Shown here piece after piece: positions 1-64,000 of a DNA stretch of 64,000 nucleotides. The notes under the pieces were generated by a model, which saw only the letters and a program-made list of their open reading frames with translations, was not told where the DNA came from and ran no database searches. Position numbers and translations under genes: made by a program. The DNA comes from Acidovorax sp. GW101-3H11 (GTDB lineage: Bacteria > Pseudomonadota > Gammaproteobacteria > Burkholderiales > Burkholderiaceae_C), in NCBI RefSeq assembly GCF_001633105.1, contig NZ_LUKZ01000003.1:62352-126351 (forward strand), given 5' to 3'. Each line of letters starts with the position of its first letter. Within the stretch, counting starts at the first letter, position 1.

Positions 1-754
1 TGTTGAGCAGCAGGTGGTCGCGGTTCATGTCCGTGCCGTTGGCCGTGACGCGGGTGCCCACCTCGGCGCCATCGGGGTTGGCGCGGGGCACCACCACCAC
101 GTTGATGCGGTCCAGCAGCGGCTCCAGCAGCCCCTGGGCCAGTTCACTGCTGATGACCAGCAAGGCTTCGCTGCCTGCGGGCTCATCGCCATGCTGCTGG
201 CCGATCAGCACCACCGTGGGACGGCCGCTGTTGTCCAGGCTGGCGGGGTCGGTGCCTGCTGCGCGGGTGAGCAGCAGCCCCTGGATGGGCTCGCCGCGCT
301 GCGAGGTGCCGATGTTGAGCAGCTTGGTGCGTGTAGCGCTACGGGGGACTGCATCCGACAGGGACCGCAGCCATTGGCCCAGCTCGGCGTTGGTGGTGAA
401 GGCCCGGCGATCCTGTGCCAACCCTGGGGTGTTGTAGGACGTTGGCGGGTTGGGGAAACGTGCGGCCACGGCAGCGCTGTAAGGCGGTGCCATGGGGCCT
501 TCGTTCTGCACCACCAGCGGCGCAGTCGGGGGCAGGGGGGGGGACACCACGGCCGCGCGCTGTGGCGGCTGCTGCGGTGGCAGTTGCTGCTGGCCCAGCG
601 GTGCAGGCACCACCGTGCCTTGTTGCGCGCGCGGCAGTGGGGCTGGTGCGGTGGGCCGCTGGGCAGCTGGTGTGGAGGGCCAGGGGGGCAGCGGTGTGCT
701 GCCACAGGCCGTGAGCAGCAGGGCAGCGAGGGTGGCTGAGGTTGTCCAGCGCAT
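1..754 (-). CDS. M14-family zinc carboxypeptidase-like lipoprotein (partial, C-terminus off window)
   Basis: The reading frame is open to the window edge, so the C-terminus is missing. From ATG 754 the protein begins with a lipoprotein signal peptide (MRWTTSATLAALLLTACGS, lipobox LTAC), then a Pro/Gln-rich linker of roughly 60 residues. The catalytic part shows the M14 zinc-ligand motif HGDEPAGSE (H-x-x-E) followed by RANPDGAEVGTRVTANGTD and MNRDH, all typical of metallocarboxypeptidases. It probably trims peptides or peptidoglycan stems in the periplasm while lipid-anchored; the substrate cannot be told from the sequence. An in-frame ATG at 835 would add 27 residues but spoil the signal peptide, so 754 is preferred. 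It is the last visible gene of a minus-strand group. Confidence 0.85.
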   Translation of the reverse strand, partial: MRWTTSATLAALLLTACGSTPLPPWPSTPAAQRPTAPAPLPRAQQGTVVPAPLGQQQLPPQQPPQRAAVVSPPLPPTAPLVVQNEGPMAPPYSAAVAARFPNPPTSYNTPGLAQDRRAFTTNAELGQWLRSLSDAVPRSATRTKLLNIGTSQRGEPIQGLLLTRAAGTDPASLDNSGRPTVVLIGQQHGDEPAGSEALLVISSELAQGLLEPLLDRINVVVVPRANPDGAEVGTRVTANGTDMNRDHLLLN

Positions 755-991
755 GGCCCGCAAAGAAACCGTGACGGGGTGGGCGGTGTCTGTCCCTGCG
801 GGGGGCGTGCGGCGAAGAGATGGGTGCATGGTCATGGGTGTTCTGCCAAGGGATGCCTCGCTGGGGGGCGTCTGTGCCGTTGATATTACCTGTGCAGTTG
901 TGCCCAGCTGTATCGGCGTACATCCCGTTGCAATGCGCTGGTTGACACGGCGAGGGCCTGTGCTCTGGGCCAAATGGTCTTGTGGCGATGG

Positions 992-2035
992 CTACGGTGG
1001 TGACTGTGGTGTTGCGGGCGGCATCTTGAGCCGCAGCAGCGCACGCACAAACCCGTGGTCGGACCGGGTGCGGTCGCGGCTTTCGTGCAGGTGGTCGTTG
1101 AAGTAGTCCACCCGGCGCACATCGCCCACGCTGTTGCGCCCGGTGGCCATGAACTCTTCGCTCACCAGGATCTGGTCGAGCACGGAGGGGGAGCCCTGGT
1201 GGATGTGCGAATACGCCACATCTTTTTTCAGCGCGGCGTCGCCCTGGAGGTCGTAGGCATTGAACAGGGCCACATCCCTGGCCGACCGGTCGTAGGCGAT
1301 CTCGGTGGTGGCACAGATGAGTTGCGTGGTCACGCTGTCGGGCGTGTCGTTGAAGTCGCCCAGCACCACCAGCGGGATGTTGGTGCGGTGTAGGAGGTCG
1401 ATGACCAGGCAGCGCAGTGCCATGGCTTCGGCACCCCGCATGACCAGCGAGCGCAGCGAGGCCAGCGCCATCACCTTGCGGTCGTCGCGGTCCTCGGTGG
1501 GGTGGCCCTGCGCATCCTGCAGAAACTTGGGGCGTTTGGATTTGAGGTGTGCGGTCAGCACATTGAGGGGCTGACCATGTTTCATGCGCAGCGTGGCGAC
1601 CAGGGGCGGGCGCTCGAAGCGGGTGTGCGGCCCCATGCCGGGCACCTCCACCTGGAAGCCCGGGGGGAAGTCAGGAAACGACTGCAGGGCCTCCACCTTG
1701 AGCCGTGTGGCAATGCCCACGCGGGGTGTGCCTTGTGCGCCATGGCGCCCGGTGTCGTTCTCGGCACCGGGGACGGCCACAAAGTCGTAGCGCAGGCCGC
1801 TGCGGCCCAGGGCGCCCTTGAAGGCGGCTTCATCCCAGACCTCCTGCACCGCCAGCACATCGGCGTTGAGCATGCGCAGGCGCTCCCCCAGCCAGGTGAG
1901 CTTGCGCTCGAACTCTGCGGCGCTGTAAGGCTCCTGGTTTTCATAGAACATGCGCCCGGGGTTGGCCAGGTTCAACACATTGCAGGTGGCCACCATCAGG
2001 GTGGCCAGGGGCTGGGGTGGGTCGTTGGGGCGCAT
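992..2035 (-). CDS. Endonuclease/exonuclease/phosphatase (EEP) family protein
   Basis: This 347-residue protein has the EEP (DNase I-like) fold signatures in order: MVATCNVLNLAN near the N-terminus, the metal-binding Glu in VLAVQEVWDE, VLGDFNDTPDS (Asp/Asn catalytic pair) and the C-terminal SDHGFVRALL with the catalytic His. Members hydrolyse phosphodiester bonds in nucleic acids, phosphoinositides or sphingomyelin; this one has no signal peptide, so a cytoplasmic nuclease or phosphatase role is the plain reading. ATG 2035 is chosen because the upstream TTG at 2071 only adds a non-conserved stretch. The substrate is unknown. Confidence 0.85.
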   Translation of the reverse strand: MRPNDPPQPLATLMVATCNVLNLANPGRMFYENQEPYSAAEFERKLTWLGERLRMLNADVLAVQEVWDEAAFKGALGRSGLRYDFVAVPGAENDTGRHGAQGTPRVGIATRLKVEALQSFPDFPPGFQVEVPGMGPHTRFERPPLVATLRMKHGQPLNVLTAHLKSKRPKFLQDAQGHPTEDRDDRKVMALASLRSLVMRGAEAMALRCLVIDLLHRTNIPLVVLGDFNDTPDSVTTQLICATTEIAYDRSARDVALFNAYDLQGDAALKKDVAYSHIHQGSPSVLDQILVSEEFMATGRNSVGDVRRVDYFNDHLHESRDRTRSDHGFVRALLRLKMPPATPQSPP

Positions 2036-2111
2036 GGGGCAGAGGAGCCGGGTAATCCGTAGGGGCAACAAACTTGCGGGTCAGATCTCAAGCGCGGGGA
2101 CTGGGCAGGCG

Positions 2112-2849
2112 TCAAGGCGGCTGCAGCGCGCGCCCCGACAGCACCTGCAGCCCGGGCGGGCCTGACTGTACGGCATGGACCAGCGCACGCCCCACATCGA
2201 CGCCGGGGCGGGCGCGGTAGTTGTCAGGAATGAGCGGGTCCAGCCATTTGAAGAGCTGGATGGAGAAGGATTCGGCCGGGCGTGTGGCCTGCTGCAAAGC
2301 CTGGCGCTCGCCAATCATCAGGGAGGGGCGGGTAATGACCAGGGTGGCAAAGCCCAGGGCTTTCAGATCGCGCTCGACCTCGCCCTTGACGCGGTTGTAG
2401 AAGATGCGTGAGAGCGCATTCGCGCCCATGGCGGTCACTACGCCGCAGCGGCTTGCGCCCGCGGCACGTGCTGCCTGCGCGGTGGCCATGACGGCGTCGT
2501 AGTCCACCTTGCGAAAAGCGCTTTGGCTGCCCGCCGCCGCGATGGTGGTGCCCAGGGTGATGTAGACATGGTCCACCGCAGGCAATGCGGGCAGGTCGGA
2601 GAAATCGACCGCGTGCAGTTGCAGCCGAGGATGGGCCAGCGCCGGAGGGCGCCGGTCCCGGGCATGCAGCACATGGATGGTGGCTGCTGCGCCCAGGGAG
2701 GCTGTCGGGTGAGGTGGCGAGGTGCCCGCAGCGGCCGCTGGCGCCGCCGCGTGGCCCCCCGACGGGGTGGTGTCAGCGGTTAAAAGAGCCGCGAGGACCG
2801 CCCGACCCACGAGGCCCGTTGCCCCGGCCACCAGAATTGCCGCCGCCAT
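2112..2849 (-). CDS. NAD(P)-binding atypical SDR / NAD-dependent epimerase-like protein
   Basis: This 245-residue protein starts with a Rossmann dinucleotide-binding motif ([16 protein letters not shown], GxxGxxG) and has [10 protein letters not shown], matching the YxxxK element of short-chain dehydrogenases, then [12 protein letters not shown]. It resembles the HTATIP2/YbjT-like atypical SDRs, which bind NADPH and are often regulatory or act on unknown small molecules. The start overlaps the 3' end of the upstream helicase gene by 77 nt in another frame, so translation is probably coupled. A Pro/Ala-rich insert lies around residues 28-50. Confidence 0.85.
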
Positions 2850-4584
2850 AGCCGCCACCTCCACCGTTGCCGCCACGATAACCGCCACCACCACGGCGAC
2901 CGCCGCCGCCCATGCTGTCTACGCTGGTGCGCATCGGGTCAGGCTGTCCACCGGCCGCATGGCCCGAGTGGCGGTTGCCGGGGTTGCTGTGGCCCGAGTG
3001 TGTACCCAGGTGGGCATTGGCGCGTGGGGGTTGCGAATCGTCATAGCGATTGCCGCCGCCGCCACCTTCATAACCACCGCCACCGGAGCGACCGCGTGCA
3101 GGAGCCTGGCCACCGGCGCGTGCACCGCCGCCCTGGCCACCACCACCGGCACCACCAGCACGGCCACCACGTGGACCATTGCCGCCGCCATTCGCTGCGG
3201 CACCGCCACCGGCGCGCCCGCCACGGCCACCGCCGCCATTGCCACCACCGGCAGGTCGGGGGCCGCGCTCGCTGCCGCCGTTGCCAGCGCCCTGGCCGGC
3301 CTTGTTGGTGCGAATGCGTTCCATCATTTCGCTGCGGGCGGCCTTGGCGGCTGCCTGCATCACGTCACGGCTCGGGGGCTTGCCTGCGCCGCCCCAGATG
3401 GTCTGGCGGCCCATGGCGATGGGTTCGGCCTTTTCACCTGCATCGGGGCCAAAGCCTTCAATGACCTGCACGGGGATCTGCTGCTTGGTGAAGCGCTCGA
3501 TCTCCATCATGAAGCCTTCTTCGTCCATGCAGACCAGGCTCACGGCTTCGCCCGTTGCGCCTGCGCGGCCGGTGCGGCCAATGCGGTGCACGTAATCCTC
3601 CGAGACGTTCGGGATTTCGTAATTCACCACATGGGGCAGGTCGTCGATGTCGATGCCGCGTGCTGCGATGTCGGTGGCCACCAGCGCGCGGATGTCACCG
3701 CTCTTGAAGCCGGCCAGGGCCTGCGTGCGGGCGCTCTGGCTCTTGTTGCCGTGCAGGGCCATGGCCTGAACGCCGTTCTTGGTCAGGAACTCGGCCACGT
3801 TGTTGGCGCCGAACTTGGTGCGGGTGAACACCAGCACCTGGCTCCAGTTGTGCTGCTGGATGATGTGCAGCAGCACCTGTTTCTTCTTGCCACGGCCCAC
3901 GGGGTGGATCACCTGGGTGATGCGCTGCACCGTGGTGTTGCGGGGGGTGACCTGGATGCTTTGCGGGTTCTTGAGCAGTGTGTTGGCCAGGTCGCGGATC
4001 TCGTCGCTGAAGGTGGCGGAGAACAGCAGGCTCTGCTTGTCCTTGGGCACCAGGGCCAGCACCTTCTTCACGTCGTGGATGAAGCCCATGTCCAGCATGC
4101 GGTCGGCTTCGTCGAGCACCAGCACTTCCACGGTGGACAGGTCCAGGAAGCCCTGCTGCTGCAGGTCCAGCAGGCGACCCGGGGTGGCCACCAGGATGTC
4201 CACGCCGCGCTTGATGCGGTCGATCTGCGGGTTCATGCCCACGCCGCCGAAGACGACGGTGGAGTTGATGTCGAGGTACTTGCCGTATTCGCGTACGGAC
4301 TCTTCCACCTGGGCGGCCAGTTCACGGGTGGGGGTCAGCACCAGGGCACGGATGCCCTTGCCGCCGAACTTGTTCTTGGGGGCTGTGCCTTGCGAGAGGC
4401 GGTGCAGCATGGGCAGGGTGAACGCGGCGGTCTTGCCCGTGCCAGTCTGGGCGCCGGCCAGCAGGTCGTGGCCTTCCAGAACAGCGGGAATGGCCTGTGC
4501 CTGAATGGGCGTGGGGGTCTCGTAGCCCGTTTCGTGCACGGCCTTCAGGATGGCAGGAGCCAGGTTCAGTTCGTCAAATGTCAT
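2773..4584 (-). CDS. rhlE: DEAD-box ATP-dependent RNA helicase, RhlE type
   Basis: This 603-residue RNA helicase remodels RNA and ribosome-assembly or degradosome substrates. The motifs are complete: Q motif near [11 protein letters not shown], Walker A AQTGTGKT (residues 45-52), PTRELA, DEAD (158-161), SAT, then [15 protein letters not shown] and [12 protein letters not shown] in the second RecA domain. The last 200 or so residues form a Gly/Arg-rich tail with many RGG-like repeats, typical of RhlE and able to bind RNA non-specifically. Start ATG 4584 gives [10 protein letters not shown], the usual N-terminus; longer upstream reading is non-coding. The 3' end overlaps the reductase gene. The gene is divergent from ettA across about 250 nt, where I see no convincing promoter. 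Confidence 0.95.
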
Positions 4585-4834
4585 GTCTTTGGATGCGCCC
4601 GTCCGGGGCGCTGGGTATCGGCCTGTCGTACAACCGGGGGGTTGTCGAGCCAGTCTCAGGCTGATGAGGTTCAGGATTGGGAGCCCGGAAGCGTTGCTTC
4701 TTTCGTCCCCAGCAGTGTGCTGATGTGACGGGCAACTGGAGCCCGCTACGGTGGGTATTGTCGCATGGCCTGATAATCTAGGTTTGCACGCAGAATTTCT
4801 GCTGCCCACTTTCGCAGGTTTAAGACACAAGCAA

Positions 4835-6496
<1,662 letters not shown>

Positions 6497-6499
6497 GCC

Positions 6500-6540
6500 G
6501 CTGGTAGCCAGCTCAAAGACCTGAATCCAGCCTTCAGGTC
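6500..6540 (+). other. Two adjacent hairpins in the ettA-DUF1631 gap
   Basis: GCTGG-TAG-CCAGC (6500-6512) is followed by GACCTGAA-7 nt-TTCAGGTC (6518-6540), both perfect stems. Neither is followed by a T run, so they are not standard intrinsic terminators. They may protect the ettA mRNA end or be a weak bidirectional structure. Confidence 0.45.
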
Positions 6541-6585
6541 AAGTAGGATTGCAACTGGAAACCTGTTCGCCGACTCCTCCCCACC

Positions 6586-9105
6586 ATGTCCCAGCAGCCT
6601 GCGTCTCGTACGAGAACCGTGTTTCGTGCCTGTGTCGTCAACGCCGTGCGCGGGGGCGAGGCATTGATGCAGCAGCTGGTCAAGGTCACCCAAGGGGCCT
6701 TGGCGGAGGAAGAGACGGGCAGCGTCGGCATCCAGCAGCGCAATCTGATCAGCGACAGCCTGCGCTACCTCAACCAGCATGAGGCTGCGCTGGTCAAGGG
6801 TTACCCCATGGCCCTGCTGGAAATCTTTGCAGAGGGGCCTGCTGTCACCAAGGGGCGCAATTCGGCCGACGACACCGGCATGGATTTCGGTGAGCTGTCG
6901 CTCATGGACGAGAACGAGATGCTGGCGCAGGTGGAGCTCTCCAAGGCCCAGCAATCGGCCTTGCATGCCACCGATGCTGTGCTGGCTGAACTCAATACCC
7001 TGGTCAGCGCGGCACAGGGGTTGCGCAGTGTGCAGCCCGAGCGCAACCCGCTGCGCCCCGAAAGTTACATACGGGCCCTGCAGCGGGTGGTCAGCGATAC
7101 GGGTGTGTCCCCCGAAGTCCGGCAGCTCTGGATGCAGCACATGCGGGACTTGCTGGGCAAGCTGCTCGTAGAGGAATACAAAAACACCGCCAAGAGCCTG
7201 CGCGAGCATGGTGTCCAGCCCGTGGGCTATGCCGTGCTGGGCACGCCTTCGGGCGGCGGCGGCCGCAACAGCGGCCCGGGCACGGGCTATGGGCAGGGGG
7301 GCTATGGTGGTCCTGGAACCGGCTATGGCACCGGGTATTCGGGCTACGGCCATTCAATGAACGCCCCCATGGGCGACTACGGCAACACCGGCTACGGCAG
7401 GGGCGTGGGGCCGTCCACGGGCTGGAGCGGAGACTCCCAGCAAGCGCCGATGTCGGCGGCGGTCGATGCGGCCGAAGAAGCCCTGCTCACGGTGGGCATC
7501 CTGCGCCAGATGCTGGCCGGTGGCGATCCGTTTGCGCCCCCTGGCTATGGGGCCGTGGTTGCGCAACCTGTGGCAGGGCAACCCGGATGGGTGGATCCCC
7601 GCGCGGGCACGGCCAGCGCGCAGTCTTCGCTGTCCGGGGCGTACTTCCCCGCAGGGGCGGCTGCCGAGGCCATCGAAGACATGGCCCAGCTGGAGCGTCT
7701 GGTGGGGCGACTGGCGGGTGGTGTTGGTGCCAGCCAAGGGGGCTCATTGCCAGTGCCCTTGTCTGGGTGGCGCGGCCCAGGGGTGGCGCCGGTGGTGTAT
7801 GCCTCCATGCCCATGGAGGCCGCGACGCAGTCCACCGCCATGGCAGTGGAGGTGGTCGGGCGCATGATGGCGAACATCGCGCAGGATGCGCGCTTGCTGC
7901 CCCCCGTCCAGCTGGCGGTCAAGAGCCTGGAGCCTGCGCTCAAGCAACTGGTGCACCACGATGGGCGCTTTTTTACCGATGGCACCCATCCCGCGCGCCG
8001 CCTGCTTGACGAGTTGACCCAGCGCAGCCTGGCTTTTACCGCCGAGACAGACCAGGGATTCAGCCGCTTCATGCGCCTGGTCACGGAAGCCGTAGAGCAC
8101 CTGTCCACCAACGAGATCAAAGACGCCGGTCCTTTCGATACCGTGCTCAAGGCGCTGCAGTCGGCTTGGGACAAGCAAGAACAGAAAATCAAGGCAGAGC
8201 AGGAGGCCGAGGAAAAAGCCCGCCTGCATGCCGAGCAGCGGGAGCTGCTGGCTGAAAAGGTGGCGGCGGATATCCGCAAGCTGCCTGACCTGGAGCAGGT
8301 GCCTGCCGATATTCTTGACTTCGCCGCAGGCCCCTGGGCCGACGTGATTGCCCTGGCGCAGGTGATGAACAGCGACGGCGGCAAGGACGACCCGGGGGGT
8401 TACCTGGCGCTGGTGCCCGTGCTGCTGTGGAGTGCCCAGCCGGATTTGACACGGCAAGAGCCGGACCGGCTCAATGACGCCATTCCCGGGCTGCTCGCCA
8501 AGCTGCGCAAGGGCCTCAAGACCGTCAACTACCCGGCAGTCCAGACCAGCGCCTTGCTCCAGCGCCTGGTGGGGTTGCACCAGGAGGCCTTTGAAAAGCC
8601 AGCCCCCGTCGTCGCACCAGAGCCCGTGGTGGAGGTCCCCCCCGAGGCCGTAGCCGCCGAAGCGCCGCCTGCCGTGCCCGAAGAGGCCGAGGGCAGCAGC
8701 ACACCGCCCGTGGAAGCGCCCGACCCCTATGCCGATTTTGTGATCGGTGCTTGGGTGGAGCTGGTGACCAATGGGCGCGTGGTGCGCACGCAGCTCACCT
8801 GGGCCAGCCCCCATGGCACGCTGTTCCTGTTCACCGCGCCAGACGCCAGCACCCAGTCCATGACGCGGCGTATGCGGGACAAGCTGGCCCAGGAAGGGGC
8901 GCTGCGCGTGGTGCTAGCGCTTCCCCCCAAGGGGGCCAGCCGCGCAGCCGATGCCGCTGGTGCAGGGGCTGCAGGCGCTGATCGCAGGCCATCCGATGGT
9001 CGGGCCTCCGGTGCACGGCCATCATCCAGCTCCAAGATGGCGCCACTGTCCAAGTCGGCGCCTCTCTCGCCCTCGTCGGGCGCCAAGTCTTCCAAAAGCC
9101 GCTGA
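6586..9105 (+). CDS. DUF1631 family protein
   Basis: This 839-residue cytoplasmic protein has the DUF1631 architecture common in Beta- and Gammaproteobacteria. The N-terminal part carries a helical region (LISDSLRYLNQHEAALVKGY); a long helical middle includes a charged coiled-coil-like stretch near residues 525-560. The C-terminal beta-rich segment is VIGAWVELVTNGRVVRTQL...SPHGTLFLF, which resembles a PilZ-like barrel. Residues about 221-285 are an unusual Gly/Tyr-rich, low-complexity insert with repeated GYG units. Function is unknown; old annotations call it thymidine phosphorylase without support. ATG 6586 starts a conserved MSQQP-type N-terminus. It ends 25 nt before the convergent TAXI gene. 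Confidence 0.85.
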   Translation: MSQQPASRTRTVFRACVVNAVRGGEALMQQLVKVTQGALAEEETGSVGIQQRNLISDSLRYLNQHEAALVKGYPMALLEIFAEGPAVTKGRNSADDTGMDFGELSLMDENEMLAQVELSKAQQSALHATDAVLAELNTLVSAAQGLRSVQPERNPLRPESYIRALQRVVSDTGVSPEVRQLWMQHMRDLLGKLLVEEYKNTAKSLREHGVQPVGYAVLGTPSGGGGRNSGPGTGYGQGGYGGPGTGYGTGYSGYGHSMNAPMGDYGNTGYGRGVGPSTGWSGDSQQAPMSAAVDAAEEALLTVGILRQMLAGGDPFAPPGYGAVVAQPVAGQPGWVDPRAGTASAQSSLSGAYFPAGAAAEAIEDMAQLERLVGRLAGGVGASQGGSLPVPLSGWRGPGVAPVVYASMPMEAATQSTAMAVEVVGRMMANIAQDARLLPPVQLAVKSLEPALKQLVHHDGRFFTDGTHPARRLLDELTQRSLAFTAETDQGFSRFMRLVTEAVEHLSTNEIKDAGPFDTVLKALQSAWDKQEQKIKAEQEAEEKARLHAEQRELLAEKVAADIRKLPDLEQVPADILDFAAGPWADVIALAQVMNSDGGKDDPGGYLALVPVLLWSAQPDLTRQEPDRLNDAIPGLLAKLRKGLKTVNYPAVQTSALLQRLVGLHQEAFEKPAPVVAPEPVVEVPPEAVAAEAPPAVPEEAEGSSTPPVEAPDPYADFVIGAWVELVTNGRVVRTQLTWASPHGTLFLFTAPDASTQSMTRRMRDKLAQEGALRVVLALPPKGASRAADAAGAGAAGADRRPSDGRASGARPSSSSKMAPLSKSAPLSPSSGAKSSKSR

Positions 9106-9129
9106 GTTTCCCCGCCTGGTTTTTTGTGG

Positions 9130-10497
9130 TCAGGAGGCTTCTGCCTCCGGAATCGGCTTGGGCTCTCCCCCCTCCGACACCCGAAGGAGTTTTTTGCGGA
9201 CCAGGTGAATGTGGTTGCGCAGGGCGTACAGCTCATCGGCATAGGAGAGAGGCACGCTCACTTTTTCGGCCTGGGCTTCCAGCGCGCTGAGGGCCTTGAG
9301 CAACTCGGCCGTGTCGGTTTTGCCGATCTCCAGGTCGCTCTCAATCTCGCGCAGGCGGCCATACCAGCGGAACACCCGCGAGCGCACGCGGAACTGGTAC
9401 AGCGGCGGCACGATGCGTGACAGCGGCAGCATGATCGCCAGCAGAATGCCCAGCACCAGCCACATGCGCTCGATCAGATTGGCAATCCAGAACGGCAGAT
9501 AGCGCTGCAGCATGGGCACGGCCTCGTTCATGGCGCGATCGGCTTCCTTGGCAGTGGGCAATTCGCTATTGCGCGCGTTGGGGAACTCGCGCGCGCGGTT
9601 GAACCAGCCTGCGCCACTGTGCAGCTTCTGGGCATTCTGTGCAAACAGCGTGAGCAAGGCCGGGTGGGTGCCCTCGCGGGCCAGCAGCGATGTGGTGGAC
9701 GCCACCAGCCGCACGTCCCTCACCGGCACGTTGCTGGCCAGATCCACCACGCCGCGCGGCAGGGTGACTGGTGTCAGGAAGGGGAAGCGCCGTGCATAGG
9801 CCTCGTGCTGCGCGAAGTCCAGCAACTGGACGCCAGGGGTTTGCAGCAGCATCTGCACCATCAGGGATTCGGGGGCCGATGCGAACACCAGCGCGTCCAG
9901 CTTGCCCGCCAGGAAGTCCACGGTGGCCGGGGTCTGGTCCAGGCGCGAGAGCTTGACGGCCCCCCGCTCGACCTTGTTGGCCTCCAGCAGGCGCTCCATC
10001 AGCGTGGGCACGCCACTGCCTTGTGAGCCCACATTCACATGCAGGCCACGCAGCTGCCGCAGTCCATCCAGCCGGGGCGTGTTGTACATGCGCTGCGCCG
10101 TCTCTGTGCGGTAGAACAGCCACACAGGCTCCACAAACAGGTTGCCCAGCGACACCAGTTCATCGGGGTCGTCGGGCAGGAGTTCGGCGGTTCCGCCCTG
10201 TACGAAGGCCACATCCGCCTTGCCTTCGCGCAGCAGTTGCAGGTTGTGCGATGAGCCTTCGCTGGGCAACAGCACCACCTCGATGCCATCCACTGCGAGT
10301 GCCTTCTGGTAGCGCTTGCCAAACTCTTCGTAGGCGCTTTGCGCTGGCCCGGTGGCCAGGGTCACTGTTTTAGGCGGATTGGGGTTGAGCCACCAGTAAG
10401 CCAGCGCCAGCAGCCCCACGGCAAGAAAAGCGAGCGGACCGGCGGAAACGATCAGATCGCGCAGGGAGAGCAGGGTGTTGCGAAAGGCCTGGGACAT
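9130..10497 (-). CDS. TAXI family TRAP transporter solute-binding protein
   Basis: This 455-residue protein belongs to the TAXI (TRAP-associated extracytoplasmic immunogenic) solute-binding family. It has an N-terminal membrane anchor (AGPLAFLAVGLLALAYWWL), then KTVTLATGPAQSAYEEFGKRYQ and GKADVAFVQGGTAE, the family's ligand-binding core. A second hydrophobic segment (MWLVLGILLAIMLPLSRIV, residues about 360-380) is followed by a cytoplasmic coiled tail of about 75 residues. No TRAP permease genes are adjacent, so it may be an orphan sensor-like or stand-alone binding protein anchored in the inner membrane. ATG 10497 is supported by the hydrophobic N-terminus; the ligand is unknown. Confidence 0.85.
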   Translation of the reverse strand: MSQAFRNTLLSLRDLIVSAGPLAFLAVGLLALAYWWLNPNPPKTVTLATGPAQSAYEEFGKRYQKALAVDGIEVVLLPSEGSSHNLQLLREGKADVAFVQGGTAELLPDDPDELVSLGNLFVEPVWLFYRTETAQRMYNTPRLDGLRQLRGLHVNVGSQGSGVPTLMERLLEANKVERGAVKLSRLDQTPATVDFLAGKLDALVFASAPESLMVQMLLQTPGVQLLDFAQHEAYARRFPFLTPVTLPRGVVDLASNVPVRDVRLVASTTSLLAREGTHPALLTLFAQNAQKLHSGAGWFNRAREFPNARNSELPTAKEADRAMNEAVPMLQRYLPFWIANLIERMWLVLGILLAIMLPLSRIVPPLYQFRVRSRVFRWYGRLREIESDLEIGKTDTAELLKALSALEAQAEKVSVPLSYADELYALRNHIHLVRKKLLRVSEGGEPKPIPEAEAS

Positions 10498-10727
10498 GGG
10501 ATGGGGATGAAGATCACAAAAGCAGCGGGGGCAGGTGCGACACCGTACATGGGGTGGGACCAAAAGAATGCCCCCCGCAGAAAGACTGTTCGGCGGCCCT
10601 GTGGATTATCCCGGGCCTTGGGGTGCGTGGCGGGCGGAAGTCCGCGCCACCCCAACCCCAGCTGGTCGCAGCGGAGCAGTGCGGGGCAAGGGGGCGGCAA
10701 GACAGCCCGCCGCTCCTTGCCCACGGC

Positions 10728-11243
10728 CTACTGTGGCTGGCGCCGCCGTTGGCGCTCGTAGGCGATGCACTCCTGCAGGGACAAGAGGTCGTCCTGGTTG
10801 CCGTCAGCGGCCTCGAAGTAGGCCATGCGCGCCTGCACCACCTCCGAGAAAGACAGCTTGCCATCGGCGTCCTTGTCGGCCGCAGCCAGCCGCCGCAGTG
10901 CGCCCTTGCCGATGCGGGGCACCTGGCCCAGTTGAGCCAGGTGCACATAGCCCTGTGCATCGGGCCCCAGGCTGTGCCAGCTTTGCACGATGTCCTGGTG
11001 GAACTCGTCCAGCGACACGTTTCCATCGTGGTTGAGGTCGGCCGATGAACAAATGGCCTGGAGGCGGTCGGCGAGGGGCCGGGCCGCCTGCTTGGGGCCC
11101 GCCTTGGCGGGCCGGGCCGGGGTGGTGGGGGAGGTCACGGGGGCATCGGCTGCGTGGGCTACCGGGGCAGCAGCCAGGAAGGCCAACGAGGCCAGAGCGC
11201 AGGTGGCTGCGCAGAGGCTGTGAACGGTATTTTTCATCATCAT
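10728..11243 (-). CDS. Secreted EF-hand calcium-binding protein
   Basis: This 171-residue protein has a signal peptide (NTVHSLCAATCALASLAFLA...AHA) and two good EF-hand loops, DLNHDGNVSLDEF and DKDADGKLSFSEV, plus a weaker third loop DGNQDDLLSLQE. It should bind Ca2+ in the periplasm or outside the cell. Three consecutive ATGs occur at the start; the first (11243) is spaced about 7 nt after AAGGAG and is chosen. It lies 10 nt downstream of the lectin-domain gene and is probably co-transcribed with it. Confidence 0.85.
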   Translation of the reverse strand: MMMKNTVHSLCAATCALASLAFLAAAPVAHAADAPVTSPTTPARPAKAGPKQAARPLADRLQAICSSADLNHDGNVSLDEFHQDIVQSWHSLGPDAQGYVHLAQLGQVPRIGKGALRRLAAADKDADGKLSFSEVVQARMAYFEAADGNQDDLLSLQECIAYERQRRRQPQ

Positions 11244-11253
11244 CACGCACTCC

Positions 11254-12051
11254 TTACCACCACCAGCGCTGGCTGGGGCTGCGGTTGCAGGGCCAGACCA
11301 TGGTGTGCGCGCCCGGGCGAACCTGGCCGGCCTCCACATCCAGGCATTTGCCGGTGAGCTGGCTCACGATCTGCCCGCCCCGGGTGGACCAGCTCTGGCT
11401 GCGCGAGCCCGAGCAGGACCACAGCACCACCCGTGCGCCATCGCGCGGGTCGCCCCGGTCCACGTCCACGCACAGGTCGCGCACCCGGATCTCGCCGCCA
11501 CGCCCCACTGCGAATCGCTGCGACGCCGTGCCGTTGCACTCATACACCTGCAGCGTGGTGCCGGGCTGGAACTTGCCGCCGCGCACATCCAGGCACAGGC
11601 CGCCGCCCGCACGGATCTCGCGGCCCCAGTCGCCACCCTGCTGGGGGTAGTCCGGGTACTCGGGGCGCCGGTCGTTGTCGTGCCGGTTGTGGTTGGCCAG
11701 CAGGGCAATCCCCGCGATGGCGGCCACCGCCGCCACGGCTGCTCCGGCGTTGGAGCCACTGCTGTTGCCGGGGGCGTAGCTGCGCGTGATCTTGAAGCGT
11801 CCGCCGCAGCCGCCGTTGGTCCACAGCTCGCGATTGGTCAGGTCGTAGCCCCAGGTGCGGTTGAAGCGGCAGGTGCCCTGGGTTTGTTCCACCAGATCCA
11901 CCTGGGTCACATCGTCCGCCAAGCGGTAGGCGGTGTAGCCGCCGCTGGACTGCAAATCCACCAGCTGGTCCTGTGCCTGCACCGCCTGGACGCTCATGAG
12001 CAATGGCAGGCACAGCAGCCACGCGGGTTTCCGAAAGGCCGGGTCTTTCAT
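11254..12051 (-). CDS. DUF3011 and ricin-B lectin domain secreted protein
   Basis: This 265-residue protein has a signal peptide (LLCLPLLMSVQAVQA). Residues about 60-90 match DUF3011 (CRFNRTWGYDLTNRELWTNG, then GCGGRFKI). A hydrophobic Ala-rich segment (AAVAAVAAIAGIALLA, about 105-120) could be a membrane helix. The C-terminal 130 residues form a ricin-B/beta-trefoil lectin with three repeats: LCLDVRGGKF...QRFAV, LCVDVDRGD...QSWST and KCLDVEAGQ...QRWWW (QxW signatures). It probably binds carbohydrate at the cell surface or in the periplasm. It precedes the EF-hand gene and is divergent from the CSS-EAL gene. Confidence 0.85.
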   Translation of the reverse strand: MKDPAFRKPAWLLCLPLLMSVQAVQAQDQLVDLQSSGGYTAYRLADDVTQVDLVEQTQGTCRFNRTWGYDLTNRELWTNGGCGGRFKITRSYAPGNSSGSNAGAAVAAVAAIAGIALLANHNRHDNDRRPEYPDYPQQGGDWGREIRAGGGLCLDVRGGKFQPGTTLQVYECNGTASQRFAVGRGGEIRVRDLCVDVDRGDPRDGARVVLWSCSGSRSQSWSTRGGQIVSQLTGKCLDVEAGQVRPGAHTMVWPCNRSPSQRWWW

Positions 12052-12275
12052 GGTTTTCTCTCCTCGTTGCGATAAGGGGCGGGGGCTTGCAGAGCTCGCC
12101 GCGGGGCGCCACCCGCTGTCTGCATCATAGGATGGCCTGCAGCCATTGCGTTCGGTTGTAGTTCGCGCCATCGGTTGAAATCCCGTTGGCCCGGCGGCGC
12201 TGGTTCGTGCATGATGGCACCGCGCCAAGGCAAGCCTGTGTCTGCCTGTGTCACCCCCAACCACTGCCGTGCCCG

Positions 12276-13844
12276 ATGAAACGCTTCTATGTCGTTGCCT
12301 CCATCCCACTGCTGCTGGCGGCGCTGATCCCCATTGCGGCCTCATTGTGGGTGGCCCATCGCAAAGCCAAGGACGATCAGATCACCTACCTGACGTCGTT
12401 GGCGGACGAGGCGCTGCGGCGCGGCGTGGCCTCGCGCCAGCAGCTGGTGGCCGCGCTCAACGAGCTGGACCGGGACCCGCACCCCCCCTGCAGCCAGGCC
12501 AGCCTCACGCGCATGCAGCAGCTCGTGGGCACCTCGTTCTACCTGCAAGGCATGGGCTCGGTGATGAATGGCACCCTGGTCTGCAGCACGCTCACCCAGG
12601 GCAGCGACCTGGTGCCACTCACCGGCAACCACATGGTCACCTCCACCGGGATTGCCAGCTGGATTGGTGCCCGCCTGCCTTTTGCGCCCGATCAGCCCTT
12701 CAACATCTACGCCCGCAACGGCCACGCGGTGATCATCCACCCCGGCATCGTGATCGACATGCCGGTGCTTCACGACGATGTTTCGCTGGGGCTGCTGATC
12801 AGCGCGCCGCAGGCGCTGATACGGTCCAAGGGCCCGCTGGATGCGCAGTGGCTGGCTTTGTACACCCCCCATGCCAGCAGCCAGGTCGAAAGCGACACCC
12901 ACCACATCGTTTTCCGGGCGTCGAAAGACAACAACATCGCCGCCATTGCCGCAGCCCCCAAGGCACAGGCCTACGGCGGGCTCAGGGCCCAGGCGCTGAT
13001 CCTGGCGCCGTTGGGCCTGGTGGCCAGCGCCCTGTTTGCGCTGGGTGTGGCAATGCTCACCCGGTGGCAGCTGTCGCCGCGCGTGCGGCTGCGCGCGGCC
13101 CTGCGTCGGCGCGAGTTCTTCATCCTCTACCAGCCCATCGTCGATCTGCAGACCGGCCAATGGGTGGGGGCCGAAGCCCTGCTGCGCTGGCGCCGCCGCA
13201 ACGGCACCCTGGTGCCACCCGACGAGTTCATTGCCGAAGCCGAGAAGGCCGGGGTCATCGCTTCCATCACACGCTACGTGATGGACATGGTGCTGGCCGA
13301 CCTGCCTGAGCTGCTCAAGGCCAGCCCGGGTTTTCATGTGAGCCTGAACCTCTCGCCGCAGGACCTGGTGGCCGACGGGCCGGTGCAGTACCTGCAGCGG
13401 CGCTTCAGCGCCATGGAGTTTCCGGCGGGCGCGCTGATGCTCGAAGTCACCGAGCGGGGGCTGGTGGACATCGAGGCCGCACGGCCCGCGTTGCAGGCGG
13501 CGCGGCAGATCGGGGCGTCGATTGCGCTGGATGATTTCGGCACGGGCTACTCCAGCCTGTCCATGCTGGAGTCCATCGACATCGACACCCTCAAGATCGA
13601 CCGCATCTTCATCGCCAGCATCGGCGCGCAGGCCGCCATCAGCCCGGTCACCACCCACATCATCGAAATGGCCCACACGCTCAAGCTGGCGTTGATTGCC
13701 GAGGGCGTGGAGACGCAGGACCAGGTGGACTTCCTGATCGCGCGGGGCGTGCGCCAGGCCCAGGGCTGGAAGTTCGCCCGTGCCATGCCCCTGGTGGAAC
13801 TGCTGGCCGGGCTGCGCGCGGCCCCGGCCGCCCGCCAGCGGTAG
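12276..13844 (+). CDS. CSS-motif EAL domain cyclic-di-GMP phosphodiesterase (PdeC-like)
   Basis: This 522-residue inner-membrane protein has a TM helix (residues about 5-25), a periplasmic CSS-motif domain with paired Cys (HPPCSQAS and LVCSTL), a second TM (ALILAPLGLVASALFALGVA) and a cytoplasmic EAL domain. The EAL motif is at residues 300-302 (GAEALLRW), with DDFGTGYSS and AEGVETQDQ; these catalytic elements look intact. In the family, a periplasmic disulfide holds the enzyme inactive and its reduction releases c-di-GMP hydrolysis. ATG 12276 (MKRFYVVASIPLLL) fits the membrane anchor. It is divergent from the lectin/EF-hand pair. Confidence 0.9.
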   Translation: MKRFYVVASIPLLLAALIPIAASLWVAHRKAKDDQITYLTSLADEALRRGVASRQQLVAALNELDRDPHPPCSQASLTRMQQLVGTSFYLQGMGSVMNGTLVCSTLTQGSDLVPLTGNHMVTSTGIASWIGARLPFAPDQPFNIYARNGHAVIIHPGIVIDMPVLHDDVSLGLLISAPQALIRSKGPLDAQWLALYTPHASSQVESDTHHIVFRASKDNNIAAIAAAPKAQAYGGLRAQALILAPLGLVASALFALGVAMLTRWQLSPRVRLRAALRRREFFILYQPIVDLQTGQWVGAEALLRWRRRNGTLVPPDEFIAEAEKAGVIASITRYVMDMVLADLPELLKASPGFHVSLNLSPQDLVADGPVQYLQRRFSAMEFPAGALMLEVTERGLVDIEAARPALQAARQIGASIALDDFGTGYSSLSMLESIDIDTLKIDRIFIASIGAQAAISPVTTHIIEMAHTLKLALIAEGVETQDQVDFLIARGVRQAQGWKFARAMPLVELLAGLRAAPAARQR

Positions 13845-13902
13845 CGCCACCCGAATCAAGGCAGCCCTGCGCCGGTTGTTTTTTAGCCGCGCCTGCTTGT
13901 GC

Positions 13903-15492
13903 TCACTTGAGCAGCAGTGCCGACCCGCTGCCGTGAATCCGGAAGACCGCCACGGCACTGACGAGGTCGTCGGCCTGCCCGCGCAGGCTCGATGCGGCGG
14001 CGGCCATTTCCTCCACCAGCGCCGCATTCTGCTGGGTCGCCTGGTCCATCAGCGTGACGGCTTCACCCACCTGCGTGACCCCCGCGCTCTGTTCAGAGCT
14101 GGCAGCGCTGATCTCGCCCATGATGTGCGTCACGTTGCGGATGCTGGCCACCACCTCCGTCATGGTCTGGCCAGCCTTGTCCACCAGGGCGGTGCCATGC
14201 TCCACGCGGCCCACGCTTTCGGTGATCAGCTGCTTGATCTCCTTGGCGGCGGCGGCGCTGCGCTGGGCCAGGTTGCGCACCTCGCTGGCCACCACGGCAA
14301 AGCCCCGGCCCTGCTCGCCTGCGCGGGCGGCTTCCACTGCGGCATTCAGCGCAAGGATGTTGGTCTGGAACGCAATGCCGTCGATCACGCTGATGATGTC
14401 GTTGATCTTGCGGCTGGAGTCGTTGATGTCCTTCATGGTGGCCACCACCATGGCCACCACGTCGCCCCCCTGCTGCGCGACAGTCGAGGCCGAATGCGCG
14501 AGCCGGTTGGCATTGACCGCGTTGTCTGCGTTCTGCTTCACGGTCGAGCCCAGCTGTTCCATCGACGCCGCCGTCTGCTGCAGCGCACTGGCCTGCTGCT
14601 CGGTGCGCATCGACAGGTTCTGGTTGCCCTGCGCGATCTCGGCGCTGGCGGTGGAAACACTCTCCGACCCCTGGCGCACCCCCGGCACCAGGTTCGACAA
14701 GCTTTGGCGCATGGCCTCCATCGAAGCCACCACCGTGGCGATTTCGTCCTTGCCCTGCGCCACCAGCGGCGTGGCCAAGTTGCCCCGCGCAAACTCCTGC
14801 GTGGCCCGACTGGCCTCGCTCAGGGGCCGGACGATAGAGCGCATGGTGGCGATGCCCAGCACGCAGGCAAACAACACCATTGCCACACTCAGCACAATCA
14901 GCTGCAGGCGCAGTGATTCAAACTGGCGCACCGACTGCTCGTTGGCCCGTTTGCTGATGGCGTCACTCTCGGCCAGAAAGGCGTCGATGTTGCCGACCAG
15001 CTTGGCCAGCAGGGGGCGGCATTCCGTGTTGATCTTCTGGATCGCCACGTCCTTCTCGCCCTGGCTGCCCAGCCGCGTGATCTCCAGCGCGATCGGCCCA
15101 TAGGCGGCTTCCGTCTCTTTGATCTGTGCCAGCAGGCTGCGCAAAGGGGTTGTTTCGGGTGGAGCCGCCTGGAGGGCTTCCTCCACGCTCTTGAGTGCCC
15201 GCCCCATGCCGTCGTGCGCCGCCCCGATGAGCCGGAGTTCGGCGGCGGCATCTTCCTTCGACCCGGCAATCATCAGGTTGCGGGCCGAGATGGCCCGCGC
15301 ATTGGCCGCATCCAGCACTTGGTTGCCCAGGCTTTTGACCACATTCAGGTGATTGACCTGGTTGTCCAGGCTCTCCTGCGTCTGCGCTTCTCCATGCAGG
15401 CCCATGATGGCCACCAGGATCAAGGCACCGGTGATAACTAAATAGCCAATACCAAGACGCGTCTTGATGCTCAGGTTTTGCAGGACATTCAT
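13903..15492 (-). CDS. Methyl-accepting chemotaxis protein
   Basis: This 529-residue chemoreceptor has TM1 ([19 protein letters not shown]), a four-helix-bundle ligand-binding region (residues about 30-190), TM2 ([20 protein letters not shown]), HAMP, and a signalling domain. The signalling hairpin tip reads [20 protein letters not shown] then [20 protein letters not shown], a perfect match to the family. There is no C-terminal NWETF-type pentapeptide for CheR/CheB docking. The signal sensed is unknown. ATG 15492 ([14 protein letters not shown]) is the usual start. The 279-nt gap upstream shows no clear sigma-28 promoter. Confidence 0.95.
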
Positions 15493-15771
15493 GCAATGGG
15501 CCCTCCAGCTGGTGATAACGATGATGCGCTTTTGTGGGCTAAAGCGCCATGTTTTCAATCTCTTGTGAGCAGGTGGCCACATGCGTTCAAGTAGCGTGGG
15601 GCGTCACGGCGCGACACAGCCCTTGATGCTGGGCTGCTTTTCAGTCCCGTCAAGGTTTTTTTGACCGCGCACGGCAGGGTTTTGCATGCCCTGCGTTGCG
15701 TTTCTGGATGCCGTTGGAGCGCCGGGAGTGCTTTCAGCGCATCGGGGTGGCCCAGTGCCACCCGGTGGGCC

Positions 15772-16779
15772 TCAGCCCAGTTCGGCTGCAGAGGGAAGGT
15801 ACAGGCCTTCGGCCGTGGTGATGGCCCGGGCTGCCCGCGCCGCACGGGCCGTGGCGATGGCCGTGGCTTCGGCCGCCATGGTGGCCAGCACCATCATGCC
15901 CAGGCTCTTGCCGCTGCGGCCCGTGCCCAGGCTGAAGAGGGTGTCGCCGTCGGACATGGTGTGCACCGGGTTGATGCTGCGCGCCAGGCCGTCGTGTGCG
16001 GCCACGGCCAGGCGGTGGGCCTGCACCTTGGTGATGACTGCGTCGGTGGCGACCACGCCGATGGTGGTGTTGGTGCCCGCCAGCAGCGGCTGGGGTGGGT
16101 CGCCGCGCAGCAGGGCGCGGCGTGTGTCGCGCAGGCGCAGGCCGTCGTCGGTGCGGGCCCCGGCAATGACTTGCGCGGTGTCGGGGTCGATCACATCGCC
16201 CAGCGCATTGCAGGCGATGAGGGCGCCCACCGTGACGCCGTCCACGGTGACGGACGCGGTGCCGATGCCGCCTTTCATGGCCCGCTGGATGCCAAAAATC
16301 TTGCCCAGCGCCGCGCCCGTGCCTGCGCCCACATTGCCTTCGGCCGGGTCGGCGGTGGTGGCCGCCTCGCACGCGGCGTAGCCTGCGGCGGCGTCGGGGC
16401 GCACGCGCATGTCGCCCACCAGCAGGTCGAACAGCACGGCGGCGGGCACGATGGGCAGGCGGCCCACGGCCACGTCAAAACCCACGCCACGCTCTTCGAG
16501 CCACCGCACCGCACCGGTGGCGGCGTCCAGCCCCCAGGCGCTGCCGCCCGCGAGCATGATTGCGTGCACCTTATCCACCAGGTTGGAGGGGTGCAGCAGG
16601 TCCGTCTCGCGTGTGCCGGGGGCGGCACCCCGCACGTCCACACCGGCCACGGCGCCCTCGCGGGTGATGATGACGGTGCAGCCCGTGGGGCGGCGGGTTT
16701 CGGTGAAGTGGCCGACCTCGATGCCGGCCACGCGGGTGATGCTGCCGACGTCGCCAGCCAGTGCGTGTGGAGAACTCAT
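15772..16779 (-). CDS. P1/S58 family peptidase (DmpA/NylC-like)
   Basis: This 335-residue protein is of the S58 self-processing aminopeptidase family (DmpA, 6-aminohexanoate-oligomer hydrolase type). It shows ITRVAGIEVGHFTE at the start, GCTVIITREGAVAGVDVRG, HAIMLAGGSAWGLDAATG and EGNVGAGTGAALGKI, the conserved family blocks. These N-terminal-nucleophile enzymes cleave themselves into two chains and hydrolyse N-terminal or beta-linked amides. The exact substrate cannot be inferred. It lies 77 nt downstream of the copper cluster on the same strand, possibly read through but functionally separate. Confidence 0.88.
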   Translation of the reverse strand: MSSPHALAGDVGSITRVAGIEVGHFTETRRPTGCTVIITREGAVAGVDVRGAAPGTRETDLLHPSNLVDKVHAIMLAGGSAWGLDAATGAVRWLEERGVGFDVAVGRLPIVPAAVLFDLLVGDMRVRPDAAAGYAACEAATTADPAEGNVGAGTGAALGKIFGIQRAMKGGIGTASVTVDGVTVGALIACNALGDVIDPDTAQVIAGARTDDGLRLRDTRRALLRGDPPQPLLAGTNTTIGVVATDAVITKVQAHRLAVAAHDGLARSINPVHTMSDGDTLFSLGTGRSGKSLGMMVLATMAAEATAIATARAARAARAITTAEGLYLPSAAELG

Positions 16780-16856
16780 GGCCGTTGATTATGGTGCCCC
16801 GGCGCCGTGCGGCACTTGCGCAGCATCAGGGGCCCTGTGCCGCGCGTGGAGCCGCT

Positions 16857-17222
16857 TCAGTGCGCTTTCTCGATCCGCTGGACGTGGTAGGCCCCGCTGA
16901 TCTGTTCGGCCCGAAAGCGCACCTTGTCGCCGGGCTTCAAGTCGCCCAGCACGCTGGCATCCGCCACGCGGAACACCATGGTCATGGGCGGCATCTCCAG
17001 GTTCTTGATCTCGCCGTGCTTCAGCGTGACGCGCAGGGTGCGTGGGTCCCAGCGGGTGATTTCGCCTTCGCTCAACTCCGCGCCCTGCGGCGTGGGTGGG
17101 GCGGCATGGTGGCTGCTGTGGCTGTCCGATGCGGTTGCGGCCGGTGCTTGCGCCAGCGCGGGCCCTGCGGCCAGCAGGACGAGGCTGGCCGCCAGCGGGA
17201 TGGAGAGGAATGCAATCTTCAT
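16857..17222 (-). CDS. CusF-like periplasmic copper-binding protein
   Basis: This 121-residue protein has a signal peptide (residues 1-25, ending ALAQ) and a single OB-fold copper-binding domain. The segment HGEIKNLEMPPMTMVFRV carries the Met-rich copper site seen in CusF, where Met, His and Trp ligands hold Cu(I) or Ag(I). A His-rich patch (DSHSSHHA) follows the signal peptide. In Cus systems such proteins hand copper to the RND pump; no pump is nearby here. The start overlaps the DUF411 stop by 4 nt (ATGA), implying translational coupling. Confidence 0.88.
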   Translation of the reverse strand: MKIAFLSIPLAASLVLLAAGPALAQAPAATASDSHSSHHAAPPTPQGAELSEGEITRWDPRTLRVTLKHGEIKNLEMPPMTMVFRVADASVLGDLKPGDKVRFRAEQISGAYHVQRIEKAH

Positions 17223-17737
17223 GTCGATGCCTTCTTGTTGTAGCTGTTGAACACGCGCGTGCTGCCGTCGTGCGCCACCAGCAGCACGTCGTAGGGGTCG
17301 CGCCGGTCGCCATACACGGCGCCGTCCATGCCCGGCGAGCCCACGGGCATGCCGGGCACCGCCAGGCCCAGCGCCTTGGGCTTTTGCTGCAGCAGCTTGC
17401 GCACGTCACTGGCGGGCACATGGCCTTCAAGCAGGTAGCCGCCCACCAGCGCGGTGTGGCACGACCCCAGCGTTTGCGGCAGGCCCAGGCGGGCGCGCAC
17501 CGCGTTGTTGCCGGTGGCGTGCACTTTCACGGCAAAGCCGTTGGCTTGCATGTGGTCCACCCAGTCCTGGCAGCAGCCGCAGTTGGGGTCTTTCCAGACC
17601 TCGACGGGCGTGGGTGTTGCGGCACGTGGGGCGGTGGGCAGCAGGGCGATGGCCAGGCCCGCGCCTGCGAGGGGCAGGGCGGTGGCAAGCCATTGGCGGC
17701 GGCTGGGCTGGGCGCGGGAGGCAGAGGGTTGCGTCAT
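17219..17737 (-). CDS. DUF411 metal-binding protein
   Basis: This 172-residue protein has a Tat-like leader (PSRRQWLATALPLAGAGLAI) and a DUF411 domain: VEVWKDPNCGCCQDWVDHM with a CxCC motif, LGSCHTALVGGYLLEGHVPA, and MPVGSPGMD. The family is frequently linked to copper resistance and probably binds or reduces copper in the periplasm. ATG 17737 has GGAG about 8 nt upstream; an in-frame ATG at 17770 would put residues in front of the Tat motif and overlap the previous stop, so it is less likely. Confidence 0.85.
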   Translation of the reverse strand: MTQPSASRAQPSRRQWLATALPLAGAGLAIALLPTAPRAATPTPVEVWKDPNCGCCQDWVDHMQANGFAVKVHATGNNAVRARLGLPQTLGSCHTALVGGYLLEGHVPASDVRKLLQQKPKALGLAVPGMPVGSPGMDGAVYGDRRDPYDVLLVAHDGSTRVFNSYNKKAST

Positions 17738-17766
17738 GGTGGGGCTCCAGAAAGTCGGGTTGCGGC

Positions 17767-18264
17767 TCATGGCTTGCGCGGCAGCACAGTGATGGTGCCC
17801 GTCATGCCCGCCTGGTAGTGGCCCGCGATGAGGCAGGCAAAGTCGAACTGGCCTGCGCGGTTGAACTGCCACACGATGTCGCCCTTCTTGCCCGCGCCCA
17901 CATGGGCCATGTAGGGCTCGTCGTGTTCCATGCCGGGGTGCTTGGCCATCATCTCGGCGTGCGCATCCAGCTCGGGCTTGGTACCGATCACGATCTCGTG
18001 CAGCACCTGGCCCTTGTTCTCGGCGCGCAGCCGCACGGTCTCGCCTTCGCGCACTTCGATGTGACGGGGCGTGAAGCGCATGTCGTCCGTCATGCGGATG
18101 GTGATGGTGCGGGCTACGGCCTGGGTGTCGCCAGCAATGCCCCAAGGCTTTTGTTCCTTCACCACCGGGGCGTTGCGGGCCGTGTGGGGCATGTTTTCAT
18201 GGCCAAAAGAGGCGTTTCCGCCCGCTAGTAAAGCGCAAGCAGCTATCAATTTAATAGTATTCAT
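17767..18264 (-). CDS. Cupredoxin family copper-binding protein; signal peptide encoded by a dispersed repeat
   Basis: This 165-residue periplasmic cupredoxin has type-1-like copper ligand motifs: HEIVIGT (His), and near the C-terminus FDFACLIAGHYQAGM (Cys, His, Met). A Met/His-rich stretch (HAEMMAKHPGMEHDEPYMAH) may bind extra copper. It resembles CopI-type copper-tolerance proteins. The N-terminus TIKLIAACALLAGG is the hydrophobic signal-peptide core, and its DNA (18203-18261) is a copy of the dispersed repeat family described below, read in the reverse orientation. It sits between the multicopper oxidase and DUF411 genes in one operon. Confidence 0.88.
   Translation of the reverse strand: MNTIKLIAACALLAGGNASFGHENMPHTARNAPVVKEQKPWGIAGDTQAVARTITIRMTDDMRFTPRHIEVREGETVRLRAENKGQVLHEIVIGTKPELDAHAEMMAKHPGMEHDEPYMAHVGAGKKGDIVWQFNRAGQFDFACLIAGHYQAGMTGTITVLPRKP
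18203..18261 (+). repeat. Dispersed bipartite hairpin repeat, copy 1 (signal peptide of cupredoxin)
   Basis: The copy contains GCCCGCTAGTAAAGCGCAAG followed by AGCTATCAATTTAATAGT. It fits the family pattern: an A/T-rich edge, GGC..., GCGC-type dyad, then the AT-rich dyad CTATYAA...TTRATAG. It lies wholly within the 5' end of the cupredoxin gene. Confidence 0.8.
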
Positions 18265-18277
18265 GGTGTGTCCTGTC

Positions 18278-19660
18278 TCAGTGCTGGTGGCCGCTGGTGG
18301 CGGGTTTGCGGGCGCTGGCGGCGCCGGGGGCGGTGCCCGGCGTGGTGGTGCGCGCGGGGCGGGGTGTGCTGGCGGGTGCGCCCTGCCATTCGTAGGCCTG
18401 CGTGCCTGCTGGCTGGGTGTAGTCGCCGGGGTCGCGGTAGTCGCCCGCCGCCTGACTGGCGCGCACCTTGAAGGTGGTGAACATGCCGCCCATCTCCAGC
18501 GGGCCATAGGGGCCGGTGCCGGTCATCATGGGAAAGGTGTTGTCGGGCAGCGGCATCTCCATGGCACCCATGTCGGCCATACCGCGCTCGCCCATCACCA
18601 TGTAGTCGGGCACGATCTTCTGGATCTTGCCGACCAGGCCTGCATGCTGAACGCCGATCATGGTGGGCACGTCGTGCCCCATGGCGCCCATGGTGTGGTG
18701 GCTCTTGTGGCAGTGCAGGGCCCAGTCGCCGGGCTCGTCGGCAATCAGCTCGATCTGCCGCATCTGGCCCACGGCCACATCGGTGGTCACCTCGGGCCAG
18801 CGCGCGCTGCGCGGCACGGGGCCGCCGTCGGTGCCGGTCACCTCGAACTCATGGCCGTGGATATGGATGGGGTGGTTGGTCATGGTGAGGTTGCCCACGC
18901 GGATGCGCACGCGCTCGCCCTGGCGCGCCACCAGCGGGCTGATGGCCGGGAACACGCGGCTGTTCCAGCACCAGATGTTGTGGTCCAGCATGGTGTTGAC
19001 CTTGGGGGTCATGCTGCCGGGCTCCACATCGAAGGCGTTGAGCAAAAACGCGTAGTCGCGCTGCACGGTGGCAATCTGCGGGTGGCTGCCCTTGGGGTGG
19101 GTGATCCACAGGCCCATCATGCCCATGGCCATCTGCACCATCTCGTCGGCATGCGGGTGGTACATGAAGGTGCCGGGGCGGCGCGCCACGAACTCGTAGA
19201 CAAAGGTCTTGCCCGGCGCAATGCCCGGCTGGTTGAGCCCGCCTACGCCGTCCATGCCGTTGGGCAGGCGCTGGCCGTGCCAGTGGATGGTCGTGTGCTC
19301 GGGCAGGCGGTTGGTGACGAAGATGCGCACGCGATCGCCCTCGACCACCTCGATGGTGGGGCCGGGGCTCTGGCCGTTGTACCCCCATAGGTTGACCATG
19401 AAGCCGGGCGCCACCTCGCGCACCACGGGCTCAGCCACCAGGTGGAACTCTTTGACGCTGGCATTCATGCGCCAGGGGGCGGTCCAGCCGTTCAGGGTGA
19501 CCACGGGGTTGTAGGGGCGGCCCGTGGGCGGGTGCAGCGGCGGCGCGGTGTCGGCGCTCGACTGCATCGCGGGCTCGGGCAGCGCGGCCAGGGCCACGCG
19601 GCTGACGGAAGCGGCGGCCACGGCCGTGGCCGCGCCGGAGAAGAAATTGCGGCGGTTCAT
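18278..19660 (-). CDS. Multicopper oxidase
   Basis: This 460-residue exported oxidase has a Tat-type leader (NRRNFFSGAATAVAAASVSRV). All four copper-ligand motifs are present: HWHG, HPHAD, HIHGHEF and HCHKSHHTMGAM; the last places the His-Cys-His of the T1/T2/T3 sites. Such enzymes oxidise Cu(I) to the less toxic Cu(II) using O2. A Met-rich run (MVQMAMGMMG, and DMGAMEMPLP) may bind substrate copper. It follows the TolC-like gene by 3 nt. It is CopA-like by role but shorter than the classical 600-residue CopA. Confidence 0.92.
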   Translation of the reverse strand: MNRRNFFSGAATAVAAASVSRVALAALPEPAMQSSADTAPPLHPPTGRPYNPVVTLNGWTAPWRMNASVKEFHLVAEPVVREVAPGFMVNLWGYNGQSPGPTIEVVEGDRVRIFVTNRLPEHTTIHWHGQRLPNGMDGVGGLNQPGIAPGKTFVYEFVARRPGTFMYHPHADEMVQMAMGMMGLWITHPKGSHPQIATVQRDYAFLLNAFDVEPGSMTPKVNTMLDHNIWCWNSRVFPAISPLVARQGERVRIRVGNLTMTNHPIHIHGHEFEVTGTDGGPVPRSARWPEVTTDVAVGQMRQIELIADEPGDWALHCHKSHHTMGAMGHDVPTMIGVQHAGLVGKIQKIVPDYMVMGERGMADMGAMEMPLPDNTFPMMTGTGPYGPLEMGGMFTTFKVRASQAAGDYRDPGDYTQPAGTQAYEWQGAPASTPRPARTTTPGTAPGAASARKPATSGHQH

Positions 19661-19663
19661 GGT

Positions 19664-21091
19664 TCAGTGGCCTTGTGGGGTGGTGGAGGCGGCGGCGCCC
19701 GAGGTGAGGCCCTGCAGGGCGCCGGGCGATGTGCCCGTCAGTGCGAGTTGCAGGTCGGTCTCTGCCAGCCAGAAGTCGCGCTGCGCTTCGATGGCATTGG
19801 CCACGGCCTGCGTGCTGTTGCGCGCTTCGGCCAGCATGTCCCACACACTGGCCAGCATGCCGTTGTAGCGCAGCGTGGTTTCGTCTGCGATGAATTGGCG
19901 CAGCGGCACCACCTCGCTGTGCTGCTGGCGCGCCAGGTCCAGCGCGGTGCGGTAGGTAAGCCAGGCAGCGCGCACCTCGCTGCGGGCGCGCACGGCGGTG
20001 TCCTGCAGCTGGGCGGCGGTTTGTTCCACCTCGGCCTGGGCGCGGGTGCGTGCGGCGCCGCCCCAGTCGAACAGGGGCAGGGGCAGCTCCAGCTCCCAGC
20101 CGCGTTTCACATCGGTGTGCCCTGTGTCGCGTTCGGTGCTGGTGTTGCGGTTGTAGGCGATGCCGATGTCGCCAAACACGGCGCCCGCACGGCTCCAGCC
20201 CTGGCGCGTGGCCTGGGTGTCGAGCTGGCGGCGGGCCGCCTGCACATCCAGCCGTTCGCGCAAAGCCGTGGTTTCGATGCCGTCTGCGGGCAGGGCGCGG
20301 GCGGGCAGCGGTGGCAGCTGGGTGGCCAGCTGGTATTGCGTTTGCGCGCCCCACAGGCCCAGGCGGCGGTGGAGCTCCTCACGCGCAGTGGCGGCGGCCA
20401 GCCTGGCGCGGGCGTGCTGGCTGCGGGCCTCTTGCAGCGCGGCCTGTTCGCGGGCCTGCCGCAGGCGGCTCCAGTTGCCCACCTGCACCATGCGGCGGGC
20501 CAGCTCGGCACCGGCCTCGGCGGCTTCCACCATGCGCTCGTGTGTGGCGGCCACCTGTTCGGCCGCCACGGCGCGCAGCCAGGCTCGGCGCGTGTCGGCG
20601 GCCAGCAGCACCACGTCCTGCGCGGCTTGCAGCGTGGCGATCTGCAGGCGCTCGGCCTGGCGCTCGGCACGCCAGGGCAGGGTGATGAGCTCGAGCAGGC
20701 CAAAGGCCAGGGTGCGCTCGATCTCGCGCTCGTGGCTGTTGGCAAAGCGCCCCAGGCTCAGGTGTGGGTTGGGCAGGGTGATGGCCTGCACTCGCTCGGC
20801 ATCGGCCACGCCCAGCGCGGCCAGCCGGGCCTGCAGGCCGGGGTTGTTCAGCAGCGCAATGCGCACGGCCGCGTCCTGCGTGAGGGGGTGGGCCAGCCAG
20901 CCTTCGATGGACTGCTGCGCCTTGGCGCGGGCGGCGGGCTCGGCGGCGGGCAGAGCGGCGTGGGGGCTGCCGGTGCGGCCCTGGGTGAGTGCGGCCACGT
21001 CGCCGCGCAGGCCGTCGGGCGACACGCTGGCGCAGCCCGCCAGCACCAGGACTGTGGCGAGGAGGGGCAAGCGATGGTGCAGGCGAATCAT
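19664..21091 (-). CDS. TolC family outer-membrane efflux lipoprotein
   Basis: This 475-residue protein has a lipoprotein signal peptide (LLATVLVLAGCASV) and two tandem OEP repeats with long helical segments (residues about 70-250 and 270-460), as in CusC/NodT-type outer-membrane channels. These normally complete a tripartite efflux pump. No inner-membrane RND pump or adaptor gene is adjacent, so it must either work with a pump encoded elsewhere or serve another export role in the copper cluster. Its start overlaps the upstream gene's stop by 4 nt. Confidence 0.88.
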   Translation of the reverse strand: MIRLHHRLPLLATVLVLAGCASVSPDGLRGDVAALTQGRTGSPHAALPAAEPAARAKAQQSIEGWLAHPLTQDAAVRIALLNNPGLQARLAALGVADAERVQAITLPNPHLSLGRFANSHEREIERTLAFGLLELITLPWRAERQAERLQIATLQAAQDVVLLAADTRRAWLRAVAAEQVAATHERMVEAAEAGAELARRMVQVGNWSRLRQAREQAALQEARSQHARARLAAATAREELHRRLGLWGAQTQYQLATQLPPLPARALPADGIETTALRERLDVQAARRQLDTQATRQGWSRAGAVFGDIGIAYNRNTSTERDTGHTDVKRGWELELPLPLFDWGGAARTRAQAEVEQTAAQLQDTAVRARSEVRAAWLTYRTALDLARQQHSEVVPLRQFIADETTLRYNGMLASVWDMLAEARNSTQAVANAIEAQRDFWLAETDLQLALTGTSPGALQGLTSGAAASTTPQGH

Positions 21092-21552
21092 GGCTTGCCC
21101 CCGTGCATGGGCTGGTCGCCGTGGTGGCTGCGGTGGTGCGGGGGCATGGGCTTGCGGGCTGCACCGGGGGCCGCTTCAGCGCCACTGTGCTGGTGGGGCG
21201 AGGACGATGACGAGGGCGGGTTGGTCGCGGTGCCCTGCCGCTTCTCCCACACCACGATGTCAGCGTGGCCGCGCGGGAACTGGCCGACCGCGTGGTGGGC
21301 GTCCTGCCACGCCTGCCCCGTGGGCAGCTCGGCCAGGGCGGTGGGGGTTGGGGGTGCGGGATGAATCAGTGGCGCCGTGGCCGCACCGGGGGCGGCCGCC
21401 AGGGCGGCAGCGTGGGGGCTTTGGGCAAAGGCGGTGGGCACCGCGACCCAAGGGGTGAACAGCGGTGCAAGCAGGGCAAGACAGGCCAGTCGGGTGCGGG
21501 GTGGCCGCAGGCGTGGGGTCGGGCGGTAAGGGGGGTAAAAAAGGGCGCGCAT
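21088..21552 (-). CDS. His-rich secreted hypothetical protein of the copper cluster
   Basis: This 154-residue protein is not recognised as a named family. It has a signal-peptide-like N-terminus (LACLALLAPLFTPWVAVPTAFA), a short ordered-looking block AWQDAHHAVGQFPRGHADIV, and a C-terminal His/Pro-rich tail (SPHQHSG, MPPHHRSHHGDQPMHGG). The position immediately before a TolC-like gene with a 4-nt overlap, and the His-rich tail, suggest a periplasmic metal-binding partner. ATG 21552 is chosen because it starts the exported N-terminus. Confidence 0.75.
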   Translation of the reverse strand: MRALFYPPYRPTPRLRPPRTRLACLALLAPLFTPWVAVPTAFAQSPHAAALAAAPGAATAPLIHPAPPTPTALAELPTGQAWQDAHHAVGQFPRGHADIVVWEKRQGTATNPPSSSSSPHQHSGAEAAPGAARKPMPPHHRSHHGDQPMHGGKP

Positions 21553-21651
21553 GGCGATCTCCAGACAGCGAGAAAAACAGGCAATGCGCTGCAACCGGTG
21601 CGCCCCAGGTGGGGCGGACCGGCGGTGCAGACGCACTTCGGGCGTCGGAGA

Positions 21652-22191
21652 TCAGGCGATGGGGGGTTTGATGGTCAGTGCTGCCGGGGCACTGTCAAAT
21701 GGCGCGGCGCCCAGGGCGCGCAGGGGGCCGGCAGGCTGGTGCGCCGGGGTCAGCGCTGCAGGCACGTCCAGCATGGCCGAATGGCAGATGTCACAGGCCG
21801 AACAGGCGCTGGCGTGGTGGTCGTGGGCCGCGCAGCCGGTGCTGGCGCCATCGCAGGCGGTCACATCGGCGGCAGGGGCCGCCAAGGCGTGGTCGTGATC
21901 GTGGTAATCGTGATCGGCTTCGGGCTCTGTGGCCGGGCTCTCGGGGGGCGGGGGGCTGCCGTGGTGTGAGCCATGTGCGCCATGTGCGCCATGTGCGCCA
22001 TGGGTGGCAGAGGGGGGCTGATGGGCCTCGGCCGGTGTGTGGGGGGCGGCACGGGCGGTATCAGCCTGGATGTGGCTGTGCGGTGCGGGGGGGGACTGCA
22101 GCGGGGGCAAGACCCCGGCGGCCATGGCGGTGCCGGTGAGGCCCCGCAGGACCAGCACCACCATCAGCAAAAGGGAGAGGCCGCGACGCAT
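21652..22191 (-). CDS. His/Cys-rich secreted hypothetical protein, first gene of the copper cluster
   Basis: This 179-residue protein has an N-terminal hydrophobic segment (LSLLLMVVLVLRGLTGTAMA), a His-rich repeat GAHGAHGAHGSHHGS, an acidic-His run (DHDYHDHDHA) and a Cys/His cluster (CDGASTGCAAHDHHASACSA then CDICHSA). These are plausible Cu/Zn ligands. I do not recognise a family beyond loose similarity to small CxxC proteins found in copper clusters. The GAH repeat is encoded by three 9-bp direct repeats (21973-22001). ATG 22191 is the only start that keeps the signal segment. Confidence 0.7.
   Translation of the reverse strand: MRRGLSLLLMVVLVLRGLTGTAMAAGVLPPLQSPPAPHSHIQADTARAAPHTPAEAHQPPSATHGAHGAHGAHGSHHGSPPPPESPATEPEADHDYHDHDHALAAPAADVTACDGASTGCAAHDHHASACSACDICHSAMLDVPAALTPAHQPAGPLRALGAAPFDSAPAALTIKPPIA
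21973..22001. repeat. Three tandem 9-bp repeats (CATGTGCGC units)
   Basis: CATGTGCGC occurs three times head to tail within the His/Cys-rich gene and encodes the GAH-GAH-GAH segment on the minus strand. Such arrays change copy number by slippage without breaking the frame. Confidence 0.85.
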
Positions 22192-22422
22192 CCGTGAATG
22201 ATACGGCGCGCAAAGGGTTGGTTCCCCTGGGCGCAGGTTCTTTCCCTCCCGGGGGCTGCGCTGCCGGGTGGGCGACCCGGGCAAACGAGGGAGGACGGCC
22301 AGGGCGGTGGGCGCTAACATGCAACAAAACATGTCCGCTGCGGGGTGCGGCCCACGGGTTGTGGCCTGTGCGGCGGGCCCGCGCACCAGCCTTCTTTCCT
22401 TGTCTTGCACAGAAAGGTCGGT

Positions 22423-25400
22423 ATGTCCCCCTGGGTTGCAGGAATGTGGAGCACCTTGCCCGCGCGCATCCGCTGGCTGGTGCTGTGGGCCACGCTGCCA
22501 GCGGTGCTGCTGGTCGTCTACCAGGCCCGGGCCCACCGCGCCGACGCGATTGCGGCGGCAGAAGCACGCGCGCTGCAGACGCTGCATTCGGTGGCGGGCA
22601 CCCAGCAGCGCCTGATCCAGAACACGCGGCAGTTTCTGCAGCAACTGGCGGCCATGCCGCAGGTGCGCGACCCCGCAGCGCCCGAGTGCGGTCGTTACCT
22701 GGCCGAGGTGCTGTCGCTCAACACCACCTACGTGAACATCGGTGTGCCGCGTGCGGACGGCGATCTGCTGTGCAATGCCCGCCCGCTGAAGGCGCCGGTC
22801 AATGTGGCCAACCGCCCGTATTTTCAGCAGACCATCACCGGCCGCGACTTTGCCGTGGGCAGCTTTCAGGTGGACCGCGCTGCCCAGGTGGCCAGCGTCA
22901 ACTTTGCCTACCCGGTGATCCCGGCGGGCACGCAGGACGTGGTGGGCGCCGCCGTGGCCGTGGTGTCGCTGGAGTGGTGGAGCCTGCGGCTCACCGACCT
23001 GGGCCTGCCCGATGGGGCGGTGGCACGGGTGTCAGACCCCGATGGCCGCGTGCTGGCCCGCTACCCGCCCGAAGCCAGCGAGCTGGGTGCCCCGTTTGCC
23101 GATGGCGAGTTCCGCGCGATGGTGCTGCAAACCCCGCAGGGCCAGCGCCTGCGCACGCGTGCCGACGGCGCCCCCGAGCTGGTGGTGTTCCAGCCCCTGA
23201 TCGAAGCGGGCGGCAAACCCGTGGCCACCATGAGCCTCGCGGTGCCGCTGGAGAACCTGTATGCCGCCGCCAACCAGCGCATGTGGACCGAGATGGCCTT
23301 CCTGCTGGCCGGGCTGTTGGTGTCGGTGGTGGTGGCCCAGGTGGGCGTGCAGCGTGGCGTGGTGCGGCCCCTGCAGCGCCTGCTGCACGCCACCGACGAG
23401 TTGGCCGAGGGGCGTTATGTGTCGCGCACGCCCGCCACGGGGCTGCAGGAGCTGACCGAGCTGGGCCGCCGCTTCGACCGCATGGCGCTGACCCGCCAGA
23501 ACGCCGAGGCCGAGCTGCGCCAGAGCGAGGAGAACCTGGCCATCACCCTGCACTCCATCGGCGACGCCGTGGTGGCCACCGATGCGCAGGGCCGCATCAC
23601 CCGCATGAATGCGGTGGCCGAGCGCTTGACCGGCTGGCCGCTGGCGCAGGCCCTGGGCCAGCCACTGGCCGATGTGTTCCGCATCGTCAACGCCGGCACG
23701 CGCGAACCGCAGGTGGACCCGGTGCAGCAGGTGATGGACAAAGGCCAGGTGGTGGCGCTGAGCAACCACACCACCTTGCTCGCGCGCCACGGGGCCGAGT
23801 ACCAGATCGCCGACAGCGCTGCCCCCATCCGCAACCCCCAGGGCCAGATCGTGGGCGTGGTGCTGGTGTTCAGCGATGTGAGCGAGTCCTACCGCGTGCG
23901 CCGCAAGCTGGAGGACAACGAGGCGCGTTTTCGCACCCTCACGGCGCTGTCGTCCGACTGGTACTGGGAGCAGGATGCGCAGTTTCGCCTCACGCATGTG
24001 GAAGGCCGCGCCGATGACCGGCTGGTGCAGGAGGCCGCGCTGCACATGGGCAAGACGCGCTGGGAGCTGGCCGCGCCGGGCATGAGCGATGCGCTGTGGG
24101 AAGAGCACCGCGCGCTGCTGGAGCGCCACCAGGAGTTCCGCGACTTCGAGTTCGAGCGCCACGACCGGCAGGGCCACTCATACTGGGTGTCCATCAGCGG
24201 CACGCCGGTGTTCGATGCAGACGGCATGTTTTGTGGCTACCGGGGCGTGGGCAAGGACATCACCGCCCGCAAGCGCGACGAAAACGAACTGCGCATTGCC
24301 GCCATCGCGTTCGAGTCGCAGGAGGGCATGGTCGTCACCGATGCCGACACCCGCATCCTGCGCACCAACCGCGCCTTCAGCCGCATCACCGGCTACAGCG
24401 CCAACGAGGTGGTGGGCCAGCCCACCCGCCTGCTGGCCTCGGGCCACCACGACAAAGCCTTCTTCGACGCCATGTGGGCCAGCCTGGCCAGTGCGGGCGA
24501 GTGGAAGGGCGAGCTGTGGAACCGCTGCAAGAGCGGCGAGGTGAACCTGCACTCCATGGCCATCACCGCCGTGACGGACCGCCACGGGGCGCTGACCCAT
24601 TACGTGGCCACGCTCAGCGACATCACCCAGCGCGCCGCCGCCGCGCGCGAGATCGAGCACCTGGCGTTCTACGATCCGCTCACGCACCTGCCCAACCGCC
24701 GCCTGATGATGGACCGGCTGCAGCAGGCGTTTGCCACCAGCGCCCGCGCCGGTCTGCAAGGGGCCCTGTTATGCCTGGACCTGGACCACTTCAAGACCCT
24801 GAACGACACCCTGGGCCACGATATGGGCGACGTGCTGCTGCAGCAGGTGGCCGAGCGCCTGACCCGCTGTGTGCGTGAAGGCGACACCGTGGCGCGCCTG
24901 GGCGGTGATGAATTTCTGGTGCTGCTGGAAGACCTGGGCGCCCAGGCCACCGATGCGGCCGAGCAGGCGCAGACCGTGGGCGAGAAGATACTGGCCGCGC
25001 TCAACCAGCCGTACCAGCTGGCATCGCACCATGTGCACAGCACCACCAGCGTGGGCGCGGTGCTGTTTCGGGGCCAGGGGCAGACGGTGGAGGATGTGGT
25101 CAAACACGCAGACCTGGCCATGTATGCGGCCAAGACCGCCGGGCGCAATAGCATCCGCTTTTTCGACCCGCGCATGCAGGCCGCCGTCACGGCCCGCGCA
25201 ACGCTGGAGAACGACCTGCGCACGGCCGTGGAGCAGGGCCAGTTCACGCTGCACTACCAGACCCAGGTGGGTTGCGGCACCCGCGTGGTGGGGGCCGAGG
25301 CGCTGATCCGCTGGAACCACCCCACGCGCGGCATGGTGTCGCCGTTCGAGTTCATCCCCCTGGCCGAAGAAACCGGCCTGATCCTGCCCATGGGCCTGTG

Positions 25401-25980
25401 GGTGCTGCAGACCGCCTGCACGCAGCTGCGCCGCTGGCAGGACCACCCCGCCACTGCCGAGCTGCAACTGGCCGTGAACGTGAGCGCGCGCCAGTTCCAC
25501 CAGGACGACTTCATCGAGCAGGTGGTGACGGTGCTGCGCCAGACCGGCGCGCGGCCCGACCGCCTGAAGCTGGAGCTGACCGAAAGCCTGGCGCTGGACA
25601 ACGTGGACGACACCATCGCCAAGATGAATACCCTGCGTGCGCTGGGCCTGGGGTTTTCGATGGACGACTTCGGCACGGGGCAGTCGTCCCTGTCCTACCT
25701 CACGCGGCTGCCGCTCGACCAGCTCAAGATCGACCAGAGTTTTGTGCGCAACATCGGCATCCAGCACACGGATGCTCTCATCGTGCAGACCATCATCGGC
25801 ATGGCGCAGAGTCTGGGCATTGACGTGATTGCCGAGGGCGTGGAGACCGAGGCGCAGCGCGCGTTTCTCGAGCAGCATGGCTGCACGCTGTGGCAGGGCT
25901 ACCTGTTCAGCCGCCCCGTGCCCATCGAGGTGCTGGAGCAGCGCCTGCACAGCGGGCTGGGCTGGCAGGTGTCAACGTAA
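22423..25980 (+). CDS. Cache-HAMP-PAS-GGDEF-EAL cyclic-di-GMP enzyme
   Basis: This 1185-residue membrane sensor has TM1 (IRWLVLWATLPAVLLVVY), a periplasmic double-Cache region (about 40-285), TM2 (AFLLAGLLVSVVVAQVGV), HAMP, three PAS domains (roughly 390-510, 520-635, 640-765), GGDEF (motif at 827-831, intact, with the inhibitory I-site REGD five residues before it) and EAL (motif at 959-961, plus DDFGTGQSS and AEGVETEAQ). Both catalytic sites look competent, so it may make or degrade c-di-GMP depending on input. ATG 22423 has AAAGG upstream. It is divergent from the copper cluster. Confidence 0.93.
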   Translation: MSPWVAGMWSTLPARIRWLVLWATLPAVLLVVYQARAHRADAIAAAEARALQTLHSVAGTQQRLIQNTRQFLQQLAAMPQVRDPAAPECGRYLAEVLSLNTTYVNIGVPRADGDLLCNARPLKAPVNVANRPYFQQTITGRDFAVGSFQVDRAAQVASVNFAYPVIPAGTQDVVGAAVAVVSLEWWSLRLTDLGLPDGAVARVSDPDGRVLARYPPEASELGAPFADGEFRAMVLQTPQGQRLRTRADGAPELVVFQPLIEAGGKPVATMSLAVPLENLYAAANQRMWTEMAFLLAGLLVSVVVAQVGVQRGVVRPLQRLLHATDELAEGRYVSRTPATGLQELTELGRRFDRMALTRQNAEAELRQSEENLAITLHSIGDAVVATDAQGRITRMNAVAERLTGWPLAQALGQPLADVFRIVNAGTREPQVDPVQQVMDKGQVVALSNHTTLLARHGAEYQIADSAAPIRNPQGQIVGVVLVFSDVSESYRVRRKLEDNEARFRTLTALSSDWYWEQDAQFRLTHVEGRADDRLVQEAALHMGKTRWELAAPGMSDALWEEHRALLERHQEFRDFEFERHDRQGHSYWVSISGTPVFDADGMFCGYRGVGKDITARKRDENELRIAAIAFESQEGMVVTDADTRILRTNRAFSRITGYSANEVVGQPTRLLASGHHDKAFFDAMWASLASAGEWKGELWNRCKSGEVNLHSMAITAVTDRHGALTHYVATLSDITQRAAAAREIEHLAFYDPLTHLPNRRLMMDRLQQAFATSARAGLQGALLCLDLDHFKTLNDTLGHDMGDVLLQQVAERLTRCVREGDTVARLGGDEFLVLLEDLGAQATDAAEQAQTVGEKILAALNQPYQLASHHVHSTTSVGAVLFRGQGQTVEDVVKHADLAMYAAKTAGRNSIRFFDPRMQAAVTARATLENDLRTAVEQGQFTLHYQTQVGCGTRVVGAEALIRWNHPTRGMVSPFEFIPLAEETGLILPMGLWVLQTACTQLRRWQDHPATAELQLAVNVSARQFHQDDFIEQVVTVLRQTGARPDRLKLELTESLALDNVDDTIAKMNTLRALGLGFSMDDFGTGQSSLSYLTRLPLDQLKIDQSFVRNIGIQHTDALIVQTIIGMAQSLGIDVIAEGVETEAQRAFLEQHGCTLWQGYLFSRPVPIEVLEQRLHSGLGWQVST

Positions 25981-26023
25981 AAGGCGTGTTTTTGTAGAGC
26001 GCTCAACCGCCCTTGGCCCGGGG

Positions 26024-26668
26024 CTACACCGCCATGTAGCGCCCCGGCCGGTGGTTCATGGCCAGCACCAGGTTGAGCGCCACGGCGCCCGCAATGGACC
26101 AGGCCACGCGCAGGGGCTCCACCGTCCACAGCGCCAGCAGCACGATGCAGCAGTCCACAGCCATCTGCACCTTGCCCGCGCGCCAGCCGTAGCGGTCTTG
26201 CAGGTACAGCGCGGCAATGCCCACACCGCCCAGGCTGCAGCGGTGGCGGAACAGCACGAGGAAGCCCGTGCCCGTGATCAGCCCGCCCGCAATGGCCGCA
26301 TACAGCGGCTGCAGTTGCGCAAACTGCAGGAACTGCGACTGCAGCTCGGTCAGCAGCGACAGCAGCAGCACCGCGATGAAGGTCTTGACGGTGAACGCCC
26401 GCCCCAGCTTGCGCAGCGCGAGCCAGTAAAACGGCAGGTTGAGCACAAAGAAGATCTTGCCGAAGCCGATGCCCGTGGCGTAGTGCAGCAAAAACGCCAG
26501 CCCCGCCGTGCCCCCGGTGAGCAACCCCGCGCTGGTGAAAAACGCCACCCCCACCGAAATCAGCAGCACCCCGGTGAAGATGGCCACGGCGTCTTCCGTG
26601 AGGCTGTGGGGCACCACCACCGGTGCGGCGGGGGTGGACGGGGCAGGGGCTGCGGGGGAGCTGGACAT
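26024..26668 (-). CDS. YitT family membrane protein (DUF161)
   Basis: This 214-residue protein has about five or six hydrophobic segments (AVAIFTGVLLISVGVAFFT, IFFVLNLPFYWLAL, FIAVLLLSLLTEL, LYAAIAGGLITGTGFLVLF). The motifs LTGGTAGLAFLLHYATGIGFG and GGVGIAALYLQ are typical of the YitT/DUF161 family of inner-membrane proteins of unknown transport function. The N-terminal 30 residues are Pro/Ala/Ser-rich and not conserved; ATG 26668 is used. It is convergent with the GGDEF-EAL gene. Confidence 0.85.
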   Translation of the reverse strand: MSSSPAAPAPSTPAAPVVVPHSLTEDAVAIFTGVLLISVGVAFFTSAGLLTGGTAGLAFLLHYATGIGFGKIFFVLNLPFYWLALRKLGRAFTVKTFIAVLLLSLLTELQSQFLQFAQLQPLYAAIAGGLITGTGFLVLFRHRCSLGGVGIAALYLQDRYGWRAGKVQMAVDCCIVLLALWTVEPLRVAWSIAGAVALNLVLAMNHRPGRYMAV

Positions 26669-26807
26669 GGGCAATAAGGAAAGGCTGGAGGAGTGCGTGC
26701 GCCGAATTGGAGCACGCAAGCCCCATGCCTGGCTTGTCGCGCGTCAAGTTCTGGCGCCGTGCCGGGCGCTGATCGCGGTGGGGTGGGGGCCCCGTTGTGG
26801 CACGGGT

Positions 26808-27695
26808 TTACTCCTCATTTGATAGCTGCTTTGGCAAGCTGGTCGTGCGCAGAGGCCACTTTTTATCCAAATTTTCACCAACTGCCGTGGCGGCCAGCGC
26901 TTCGTCGATCAGCTGGGTGATCTCCGGCCGGGGCGCCATGGGCGCGAACGCACTCACCCGCGCGCGGCCGATGTTGCCCATGGGCAGCCGTGCCAGCGCA
27001 TGGCCCAGCGGCACCAGCGCCAGCCGCAGCAACTGGCCCGCCGCCTCGCGCGGGTCGCGCAGCTGCAGTGCATAGCGCAGCATGGCGGTGTGCGAGCGCC
27101 AGTGCAGCGACAGCGTGGTCTGCCCTAGCACATGGGCGGCCTCCAGCCAGTGCCAGCGCGTCGTGGGTGGTGCACCTGCATCGCGGGCGAAGGCGGCGAG
27201 CAGGTGGTCGAACGCGGCCTGTTGCTGCCAGGGCGGGGTGGTGGCGCTTGCCCCGCGCTGTGCGGCCAGCTGGCGCCAGCGCCGCTGGCGGTGCCGGTAA
27301 AACAGCTGGGCAAAGGCCGCGCTCAGCGGTGTCATCAACCAGGGCAGGTGGCGGGCCACAACCTCGATGTCGTCGGTGTACAGCGTGCGGCCGTCGGGCA
27401 GCGCCTGCAGGGTGATGCGGTGGTCCCAGCGCCGCATCAGCGCACCCTCGCCGTTGTCGCGCAGCGTGGGCCAGCCACCGGCCTGCGCGGGCGCCTCGAT
27501 GGAGATGCGCACGGTTTGCGGGCCCATGGGCAGCAGGCCCAGCAGCCACATCTGCACGCGCAGGTCGCCGGGGGACCAGTGGGCGGGCCAGGGCGTGCCG
27601 CCCGGGCGCTTGAACCGTACCAGCGGCGCGGTGATGTGGCGGAACACGGCGGTGCTTTGCAGCTGCGCCGCCACCCAGTCGGGCGGCGCATTCAA
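26808..27695 (-). CDS. SRPBCC-like plus DUF3703 domain protein
   Basis: This protein of about 295 residues has an N-terminal half resembling a START/SRPBCC-like barrel (LVRFKRPGGTPWPAHWSPGD, LMRRWDHRITLQALPDG, FAQLFYRHRQRRWRQL). The C-terminal half matches DUF3703 (FDHLLAAFARDAG, HWLEAAHVLGQTTLSLHWRS, MGNIGRARVSAFAPM), a family often next to cation transporters, as here. No in-frame ATG exists after the upstream stop; TTG 27695 (giving MNAPPDW) is proposed, with GTG 27674 as an alternative. The last residues (KQLSNEE and the stop) are encoded by a dispersed repeat copy. Function is unknown. Confidence 0.75.
   Translation of the reverse strand: MNAPPDWVAAQLQSTAVFRHITAPLVRFKRPGGTPWPAHWSPGDLRVQMWLLGLLPMGPQTVRISIEAPAQAGGWPTLRDNGEGALMRRWDHRITLQALPDGRTLYTDDIEVVARHLPWLMTPLSAAFAQLFYRHRQRRWRQLAAQRGASATTPPWQQQAAFDHLLAAFARDAGAPPTTRWHWLEAAHVLGQTTLSLHWRSHTAMLRYALQLRDPREAAGQLLRLALVPLGHALARLPMGNIGRARVSAFAPMAPRPEITQLIDEALAATAVGENLDKKWPLRTTSLPKQLSNEE
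26811..26868 (-). repeat. Dispersed bipartite hairpin repeat, copy 2 (3' end of DUF3703 gene)
   Basis: On the minus strand it reads AAAAAGTGGCCTCTGCGC, a short spacer with GCTTGCC, then AAAGCAGCTATCAAATGAGG. It supplies about the last 18 codons of the DUF3703 gene, in a different frame from the other coding copies. Confidence 0.8.
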
Positions 27696-27721
27696 GGGGT
27701 GGACAGGTGCACGCGCATGGC

Positions 27722-28393
27722 TCAGTGCCCCTGCAGTGGTGCGCCTGCGGCAGTGCTGGCCAGCTCCTGCCGGGCATGGCGGACCACGCTCCAGCCCCCG
27801 CTGATGGCCAGGCCCGCCATGATGGCGGCCACCACCAGGTCGGGCCACACGGTGCCTGTACCCAGCACGCCCAGGGCCGCGCCCATCACGGCCAGGTTGC
27901 CCAGCGCGTCGTTGCGGGTGCACAGCCACACGCCGCGCATGTTGGCGTCGCCCTCGCGATACGCATACAGCAGCGCCGCCACGCCCAGGTTGGCGGCCAG
28001 CGCCAGCAGGCCCACGCTGCCCATGGTGAAGGGCTCGGGCGGAATGCCCTGCCACGCGCCCCAGGCCACGCGGCCGATCACAAACACGCCAAAGGCCAGC
28101 ATGCTGGCGCCCTTGACCAGGGCAGCGCGGGCGCGCCAGCGGAGGGCCATGGCCAACACCCACAGCGACAGGCCGTAGTTGGCCGCGTCGCCCAGAAAAT
28201 CGATGGCATCTGCCAGCAGCGAGGCCGAGCCCGAGCGCAGACCCGCGCCCAGCTCCAGCACAAACATCGCGGCGTTGACGATGAGCGCAATCCACAGGAT
28301 GCGGCGGTAGCGCGGGTCCGCGCCAGCGGGCGCGCCATGGCTGTGGCCAGGGGCGCTGTGGTCATGGTGGTCGTGATGGCAATGGGCAGACAT
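27722..28393 (-). CDS. Cation diffusion facilitator (CDF) family transporter, short form
   Basis: This 223-residue inner-membrane transporter has six predicted TM helices and a His-rich N-terminus (CHHDHHDHSAPGHSHG). The metal-binding helix pair shows DAIDFLGDAANYGLSL (D-x3-D) and NDALGNLAVMG, as in Zn/Cd/Co exporters of the CzcD/ZitB type. It lacks the usual cytoplasmic C-terminal domain of about 80 residues. A MerR-type promoter with a CadR/PbrR-like operator lies just upstream, so expression is likely metal-induced. ATG 28393 begins MSAHCHH. Confidence 0.88.
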   Translation of the reverse strand: MSAHCHHDHHDHSAPGHSHGAPAGADPRYRRILWIALIVNAAMFVLELGAGLRSGSASLLADAIDFLGDAANYGLSLWVLAMALRWRARAALVKGASMLAFGVFVIGRVAWGAWQGIPPEPFTMGSVGLLALAANLGVAALLYAYREGDANMRGVWLCTRNDALGNLAVMGAALGVLGTGTVWPDLVVAAIMAGLAISGGWSVVRHARQELASTAAGAPLQGH

Positions 28394-28432
28394 GGGTTTC
28401 TTCTCCTGGCAGTTTTTGAGGTCGATGGCATG

Positions 28433-28463
28433 ATTGGAAACCTTGAAGTCACTTGAAGGTCAA
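28433..28463 (-). promoter_or_regulatory. MerR-type promoter and operator for the CDF transporter
   Basis: An imperfect 21-bp palindrome, ACCTTGAAG-N3-CTTGAAGGT (28440-28460), lies between -35 TTGACC (28458-28463) and -10 TCCAAT (28433-28438) on the minus strand. The 19-bp spacer is the unusual long spacing that MerR-family activators untwist. It also overlaps the leader of the divergent regulator gene, consistent with autoregulation. Confidence 0.82.
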
Positions 28464-28467
28464 GCCC

Positions 28468-28932
28468 ATGCACCCCAATACCGCGCAGTTCCGCATCGGC
28501 GAGGCCGCCCAGCAGTCCGGGGTGTCGGCCGCCAACATCCGCTACTACGAAAAAGAGGGTCTCCTCCCCCCCGGTGCACGCGAGGGCAACAGCTACCGCC
28601 TGTACAGCGGCGCCGATGTGCACCAGCTGCGCTTCATCCGCCTGTGCCGGGCCATGGACATGTCGCTGGACGAAGTGCGAACCCTGCTGGCGCTGGACTG
28701 GGGCCGCAAGGCCGATTGCGACGCCGCGCGCGACACGCTGGATGCCCACCTGCAGCATGTGCGCACCCGCCTGGCCGAGCTGCAGGCGCTGGAATCCGAC
28801 CTGCTCGCGCTGCGCAGCCGCTGCGACGGCTCGGACGCCACCTGCCACATCATCGAAGCCCTGCACGAGCGCGCCGATGCGCAGCAGGCGGCCCTGCCCA
28901 CCCCGGCAGGCCTGGGCAAGCGCCATGTGTGA
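28468..28932 (+). CDS. MerR family heavy-metal regulator (CadR/PbrR type)
   Basis: This 154-residue regulator has an N-terminal winged helix (FRIGEAAQQSGVSAANIRYY, EKEGLLPP) and a dimerisation helix. Three cysteines, C84, C119 and C126, reproduce the 35- and 7-residue spacing of the metal site in CadR/PbrR (Cd/Pb/Zn sensors). The C-terminus is not His-rich as in some CadR proteins, so Pb, Cd or Zn cannot be separated. ATG 28468 follows AAGG within the operator; ATG 28453 would start inside the operator and is less likely. It should control the divergent CDF gene. Confidence 0.9.
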   Translation: MHPNTAQFRIGEAAQQSGVSAANIRYYEKEGLLPPGAREGNSYRLYSGADVHQLRFIRLCRAMDMSLDEVRTLLALDWGRKADCDAARDTLDAHLQHVRTRLAELQALESDLLALRSRCDGSDATCHIIEALHERADAQQAALPTPAGLGKRHV

Positions 28933-28958
28933 GGGCATGTTTCCTGGTGATGTGGTTT

Positions 28959-29013
28959 GCTATTATTTTGGTAGCTATAAAGGCATGACCATCAGGCGGG
29001 AGAGCCCAAAAAA
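28959..29013 (-). repeat. Dispersed bipartite hairpin repeat, copy 3 (intergenic)
   Basis: On the minus strand it reads TTTTTTGGGCTCTCCCGCC, then CATGCCTTTATAGCTACC and AAAATAATAGC. It sits between merR and the mlaE-like gene and belongs to the same family as copies 1-8, with a degenerate GCGC dyad. Confidence 0.7.
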
Positions 29014-29078
29014 GCTTGTATCCCTGTGCCTGCAGGCGTGCCATGCGCCCACCCGCAAGCCGCCGCTATGATTCGGCC

Positions 29079-29879
29079 ATGATCTCGCGCCTGCCCGGCC
29101 TCTCCCTGCCCGAACGTGTGTGGAACACGGCGCGGCGCTGGGCGGTGGCCTGGTGGCGCATTCTGTATCTGGGCGCCGTGGTGCTGGTGCTGGTGTTGTC
29201 GCCGTCCAGCTACGGCAAGGGCACACGCCGCGCACTGGCCCGGCACCTGTACCTGGATACGGCGCCGGTGCTGCTGGGCTTTACGGTGCTGGCGGCGCTC
29301 ATCAGCCTGGTGCTCACGCGCATCGTGGTGGTCACGGCGCTGAGCTACGGGCTGTCGCGCTACGCGCTGGAGATGGTGATCCGCGTGCTGGTGCTGGAGC
29401 TGATCCCGCTCACCGCAGCCCTGTTTGTGGCCATGCGCTGCACCATCCCCAATGGCGCCCAGCTGTCGCGCCTGCGGCAGGCGGGGTGGTTTGATGCGCT
29501 GCGCAGCCAGGGCTCCGACCCGGTGCGCATCGAGCTGCTGCCGCGTGTGATTGCCGGGGTGTTTGCCTGCGTCACGCTGGCTGCGCTCAGCTGCGTGGTG
29601 GCGCTGGTGCTGGCCTACCTGGGCGTGTATGGTTTCAACATGGCCGGGCTGTCTGGCTACACGCGCATGTTTGGCCAGGTGTTCTCGCCCAGCGTGACCA
29701 TGGTGTTTGTGCTCAAGACCCTGTTCTTCAGCCTGGCCGTGGCGCTGATCCCCATGGCCGCAGGCCTGTACGACAGCGGCGAGCACACCCAGCCCGACTC
29801 GGAGCTGGGCGGCCTGGCCCGCATGTTTGCCGTGCTGCTGCTGATCGAGACCGCCTCGCTCATGGGCAACTATTACTGA
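29079..29879 (+). CDS. MlaE family ABC transporter permease
   Basis: This 266-residue membrane protein has the MlaE/DUF140 permease pattern: hydrophobic segments (LYLGAVVLVLVLSPSS, LLGFTVLAALISLVLTRIV), LVLELIPLTAALFVAMRCTI with the family's coupling region, and a final segment ending in ASLMGNYY. MlaE-type permeases move phospholipids or other lipids between membranes with an MlaF ATPase and an MlaD (MCE) partner. The MlaD-like gene follows by 22 nt, but no MlaF-type ATPase gene lies here. ATG 29079 begins MISRLPGLSLPER. Confidence 0.88.
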   Translation: MISRLPGLSLPERVWNTARRWAVAWWRILYLGAVVLVLVLSPSSYGKGTRRALARHLYLDTAPVLLGFTVLAALISLVLTRIVVVTALSYGLSRYALEMVIRVLVLELIPLTAALFVAMRCTIPNGAQLSRLRQAGWFDALRSQGSDPVRIELLPRVIAGVFACVTLAALSCVVALVLAYLGVYGFNMAGLSGYTRMFGQVFSPSVTMVFVLKTLFFSLAVALIPMAAGLYDSGEHTQPDSELGGLARMFAVLLLIETASLMGNYY

Positions 29880-29901
29880 CTGGTTTGCTCTACCCGCATC
29901 G

Positions 29902-30909
29902 ATGAACGACCCCATCCCCACGCCCCCCACCGCAGCCGATGGTGTGCCACCCGTCGAAACCCTGCGCCCCGTGGCCCACCTGGAGCTGAAGGCTGCCGCG
30001 CTGCTGCTGTTCACATTGGCGCTCATCGTGGGCTCGGGCCTGTACCTGCTGTATGCGCGGGGGGCGTTCGAGCCCACCCAGACCCTGGTCCTCACGGCCG
30101 ACGATTCCGAAGGCGTGGTGGTAGGCATGGACATGACGTTCTCGGGCTTCCCCATCGGCCGGGTGCGCCGCATCGAACTGGCCGACAGCGGCAATGCCCG
30201 CATCCTGATCGATGTACCCCGCAAGGACGCGCACTGGCTGCGTGCATCCAGCGTGTTCACGCTGGTGCGGGGGCTGGTGGGCGGCACCAACATCCGGGCG
30301 TACTCCGGCATCCTCACCGACGACCCGCTGCCCGACGGCGCCGTGCGCCCCGTGCTGCGCGGCGATGCCACGGCCGAGATCCCCCAGCTCATGGCCACCG
30401 CGCGCGAGTTGCTCACCAACCTCAATGCGCTGACCTCGCCGGACGCCGCGCTGGGCAGCAGCCTCGCCAATGTGAAAACCCTCACCGATCGCCTCAACGG
30501 CCCCGGGGGCGCGCTGGGTGTGCTGATGGGCAACGAGACTGATGCTAAAAAAATCATCGCCACGCTGGAGCGCACCAACACGCTGCTGGCGCGGCTCGAT
30601 GGCATGGCCGCGCGGGCCGACCGGCAGGTGCTGGGCAGCGACGGCAGCAAGGACGCGCTGGTGCCCGAAGTGCGCGCGGCCGTGGCGCAGCTCAATGGCC
30701 TTCTGGCCGACACCCGCGCCAGCGTCAAAAAGGTGGACGCCGTGCTGGCCGAAGCCCAGGCCGTTGGCGCCAACGCCCGCGAGGCCACCAACGACCTCGG
30801 GGCTTTGCGTGCCGAGGTGGAAAGCAACCTGCGCAAGGTGGAGAGCCTGGTCAACGAGATCAACCGCAAATGGCCTTTTGCGCGCGACACGGAGCTGAAA
30901 CTGCCATGA
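29902..30909 (+). CDS. MlaD/MCE family protein
   Basis: This 335-residue protein has an N-terminal TM anchor (AAALLLFTLALIVGSGLYLLY) and an MCE domain (residues about 55-130: ADDSEGVVVGMDMTFSGFPI, GRVRRIELADSG, VRGLVGGTNIRAYSG), followed by a long helical tail (about 150-330) expected to form a hexameric tube. It is the lipid-binding periplasmic component of an Mla-like transporter. The GATGCTAAAAAAATCATCGCC patch near 30541 is unusually AT-rich and may be an eroded copy of the dispersed motif. Its stop overlaps the next start by 4 nt. Confidence 0.88.
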   Translation: MNDPIPTPPTAADGVPPVETLRPVAHLELKAAALLLFTLALIVGSGLYLLYARGAFEPTQTLVLTADDSEGVVVGMDMTFSGFPIGRVRRIELADSGNARILIDVPRKDAHWLRASSVFTLVRGLVGGTNIRAYSGILTDDPLPDGAVRPVLRGDATAEIPQLMATARELLTNLNALTSPDAALGSSLANVKTLTDRLNGPGGALGVLMGNETDAKKIIATLERTNTLLARLDGMAARADRQVLGSDGSKDALVPEVRAAVAQLNGLLADTRASVKKVDAVLAEAQAVGANAREATNDLGALRAEVESNLRKVESLVNEINRKWPFARDTELKLP

Positions 30910-31595
30910 AGCCATTCGCCATGCCCCGTCTGCGGGCGCCGGTGCGGTTCGCTGTTGTCAGCTGCGCCTTGTTGCTGGTGGCCTGCTCCAGCAAACCCCC
31001 GGTGCCCGACTGGCAGATGAACGCCCAGGCAGCCGCCACCAAGGCCACCGAGGCCTATCTGTCGGGCAATGCGCGCGTCGAGCAACTGGAGTGGGACCGG
31101 GCCCGCGCCGAAGTGGCCCGCACCGGCCGTGCTGATTTGGTGGCGCGGCTGGAGCTGATGCGCTGCGCTGCGCAGGTGGCCAGCCTGGTGGTGGCGCCAT
31201 GTGACCGGTTTGAAGCGCTGCGCCCGGATGCTGCTGCGCCCGAGTGGGCGTATGCCGACTATCTGGCCGGCCGGGTGTCGCCACAACAGCTGCCTTTGTT
31301 GCCCGAGGCGCAGCGCAAGGTGGCCGCCTCGGGTGACGCCGCCACGCTGGCGGGCATCGAAGATCCGCTCTCGCGTCTGGTGGCTGCCGGGGTGTTGTTC
31401 CAGACCGGGCGCGCCAGCCCCGCTGTGATGGCCGCCGCAACAGACACGGCATCCGCCCAAGGCTGGCGCAGGCCGCTGCTGGCCTGGTTGTTACTTCAGG
31501 TGCAGCGGGCCGAGGCAGCCGGGGATGCAGAAGCCGCCGCCGCACTGCGCCGCCGTGTGGGCATCGTGGAGCAGGGCGCGGCCCGGGTGAAGTAG
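30906..31595 (+). CDS. Lipoprotein of unknown function, downstream of MlaD-like gene
   Basis: This 229-residue protein has a lipoprotein signal peptide (FAVVSCALLLVACSSKP). The rest is helical and Ala/Arg-rich (AYLSGNARVEQLEWDRAR, EAQRKVAASGDAATLAG), with no domain I recognise. Its 4-nt ATGA overlap with the mlaD-like gene shows co-translation, so it is probably an accessory lipoprotein of the same envelope system, in the position where an MlaA/PqiC-like lipoprotein often sits, but sequence similarity to those is not evident to me. Confidence 0.78.
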   Translation: MKPFAMPRLRAPVRFAVVSCALLLVACSSKPPVPDWQMNAQAAATKATEAYLSGNARVEQLEWDRARAEVARTGRADLVARLELMRCAAQVASLVVAPCDRFEALRPDAAAPEWAYADYLAGRVSPQQLPLLPEAQRKVAASGDAATLAGIEDPLSRLVAAGVLFQTGRASPAVMAAATDTASAQGWRRPLLAWLLLQVQRAEAAGDAEAAAALRRRVGIVEQGAARVK

Positions 31596-31611
31596 GCGGC
31601 GGCGCGCTGGT

Positions 31612-31989
31612 TCAGCGCAGGCGCGCCTGGAGCTGGCTTTCGATGTCGCTGCGCTCTGCGGCAAATTGCTGGGCGCTGATCTCGTTGGCTTCGAACTTGC
31701 GCGCCATGGACAGCAGCAGCACCGTGTTTTCCAGCCGCGTGTCTTGCTGCAGCGACGGTGGCAGGGCCGTGAGTCGGTCAAAGCTTTGTTTGTACAGCTC
31801 GCTCCAGCTGAGCGCACCCGCCTGGGCCTGGGCCTGCGCGTTGTCATGCCATCGCGAGAATTCCTCCAGGGCGCCATCGCGGGGGCTGGAGCAGCCTGCA
31901 AGCACGCCCAAGAGCGCCAGGGCTGCCCAAGGATGGGCGGTGAAAAGTGAGCGAAGAATGTCTGCAGGGATTCGAAAACGTGGGTTCAC
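31612..31989 (-). CDS. Hypothetical lipoprotein
   Basis: This 125-residue protein starts at GTG 31989, preceded by GGAGG about 7 nt upstream. It has a lipoprotein signal peptide (FTAHPWAALALLGVLAGCSS) and a charged helical remainder (DNAQAQAQAGALSWSELYKQ; EISAQQFAAERSDIESQL). I do not recognise a family. It is convergent with the preceding lipoprotein gene. Confidence 0.65.
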   Translation of the reverse strand: MNPRFRIPADILRSLFTAHPWAALALLGVLAGCSSPRDGALEEFSRWHDNAQAQAQAGALSWSELYKQSFDRLTALPPSLQQDTRLENTVLLLSMARKFEANEISAQQFAAERSDIESQLQARLR

Positions 31990-32140
31990 GATCGTCCTCC
32001 ATTCCTGAATGCCACCCAAAAATCAAGGTGTGCAGCGCCGAATGGTACTCTGATGCTATCGTTTTTGCTACGGTGTTGCTGTTTTGACCCACACGCCCGC
32101 GCGTCGGGCGCGATACCCAAGTCGCAAGGGGTTTGGTGGC

Positions 32141-32326
32141 TCAGTGGCTCACAAAGCCGCTGGACAAAATTTCGTCCAGCCCGGCAGGCAGGTGCAGCAT
32201 CGAATCCACCGACTGCACGGCCACGTCGGGCATCAGCACGGTGACTGCCGCCAGCACGGCCAGCACCACGGTGCCCAGAAAGGCTGCAACGGCGCGTGTG
32301 CCAGGTGGGAGGGGATGGCGTTTCAT
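32141..32326 (-). CDS. Small predicted membrane protein (61 aa)
   Basis: ATG 32326 follows GAGGA at about 8 nt. The product begins MKRHPLPPGTRAVAAFLG and has one hydrophobic helix (AAFLGTVVLAVLAAVTVLM) and a short periplasm-side tail. It has no recognised family and little context; the ribosome binding site and TM helix are the only support. Confidence 0.45.
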   Translation of the reverse strand: MKRHPLPPGTRAVAAFLGTVVLAVLAAVTVLMPDVAVQSVDSMLHLPAGLDEILSSGFVSH

Positions 32327-32695
32327 GATGAAGTCCTCGTCATCAAGAGACAAAAAAGGGGTGGGCGTCTCAATGACCGCCCAGACAGCCTCAATGGCTG
32401 CCGGATAGGATTTCAACAAGGTGCCGCAGTTCCGTCTGTAAGACAAGAGCGATATCTGGGCGCCACAGGCAGGCTGTTACGGCTGGTTGCCTTCTTTGCG
32501 AAGCCGACACGACTGGCGCAGGCGATGGGGCGGGGCTGGCAATGCGGTGACCACCGGGATGGCTCAAGAGCCGAAGATCCTGTGTGATCCGCGTCTTGTG
32601 AGTTGAGCACATCGGGGCCGAGGCTCAAGCGTGTTTTTGGGGCGAGACAGGCAAAGAAAAAGCCTGCAAGTTTTGCAACTTGCAGGCTTCGTATT
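32327..32695. other. Gap of about 370 nt without a gene
   Basis: Apart from the tRNA terminator hairpin at its right end I see no coding frame with a plausible start and composition, no tRNA and no clear promoter. Short open frames here lack ribosome binding sites. Confidence 0.5.
32661..32688 (-). terminator. Intrinsic terminator after tRNA-Leu copy 1
   Basis: A perfect 11-bp stem AGCCTGCAAGT/ACTTGCAGGCT, loop of 6 nt, is followed on the minus strand by TTTTTCTTT. Confidence 0.85.
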
Positions 32696-32780
<85 letters not shown>

Positions 32781-32797
32781 TTTCAGATCAGCTTCGA

Positions 32798-32803
32798 ATT
32801 ATA
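32798..32803 (-). promoter_or_regulatory. -10 element (TATAAT) of tRNA-Leu copy 1
   Basis: A perfect TATAAT lies 17 nt before the tRNA 5' end on the minus strand. The -35 is weak (TTGGCT about 20 bp upstream). Confidence 0.6.
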
Positions 32804-32986
32804 TAGCGTTTTTTTGGGGCTCCAGCCAAATTGCTCATTTTTCTGAAAATTGTGCGCGGCAGCCTTTGGCCATCGTGCAGCGTGGTGGCCGGATGGTGTG
32901 TGCACGAGGCGGCGGTGGGTTCGGTCGGTGCGGCCTGCCTGATGCGCGCATGTGGTTAGCGTGCGCAGGTCGTTTGAAAAATAAAA

Positions 32987-33010
32987 AAGCCGCTGTGTGT
33001 GCAGCGGCTT
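32987..33010 (-). terminator. Intrinsic terminator after tRNA-Leu copy 2
   Basis: Stem AAGCCGCTG/CAGCGGCTT with loop TGTGTG, followed on the minus strand by TTTTTTATTTTT. Confidence 0.85.
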
Positions 33011-33047
33011 TGATATTTTGAAAACCGTCTCCGGTTCTCGTTAAACT

Positions 33048-33132
<85 letters not shown>

Positions 33133-33151
33133 ATTTCAGGAAAGACTCAGA

Positions 33152-35485
33152 TTGTATAACAAAAAAACCACCCCCGGCGCGCAACCCGTTGCGCATTTGT
33201 CTCAGGAAATTGAAGGCAGCGTGCAGGGGCACCGTGATGGACACGGTTTTGTCATCCGCGACGATGGCGAAGGCGACATCTTTATTCCCCCCAACGAAAT
33301 GCGCGCCGTGCTGCACAAGGACCGTGTGCGCGTGCGCATCGTGCGCCAGGATCGCCGTGGCCGCCCCGAAGGCCGCGTGGCTGAAATCATCGAACGCCCG
33401 CCCCAGCCCATCATCGGCCGACTGCTGCAGGAGAGCGGCGTGTGGCTGGTGGCGCCAGAAGACAAGCGCTACGGCCAGGATGTATTGATCCCCAAGGGCG
33501 CTACGGGCGCCGCGAAACCTGGGCAGGTCGTCGTCGTTGAACTGACCGAGCCGCCAGCACTGTTCGGCCAGCCCGTGGGCCGCATCACCGAAGTGCTGGG
33601 CGAGGTGGACGACCCCGGCATGGAGATCGAGATCGCCGTGCGCAAGTACGGCGTGCCGCACGAGTTCTCGGCCGAGTGCCTGGCCCAGGCCAAGGAGCTG
33701 CCCGACAAGGTGCGCGCGCAAGACAAGAAGCGCCGCGTGGACCTGACCGACGTGCCCCTGGTCACCATCGACGGCGAAGACGCGCGCGACTTCGACGATG
33801 CCGTGTACTGCGAGCCCGCCAAGGTGGGCCGCAGCAAGGGCTGGCGCCTGCTGGTGGCCATTGCCGACGTGAGCCACTACGTGGAGACCGGCAGTGCCAT
33901 CGACATCGATGCGTACGACCGCGCCACCAGCGTGTACTTCCCGCGCCGCGTGATCCCCATGCTGCCGGAGAAGCTCAGCAACGGGCTCTGTTCCCTGAAT
34001 CCCGACGTGGAACGCCTGTGCATGGTTTGCGACATGCTGGTCACGGCCAAGGGCGAGGTGCATGCGTACCAGTTCTACCCGGCCGTGATGCACAGCCACG
34101 CACGCTTCACATACACCGAAGTCGCGGCCATCCTGGCCAACACGCGCGGCCCGGAGGCCAGCAAGCGCAAGGACCGCGTCAAGGACCTGCTCAACCTGCA
34201 CGACGTGTACCGCGCGCTGCTCATTGCACGCCAGGCGCGCGGCGCGGTGGACTTTGAAACGACGGAGACGCAAATCGTCTGCGACGAAAACGGCCGCATC
34301 GAGAAGATCGTGCCGCGCACCCGCAACGATGCGCACAAGCTCATCGAAGAGGCCATGCTGGCCGCCAACGTGTGCAGCGCTGACTTCATCGCGCAGGGCG
34401 GCCAGCCCGGCCTGTTCCGTGTGCACGAAGGCCCCACGCCCGAGAAGCAGGAGATCCTGCGCAACTACCTCAAGGCCATGGCCGTGGGCATGAGCATTGG
34501 CGACGACCCCAAGCCGGGCGACTTCCAGGCGATTGCCACGGCCACCAAAGACCGGCCCGACGCGCAGCAGATCCACACCATGCTGCTGCGCTCCATGCAG
34601 CAGGCCATCTACACGCCCACCAACAGCGGGCACTTTGGCTTGGCGTTCGATGCGTATACCCACTTCACCAGTCCCATCCGTCGCTACCCCGACCTGCTGG
34701 TGCACCGGGTCATCAAGGCCATCCTGAACAAGACGCAGTACAAGCTGCCCGCGCTGCCCACACCGGGCGAGGCGCATGCCAAGCTGGCCAAGCGCTTGGC
34801 TGCGCGCGTGGCCGCGCCTGGCACCAAGCCGCGCAAGGACGTGAAGCCGCCCAGCCGTGAGACCCAGGCCTGGGAGGCCGCCGGCCTGCACTGCAGTGCC
34901 AACGAACGCCGCGCCGACGAGGCCAGCCGCGACGTGGAAGCCTGGCTCAAGTGCAAGTACATGCGCGAGCACCTGGGCGAGGAATACAGCGGCGTGGTCA
35001 GTGCTGCGACCAGCTTCGGCATCTTCGTGACGCTGGACGCGATGTACGTCGAAGGCCTGGTGCACATCACCGAGCTGGGCGGCGAATACTTCAAGTTCGA
35101 CGAAGCGCGCCAGGAGCTGCGCGGCGAGCGCACCGGCATTCGTTATGCCATCGGCGCCCGCGTGCGGGTGCAGGTGAGCCGCGTCGATCTGGACGGCCGC
35201 AAGATCGACTTCCGCCTGGTGCGTGAGGGCGAAGAGCTGCTGGGCCGCGCTCTCAAGGACAAGGGCGTTGGCGCTGACGGGGCAGGCGGTGGCGCGCGCA
35301 AAGCCAGTGGCCGCTCAGGCGGCCGCAAGGCAGACAAAGGCGCTGCGATGTCGGCCACCGAAAAGGCGGGCCTGACCCGCGAGCGTGCGGCGCGTTCGCC
35401 CATACAGTCGCTGAAGGCTTCGGTCAAGAAAGCGGTGGCGGGCAAGTCCAGCAAGGGCAAGGCGCGCAAGCCGCGCCGGGGCTGA
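33152..35485 (+). CDS. rnr: Ribonuclease R
   Basis: This 777-residue 3'-5' exoribonuclease degrades structured RNA, mRNA fragments and defective rRNA/tRNA. It has N-terminal cold-shock domains (VQGHRDGHGFVIRDDGEGD), the RNB catalytic core with DGEDARDFDDAV (metal-binding aspartates) and HFTSPIRRYPDLLVHR, then an S1 domain (YSGVVSAATSFGIFVTL) and a Lys/Arg-rich tail (KKAVAGKSSKGKARKPRRG) typical of RNase R. The start is uncertain: TTG 33152 with AGGAAAG upstream gives MYNKKTTPG; the longer reading frame upstream merely translates the antisense of the tRNA. Confidence 0.93.
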   Translation: MYNKKTTPGAQPVAHLSQEIEGSVQGHRDGHGFVIRDDGEGDIFIPPNEMRAVLHKDRVRVRIVRQDRRGRPEGRVAEIIERPPQPIIGRLLQESGVWLVAPEDKRYGQDVLIPKGATGAAKPGQVVVVELTEPPALFGQPVGRITEVLGEVDDPGMEIEIAVRKYGVPHEFSAECLAQAKELPDKVRAQDKKRRVDLTDVPLVTIDGEDARDFDDAVYCEPAKVGRSKGWRLLVAIADVSHYVETGSAIDIDAYDRATSVYFPRRVIPMLPEKLSNGLCSLNPDVERLCMVCDMLVTAKGEVHAYQFYPAVMHSHARFTYTEVAAILANTRGPEASKRKDRVKDLLNLHDVYRALLIARQARGAVDFETTETQIVCDENGRIEKIVPRTRNDAHKLIEEAMLAANVCSADFIAQGGQPGLFRVHEGPTPEKQEILRNYLKAMAVGMSIGDDPKPGDFQAIATATKDRPDAQQIHTMLLRSMQQAIYTPTNSGHFGLAFDAYTHFTSPIRRYPDLLVHRVIKAILNKTQYKLPALPTPGEAHAKLAKRLAARVAAPGTKPRKDVKPPSRETQAWEAAGLHCSANERRADEASRDVEAWLKCKYMREHLGEEYSGVVSAATSFGIFVTLDAMYVEGLVHITELGGEYFKFDEARQELRGERTGIRYAIGARVRVQVSRVDLDGRKIDFRLVREGEELLGRALKDKGVGADGAGGGARKASGRSGGRKADKGAAMSATEKAGLTRERAARSPIQSLKASVKKAVAGKSSKGKARKPRRG
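33153..33158 (-). promoter_or_regulatory. Probable -10 (TATACA) of tRNA-Leu copy 2, overlapping rnr start
   Basis: TATACAAT lies 20 nt upstream of the tRNA 5' end on the minus strand, within the proposed first codons of rnr. A TTGCGC at 33179-33184 is a possible -35, spaced rather far (20 bp). Confidence 0.45.
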
Positions 35486-35526
35486 CCGCTCACGAACCCC
35501 TGGGCGCTGGTGGTTGCATCAGATTG

Positions 35527-35585
35527 CTCATTAATTGATAGCTGCTACCGCTTGATAGACGGGCGGTAGCGGCTATTTTTATTGG
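35527..35585 (-). repeat. Dispersed bipartite hairpin repeat, copy 4
   Basis: On the minus strand it reads AAAAATAGCCGCTACCGCCC, then ATCAAGCGGTAGCAGCTATC and AATTAATGAGC. It lies between the convergent rnr and hydrolase genes; the hydrolase stop TAA falls in its A-rich edge. Confidence 0.8.
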
Positions 35586-36574
35586 ATTTTCTGGGATGCC
35601 AGCGCGCTGGACGGGGCAAGGCCCTCCAGAAAACGCGCATACCGCTGCGCCGTGTCGGCGGGCGCTTCCATCATGGGCAGGTGGCCGACACCGGGCAGGG
35701 CTTCCAGCTGTGCCTGGGGCAACAGCTTTTGCAAGGGCAACAGGCCCGAGCGGTCGAACACGCGGTCGCTGTCGCCCCACAGCGCGAGCACGGGGTGCTG
35801 CTGCAGGCCGCCCAGCCGTTGCTCCAGCAGGTAGCGGTCCTTGAGCTGGGCATCCCACAGGCGGGTGTTCGACGCAGCGTTGCCCAGCGCCGCCTGCTCG
35901 GTGGCGTGCAGGATGGGGTAGGGCAGAAAGGGGCGCTTTTCAAACACCAGATCCATCATGGCGCTGAAGGTGGCGGCGTCGTGGGCGACCAGCGGGCGCT
36001 GCCCGGCGTCGATGAGGCGGTCCATGGTGCTGGGCTTGGGCGAGTGGATGCCATGGGGCGCGCCGATGAAGGCCACGCTGGCCACGTGCTCGGGGTGTTG
36101 CAGCGCAAACAGCGCGGCGATGGTGCCGCCCATGGAGTTGCCCGCGAGGTGGGCTTTTTCGATGCCCAGGGCGTCCAGCAGCGCGCCCAGGCGCTGGGTG
36201 TGCGCGGCGTAGTCATAGGGCTGGTCGTCCAGCCGCGTGCTCTCGCCAAAACCGGGGAAGTCTGGGGCAACCACCCGGTACTGGGCGGTGAGGGGGCGCG
36301 CAAAATCCACCCAATGGTCCTTCTCCGCAAAAATGCCGTGCAGCAGCACCAGGGGCGTAGTGTCTGGGTTTGTGGGCGCCGGCTGGGAGGGCGCCCCGCT
36401 GTCCAGGTAGTGGATGGTGTGCAGCGCCGCGGTGGTGGTTTTTTCTTCCATGCCCGAGAGGCTGCGGTTGAGGTGGAGCAGGGGCTCCTTCAGCAGCGAC
36501 GGGGCGCCGTAGTAGAGGCCCACGCCGCCCAGGGCGAGTGCGGCGGCAACAGAAAAGAAGGCAATGCGTTTCAA
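35579..36574 (-). CDS. Alpha/beta hydrolase
   Basis: This 331-residue protein has an N-terminal hydrophobic anchor or signal (IAFFSVAAALALGGVGLYYG) and an alpha/beta hydrolase fold: oxyanion region LVLLHGIFAEKDHW, nucleophile elbow GNSMGG, catalytic Asp in ALWGDSDRVFD and His in GVGHLPMMEAP. It is probably an envelope esterase or lipase. TTG 36574 follows GGAGA at a suitable distance and starts the hydrophobic segment. A divergent AraC-type regulator gene 107 nt away may control it. Confidence 0.87.
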   Translation of the reverse strand: MKRIAFFSVAAALALGGVGLYYGAPSLLKEPLLHLNRSLSGMEEKTTTAALHTIHYLDSGAPSQPAPTNPDTTPLVLLHGIFAEKDHWVDFARPLTAQYRVVAPDFPGFGESTRLDDQPYDYAAHTQRLGALLDALGIEKAHLAGNSMGGTIAALFALQHPEHVASVAFIGAPHGIHSPKPSTMDRLIDAGQRPLVAHDAATFSAMMDLVFEKRPFLPYPILHATEQAALGNAASNTRLWDAQLKDRYLLEQRLGGLQQHPVLALWGDSDRVFDRSGLLPLQKLLPQAQLEALPGVGHLPMMEAPADTAQRYARFLEGLAPSSALASQKIQ

Positions 36575-36681
36575 GAACCAGTCTCCAAAAAAACAAAGGG
36601 GTACCGTGGCGCTGCGCTGGGGCTCGCGAGCGCCGTGCAAGGCTACCGAGAACCGTGCCGCAAGACTTGTAGGTTTGGGCT

Positions 36682-37431
36682 ATGCCGCAGCGCACGAACA
36701 CCCTGACGCTGGGCGCTGACCGCGCGCTGTATGTGGGCGAGATCCCGGCCACGGGCTGGCATTGCCATGCGTCGCCCGTGCTGCTGATGGGGCTCTCGGG
36801 CCGGTTTGCTTTGCATTGGGGTGCAGGGCTGGTGGAAACCTGTCACAGCGCGCTGGTGGATGCCGGGGTGGAGCATCTGTTCGACCCCTGTGGCGAAGTG
36901 GTGGCGCTGGTGTACCTGGAACCGGATTCGCCAGAGGCGCGCAGCCTGCGCAGCGTGTTCCAGCGGCAGGGTGGCGTGCTGCTGGATGTGGCGGCGCCGG
37001 TGGGGGCGCGTGCGGCCATGGAAGACCATCTGCGCGCCTTCGATCTACCGGCCCTGCTGCACCGCCACCTGCTGCAGGCGGCGCCCCCGCTGGACCCGCG
37101 CGTGGCCCACAGCCTGCACGCCCTGCGCCGCCCGCAGCAGGAGCAGGGGCGCCTGGCGCGGGCTGGGTTGGCGTCCGGCGTGCAGCTGTCGGCCTCGCGC
37201 TTCAACCATTTGTTCCGCGCCGAAATGGGCGTGAGCCTGCGCAGCTACCGCGTGTGGTCGCAGGTGCGGCTGGCCATGGCGGGGCTGGCGGTCAGCCCGC
37301 GCCTGACGGATGCGGCGCTGCATGGGGACTTTGCGGACTCGGCGCATTTCAGCCGCATGTTCCGCCAGACCTTTGGCATGACGCCGTCGAGTGTGCTCAA
37401 GCCGCTCAAGCAGGTCACGCTGTTGGATTGA
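36682..37431 (+). CDS. AraC family transcriptional regulator
   Basis: This 249-residue regulator has an N-terminal cupin-like sensor half (ALYVGEIPATGWHCHASPVL) and a C-terminal AraC DNA-binding domain with two helix-turn-helices (SGVQLSASRFNHLFRAEMGV, and DFADSAHFSRMFRQTFGMTP). The second HTH with the FGMTPS motif is the family's clearest signature. The gene is divergent from the hydrolase gene and probably regulates it; the inducer is unknown. Confidence 0.9.
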   Translation: MPQRTNTLTLGADRALYVGEIPATGWHCHASPVLLMGLSGRFALHWGAGLVETCHSALVDAGVEHLFDPCGEVVALVYLEPDSPEARSLRSVFQRQGGVLLDVAAPVGARAAMEDHLRAFDLPALLHRHLLQAAPPLDPRVAHSLHALRRPQQEQGRLARAGLASGVQLSASRFNHLFRAEMGVSLRSYRVWSQVRLAMAGLAVSPRLTDAALHGDFADSAHFSRMFRQTFGMTPSSVLKPLKQVTLLD

Positions 37432-37437
37432 CTCCCA

Positions 37438-38985
37438 TCACCCGCCCACACACCGTGCCAGCGCACTGGCGGTGAGGGCCCGGCCCGCTGGCCACGCATC
37501 CGCCGCCTGGCCGTGCTGGTACACCGCTTCGCTCGCAGCGCGCAGGGCGCTGGCACCGGCGGCCAGGTGCGCGCCCACCATGCCCGCCAGCACATCGCCC
37601 GTGCCCGCCGTGGCCAGCCGCGCATTGCCGGTGGGGTTGATGGCGGGGACGCGGTCGGGGGCGGCAATCACGGTGCCCGAACCCTTGAGCACAGCCACGC
37701 AGTTGAATTGGTCAGCGAGTTGTTGCGCGGCCTCCAGCCGGTCGGCCTGGACTTCGGCGGTGGTCAGGCCCAGCAGGCGCGCGGCCTCCAGCGGGTGGGG
37801 GGTGATGACCGTGGGTTGTCCATGCTGGCCCCGTGCCACCACCAGTGCGTGCAAGGCGGCTTCGGTGGCGATGGTGTTGAGCGCGTCGGCATCCAGCACC
37901 AGGCGGGCCGCGCGGGTGATGACCTTGGGCAGCACGGCGGCAATGGCCTGGCCGCCGCCGCAGCCGCAGACCACGGTGAGCTGCTCCAGTGCCAGCGCAT
38001 CGAAGCGGCGGAACATCAGCTCGGGCTGCTGCACATCGAGCTGCTGGTATCCGTTGTCGAGCAGTGCCACCAGCACCCGGCCCGCGCCGCTGTGCAGGGC
38101 GGCCGACGCGGCCAGCAGCGCCGCACCCGCCATGCCCATGCCGCGTGCTGCCAAGCCCTCGCCACCCACCACGGCCACGTCGCCAAAGCTGCCCTTGTGG
38201 CTGGCATGGGCGCGTGGCGCTGGCAATGGCGGGCCGCAGAGCCAGGCCGTGGGTGCCTCATGCCCGGGGTGGGTGCCCAGGTCGTCCCACCACACCTGGC
38301 CCGCAGCGTCGCGCCCGGCGGCGGTGAACAGGCCGGGCTTGAGGGTGAGCAAACTCAGCGTGTGGCGTGCCGGGCCTGGTGTGTGGGGGCTGCGGGCCAT
38401 GTGGGCATGGTGGTGTGGCGCAGTCTGGGGTGCAAAGCCCGCTGCGAACTGGCCGGTGTTGGCATCCAGCCCGCTGGGCAGGTCCACCGCCAGCACGGGC
38501 GCCGGGCTGTGTTGCAGGGCGTGTAGGCAGGCCAGCAGCCGCGCATCGGGCACGCGGATGGGGGCGTGGGGCGATGAAGACACGCCAATGCCCAGCAGCG
38601 CGTCAATGCGCAGGTCCTGCGGGCCCAGGTCGGCGGGCGGGGCGTCGGTCCATACCACGCCAGCCGCCTGCGCGCGTTGCCATGACGCCTTGGCGTCCGG
38701 CGGGGCCTTGTCAGGGTGGCCTAGCCACGTCACCACCACGTTGCGGCCTTGGCGCTGCAGGTGCATGGCGGCCTCCAGCCCGTCGCCGCCGTTGTTGCCG
38801 GGGCCGCAGGCAATCCAGACCGTGCGCGCGTGGGGCGCCAGGGCCTGGGCCAGCTGCCCTACGGCCAGGCCCGCGCGCTGCATCAGGGTGTGCGCGGGCA
38901 GGGTGGCGGCCGCCGCCTGCTCGATGCGGCGGGTGGCAGCGGTGTGGAACAGCGGGTGGGGTTGGTGGGGGGTGATGCGGTGCAT
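37438..38985 (-). CDS. nnr: Bifunctional NAD(P)H-hydrate epimerase / ADP-dependent dehydratase
   Basis: This 515-residue enzyme repairs hydrated NAD(P)H. The N-terminal YjeF_N domain (residues about 10-215) has RAGLAVGQLAQAL and IACGPGNNGGDGLEAA for the epimerase; the C-terminal ribokinase-like domain (about 240-510) has GDVAVVGGEGLAARGMGMAG, LVLDADALNTIA, VITPHPLEAARLLG, LKGSGTVIAAPD and NATAG-type TGNARLATAGTGDVLAGMVG for dehydration. The fused order is as in E. coli Nnr. ATG 38985 begins MHRITPHQPHPL. It is convergent with the AraC gene. Confidence 0.93.
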   Translation of the reverse strand: MHRITPHQPHPLFHTAATRRIEQAAAATLPAHTLMQRAGLAVGQLAQALAPHARTVWIACGPGNNGGDGLEAAMHLQRQGRNVVVTWLGHPDKAPPDAKASWQRAQAAGVVWTDAPPADLGPQDLRIDALLGIGVSSSPHAPIRVPDARLLACLHALQHSPAPVLAVDLPSGLDANTGQFAAGFAPQTAPHHHAHMARSPHTPGPARHTLSLLTLKPGLFTAAGRDAAGQVWWDDLGTHPGHEAPTAWLCGPPLPAPRAHASHKGSFGDVAVVGGEGLAARGMGMAGAALLAASAALHSGAGRVLVALLDNGYQQLDVQQPELMFRRFDALALEQLTVVCGCGGGQAIAAVLPKVITRAARLVLDADALNTIATEAALHALVVARGQHGQPTVITPHPLEAARLLGLTTAEVQADRLEAAQQLADQFNCVAVLKGSGTVIAAPDRVPAINPTGNARLATAGTGDVLAGMVGAHLAAGASALRAASEAVYQHGQAADAWPAGRALTASALARCVGG

Positions 38986-39066
38986 GGTGGCGGCAGGTGC
39001 TGCACGGCGCCATGCCGTGCGCCTGCCATTGTGCGTCGCCACCCCGGGGGCGACAACGCACCTGCG

Positions 39067-40299
39067 TCAGAACGGCCGCATGCCCAGGCCGTCCAGCGGC
39101 ACCTCGGGCACGCGCTGTGCCATCAGGTCCGCCAGGGCCCGCGCGCTGCCACAGGCCAGGGCCCAGCCCCCGGCGCCGTGGCCGGTGTTGAGCCACAGGC
39201 CGGGCACGCCGCTGGCGCCCACCACTGGGGCGCCGTCGGGCAGCAGGGGGCGCGCGCCGCGCCAGACCTGCACGCCGGACGAAAGCTGTGCACCCCCCGG
39301 GAACCAGTCGTTGAGCGTGCGGTACAGGCGCTGCAAGGTGGCGGCGTGGTGCTCGGCGTCGGCACCTGCCAGTTCGGCGCCGCCCGCAATGCGCACACGC
39401 TGTCCCAGTCGCGTGATGGAGATCTGCTGGGCGGCGTCCACCACACTGGCCTGGGGGGCGTGGGTGGATTCGCGCAGCGGGGCGCTGACGGAGTAGCCAT
39501 ACACCGCCGCCATGGGCAGGCGCATACCCAGCGCTGGCAGCAGCGCGGCCGAGGCGGTGCCGGCGCACAGCACCACGGCGTCAAAACGCCGCAAGTCGCT
39601 CTCGCCCTGCACCACCACGCCGACCGGGGTGGTCCCGATGCGATCGATGCGGGTGTTGAAGGCGAAGTGCACGCCCGAGCCCTGTGTGCCCTGGCGCAGC
39701 AGCTGCGCAAACAAGCGGCAGTTGCCTGCGCGGGCATCGGGCAGGTGGATGGCACCGGCCAGCGGCGCTTCGGGCGACAGGCCGGGCTCGATCTGGCGCG
39801 CGATGTCGGCATCCACTTCGCGCAAGGCCACGCCGCTGTCGCGCAGCACCTGCAGCGCGGGCTGGAGCTGGGCGCGTTCCTGTTCTGTGCGCAGCAGCAC
39901 CAGGCGCCCTTGGCTGGCCTCAAAGTCGAGTTCGTGCCGCTGGGCCAGGGCCTGCAGGCGGCTTTGGCTGTATTGCGCCAGGCGCTCCAGCGCGGCCGCT
40001 GGGGCGCTGCTGGCGTGTGTGGCGCTGCGCCAGCGGCTGAGCCAGGCCCAGTTGGCGCGGCTCAGCCCGCCAGACAGCCGCAGCGTGGCGTGTGGCCCCA
40101 TCAGCCGCAGGGCGTGACCGAATCCGGGCACGGCCCAGGGGGTGAGCAGGTGGGGGGCGAGCAGGCCGGCCGTGGCAAAGCTGGCTTCTTCGGCGGCGGC
40201 GCTGCGTTGTTCAAAAACGGTGACTTCGTGGCCGTCGCTGGCCAGCTCGTACGCGGTGGTGACGCCGACAATCCCGGCGCCCACGATGGCAATCTTCAT
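39067..40299 (-). CDS. FAD-dependent D-amino acid dehydrogenase (DadA family)
   Basis: This 410-residue flavoenzyme begins with a GxGxxG Rossmann motif (KIAIVGAGIVGVTTAYELAS), then the DadA-like block SFATAGLLAPHLLTPWAVPG and a C-terminal FAD-binding segment (GLWLNTGHGAGGWALACGSA). Family members oxidise D-amino acids to 2-oxo acids at the membrane, feeding electrons to the respiratory chain. The precise substrate is uncertain. It lies downstream of the amidase in the same direction, with repeat copy 5 between them. Confidence 0.88.
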   Translation of the reverse strand: MKIAIVGAGIVGVTTAYELASDGHEVTVFEQRSAAAEEASFATAGLLAPHLLTPWAVPGFGHALRLMGPHATLRLSGGLSRANWAWLSRWRSATHASSAPAAALERLAQYSQSRLQALAQRHELDFEASQGRLVLLRTEQERAQLQPALQVLRDSGVALREVDADIARQIEPGLSPEAPLAGAIHLPDARAGNCRLFAQLLRQGTQGSGVHFAFNTRIDRIGTTPVGVVVQGESDLRRFDAVVLCAGTASAALLPALGMRLPMAAVYGYSVSAPLRESTHAPQASVVDAAQQISITRLGQRVRIAGGAELAGADAEHHAATLQRLYRTLNDWFPGGAQLSSGVQVWRGARPLLPDGAPVVGASGVPGLWLNTGHGAGGWALACGSARALADLMAQRVPEVPLDGLGMRPF

Positions 40300-40311
40300 G
40301 AAATTTGGGTG

Positions 40312-40373
40312 TTTTTGGCCTCTTGCGCCTGATGGTAAAGCGCGAGTAGCTATTATTTTTGTAGTGTTTGTTC
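40312..40373 (+). repeat. Dispersed bipartite hairpin repeat, copy 5
   Basis: It reads TTTTTGGCCTCTTGCGCC, spacer GATGGTAA, AGCGCGAGTAGCTATTATT, then TTTGTAG. It is one of the best-preserved copies. The amidase stop codon (TAA, 40353-40355) lies inside it. Confidence 0.85.
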
Positions 40374-41708
40374 GATCTGCAGGCCCACATTGAGCACGGT
40401 GTCGTCCCGCAAGGCCCCGTGCCAGACCATCAGGCCCACCGGGAGTTCCCCCGGAGCGTGGCAGGGCAGAGACAGCGCGCAGCCGTCCAGCAGGTTGACG
40501 ACACTGGTGTTGCGCAGCAGCAGATTGTTGACGCGGAAGAACTCGGCATCGCGCGCGGCATCCCGGGCCTTGTCCGTGCCGTCTGCGGGGGCAACATCGG
40601 CCACCAGCGGCGCCACGATGGGCACGGTGGGGGACAGCAGTGTGTCGTACGGCTCCATATCGGCGAGCATGCGTGCAATCCACTGCTGGCGCGCCTGCAG
40701 CAGGTCGATGTACTCCCAGGCCATCAGCGTGGCGCCTTTTTCGATGCGCATGCGCACCCGGGGGTCGTAGCGGTTGCCTGCGCGTTGCAGCAGCTCGCGG
40801 TGCCAGGCATAGGCCTCGGGGGCGGCAAAACCATAGGCGGGTTGCTCCGCCACGGCGGGCAGGGGGATGGTGTCGATGTGGGCCCCGGCCTGGCGCAGGG
40901 TGCGCAGGGTGCGCTCGAACGCCTGGGCCACGGTCGCGTCGAGCCCGTCCAAAAACAAGGTGGACGGGACGGCCAGCCGGTATTGGGACAACGGCGCCAG
41001 GCTGCGCGTGACGCGCCGGGCGGCCAGCACCTCGTGCGCCACGATGGCGTCGCGCACGCTGCGCGTCATGGCACAGGCGGTGTCCAGGGTGGTGGACAGG
41101 GGGACGGCGCCCGTGGTGGGTACCAGGTGCGCCGTGTTCTTGAAGCCTACGATGCCATTGAGGGCGGCCGGAATCCGGATGGAACCACCAGTGTCCGACC
41201 CCAGCCCGATGAACGCAGCCCCCGTGGCCACCGACACGCCTGCGCCGGAGGACGAGCCGCCCGGCACACGCGGCGCGCCAGGCAGGGCGCCAGAGCGTGC
41301 ATCCCAGGCGGCGGGTGTGCCGTGGTGCGGGTTCACGCCCACGCCCGAAAAGGCGAACTCGACCATGTTCGTGCGCCCGATCAGGCTGGCCCCGGCCGCG
41401 CGCAGGCGGGCGACCGCAGGGCAGTCCTGGGCGGCGGCCGGTGCGTCGGCCAGAGCGGTGGAGCCTGCGGGTGTGGCCTGGCCTGCGATGTCGAACAGGT
41501 CCTTGACCGACACCGCCAGCCCCGCAAGGGGCAACTGGGCCAGGCCGGGCTGCACCGCTGTGGTGCGTGCCTCGTCGAACATCGTGCGGACAAAGCTGTA
41601 GGTGTTGGCGGGGGCCTGGGCGGCGTCGATGCAGCGTTCCAGCTCGGCGGGCGCGGTGGTGGCGCCCTCCCGCAGCTGGTCGCGGGTGGTGATCAGGTCA
41701 GGCAGCAT
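40353..41708 (-). CDS. Amidase (amidase signature family)
   Basis: This 451-residue enzyme belongs to the amidase-signature family. The catalytic Lys lies in [13 protein letters not shown], the first Ser in [19 protein letters not shown], and the nucleophile region is [16 protein letters not shown]. Members hydrolyse amides to acids and ammonia; specificity (glutamyl-tRNA amidotransferase A-like or free amide) is not clear, but no gatB/gatC neighbours are present. The C-terminal LQK and stop are in a repeat copy. ATG 41708 starts [12 protein letters not shown] and its 5' end overlaps the rpsB promoter region. Confidence 0.88.
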
Positions 41709-41712
41709 GGTG

Positions 41713-41721
41713 TGCTAGAAT
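41713..41721 (+). promoter_or_regulatory. Extended -10 promoter (TGCTAGAAT) upstream of rpsB
   Basis: TGCTAGAAT is a good extended -10 element; a -35 is not clear. It leaves an rpsB leader of about 160 nt, long enough for the S2-mediated autoregulation known for rpsB-tsf, although I do not identify the structure. Confidence 0.5.
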
Positions 41722-41890
41722 CTTTGGGTTTTGCTGGGAGCAGCGACGCAGGCGGTGCATGCATCGCAGGTGTGGCGGCTGTCACAAAGCCAATCGCAAA
41801 GCAGCCCTGTCAAGGTGTTGCGGCATTCGTGAAGAACACGGTGCTGCAAATATTGGGGCTGATTTTAGACCTAACCTTTGGAGTATTTTT

Positions 41891-42643
41891 ATGTCCGTTA
41901 CCATGCGCGAAATGCTGGAAGCCGGTGTCCACTTCGGTCACCAAACCCGCTTCTGGAACCCCAAGATGGCCCCCTACATCTTCGGCCATCGCAACAAGAT
42001 TCACATCATCAACCTGGAAAAGTCGCTGCCACTGTTCCAGGAAGCCCAAAAGTTCGCCAAGCAACTGGCTGCCAACCGCGGCACGATCCTGATGGTCGGC
42101 ACGAAGCGTCAAGCCCGTGAAATCCTGTCCACCGAAGCCCTGCGCGCTGGCGTGCCTTTCGTGGATCAGCGCTGGCTGGGCGGCATGCTGACGAACTTCA
42201 AGACCGTGAAGACCTCGATCAAGCGCCTGAAGGACATGAAGGCCCAGCAAGAAGCTGGCCTCGACAGCCTGAGCAAGAAGGAGCAACTGACGTTCTCCCG
42301 CGAAATCGAAAAGCTCGAAAAGGACATCGGCGGCATCCAGGACATGGCTGCACTGCCCGACGCCATCTTCATCATCGACGTGGGCTTCCACAAGATCGCC
42401 GTTGCTGAAGCCAAGAAGCTGGGCATCCCGCTGATCGGTGTGGTTGACACCAACCACTCGCCCGAAGGCATCGACTACGTGATCCCCGGCAACGACGACT
42501 CGGCCAAGGCCGTGACGCTGTACGCCCGTGGCATCGCTGACGCGATCATCGAAGGCCGCGCCAACGCCGTGAACGAAGTGGTCAAGGCCGCTGCGTCCGA
42601 AAGCTCGGACGAGTTCGTGGAAGTGCAAGAAGCCGCCGCCTGA
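41891..42643 (+). CDS. rpsB: 30S ribosomal protein S2
   Basis: This 250-residue protein is S2 of the small ribosomal subunit. It shows the family's [19 protein letters not shown] start region, [33 protein letters not shown] and [21 protein letters not shown]2 also represses its own rpsB-tsf message in bacteria. ATG 41891 is preceded by a GGAG and gives the conserved N-terminus ([12 protein letters not shown]). Confidence 0.98.
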
Positions 42644-42674
42644 TACCCGGCTGCGCGATTCGTCGCGAAGAAAA

Positions 42675-42703
42675 GCGGGGCCCCTGTGAGCCCCCTTTTT
42701 TTT
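42675..42703 (+). terminator. Intrinsic terminator or attenuator between rpsB and tsf
   Basis: GGGGC, an 8-nt loop and GCCCC are followed by eight T. In related bacteria a partial terminator here lowers tsf relative to rpsB. Confidence 0.75.
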
Positions 42704-42708
42704 AGGCT

Positions 42709-42738
42709 GAATCCAATCCAATCCGATCCAATCGATTG
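42709..42738. repeat. Short ATCCA-type tandem repeat upstream of tsf
   Basis: AATCC is repeated four times with one variant (ATCCAATCCAATCCGATCC) just before the tsf ribosome binding site. A 5-bp unit in the leader could vary in number without affecting the protein. Confidence 0.7.
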
Positions 42739-42761
42739 AACTGAACACTGAAGGAATAAAG

Positions 42762-43691
42762 ATGGCTGCAATTACCGCAAGCATGGTGGCTGAACTGCGT
42801 GGCAAGACCGATGCCCCCATGATGGAATGCAAGAAGGCACTGACCGAAGCCGAGGGCGACATGGCCAAGGCCGAAGAGCTGCTGCGCGTCAAGCTGGGCA
42901 CGAAGGCTGGCAAGGCCGCCTCGCGCGTGACGGCTGAAGGCGTGGTCGCCAGCTTCATCAACGGCAACCTGGGCGCCCTGATCGAAGTCAACAGCGAAAC
43001 CGACTTCGTCTCCAAGAACGACAGCTTCATCGCCATGGCCAACGCCGCTGCCAAGCTGGTGGCCGAGCACAACCCTGCCGACATCGAAGCCCTGGGTGCC
43101 CTGGCCTACGCACAAGACAGTTTCGGCCCCACGTTGGAAGACGTGCGCAAGGGCCTGATCGGCAAGATCGGCGAGAACATGTCGTTCCGCCGCTTCAAGC
43201 GCTTCAGCGGTTCCAACCTGGCTGCCTACCTGCATGGTTCGCGCATCGGTGTGGTCGTCGAGTTCGACGGCGACGCAGCTGCCGCCAAGGATGTGGCCAT
43301 GCACGTGGCCGCCATGAAGCCCGTGGCCCTGACCAGCGCTGACGTGCCTGCCGAACTGATCGCCAAGGAGCGCTCGGTGGCTGAAGGCAAGGCCGACGAA
43401 GCCAACAAGGAGCTGGTGGCTGCTGGCAAGCCTGCACAAAGCGCCGAAATCACGGCCAAGCGCATCGACGGCGCCGTGCAGAAGTACCTCAAGGAAGTCT
43501 CGCTGGCTGACCAGGTCTTCGTGAAGGCTGCCGACGGCAAGCAGACCGTTGCCCAGATGCTCAAGGCTGCCAACACCAACGTGAAGGGCTTCACCCTCTA
43601 CGTCGTGGGCGAAGGCATCGAGAAGAAGGCTGACGACTTCGCTGCCGAAGTGGCTGCCCAAGTGGCTGCCGCCAAGGCCGCTGCTGCCTGA
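42762..43691 (+). CDS. tsf: Translation elongation factor Ts
   Basis: This 309-residue protein is the nucleotide exchange factor for EF-Tu. The N-terminal UBA-like domain ([20 protein letters not shown]), the TDFVSKN motif in [12 protein letters not shown] and the dimerisation helices are present. Length is larger than E. coli EF-Ts (283), as is usual in betaproteobacteria. ATG 42762 is preceded by AGGA. It follows rpsB after an attenuator. Confidence 0.98.
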
Positions 43692-43757
43692 TCGGCTGCA
43701 CTGCAGCCCCGTCCCCCACATTTTTTACCGCCGTACCTGCCTTTGGAGAAATCACCC

Positions 43758-44480
43758 ATGTCCCACGCTGCACCAGCCCACAAGCGCATCCTGCTCAAGC
43801 TGTCTGGTGAGGCGCTGATGGGGGATGACGCCTTTGGCATCAACCGCGCCACCATCGTTCGCATGGTGGAAGAGATCGCCGAAGTCACCCGCCTGGGCGT
43901 GCAGGTGGCGGTGGTGATCGGTGGGGGCAATATTTTCCGTGGTGTCGCGGGCGGCTCGGTCGGCATGGACCGCGCCACCGCCGACTACATGGGCATGCTG
44001 GCCACCGTGATGAACGCGCTGGCCCTGGCCGATGCCATGGACAAGCAGGGCCTGGTGGCCCGTGTGATGTCCGCCATCGCCATCGAGCAGGTGGTCGAGC
44101 CCTATGTGCGCCCCAAGGCCCTGCAGTACCTCGAAGAGGGCAAGGTCGTTGTGTTTGCCGCTGGCACGGGCAATCCTTTCTTCACCACTGATACGGCAGC
44201 GGCCCTGCGTGGTGCCGAGATTGGCGCCGAGCTGGTGCTCAAGGCCACCAAGGTGGACGGCGTTTATACTGCCGACCCCCAGAAGGACCCCACGGCCACG
44301 CGCTACACAAAGCTCAGCTTTGACGAGGCCATGTCCCGCAATCTGGGCATCATGGATGCGACCGCCTTTGCCCTGTGCCGCGACCAGAAGCTGCCGGTGA
44401 AGGTGTTTTCCATCATCAAGCACGGCGCCCTGAAGCGCGTGGTGATGGGCGAAGACGAAGGTACGCTGGTTTACGCTTGA
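43758..44480 (+). CDS. pyrH: UMP kinase
   Basis: This 240-residue enzyme phosphorylates UMP to UDP, the first committed nucleotide step leading to UTP and CTP, and is regulated by GTP and UTP. It shows [45 protein letters not shown] and [20 protein letters not shown] 43758 has GGAG upstream. The same-strand order tsf-pyrH-frr is the classic translation-nucleotide block. Confidence 0.97.
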
Positions 44481-44529
44481 TCACGATGGATGGGCCTGCA
44501 CCGGATGCAGGCTGGCCCGAGGAGAAAAC

Positions 44530-45090
44530 ATGACGATTGCCGACATCAAGAAAACCACAGAGACCAAGATGGACCAGTCCATCACGGCCTTCAAAAACAA
44601 CCTGCAGAAGATCCGCACCGGCCGCGCCAACCCCGCGCTGCTCGATACGGTGCAGGTCGAGTACTACGGCTCCATGGTTCCCTTGAGCCAGGTGGCCAAT
44701 GTGGCGCTGATCGACTCGCGCACCATCAGCGTGCAGCCCTGGGAAAAGGGCATGGGCGCCAAGATCGAAAAGGCCATCCGCGAAAGTGATCTGGGCCTGA
44801 ACCCTGCATCGCTGGGCGATCTGATCCGCGTTCCGATGCCCGCGATGAGCGAAGAGCGCCGCAAGGAAATGACCAAGCTGGCGCGCAACGAAGGCGAGAG
44901 CGCCAAGATTGCCGTGCGCAACCTGCGCCGCGATGCCAACGAATCCGTCAAGAAGCTGGTCAAGGACAAGCTGGCATCCGAAGACGACCAGAAGCGCGCC
45001 GAAACCGACGTGCAGAAGTTCACCGACAAGCACATCGCCGAGATCGATGCGCTGGTGGCCGCCAAAGAGCAGGAAATCATGGCGGTTTGA
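44530..45090 (+). CDS. frr: Ribosome recycling factor
   Basis: This 186-residue protein splits post-termination ribosomes together with EF-G. It has the full L-shaped RRF sequence: [40 protein letters not shown], and [23 protein letters not shown] 44530 lies 8 nt after GAGGAG. Confidence 0.98.
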
Positions 45091-45113
45091 GCCCCCAGGG
45101 CTTGATCGTTCCC

Positions 45114-45845
45114 ATGTCTGTTTCTCCGGTGGTGCCACACCACATCGCCATCGTCATGGATGGCAACGGCCGCTGGGCCAAGCGCCGCTTTCTGCCGCGC
45201 CTGGCGGGCCACAAGCAGGGGGTTGATTCGCTGCGCCGCTGTGTGCGCGCCTGCGCTGAGCGCGGCGTGGGCGTTTTGACCGTTTTTGCGTTCTCTTCCG
45301 AAAACTGGAACCGCCCTGCCGACGAGGTGTCGGGCCTCATGGAGCTGCTCGCGCTGGCGCTGGGCCGCGAAGTGCCGCAGCTCAAGAAAGACGGTGTGCG
45401 CCTGTACTTTGTGGGCGAACGCGCGGGTCTCTCGCAGAAGGTCCGCGACGGCCTGGTGCAGGCAGAGACCGCCACGGCCGAAAACACGCGCCTGGTGCTC
45501 AATGTGTGCTTCAACTACGGCGGCCGCTGGGACATTGCCCAGGCGGCTGCGTCGCTGGCGGCGCGCGGCGAGCCCATCACCGAGGCCAGCCTGCACGGGG
45601 CGATGGGCATGTCCCATGTGCCCGACCCGGACCTGGTGATCCGCACCGGCGGCGAAATGCGGATCAGCAACTTCCTGCTGTGGCAATCTGCCTACGCGGA
45701 GTTTGTGTTCAGTGACCGGCTGTGGCCGGACTTCGATGAGTCGGCGCTGGACGAGGCGATTGCCGCCTTCGGCAGCCGCGAGCGCCGCTTTGGCAAAACT
45801 TCTGAACAGATCCTGCCCGCGCATCCCGATCCGATGCCGGGCTGA
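45114..45845 (+). CDS. uppS: Isoprenyl transferase (undecaprenyl diphosphate synthase)
   Basis: This 243-residue cis-prenyltransferase makes C55 undecaprenyl diphosphate, the lipid carrier for peptidoglycan and other wall polymers. It has HIAIVMDGNGRWAKRR (catalytic Asp and the GNGRWA loop), TVFAFSSENWNRPADEV and RTGGEMRISNFLLWQSAYAE. ATG 45114 gives the standard MSVSPVVPHHIAIVMDG start. Confidence 0.96.
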   Translation: MSVSPVVPHHIAIVMDGNGRWAKRRFLPRLAGHKQGVDSLRRCVRACAERGVGVLTVFAFSSENWNRPADEVSGLMELLALALGREVPQLKKDGVRLYFVGERAGLSQKVRDGLVQAETATAENTRLVLNVCFNYGGRWDIAQAAASLAARGEPITEASLHGAMGMSHVPDPDLVIRTGGEMRISNFLLWQSAYAEFVFSDRLWPDFDESALDEAIAAFGSRERRFGKTSEQILPAHPDPMPG

Positions 45846-45872
45846 GAACCCCAGCAGGTTCTGAAAGGCCCC

Positions 45873-46727
45873 ATGCTCAAACAGCGTGTCATCACCGCCC
45901 TTGTTCTGCTGGCCATCTTGCTGCCAGCACTTTTTTATCCTTCCACGGTGCCCTTTACCGTGGTGGTGCTGGTGCTCATGGCCGCTGGCGCATGGGAGTG
46001 GGGCCGCCTGAGCGGGCTGGGCCAGACGGGCTCAGTGGCCGTGGGTGCTGTCTGCACGGCATTGTGTGCGGGGTCCTGGGCGCTGGGCTGGGTGGATCGC
46101 CCGCTGACGGCGCTGTGGGTCGCGGGGGGCGGGCTCTGGGTGCTGGCGACCGCATGGCTGCTCCAGGCCGGCGTGCCGGGCTGGCCCCGCATTCCTGCAG
46201 TGGTGCGCCTGGTCGCCGGTGTGCTGGCCCTGTGGCTGGCCTGGCTGGCGGTGGTGCAGGCGCGCAATGTCGGGATCAACTTCTTGCTGTCGGTGCTGCT
46301 GCTGGTGTGGGTGGCCGACATCTTTGCCTATTTTGCGGGCCGTGCATTTGGCCTGCGCTTCACCAAGGGCAAGCTGGCCCCTTCCATCAGCCCGGGCAAG
46401 AGCTGGGAAGGTGTGTGGGGCGGGCTGGCGGGCGTGGTGGTCATGGCCTTTGTCTGGGTGGTGGCCGACGCCTACTGGCAAGCGGCGGTGCCCAGCTTCT
46501 ACAGCCGCATGGCCCAGCAGGGCTGGTGGCTGCTGGTGGTCGCGGCCTTGTTCATGGTGGCCATGAGTGTGTCCGGCGACCTGGTGGAGTCGCTCATCAA
46601 GCGCAGCGCAGGGGTCAAGGACAGCAGTGGACTGCTGCCGGGGCACGGCGGCGTGCTCGACCGCGTGGACGCCTTGCTGCCAACCTTGCCCCTGGCCATG
46701 ATGCTCACGCGCCTCACGACCCCATGA
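45873..46727 (+). CDS. cdsA: Phosphatidate cytidylyltransferase
   Basis: This 284-residue integral membrane enzyme makes CDP-diacylglycerol, precursor of phosphatidylethanolamine, phosphatidylglycerol and cardiolipin. It is mostly hydrophobic with about eight TM helices, and the C-terminal signature block KRSAGVKDSSGLLPGHGGVL then DRVDALLPTLP matches the family. The stop overlaps the dxr start by 4 nt. Confidence 0.96.
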   Translation: MLKQRVITALVLLAILLPALFYPSTVPFTVVVLVLMAAGAWEWGRLSGLGQTGSVAVGAVCTALCAGSWALGWVDRPLTALWVAGGGLWVLATAWLLQAGVPGWPRIPAVVRLVAGVLALWLAWLAVVQARNVGINFLLSVLLLVWVADIFAYFAGRAFGLRFTKGKLAPSISPGKSWEGVWGGLAGVVVMAFVWVVADAYWQAAVPSFYSRMAQQGWWLLVVAALFMVAMSVSGDLVESLIKRSAGVKDSSGLLPGHGGVLDRVDALLPTLPLAMMLTRLTTP

Positions 46728-47905
46728 TGAAACAAAAAATCACCGTCCTCGGCTCCACCGGGTCCATCGGCACCAGCACCCTCGATGTGGTGGCCCGCCA
46801 CCCGGACCGTTTTGAGGTGTTTGCCCTGAGTGCGGCCACCCAGGTGGATTTGCTGCTGGCCCAGTGCGCGCAGTTTCGCCCTCGTTATGCGGTGATGGCC
46901 AGTGCGCCCCATGCGCAGCTGCTGGCTGAAAAAATCAAGGAAAATAGCCTGCCTACGCGCGTCCTGTTTGAGGTGAATGCTATTGAAAATATAGCATCAC
47001 ACCCCGATGTGGATGCCGTGATGGCCGCCATCGTCGGGGCTGCGGGTCTGGGGCCTTGCCTCGCTGCCGCCCGGGCGGGCAAGCGATTGCTGTTGGCCAA
47101 TAAAGAGGCGCTGGTGGTGGGGGGGGGCTTGTTCATGCAGACGGTGCGCCAGGGCGGCGCCACGCTGCTGCCCATCGACAGCGAGCATTCCGCCATCTTT
47201 CAATGCCTGCCTGAAGATCCGTCCACCTGGCCCGACCGGGTAGACAGCATTTTGCTCACGGCATCCGGCGGGCCCTTCCGCCAGCGCGACCCCGCCACTT
47301 TGGCCGAGATCACCCCGGCCCAGGCCTGCGCGCATCCCAACTTCTCGATGGGCCGCAAGATCTCGGTCGATTCGGCCACCATGATGAACAAGGCGCTCGA
47401 GGTGATCGAGGCGCGCTGGCTGTTCGACCTGCATCCCGACCAGATCAAGGTGGTGATCCATCCGCAGCAGATCATCCATTCGATGGTGCAGTTCAAGGAT
47501 GCATCCATCCTCGCGCAGCTGGGCACGCCGGACATGCGCGTGCCCATCGCCTGTGGCCTGGCCTGGCCTGAGCGTATTGCCAGCGGTGCCAGCAAGCTGG
47601 ATTTCTCGACCCTGAGCGCACTGGCGTTCGAAGAGGCCGATGCCGTTCGTTTCCCGGGCCTGCATCTTTCGTGGCAGGCGCTGAAGGCGGCCGAAGGCAC
47701 GACCGCCGTGCTGAACGCCGCCAATGAAGTGGCCGTGGGGGCGTTTTTGTCCGGGCGCCTGCGGTTTGATCGCATTCATGCGGTCAACCTTGCAACTTTG
47801 GAGGCCGTGACGCCCTCCAAGCCGGATTCGCTCGAAGCCCTGCTGGATCTGGACACCCAGGCCCGCAGCGCCGCCGAGCATGCCGCAGGCCGATTGGCGG
47901 CCTGA
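46724..47905 (+). CDS. dxr: 1-deoxy-D-xylulose 5-phosphate reductoisomerase
   Basis: This 393-residue enzyme converts DXP to MEP with NADPH in the non-mevalonate isoprenoid pathway. It shows the N-terminal LGSTGSIGTSTLDV, NKEALVVGG, PIDSEHSAIFQ and AHPNFSMGRKISVDSATMMNKA. The segment AEKIKENSLPTRVL...NAIENIAS (residues about 66-90) replaces the variable helical region of E. coli Dxr with almost unchanged length, and its DNA (46941-46996) is a repeat copy. ATG 46724 overlaps the cdsA stop; ATG 46727 is an alternative. Confidence 0.96.
   Translation: MMKQKITVLGSTGSIGTSTLDVVARHPDRFEVFALSAATQVDLLLAQCAQFRPRYAVMASAPHAQLLAEKIKENSLPTRVLFEVNAIENIASHPDVDAVMAAIVGAAGLGPCLAAARAGKRLLLANKEALVVGGGLFMQTVRQGGATLLPIDSEHSAIFQCLPEDPSTWPDRVDSILLTASGGPFRQRDPATLAEITPAQACAHPNFSMGRKISVDSATMMNKALEVIEARWLFDLHPDQIKVVIHPQQIIHSMVQFKDASILAQLGTPDMRVPIACGLAWPERIASGASKLDFSTLSALAFEEADAVRFPGLHLSWQALKAAEGTTAVLNAANEVAVGAFLSGRLRFDRIHAVNLATLEAVTPSKPDSLEALLDLDTQARSAAEHAAGRLAA
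46941..46996 (+). repeat. Dispersed bipartite hairpin repeat, copy 6 (inside dxr)
   Basis: AAAATAGCCTGCCTACGCGC is followed by a spacer and GAATGCTATTGAAAATATAG. The AT-rich half encodes Asn-Ala-Ile-Glu-Asn-Ile-Ala, in the same frame as the copies in lpxB and the TrmH-family gene. Confidence 0.75.
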
Positions 47906-47934
47906 GCCCTCCCGACCCACGGAACCATTTCGCC

Positions 47935-49299
47935 ATGCTGCTGACCCTTGTTGCTTTTGTCGTGGCCCTCGGTCTTTTGATTGCGGTGCATGAGTACGGC
48001 CACTACCGGGTGGCCGTGGCTTGTGGGGTGAAGGTGCTGCGCTTCTCCGTGGGTTTTGGCCACCCCCTGCTGCGCTGGCAACCCAAGGGGTCTCCCACGG
48101 AGTTTGTGGTCGGTGCCTTTCCGCTCGGCGGCTATGTGCGCATGCTGGATGAGCGCGAGGCGCCTGTGCCGCCCGAAGAGCGCCACCTGGCGTTCAACAC
48201 CCAGCCTCTGCGCTCGCGGGCCGCCATTGTGGCGGCCGGCCCCCTGGCCAACCTGTTGCTGGCGGTGCTGCTGTATTCCATTGTGAACTGGAATGGCGTG
48301 GAAGAGCCCCGCGCTCTGCTGGCGAGTCCCGTGGCCGGGTCGGTCGCGCACAAAGCGGGCTTGCGGGGCGGTGAACTGGTGGAGCGTGCGGCGCTGGGAG
48401 CCGACGAAATGGAGCCCGTCCGCTCGTTCGAGGATCTGCGCTGGCTGCTCACGCGGGGTGCGCTGGAAGGGCAGGCGGTGCGCCTGGATGTGAAGCCGCA
48501 GGCGGGCGCCGCGCACCGAGAGATTCTGCTGGACATGTCGGGCATCGACAGCCGCGAGGCCGATGCGCAGCTGTTCCGCAAGATCGGAATTCTGGGCCCG
48601 TGGACCCGCCCGGTATTGGGCGAGGTCATGCCCGATGGCGCGGCGGCCCGCGCTGGCTTGCGCGAGGGCGATGTGGTGCTCAAGCTGGGCGCCGCTGACG
48701 TGGTGGATGGCCAGCAGTTGCGCGAGCTGATCCGCCAGTCGCTGCGCGGCAATGAGCCTTTGTCGCAGGCCTGGCGCATTGACCGTGCAGGGCAGTTGCT
48801 CACACTGGATGTGTTGCCCGAAGCCAAGCAGGATCAGGGCGCCACGGTGGGGCGCATCGGTGCCTTTGTGGGCGCGCCCCCCGAGTTTGTGACCGTGGAA
48901 TACGGCCTGTTCGAAGGCGCCTGGGCTGGGGCGGTCAAGACCTGGGATGTGTCGGTGCTGACCTTGCGCATGATGGGGCGCATGGTGATCGGCGAGGCTT
49001 CGCTCAAGAATCTGAGCGGTCCCTTGACGATTGCTGACTACGCCGGGCGTTCTGCCAGCATGGGGTTGACCCAGTACCTCGTGTTTCTTGCCCTCATCAG
49101 CGTGAGTCTGGGCGTGCTCAACCTGCTGCCGCTGCCTGTCTTGGACGGTGGGCACCTGATGTATTATCTTTGGGAGGGTGTCACGGGCAAGGGAGTGTCG
49201 GACGCATGGATGGAGCGTCTGCAGCGTGGAGGCGTTGCGGTCCTGCTTCTCATGATGTCCATAGCCCTGTTCAACGATATCACCCGGCTCTTTGGCTAA
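47935..49299 (+). CDS. rseP: RseP intramembrane zinc metalloprotease (site-2 protease)
   Basis: This 454-residue inner-membrane protease cuts the anti-sigma factor RseA to release sigma-E during envelope stress. The zinc site HEYGH is near residue 18-22 (LIAVHEYGHYRVAVACG), with a second catalytic motif LDGGH near the C-terminus (LPVLDGGHLMYY). Two tandem PDZ domains lie between (about 110-290). ATG 47935 begins the first TM helix. It is directly upstream of bamA, as is usual. Confidence 0.97.
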   Translation: MLLTLVAFVVALGLLIAVHEYGHYRVAVACGVKVLRFSVGFGHPLLRWQPKGSPTEFVVGAFPLGGYVRMLDEREAPVPPEERHLAFNTQPLRSRAAIVAAGPLANLLLAVLLYSIVNWNGVEEPRALLASPVAGSVAHKAGLRGGELVERAALGADEMEPVRSFEDLRWLLTRGALEGQAVRLDVKPQAGAAHREILLDMSGIDSREADAQLFRKIGILGPWTRPVLGEVMPDGAAARAGLREGDVVLKLGAADVVDGQQLRELIRQSLRGNEPLSQAWRIDRAGQLLTLDVLPEAKQDQGATVGRIGAFVGAPPEFVTVEYGLFEGAWAGAVKTWDVSVLTLRMMGRMVIGEASLKNLSGPLTIADYAGRSASMGLTQYLVFLALISVSLGVLNLLPLPVLDGGHLMYYLWEGVTGKGVSDAWMERLQRGGVAVLLLMMSIALFNDITRLFG

Positions 49300-49343
49300 C
49301 CTTTTGCCGCGATTGCCCTGCAATGGCGGCTCCAGCTTCATTC

Positions 49344-51641
49344 ATGAAAAAACACATCAATCGCCTGGGCGTGCGTACCGCATCGGCCGTTGCCGCCATG
49401 GTTTTTGCCGCCAATGCGGCATGGGCTCTGGAGCCTTTCAAGGTGCAGGACATCCGTGTGGAAGGCCTGCAGCGTGTAGAGCCCGGCACCGTGTTTGCCT
49501 CCATGCCCCTGCGGGTGGGTGATGACTACAACGACGAGAAGGGCGCGGCCGCCATTCGCGCGCTGTTTGGCCTGGGCCTGTTCAAGGACGTGCGCCTGGA
49601 GGCCAGCGGCAATGTGCTGGTGGTGGTGGTCGAAGAGCGCCCCTCCATCGCCGATGTGGACTTTGCGGGCGCCCGCGAGTTCGACAAGGACGCCTTGAAG
49701 AAGGCCATGCGCGACGTGGGCCTCGCAGAAGGCCGCCCTTACGACAAGGCTCTGGCCGACCGGGCAGAGCAGGAGCTCAAGCGCCAGTACATCAACAAGA
49801 GCCTGTACGGTGTCGAGGTGGTGACCACCGTGACGCCCATCGAGCGCAACCGGGTGAACCTGACCTTCACGGTGGTGGAGGGCGAGCCCGCGCGCATCAA
49901 GGAAGTGCGTCTGGTGGGCAACAAGGCCTTCAGCGAATCCACCCTCAAGGGCCTGTTCGACCAGGACACGGGCGGCTGGCTCAGCTGGTACACCAAGTCC
50001 GACCGCTACTCCCGCGCCAAGCTCAATGCCGACCTGGAGACGCTGCGCTCGTATTACCTGCAGCGCGGCTACCTGGAGTTCCGTGTGGATTCCACACAGG
50101 TGGCGATTTCGCCGGACAAGCAGGACATCTCCATCACCGTCAACATCACCGAGGGTGAGCGTTTTGTGGTGTCGGGGGTGAAGCTGGAGGGCAACTACCT
50201 GGACCGTGAAGACGAGTTCAAGTCCCTGGTGACGATCCGCCCTGGCGAGCCGTACAACGCTGATCAGGTGACAGAAACCACCAAGGCATTCTCCGAATAC
50301 TTTGCGCGGTTCGGTTTTGCATTCGCCCGGGTCGAGGCCGTGCCGGAAATCGACCGTGAAAACAACCGCGCTGTGCTGGTTGTGCAGGCCGAGCCATCGC
50401 GCCGCGCCTATGTGCGCCGCATCAACGTGAGCGGCAACAACCGCACGCGGGACGAAGTGATCCGCCGCGAGTTCCGCCAGTACGAAGCCTCGTGGTACGA
50501 CGGTGACAAAATCCGCCTGTCGCGCGACCGCGTGGACCGCCTGGGCTTCTTCACGGAAGTCAATGTCGAGACCCAGGAAGTGCCGGGCGCGCCGGACCAG
50601 GTGGATCTGGTGATCAATGTGGCCGAGAAGCCCACGGGTTCGCTGCAGATGGGGGTGGGCTTTTCCAGCGCTGAAAAGGCCTCGCTTTCGTTTGGTATCA
50701 AGCAGGAGAACATCTTCGGCTCCGGCAACTACCTGGGGATCGATGTCAACACCAGCAAGTACCGCCGCACGCTGGTGTTCAGCACCACCAATCCCTACTT
50801 CACGGCCGACGGCATCTCGCGCACGCTGGATGTGTACTACCGCACCGACAAACCCTATGAGGACCAGGGCGGCAACTACCAGCTGGTCACGACGGGAACC
50901 TCGGTGCGTTTCGGCGTGCCGTTCAGTGAAACTGACACCGTGTTCTTTGGCGGCGGTCTGGAGCAGACCCAGATCAAGCCCGGAACCAACATTCCTGCGA
51001 CCTACCTGTACTACGCCGATAAGTTTGGCTACACCAGCACCTCCATCCCCTTGACGGTGGGCTGGTCGCGCGATGACCGGGACAGCGCCCTGGCCCCCAA
51101 TTCGGGCCGTTACCAGCGCCTGAATTCCGAGTGGTCTGTGGCCGGCGATGCGCGTTATGTGCGTGCCAACTACCAGTACCAGCAGTACATACCGCTCAAC
51201 AAGCGCTTCACGGTGGCCTTCAATGGGGAGGCGGGCATTGGCAAGGGCATGAACGGCCGTCCTTTCCCGGTGTTCAAGAACTTCTATTCGGGTGGCCTGG
51301 GCTCCGTGCGCGGCTTTGACCAGGGCACGCTGGGCCCGCGTGACGTGACAGGGGCCTCGCTGGGCGGGCCCAAGAAGGTGACCCTGAATGCGGAGCTGAT
51401 TGCTCCTTTCCCAGGGGCAGGAAACGACCGGACCCTGCGCGTGTTCACTTTTGTGGACGTGGGGAATGTGTATGGAGAGCATGAAAAAGTCACTTTCAGT
51501 GACATGCGTGCCTCCGTGGGCCTGGGGCTGAGCTGGATTTCCCCGCTTGGTCCGCTGCGTTTGGCGTTTGCGCAGCCGGTGCGCAAGTTCGCTGGCGATA
51601 AAATCCAAAAATTGCAATTCCAGATCGGAACGTCTTTCTAA
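49344..51641 (+). CDS. bamA: Outer-membrane protein assembly factor BamA
   Basis: This 765-residue outer-membrane protein inserts beta-barrel proteins. It has a signal peptide (ASAVAAMVFAANAAWALEPF), five POTRA domains (about 25-420; the first reads FKVQDIRVEGLQRVEPGTVF) and a C-terminal barrel ending in aromatic IQKLQFQIGTSF, the usual terminal strand. The start is ATG 49344 (MKKHINRLGV); ATG 49323 (MAAPASF) in frame is an alternative. The stop overlaps the skp ATG by one base. Confidence 0.95.
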   Translation: MKKHINRLGVRTASAVAAMVFAANAAWALEPFKVQDIRVEGLQRVEPGTVFASMPLRVGDDYNDEKGAAAIRALFGLGLFKDVRLEASGNVLVVVVEERPSIADVDFAGAREFDKDALKKAMRDVGLAEGRPYDKALADRAEQELKRQYINKSLYGVEVVTTVTPIERNRVNLTFTVVEGEPARIKEVRLVGNKAFSESTLKGLFDQDTGGWLSWYTKSDRYSRAKLNADLETLRSYYLQRGYLEFRVDSTQVAISPDKQDISITVNITEGERFVVSGVKLEGNYLDREDEFKSLVTIRPGEPYNADQVTETTKAFSEYFARFGFAFARVEAVPEIDRENNRAVLVVQAEPSRRAYVRRINVSGNNRTRDEVIRREFRQYEASWYDGDKIRLSRDRVDRLGFFTEVNVETQEVPGAPDQVDLVINVAEKPTGSLQMGVGFSSAEKASLSFGIKQENIFGSGNYLGIDVNTSKYRRTLVFSTTNPYFTADGISRTLDVYYRTDKPYEDQGGNYQLVTTGTSVRFGVPFSETDTVFFGGGLEQTQIKPGTNIPATYLYYADKFGYTSTSIPLTVGWSRDDRDSALAPNSGRYQRLNSEWSVAGDARYVRANYQYQQYIPLNKRFTVAFNGEAGIGKGMNGRPFPVFKNFYSGGLGSVRGFDQGTLGPRDVTGASLGGPKKVTLNAELIAPFPGAGNDRTLRVFTFVDVGNVYGEHEKVTFSDMRASVGLGLSWISPLGPLRLAFAQPVRKFAGDKIQKLQFQIGTSF

Positions 51642-52162
51642 TGAAATCCTTTTCTCGCCATCTCTCTGTGGCCCTGCTGCTTGGCGTTGTTGCCGTCGCA
51701 GCCCCTGCGCAGGCGCAGGAATTCAAAGCCGGTTTTGTCAATACCGATCGCATCTTCCGTGAAGCCAGCACCGCCAAGGCTGCGCAGGCCAAGCTGGAGC
51801 AGGAGTTCTCCCGCCGCGAGAAAGAACTGGTAGACCTGGGCAACACCCTGAAAACGGCCACCGACAAGTTCGAACGCGAAGCCCCCACCATGGCCGAGAG
51901 CCAGCGCACCACGCGCCAGCGCCAGCTGGTGGACCAGGACCGCGACTTCCAGCGCAAGCGCCGTGAGTTCCAGGAAGACCTGAGCGCCCGCAAGAACGAA
52001 GAGCTGTCCCAGGTGCTGGAGCGCGCCAACAAGGTGGTCAAGCAGGTGGCTGAGGCCGAGAAGTACGACGTGATCCTGCAAGAGGCCGTCTACATCAACC
52101 CCAAGCATGACATCACCGACAAGGTGATCAAGGCGCTGAATGCCGCTGCTGGCGCCAAGTAA
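51641..52162 (+). CDS. skp: Periplasmic chaperone Skp/OmpH
   Basis: This 173-residue trimeric chaperone carries outer-membrane proteins across the periplasm to BamA. It has a signal peptide (VALLLGVVAVAAPAQA), FKAGFVNTDRIFRE and a long helical coiled coil rich in Glu/Lys/Arg. TAATG links it to bamA (one-base overlap). Confidence 0.96.
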   Translation: MKSFSRHLSVALLLGVVAVAAPAQAQEFKAGFVNTDRIFREASTAKAAQAKLEQEFSRREKELVDLGNTLKTATDKFEREAPTMAESQRTTRQRQLVDQDRDFQRKRREFQEDLSARKNEELSQVLERANKVVKQVAEAEKYDVILQEAVYINPKHDITDKVIKALNAAAGAK

Positions 52163-52189
52163 TCCGCCACAGCGCTGGGCAGGTGGCGC

Positions 52190-53173
52190 GTGAGCGGCTT
52201 GCTGCTCGGGCACATTGTGGATGTGCTCGGTGGTTCGCTGGAGGGGGGGGCGCGTGACACCGCCATTGCCCGCATCGCGCCACTGGAGGTTGCGGGCCCC
52301 GGGGACCTCAGTTTCCTGAGCAACCCCCGCTACCAACAGCAACTGGCCGCCTCCCGGGCGGCCTGTGTCATTGTGGCGCCTGCGTTGCGCGAAGCGGCAC
52401 TGGCGCGGGGCGCCTGCATCGTGGCAGACAACCCCTATGTCTACTTTGCGCGGGCGACCCAGCTGTGGCGGCAGCGCAATGCGCCCGCGCGGCCCGCTGG
52501 CGTGCATCCCAGTGCCGTGGTGGACCCCACGGCCCAGGTGCACCCCACAGCCACCATCGGCCCGCTGTGTGTGGTCGAGCGCGGGGCGCATGTGGGTGCC
52601 GACACCGTGCTCAAGTCACGGGTCACCGTGGGTGAGGACTGCCATGTCGGCGCGCGCTGCATCGTGCACTCCGGCGTGGTGATCGGGGCCGACGGTTTTG
52701 GTTTTGCGCCGGAAAACGGGCAATGGGTCAAGATCGAGCAACTGGGCGCCGTGCGCATTGGCGACGATGTGGAAATCGGCGCCAACACCTGCATCGACCG
52801 GGGTGCGCTGCAAGACACCGTGATCGAAGACGGCGTGAAGCTCGACAACCTGATCCAGGTGGGCCACAACGTGCACATCGGCAAACATGCCGCGATGGCC
52901 GGGTGCGTGGGCATTGCGGGCAGCGCCACCATTGGCGCGCATTGCACGGTGGGCGGCGGCGCGATTGTGCTGGGGCACCTGGAGCTGGCCGACAACGTGC
53001 ATATCTCGGCAGCCACGGTCGTCACTAGGTCGCTGACCCAGCCTGGCCAGTACACGGGCATGTTTCCCATCGACGACAATGCGCGGTGGGAAAAGAACGC
53101 TGCGACACTCAAACAACTGCACAGCCTGCGCGAGCGCATCAAGGCGCTGGAGCAGGCCCTCAAAGCAGCATGA
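52190..53173 (+). CDS. lpxD: UDP-3-O-acyl-glucosamine N-acyltransferase
   Basis: This 327-residue trimeric enzyme adds the second acyl chain in lipid A synthesis. An N-terminal uridine-binding domain ([19 protein letters not shown]) is followed by left-handed beta-helix hexapeptide repeats (for example [20 protein letters not shown]) and the catalytic His region ([16 protein letters not shown]). GTG 52190 is preceded by AGGTGG. Confidence 0.96.
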
Positions 53174-53189
53174 ACGGAAGAACAACTCG

Positions 53190-53630
53190 ATGATGGATAT
53201 CCACGCAATTCTCAAGCAACTGCCGCACCGCTACCCCTTCCTGCTGGTGGACAAGGTGATCGAGCTTGAGAGCAACACCCGCATCAAGGCGATCAAGAAC
53301 GTCACCTTCAACGAGCCGTATTTTGGTGGGCATTTCCCGGGGCGCCCCGTGATGCCTGGCGTGCTGATCCTTGAAGCCCTGGCGCAGGCCGCCGGGCTGC
53401 TGGCCTTTGATGCCATGGGCAAGGTGCCCGATGAAAACAACATCTACTACTTTGTCGGTATCGATGGCGCGCGCTTCAAGCGCCCCGTGGAGCCGGGCGA
53501 CCAGCTGATTCTGACCATCACCATTGACCGTGTGCGCGGCGGCATCTGGAAGTTCAAGGGTGTGGCGAGCGTGGGCGAGGAAGTGGCTTGCGAGGCCGAA
53601 CTCATGTGCACCATGCGCAGCGTGGGCTGA
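53190..53630 (+). CDS. fabZ: 3-hydroxyacyl-ACP dehydratase
   Basis: This 146-residue hot-dog-fold enzyme dehydrates 3-hydroxyacyl-ACP in fatty acid synthesis, competing with LpxA/LpxD for acyl chains. The catalytic His and Glu lie in [19 protein letters not shown], with [16 protein letters not shown] near the start. ATG 53190 has GGAAG upstream; a second ATG follows. Confidence 0.97.
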
Positions 53631-53650
53631 CCGACTCTGGCCATTGGATC

Positions 53651-54439
53651 GTGAGCAATATTCATCCCACTGCCATCGTTGAGGCGGGTGCCCGCATCGA
53701 CCCTTCCGTCACGGTGGGGCCCTATACGGTGATCGGTTCGCAGGTCGTGATCGGTGCAGGCAGTTCCGTGGGCCCTCACTGCGTGATCCAGGGCCGCACC
53801 ACCATCGGCCAGGACAACCGGATCTTCCAGTTCGCGTCCCTGGGGGCCGAGCCGCAGGACAAAAAGTACAAGGGCGAAGACACCGAGCTGGTCATCGGCG
53901 ACCGCAACACGGTGCGCGAGTTCTGTACCTTCAACCGGGGTGTTCCGGGTGCGGGTGGCAAGACCAGTATTGGCGACGACAACTGGATCATGGCCTACAC
54001 CCACATCGCGCACGACTGCCATGTGGGCAACCACACGACCATGGCCAACAACACCACGCTGGCAGGGCATGTGCTGATTGGCGACTGGGTCACGGTGGGC
54101 GGGCTCACCGGTATCCACCAGTTTGTGAAGATCGGTGCGCACGCCATGATCGGGTTCTCCAGCGCTGTGTCGCAGGATGTGCCGCCCTTCATGATGGTGG
54201 ATGGCAACCCGCTGTCCGTGCGGGGGCTCAATCTGGAAGGCTTGCGCCGCCGGGGTTTCTCGGCTGCACGCGTGGTCGGCATCAAGCAGATGCACCGCGC
54301 GTTGTACCGCCAGGGACTGACGCTGGAGGCCGCGCGCGCCGCCATGGCCGGGTTGCCCGCCGCCCACCCCGAGGCGGCTGACGATGTCGCACTGGTGCTG
54401 GCGTTCCTGGATGCGTCCACGCGCGGCATCGCGCGCTGA
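53651..54439 (+). CDS. lpxA: UDP-N-acetylglucosamine O-acyltransferase
   Basis: This 262-residue trimeric beta-helix enzyme commits UDP-GlcNAc to lipid A. Hexapeptide repeats run from [20 protein letters not shown]; the catalytic His is in [14 protein letters not shown] and the substrate ruler region in [19 protein letters not shown] 53651 ([11 protein letters not shown]) is the natural start. Confidence 0.96.
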
Positions 54440-54448
54440 GGGGCTGCG

Positions 54449-55612
54449 ATGAGTGCTTCCCCCCGCATCGCCATGGTGGCGGGCGAGACATCGGGCGATT
54501 TGCTCGCCGGTCTGTTGATCGATGGCATGCAGGCCCACTGGCCGGGGTTACAGTCCTGTGGCATCGGCGGCCCGCAGATGGCGCGCCGGGGCTTCAGCGC
54601 CTGGTGGCCCAGCGAAAAGCTGGCTGTGCATGGCTACAGCATGGAAGTGCTGCGCCGCCTGCGCGAACTGCTGGGCATCCGCAAACAACTGCGCGAGCGC
54701 CTGCTCAAGGACCGCCCCGACGTGTTCATCGGTGTGGACGCGCCCGATTTCAACCTGGGGCTGGAGGCCGACTTGCGGGCCGCTGGCATCAAGACGGTGC
54801 ACTTCGTGTGCCCGTCGATTTGGGCCTGGCGCGCCGAGCGGGTGGAGAAAATACGCCGCAGCGCCGACCATGTGCTGTGCATTTTTCCGTTCGAGCCGGA
54901 GTTGCTCGCGCAGCATGGCATTGCCGCCACCTACGTGGGCCATCCACTGGCCGGGGTGATCCCCATGGTGCCCGACCGCGCAGCAGCCCGGGCGCAGCTG
55001 GGTCTGCAGGACAGCGACGAAGTCCTGGCCGTCCTGCCTGGCAGCCGGTCTTCAGAGGTCCAGTACATCGCCAAACCCTTTTTTGAGGCGGCTGCGCTGA
55101 TCCGCCAAGCGCGACCAGCTATCAAATTGATAGTGCCTGCCGTCCCGGCGCTGCGTAGCCGCATCGAGCAGGCAGCCCAGGCCTGTGGCCTGGGGGATGC
55201 CATGCAGATCATCACCGGGCAGTCCCACACGGTGCTCGCGGCCTGTGACGCCACGCTGATTGCCAGTGGCACCGCGACGCTCGAAGCAGCGTTGTTCAAG
55301 CGCCCCATGGTGATTGGCTACCACATGCACCCGCTGAGCTGGTGGCTGATGCGCCGCAAACAGCTGCAGCCTTGGGTGGGCTTGCCGAACATTCTGTGCC
55401 GCGATTTTGTGGTGCCCGAGCTGATCCAGGATGCCGCCACCCCGCAGGCGCTCTGCGCGGCCACGCTGGAATGGCTGGATGCCCGGCGCAACAACCCCGC
55501 AAAAATCACGGCGCTGGAGCAGCGCTTTGCAGCGTTGCACGAAAGCCTGCAACGCAATACCCCCCAATTGGCTGCCGATGCGATCCAGAAAATCCTCTCC
55601 CCCGCTGCCTGA
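54449..55612 (+). CDS. lpxB: Lipid-A-disaccharide synthase
   Basis: This 387-residue GT19 glycosyltransferase joins UDP-2,3-diacylglucosamine and lipid X. It has [42 protein letters not shown] and [19 protein letters not shown]. The region [20 protein letters not shown] (about 211-230) aligns without length change to E. coli LpxB, but its DNA is repeat copy 7 with codons (TTG, ATA) rare for this genome. The 3' end overlaps rnhB by 35 nt. Confidence 0.96.
55078..55134 (+). repeat. Dispersed bipartite hairpin repeat, copy 7 (inside lpxB)
   Basis: CTTTTTTGAGGCGGCTGCGC, spacer, AAGCGCGACCAGCTATCAAA, TTGATAG. The CTATCAA/TTGATAG part is a perfect dyad. In frame it encodes Pro-Ala-Ile-Lys-Leu-Ile-Val. 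Confidence 0.8.
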
Positions 55613-56204
55613 GCAGGCCTGCCTGCCCTGGCATCCGCCCGGCCTGGTGGCTGGGGTGGACGAGGCGGGCCGGGGCCCTCTGGCGGGGCCCGTGGTGGCT
55701 GCTGCCGTCATCCTCGATGACCTGCATCCGATTGCAGGCTTGGCCGACTCCAAGAAGCTCACCCCCGCGCGGCGCGAGAAGCTCTATGACGAGATCCGTG
55801 CCAAGGCGCTGTGTTTCTGTATTGCCGAGGCCAGCGTGGAAGAGATCGACCGCCTCAACATCCTGCAGGCCACGATGTTGGCCATGCGCCGCGCCGTGAT
55901 GGGGCTGCGCCTCAAGCCGGTGATGGTGCTGGTGGATGGCAACCGGCTGCCCGTGCTGGATGTGCCCGCCGAGGCCATCGTCAAGGGCGATGCGCTGGTG
56001 CCTTCGATCTCGGCGGCGTCCATTCTGGCCAAGGTGCACCGTGACCGCTGGTGCGTGCAGGTGCACGAAGAATTTCCCCAATACGGTTTTGCCGGGCACA
56101 AGGGCTACGGCACGGCCGTGCACATGGCCGCCCTGCGCGAGCATGGCGCCTGTGTGTACCACCGGCGCTCGTTCGCCCCGGTGGCCCAGAACCTGCCGAG
56201 CTGA
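55578..56204 (+). CDS. rnhB: Ribonuclease HII
   Basis: This 208-residue endonuclease removes ribonucleotides and RNA primers from DNA-RNA hybrids. Catalytic DEDD-type residues are visible in [29 protein letters not shown] and [14 protein letters not shown], with a C-terminal [18 protein letters not shown] 55578 lies inside lpxB (35-nt overlap); no later start gives the conserved N-terminus with better spacing. Confidence 0.95.
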
Positions 56205-56225
56205 CCGGGCTGCACGAGACTACCG

Positions 56226-56999
56226 ATGACTTCTTCGTCTGTGATTGCCATCCATTCCCGCGACAACGCCTTCGTCAAGGACCTGCGCCGCCTGGCCCAG
56301 GACACCACGGCCTACCGCAAGCAAGGCCGTGTGTGGCTGGAGGGGGACCATCTCTGCCGCGCGGCGCTGGCGCGGGGGCTGCGTGCCTCGGTGGCGGTTT
56401 TTTCTGAGTCTTTTTGGCCGTCTGCGCGCGTTGAGTATGCCCAGGATGCTATCAAAACAATAGTATTGGCCGATGCACTGTTTGCCGATATCAGCGGGCT
56501 GGAATCCCCAGCACGCATGGGATTCATCTTGGATCTCCCGACCCCAGCCGCTCTGCGGGCCGATGCCGCAACCGTGGTGCTGGACCGGGTGCAGGACGCG
56601 GGCAATGTGGGCTCCATCCTGCGCAGTGCCTCGGCGTTCGGGTTCCGGCAGGTAGTAGCCATCAAGGGCAGTGCTGCACTGTGGTCGCCCAAGGTCTTGC
56701 GCGCCGGGATGGGCGCGCACTTTGCGTTGGACTTGATCGAAGGGGTGGGGCTGGAGGATGCCCAGGCGCTCCAGGTGCCCTTGGTGGTGACCAGCTCGCA
56801 CGCGGGCGACTATCTGCACCGCGCCGTCTTGCCCTGGCCCTGCGCCTGGGTCATGGGGCATGAGGGCCAGGGTGTTTCTGCCGCGCTGGAGGAGCGGGCC
56901 GCCCTGCGCATCCGCATCGCCCAACCGGGGGGTGAGGAGTCTCTGAACGTGGCGGCTGCAGCAGCCATCTGCCTGCATGCCAGCGGCGCGGGCCGCTGA
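56226..56999 (+). CDS. TrmH/SpoU family RNA 2'-O-methyltransferase
   Basis: This 257-residue SPOUT enzyme methylates ribose 2'-OH in rRNA or tRNA. Motifs: LDRVQDAGNVGSILRSASAFG, AWVMGHEGQGVS and IAQPGGEESLNVAAAAAICL (the trefoil knot). The N-terminal half has a substrate-binding domain with NAFVKDLRRLA. The segment DAIKTIVLADALFA (about 75-88) carries repeat copy 8 in frame. The exact target (RlmB-like or tRNA) cannot be decided. Confidence 0.92.
   Translation: MTSSSVIAIHSRDNAFVKDLRRLAQDTTAYRKQGRVWLEGDHLCRAALARGLRASVAVFSESFWPSARVEYAQDAIKTIVLADALFADISGLESPARMGFILDLPTPAALRADAATVVLDRVQDAGNVGSILRSASAFGFRQVVAIKGSAALWSPKVLRAGMGAHFALDLIEGVGLEDAQALQVPLVVTSSHAGDYLHRAVLPWPCAWVMGHEGQGVSAALEERAALRIRIAQPGGEESLNVAAAAAICLHASGAGR
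56409..56466 (+). repeat. Dispersed bipartite hairpin repeat, copy 8 (inside TrmH-family gene)
   Basis: TCTTTTTGGCCGTCTGCGCG, spacer, AGGATGCTATCAAAACAATA. In frame the core encodes Asp-Ala-Ile-Lys-Thr-Ile-Val, matching the lpxB and dxr copies. Confidence 0.78.
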
Positions 57000-57098
57000 A
57001 CTCAGATAGCGCGGGCGCCACAAACGCTCCACGCCGCATTTGGAGTTGGACGGTAAGGGCCTTCGGATCAGGCCCCGTGAGTCCCCCGTGCCTGCGGC

Positions 57099-57914
57099 TT
57101 ACTGGTTGCGCAGGAACTGGCGGACAAACTCCTCCTGGTTGGGGGCGTCTTTCTCGGTGCTGAACACCACCTGCTGGTCCTCCACCCGGATCTTGAGTCG
57201 GGGGCCGAAGTGGCACTGCACCTGCCCCAGGCCTGCGGCCGTTGGTTTGAACTGCGGGGTGTTGCGGCAGAGGCTGTCGATCTCGGAAGCCACCACGCCG
57301 CAGAAACTGGGAATGCTCAGGCTCTGCAGTTTTTCGTCATCGATGCTGGCCCAGTCCACCGTGGTCTTCACGGGGGTGCCACAGGACGCGCTGGCGTCCT
57401 GGTCCATCTTGGCGAGTTCTGCCTGGGCGCCCGCCAGCCGCTTGGCGCGGTCGAAGCGGCCCAGCTTCTCCTGCGTGCCCTGTTTGAGCTGGCGCTCGTA
57501 GCTGGCTTGCAGGTCGGCCAGCTTGAATGCCTTGCTCTTGTCGTCGCTGAAGGCCAGGGCGACGCCATCCCGCTTGCCGGGCAGGTACACCACGTAGTGG
57601 TCTCCGCCACGGTAGGCATGGCTTTGTTTGTGCAGCAAGCCGTAGCTGCGGCCATCGATGCGGGTGGTGTAGACCTCGCGTGCGGAGCCCTGGGCCTCGC
57701 GGGTGCTCAGGAACACCACCTGGTCGATGGGGTCGTTGATGCCACTCACACGCACCAGCGCCTGCTTGCCGTCGGCGCTGGGTGCCAGCACCACCTCCAC
57801 CCCCTGCGGGGCCACAAACACCTGGGGGTATTTGGCCAGTTCGATGGCGTGGGATGCCATGGCGGCAAGGCTGCCGAGAAGGGCCAATGTCAGAGAGCGG
57901 GGGAGGGGGTGCAT
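57099..57914 (-). CDS. Secreted hypothetical protein
   Basis: This 271-residue protein has a signal peptide (RSLTLALLGSLAAMASHA) and no recognised domain. The N-terminal half looks beta-rich (QVFVAPQGVEVVLAPSADGK; KQALVRVSGINDP), the second half contains a charged helical stretch (DLQASYERQLKQGTQEKL) and three Cys. It is convergent with the TrmH-family gene and divergent from carA. I cannot assign a role. Confidence 0.7.
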   Translation of the reverse strand: MHPLPRSLTLALLGSLAAMASHAIELAKYPQVFVAPQGVEVVLAPSADGKQALVRVSGINDPIDQVVFLSTREAQGSAREVYTTRIDGRSYGLLHKQSHAYRGGDHYVVYLPGKRDGVALAFSDDKSKAFKLADLQASYERQLKQGTQEKLGRFDRAKRLAGAQAELAKMDQDASASCGTPVKTTVDWASIDDEKLQSLSIPSFCGVVASEIDSLCRNTPQFKPTAAGLGQVQCHFGPRLKIRVEDQQVVFSTEKDAPNQEEFVRQFLRNQ

Positions 57915-58050
57915 GGAAACGTGTCCTTGGGTGGTTGCAGATCAGCGGCGCAGTCTAGGTGGCGCGGCACGGCCCGCAACACGGGCAACGTTTGCTTACG
58001 TAACAAGGTTATGCGAGACGTGCATTTGGTGTGAAGTGTGGGGGCAGGGG

Positions 58051-58056
58051 TATAAT
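58051..58056 (+). promoter_or_regulatory. -10 element (TATAAT) of carAB
   Basis: Perfect TATAAT preceded by TTGGTG at 58026-58031 with a long 19-bp spacer. It leaves about 135 nt of leader before carA, which contains an 8-bp long-range complement GTCGCCCG (58079-58086) with CGGGCGAC (58167-58174). Confidence 0.55.
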
Positions 58057-58195
58057 CGGGAGCTTTTCTCGCAACAGCGTCGCCCGACCGCACCCAAAGC
58101 AACAACCCATCTGAGAGCAGCCACTGGCACTATCGCACCTTGTGTGTGCGGGTGGCCTGCAGGCGCCGGGCGACCGTAACCATCCGGAGAACCCA

Positions 58196-59358
58196 GTGCT
58201 TTTGTCTCTACAGGGAAGTTTCCCGCCCGCCATCCTGGCGCTCGCAGACGGCACGGTCTTTATCGGCAACTCGATTGGTGCCACCGGCACCACGGTCGGC
58301 GAAGTGGTGTTCAACACCGCCATCACCGGCTACCAGGAAATCCTCACCGACCCCAGCTATTGCCAGCAGATCGTGACGCTCACGTATCCGCACATCGGCA
58401 ACTACGGCGTCAATGCGGAAGACATCGAAGCCGACAAGGTCCATGCTGCAGGCCTGATCATCAAAGACCTGCCCCTTCTGGCCAGCAACTTCCGATCCAC
58501 GGAAACGCTTTCGCAGTACCTTGTGCGCGAAAAGACGGTGGCCATTGCCAACATCGACACCCGCAAGCTGACCCGCCTGCTGCGCACCCAGGGTGCCCAG
58601 AATGGCGCCATCGTGGGCCTGGCCGCAGGGCAGGTGGTGACGCAGGGCCTCATCGATGAAGCCATCGCCAAAGCCAAGGCCGCCCCCAACATGGCCGGGC
58701 TGGATCTGGCCAAGGTGGTGACCACGGCATCGCGTTATGAGTGGACGCAGACCGAGTGGCAACTGGGTTCCGGTTATGGCGTTCTCGCGCAGCCCCGCTT
58801 TCATGTGGTGGCGTACGACTTCGGCGTGAAGAAGAACATCTTGCGCATGCTGGCCGAACGTGGCTGCAAGGTCACTGTGGTGCCCGCACAAACGCCTGCC
58901 GCCGAGGTGCTGGCCATGAACCCCGATGGGGTCTTCCTGTCCAACGGCCCTGGCGACCCGGCGCCCTGCGACTACGCCATCGAAGCCACGCGCCAGATCA
59001 TCGACGCGGGCGTGCCCACCTTCGGCATCTGCCTGGGCCACCAGATCATGGCGCTGGCCAGCGGCGCCACTACCTTCAAGATGGACAACAGCCACCACGG
59101 CGCCAACCACCCCGTGAAGGACCTGGACAACGGCCGCGTGAGCATCACCAGCCAGAACCACGGTTTTGCGGTGGACATGGCCTCGCTGCCCGCCACGCTG
59201 CGTGCCACGCACATCAGCCTGTTCGACGGCACGCTGCAGGGCCTGGCCCGCACCGACAAGCCCGCGTTCTGCTTCCAGGGCCACCCCGAAGCATCGCCCG
59301 GCCCGCACGACATCGCCTACCTGTTTGACCGCTTCACCGCGCTGATGGAGAAGAAATA

Positions 59359-59359
<1 letters not shown>
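58196..59359 (+). CDS. carA: Carbamoyl-phosphate synthase small (glutaminase) subunit
   Basis: This 387-residue subunit hydrolyses glutamine and passes ammonia to CarB, feeding arginine and pyrimidine synthesis. The class I amidotransferase nucleophile is Cys279 in [13 protein letters not shown], with the triad His/Glu in [13 protein letters not shown]. The N-terminal domain starts [23 protein letters not shown] 58196 follows GGAG. The stop and the carB start overlap (TAATG). Confidence 0.97.
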
Positions 59360-62604
<3,245 letters not shown>

Positions 62605-62664
62605 TCGTGGACTGGGGGTGGCTTGCTGCCCGTTAAAAGCGGCATAATCTGCCTCTGATCAGAC

Positions 62665-62698
62665 ACCGCCGCGCGGCAACGTGCGGCGGTTTCCTTTT
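62665..62698 (+). terminator. Probable intrinsic terminator after carB
   Basis: Stem ACCGCCGC/GCGGCGGT with a 10-nt loop is followed by TTCCTTTTG, a modest T tract. It may also be the first hairpin of the greA leader. Confidence 0.6.
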
Positions 62699-62711
62699 GT
62701 AGATTGCCTTT

Positions 62712-62784
62712 TCACACTGCCCGGCCCGTCCGGGGTGTGACATGGCGGCTGACCGGTGGAAGTGCTTTGCGCTTTCACCGTTTT
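62712..62784 (+). promoter_or_regulatory. Structured greA leader with a terminator-like last hairpin
   Basis: Hairpin TCACAC-TG-CCCGG paired with CCGGG-GTGTGA (62712-62740) is followed by a second stem of about 11 bp starting CGGTGGAAG, including two G-T pairs (62754-62780), and then TTTTGATTT. The last structure resembles an intrinsic terminator 22 nt before the greA start, so transcription could stop before the gene. Confidence 0.6.
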
Positions 62785-62805
62785 GATTTGTGGAGTCTCA
62801 ACAAA

Positions 62806-63282
62806 ATGGCCACCATTCCGATTACCAAACGCGGCGCCGAAAAGCTCAAGGAAGAACTGCTCCGCCTCAAGACCGTGGAGCGGCCCGCCGTGATCACGGC
62901 CATCGCCGAAGCGCGTGCGCAAGGCGATCTGAGTGAAAACGCCGACTACGACGCGGCCAAGGATCGCCAGGGCTTTGTTGAAGGCCGTATTCAGGAGATT
63001 GAGGGCAAGCTCTCTGTGGCGCAAGTCATCGACCCCAGTGGGGTGGATGGCGGCGGCAAGGTGGTCTTTGGCGCTACGGTCGAGCTGGAGGACGAGGACT
63101 CTGGCGATACCGTGAAGTACCAGATCGTGGGCGAGGATGAGGCCGATCTGAAACAAGGCCTGATCAATATCTCCAGCCCCATCGCGCGCGCGCTGATCGG
63201 CAAGGAAGAGGGCGACACCGCCGAAGTGCAGGCGCCCGGCGGCATCCGCCGCTACGAAGTGGTGGCCGTGAGCTACCTGTGA
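62806..63282 (+). CDS. greA: Transcription elongation factor GreA
   Basis: This 158-residue factor rescues backtracked RNA polymerase. The N-terminal coiled coil has the acidic-tip motif [16 protein letters not shown], and the C-terminal FKBP-like domain includes [20 protein letters not shown] and [17 protein letters not shown] 62806 follows TGGAG. The stop overlaps the next gene's GTG by 4 nt. Confidence 0.97.
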
Positions 63283-63749
63283 ACACCGCAGTGCAGCGCA
63301 TGCGCCACCGTCTCCCCGCCCTGGTGGCTGCCCTCTGGTGGGGCAGTTTGACCACCATCGGCTTTCTGGTGGTGCCTCTGTTGTTTGCCTACCTGCCGTC
63401 CCCCAGCATCGCTGGCAACATGGCGGCCCGGCTGTTTGCTGCGCAGACCTGGGTGGCCGTGGCATGTTGCCTGGTGCTGTTGTTGGTTTCTCGGCCCAGG
63501 AACGCTGTCGCGCAATACCCGTGGGCACAGGCTGCTATGCTTTTTATACTGGGTGGCCTACTGCTGGCGTTGCTCAATCAGTATGGCGTGGCACCGCGCA
63601 TCGTGGCCCGGCAGGACCTGCGTCTGTGGCACAGCGTGGGGACGGTCATGTACGCGTTGCAGTGGGGCTGTGCCCTGGTGGTGCTTTGGCACACTCTGCG
63701 CCAGGAAGCGGCTTTGCCTCAGTGTGAGGGCGGTTCGGTCAGTGCCTGA
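63279..63749 (+). CDS. DUF4149 family membrane protein
   Basis: This 156-residue protein begins at GTG 63279 overlapping the greA stop. It has about four TM segments ([67 protein letters not shown]), matching the DUF4149 family usually found next to greA in Burkholderiales. Function is unknown. The segment AAMLFIL (about 87-93) may be an eroded repeat copy. Confidence 0.8.
63500..63552 (+). repeat. Possible eroded copy 9 of the dispersed repeat (inside DUF4149 gene)
   Basis: The core GCTATGCTTTTTATACTG is AT-rich against its surroundings and in the same frame as copies 6-8 (Ala-x-x-x-Ile); the GC-rich dyad is barely recognisable. Confidence 0.4.
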
Positions 63750-63838
63750 GTGGGCTGGCTGGTGCGGCCCAGGACGCCATGCGGCTCTCTCGGGGAGTGG
63801 CTGAGCTGTTGGCGGCAAGGCCGCAGCTTTCGGTGGGC

Positions 63839-64000
63839 CTACTCGTGCCAGTGCTCTCCGACCCAGGTGGCGGGCCGGATGTAGCGAAAACGCCGGTTGC
63901 GCCGACCGGCCAGCGCGTCGGGCGGGTTGCATTCCCCATGAAAAATCACGATGCGGGCGCCGGGGGGCACAAAGGGTACCCGCCAGTAATTGGTGGGCCA
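63839..64000 (-). CDS. C-terminal fragment of a gene extending beyond the window
   Basis: Fifty-three residues in frame end at a TAG (63839-63841): VPPGARIVIFHGECNPPDAL, RYIRPATWVGEHWHE. The pattern (VPPGARIVxFHG...PxxWVxEHW) resembles the end of certain glycosyltransferase-like proteins; the rest is outside the window. Confidence 0.55.
   Translation of the reverse strand, partial: WPTNYWRVPFVPPGARIVIFHGECNPPDALAGRRNRRFRYIRPATWVGEHWHE

Follow-up and report, generated by a model that had tools for sequence, protein, structure and literature searches.

A dispersed palindromic repeat as the probable source of a predicted cupredoxin signal peptide in Acidovorax

REP sequences, which are accompanied by RAYT transposases, are short palindromes that occur at many sites. 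Rickettsia palindromic elements (RPE) were reportedly described by Ogata and others in 2000 and 2002. A review presents RPEs as sequences of ~150 bp inserted in frame in many Rickettsia genes, and calls a similar process in other prokaryotes conceivable (PMC10969869). BRE, by its description, is a small repeat of Bordetella and Comamonadaceae, 75-91 bp long and with 69% GC, mostly intergenic and with some copies lying wholly in coding sequence (PMC3110155). Our analysis of a 64,000-nucleotide stretch of Acidovorax sp. GW101-3H11 (hereafter the window) leads us to regard it as highly probable that a dispersed palindrome of ~65 bp, found in bacteria of the Comamonadaceae type, encodes, in frame, the predicted Sec signal peptide of a cupredoxin, and that it has been used in this way at least three times.

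By analogy, judged on description, this repeat is of the same kind as RPE, though we do not call it an RPE. It shows the features of that kind, namely many dispersed copies, a palindromic hairpin, placement in frame in unrelated genes and a recurring peptide, and so resembles the RPEs, dispersed palindromes found in frame inside many unrelated genes, with a recurring peptide. It differs from them in length (~65 against ~150 bp), in sequence and in its hosts, GC-rich free-living betaproteobacteria, and also in that sense copies correspond here to predicted signal peptides and antisense copies to hydrophilic loop or linker peptides. What would be new relative to RPE is a protein-coding palindromic element acting as a predicted signal peptide. 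With BRE it shares the condition of a small betaproteobacterial repeat with some copies within coding sequence, but it is ~65 bp long and AT-rich relative to its genome, and it is set apart by BRE's description; BRE was rejected as its identity on comparison with that description only, the GC-rich 75-91-bp consensus given there being unlike our repeat. No Rfam family identified the repeat, the window giving two tRNAs only. A search of open-licence papers found no report of the letters of the repeat or of such elements in Comamonadaceae or Acidovorax, nor of a palindromic element or repeat serving as a signal peptide. As a separate observation, the window contains two tRNA-Leu(CAG) genes (32696-32780 and 33048-33132, minus strand) lying 352 bases apart, with 99% identity over 89 bases.

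Table 1. Coordinates of the cupredoxin locus and of the repeat copies in the window
Feature	Position	Strand	Basis
CusF-like periplasmic copper-binding protein	16857..17222	-	Pfam PF11604
DUF411 protein, downstream of cupredoxin	17219..17737	-	Pfam PF04214
Cupredoxin gene, 165 aa	17767..18264	-	Pfam PF00127 32.6 bits (cut-off 21.2), PF13473 29.8 (27)
Full repeat copy	18197..18259	-	nhmmer, profile positions 3-65 of 68
Predicted Sec signal peptide MNTIKLIAACALLAGGNASFG	18202..18264	-	translation
Gene-derived start ATGAA, just outside repeat	18260..18264	-	profile match begins at 18259
AGGA, likely ribosome-binding site, 6 nt before ATG	18271..18274	-	read from sequence
Multicopper oxidase, upstream of cupredoxin	18278..19660	-	Pfam PF07732, PF07731, PF00394
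Repeat copy; antisense strand encodes C-terminal tail and stop of DUF3703-matching ORF	26808..26873	+	94-copy profile	
Repeat copy, non-coding by codon score	28957..29016	+	94-copy profile
Repeat copy, non-coding by codon score	35524..35584	+	94-copy profile
Repeat copy directly before likely start of next gene (FMKIAIVGAGIVGVTT...)	40302..40364	-	94-copy profile
Repeat copy in frame, antisense, inside LpxB (54440-55612 +)	55086..55134	-	94-copy profile; Pfam LpxB 332.8 bits
Repeat copy, non-coding by codon score	56403..56465	-	94-copy profile

The repeat is a ~65-bp dispersed palindrome with the 68-column consensus.TTgCTatt.tTTTGATAGCTGCTtGCGCTTg.tggtCGcGCGCaAgcGGCcatTTTgacTcaaAatt, and its 19-base core gave 113 matches in the genome (up to 3 mismatches) against one for the reversed control; our census of this genome covers 95 distinct copies among the matches listed. 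In 56 dispersed copies the arms form an 11-bp stem with 79.4% of cells paired, slid controls being much lower than the named stem, and the stem covaries: it has 24 double-change cells, where shuffles average 15.5 and none of 500 reached as many. RNAalifold gave no common fold for the same 56-copy alignment, probably because the loop is blurred in an alignment without gaps. No other of the six reading frames is as hydrophobic as the one used by the signal peptide (best 11-residue Kyte-Doolittle mean 1.64), and this frame is open in 48 of the 95 listed copies; the repeat would thus carry a latent signal peptide. Peptides recur on both strands: sense copies give xIAAxA, and most of the antisense copies in coding sequence give AQAAIK.

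A profile built from 94 copies of this genome, that of the cupredoxin excluded, recovered the copy at the start of this gene at E 4.1e-15 as the best of seven in the window, and a profile of the 71 copies not classed as coding gave it 49.7 bits (E 1.1e-14), while 50 block-shuffled windows (3.2 Mb) yielded four matches of at most 9.2 bits. On these scores we reject a chance match, and they bear out an earlier note on this DNA, which had claimed a full copy in reverse orientation at the cupredoxin start. The limits given there, 18203-18264, were slightly off: the repeat extends to ~18197, and 18260-18264 (ATGAA) belongs to the gene. The note had also described the remainder of the gene as GC-rich, in agreement with a third-position GC (GC3) of 0.86 outside the element and 0.37 inside it across 35 orthologues, and the hydrophobic core and small residues that it ascribed to the repeat-encoded peptide can be read from the sequence.

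The signal peptide itself has a GC3 of 0.42 in 49 element carriers and 0.80 in 61 cupredoxins without the element. Low GC3 is hence not a general property of the cupredoxin start, and on the same value of 0.80 we reject an AT-rich start of secreted genes in general. We consider it extremely unlikely that a common-looking signal peptide with AT-rich early codons came to resemble the repeat by convergence or chance: signal-peptide cores are repetitive (L, A, I), but the distance between the score of the copy and the shuffled maximum, the GC3 of element-free orthologues and the lack of any 10-bit match in 56 repeat-poor genomes of the family, where an equal frequency was tested and not seen, all argue against such an origin.

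Membership of the cupredoxin family is supported by two Pfam models above their gathering cut-offs. CopI-type copper-resistance cupredoxins are the best NCBIfam matches, and the copper gene neighbourhood adds to the likeness, but both CopI models score below their curated cut-offs (NF051440, 100.7 of 280; NF047895, 68.2 of 200). Together with the multicopper oxidase, DUF411 and CusF-like genes, the cupredoxin gene forms a copper cluster. A plasmid origin of the gene was rejected, no match appearing in 'plasmids' at megablast sensitivity. The gene itself supplies the ribosome site, placed between the oxidase stop codon and the cupredoxin start, together with the ATG and the next codon, and the element-free orthologues L285, L286, L287 and L288 also begin ATGAAN; Met1 and Asn2 start outside the repeat, which encodes the remainder of the signal peptide (codons ~3-21). 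On reading, the peptide presents the features of a Sec signal, with a positive start, a hydrophobic core and small residues followed by the conserved mature start. Cleavage would fall before the His-rich mature start, the place where the signal peptide also ends in orthologues without the repeat. A scan for small residues at (-3,-1) was uninformative, as 49/49 carriers and 61/61 element-free sequences passed.

A match to the cupredoxin protein was present in 45 of 47 Acidovorax genomes; 42 of these matches are close orthologues (at least 65% identity), each of which was read at the DNA level. The repeat reached 10 bits or more at the cupredoxin start in 35 of them (30/30 and 5/12), all from genomes with 86 to 369 core matches, and two had decayed copies, at 9.0 bits in G022 (19 core matches) and 5.2 bits in G023 (50). 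The remaining five (G001, G008, G014, G017 and G044, with 0, 5, 3, 2 and 2 core matches, respectively) have unrelated GC-rich signal peptides, the point that the earlier note had proposed to check; these are all five of the genomes with 0-5 core matches. Among named records, the nearest was that of A. kalamii (96%), and 32 of 80 loci reached 10 bits, in records of Acidovorax, Simplicispira, Giesbergeria, Curvibacter, Hylemonella and Polaromonas; the 48 below that score include Hydrogenophaga, Ramlibacter, Limnobacter and Tepidimonas records, and one locus (L432) whose gene start lies too near the contig end to be read.

At the level of the family, a cupredoxin match was found in 246 of 399 genomes, and 84 loci outside the genus, one per genome and taken from the high-scoring end of these matches with some passed over, were compared. 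The repeat scored 10 bits or more in 19, 5 to 10 bits in four, and was not found in 61. All 19 came from the 28 repeat-rich genomes (20 or more core matches, a count that may include the cupredoxin copy itself), and the 56 orthologues from genomes below this threshold scored under 10 bits without exception (Fisher 2e-12, shared ancestry ignored); nine of the 28 repeat-rich genomes had no 10-bit match at the cupredoxin, three of these showing 5-10 bits. Orthologues sharing the same signal peptide without the repeat elsewhere in their genomes, which would have spoken against co-option, were not found for the cupredoxin.

On a tree of the mature cupredoxin with 114 rows, poorly resolved, the repeat state needs 7 changes; on a weakly resolved one with 83 rows, in which weak matches were counted in and 20 of the 61 element-free rows were chosen, it needs ~10, at least four of them forced by well-supported branches. 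Such a tree is too short for origins to be counted on it, and these figures point to several gains, losses or both. Signal peptides with and without the repeat are about equal in length and the copy in NadE replaces rather than lengthens, which does not bear out plain insertion; we infer that the repeat arrived by insertion, or by conversion, displacing an older signal peptide. Co-option of a mobile or dispersed element as a secretion signal, as the earlier note had put it, holds insofar as a dispersed repeat appears as the predicted signal peptide and unrelated ones occur in repeat-poor relatives, mobility being read from dispersion only. The co-option is not peculiar to this genome, being old and found in most of the genus, nor is it unique to the cupredoxin.

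Two further genes, encoding an M16-type peptidase (L171, PF05193) and a DsbD-like protein (L163, PF11412), carry the repeat in the cupredoxin frame in their N-terminal signal-peptide regions. For M16, 10 bits are reached in 26 of 30 genus loci, all but G023 and G022 (decayed) and G017 and G044 (none), and in 7 of 20 further, more distant loci; in other families of the order the repeat appeared in none of 11 readable loci (12 fetched for other comparisons). The DsbD-like gene has it in all 30 genus loci at 30 bits or more and in four of eight further loci, G045, G025 and G046 at 42-48 bits and G008 at 11.9, with G014, G017, G021 and G044 under 6 bits or without a match. Some peptides may outlast the repeat in M16, and here the combination absent from the cupredoxin was partly found: repeat-poor G008 (L267; 5 core matches) keeps the peptide TIKNIAARALL in codons drifted from the repeat, and G066 (2 core matches) has a similar peptide, which we read as decay after loss of the repeat. 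In G055 (L282), among the seven distant loci at 10 bits, the repeat stands ahead of an otherwise complete GC-rich M16 signal peptide, an additive, insertion-like arrangement that is a possible intermediate of signal-peptide replacement.

The age of this state in the genus might suggest that the repeat family descends from a signal-peptide gene and not the reverse. We hold this to be very improbable in view of the covarying hairpin, the presence of copies in either orientation, in various frames and also outside genes, and the sharing of the repeat by three unrelated genes.

Sense copies placed in coding sequence number four among the 95 listed copies, all in the same frame: the three signal peptides and L182, a class I methyltransferase with a PUA domain in which the copy keeps the signal-peptide frame. 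Counting L182 and the LpxB gene of the window, in-frame copies occur in 12 genes besides the three signal peptides among the copies surveyed. The antisense copies fall mostly in linkers and variable loops of proteins matching, in Pfam, NAD synthase, DUF3418, lipoyl-type Pyr_redox_2, a haem-binding ChaN-like protein, an ABC transporter, Glycos_transf_N (KdtA type), Peptidase_M20 (DapE type), CobU, OTCace and the GDP-mannose dehydratase/epimerase family, as well as LpxB, the lipid-A-disaccharide synthase, part of which is encoded by the antisense frame. Relative to repeat-poor Acidovorax, about 4-6 residues are gained with the DapE-type copy and none with that of NadE; replacement or later trimming must therefore be allowed beside plain insertion. 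PrmC (L012) was dropped from this list because the repeat may precede its start, and ProA (L164) because its copy lies on sequence that looks like native ProA; L162 (no Pfam match), L161, L194 and the RHS-linked copies of L204 were also left off. The last locus (G000:C24:44755-50770) holds four nearly identical copies within 4 kb, three of which begin ORFs of similar sequence, one with a sub-threshold RHS match.

The DNA of the three signal peptides is conserved beyond the residues that it encodes. In the 35 cupredoxin, 28 M16 and 33 DsbD-like genus loci compared (repeat-poor loci and the two decayed cupredoxin loci left out), an AT-ending codon of an unchanged residue was the same in the partner at frequencies of 0.82, 0.81 and 0.81 inside the element and 0.45, 0.35 and 0.36 outside, the comparisons being pairs of related species and not independent. 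GC3 for the three genes was 0.37, 0.34 and 0.48 inside against 0.86, 0.88 and 0.88 outside, and ATA coded for isoleucine in 54/96, 41/78 and 35/36 cases inside but in 2/279, 0/337 and 2/364 outside, that is, in 130/210 against 4/980 overall. Disfavoured AT-ending codons are thus about twice as well conserved inside the element as elsewhere in the same genes, so that the DNA itself appears to be held, by selection or by gene conversion.

The persistence of these codons could mean that the DNA is kept mainly for a role at the nucleotide level, such as a hairpin, a protein-binding site or control of transcript or translation, with the signal peptide as a tolerated by-product. The location of most copies outside coding sequence fits such a role, as does the partial persistence of the hairpin in the cupredoxin copies, where 72.7% of cells pair and double changes number 7 (15 of 500 shuffles as high), the cupredoxin copy of the window folding at z -2.2. 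We nevertheless think it unlikely as the main explanation, given that the three genes all have their copy at the very place where a signal peptide is required and in the single hydrophobic frame, that the three signal peptides lack the charged residues usual in the consensus loop, and that repeat-poor relatives have ordinary signal peptides in place of the copy.

Alternatively, gene conversion or repeated re-insertion, and not selection, might keep the signal-peptide DNA near the consensus, rewriting the peptide at times. The three signal peptides of one genome are indeed more alike than across genomes (0.669 within against 0.623 between for cupredoxin and M16, 0.645 against 0.618 for cupredoxin and DsbD-like, and 0.597 against 0.578 for M16 and DsbD-like), with none of 5000 permutations as high for any pair over all 60 positions, and repeat-poor genomes have drifted or unrelated signal peptides. 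The effect is small, the permutation takes no account of phylogeny or of a common base composition, one of 12 comparisons was not significant (M16 and DsbD-like, codon positions 1+2, p 0.24), and selection on the peptide could produce the same loop variants. This slight likeness, confounded as it is by phylogeny and composition, suggests conversion or shared pressures, and we regard maintenance by conversion as somewhat unlikely. It is also conceivable, though on balance doubtful, that the repeat behaves as a travelling and self-homogenising protein module, giving a signal peptide in sense and a harmless loop in antisense, with conversion rewriting the signal peptides in concert while the family is active, and drift or replacement following once it dies.

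With respect to a possible mover, the repeat resembles REP/RAYT systems in being a short palindrome at many sites and in the presence of a single-copy RAYT-like Y1_Tnp gene, but this gene, of RAYT-like length, occurs equally in repeat-rich and repeat-poor genomes; some Y1_Tnp match was found in 14 of 16 genomes, and repeat-rich G186 lacks one. Of nine loci from repeat-rich genomes, three have a repeat copy abutting or overlapping the RAYT-like ORF, namely L473, L474 and L475 (G326, G234 and G412), where the Y1_Tnp ORF is single-copy; none of the seven loci from repeat-poor genomes does. No abutting or overlapping repeat was seen at the two RAYT-like Y1_Tnp ORFs of the present genome. We take this proximity as a lead only. 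G046 and G061 show an IS200-type expansion, with 37 and 20 Y1_Tnp matches that are for the most part near-identical open frames of 153 codons; as far as we can tell, it is unrelated.

Taken together, the data favour the repeat as the coding source of the predicted signal peptides. Translation of the cupredoxin would start at its own ATG, the next codon being also that of the gene, and the repeat, read in a single open frame (consensus-like ..TTG ATA GCT GCT TGC GCT..), would then supply a short positive stretch, L-I-A-A-C-A-L-L as hydrophobic core and N-A-S-F-G as the end with small residues, the conserved His-rich mature cupredoxin beginning after the repeat-encoded part. In more general terms, a mobile or formerly mobile palindrome would land at many sites, and the copies surviving in coding sequence would be those in tolerated frames only: near a start codon the hydrophobic sense frame, able to act as a signal peptide, and in loops the hydrophilic antisense frame. 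We infer that the cupredoxin, M16 and DsbD-like proteins would be exported and cleaved by means of these repeat-encoded peptides.

The way in which new signal peptides come about is still an open question and is rarely seen in action. Here a single identifiable DNA element would have supplied them in three unrelated genes, close relatives that lack it serve as natural controls, and the question of why disfavoured codons persist in exactly these stretches becomes testable. The findings suggest that in-frame palindromic elements, best known from Rickettsia, are present in free-living betaproteobacteria too, and a repeat that looks idle appears, because it forms three predicted export tags, to be a reusable source of secretion signals.
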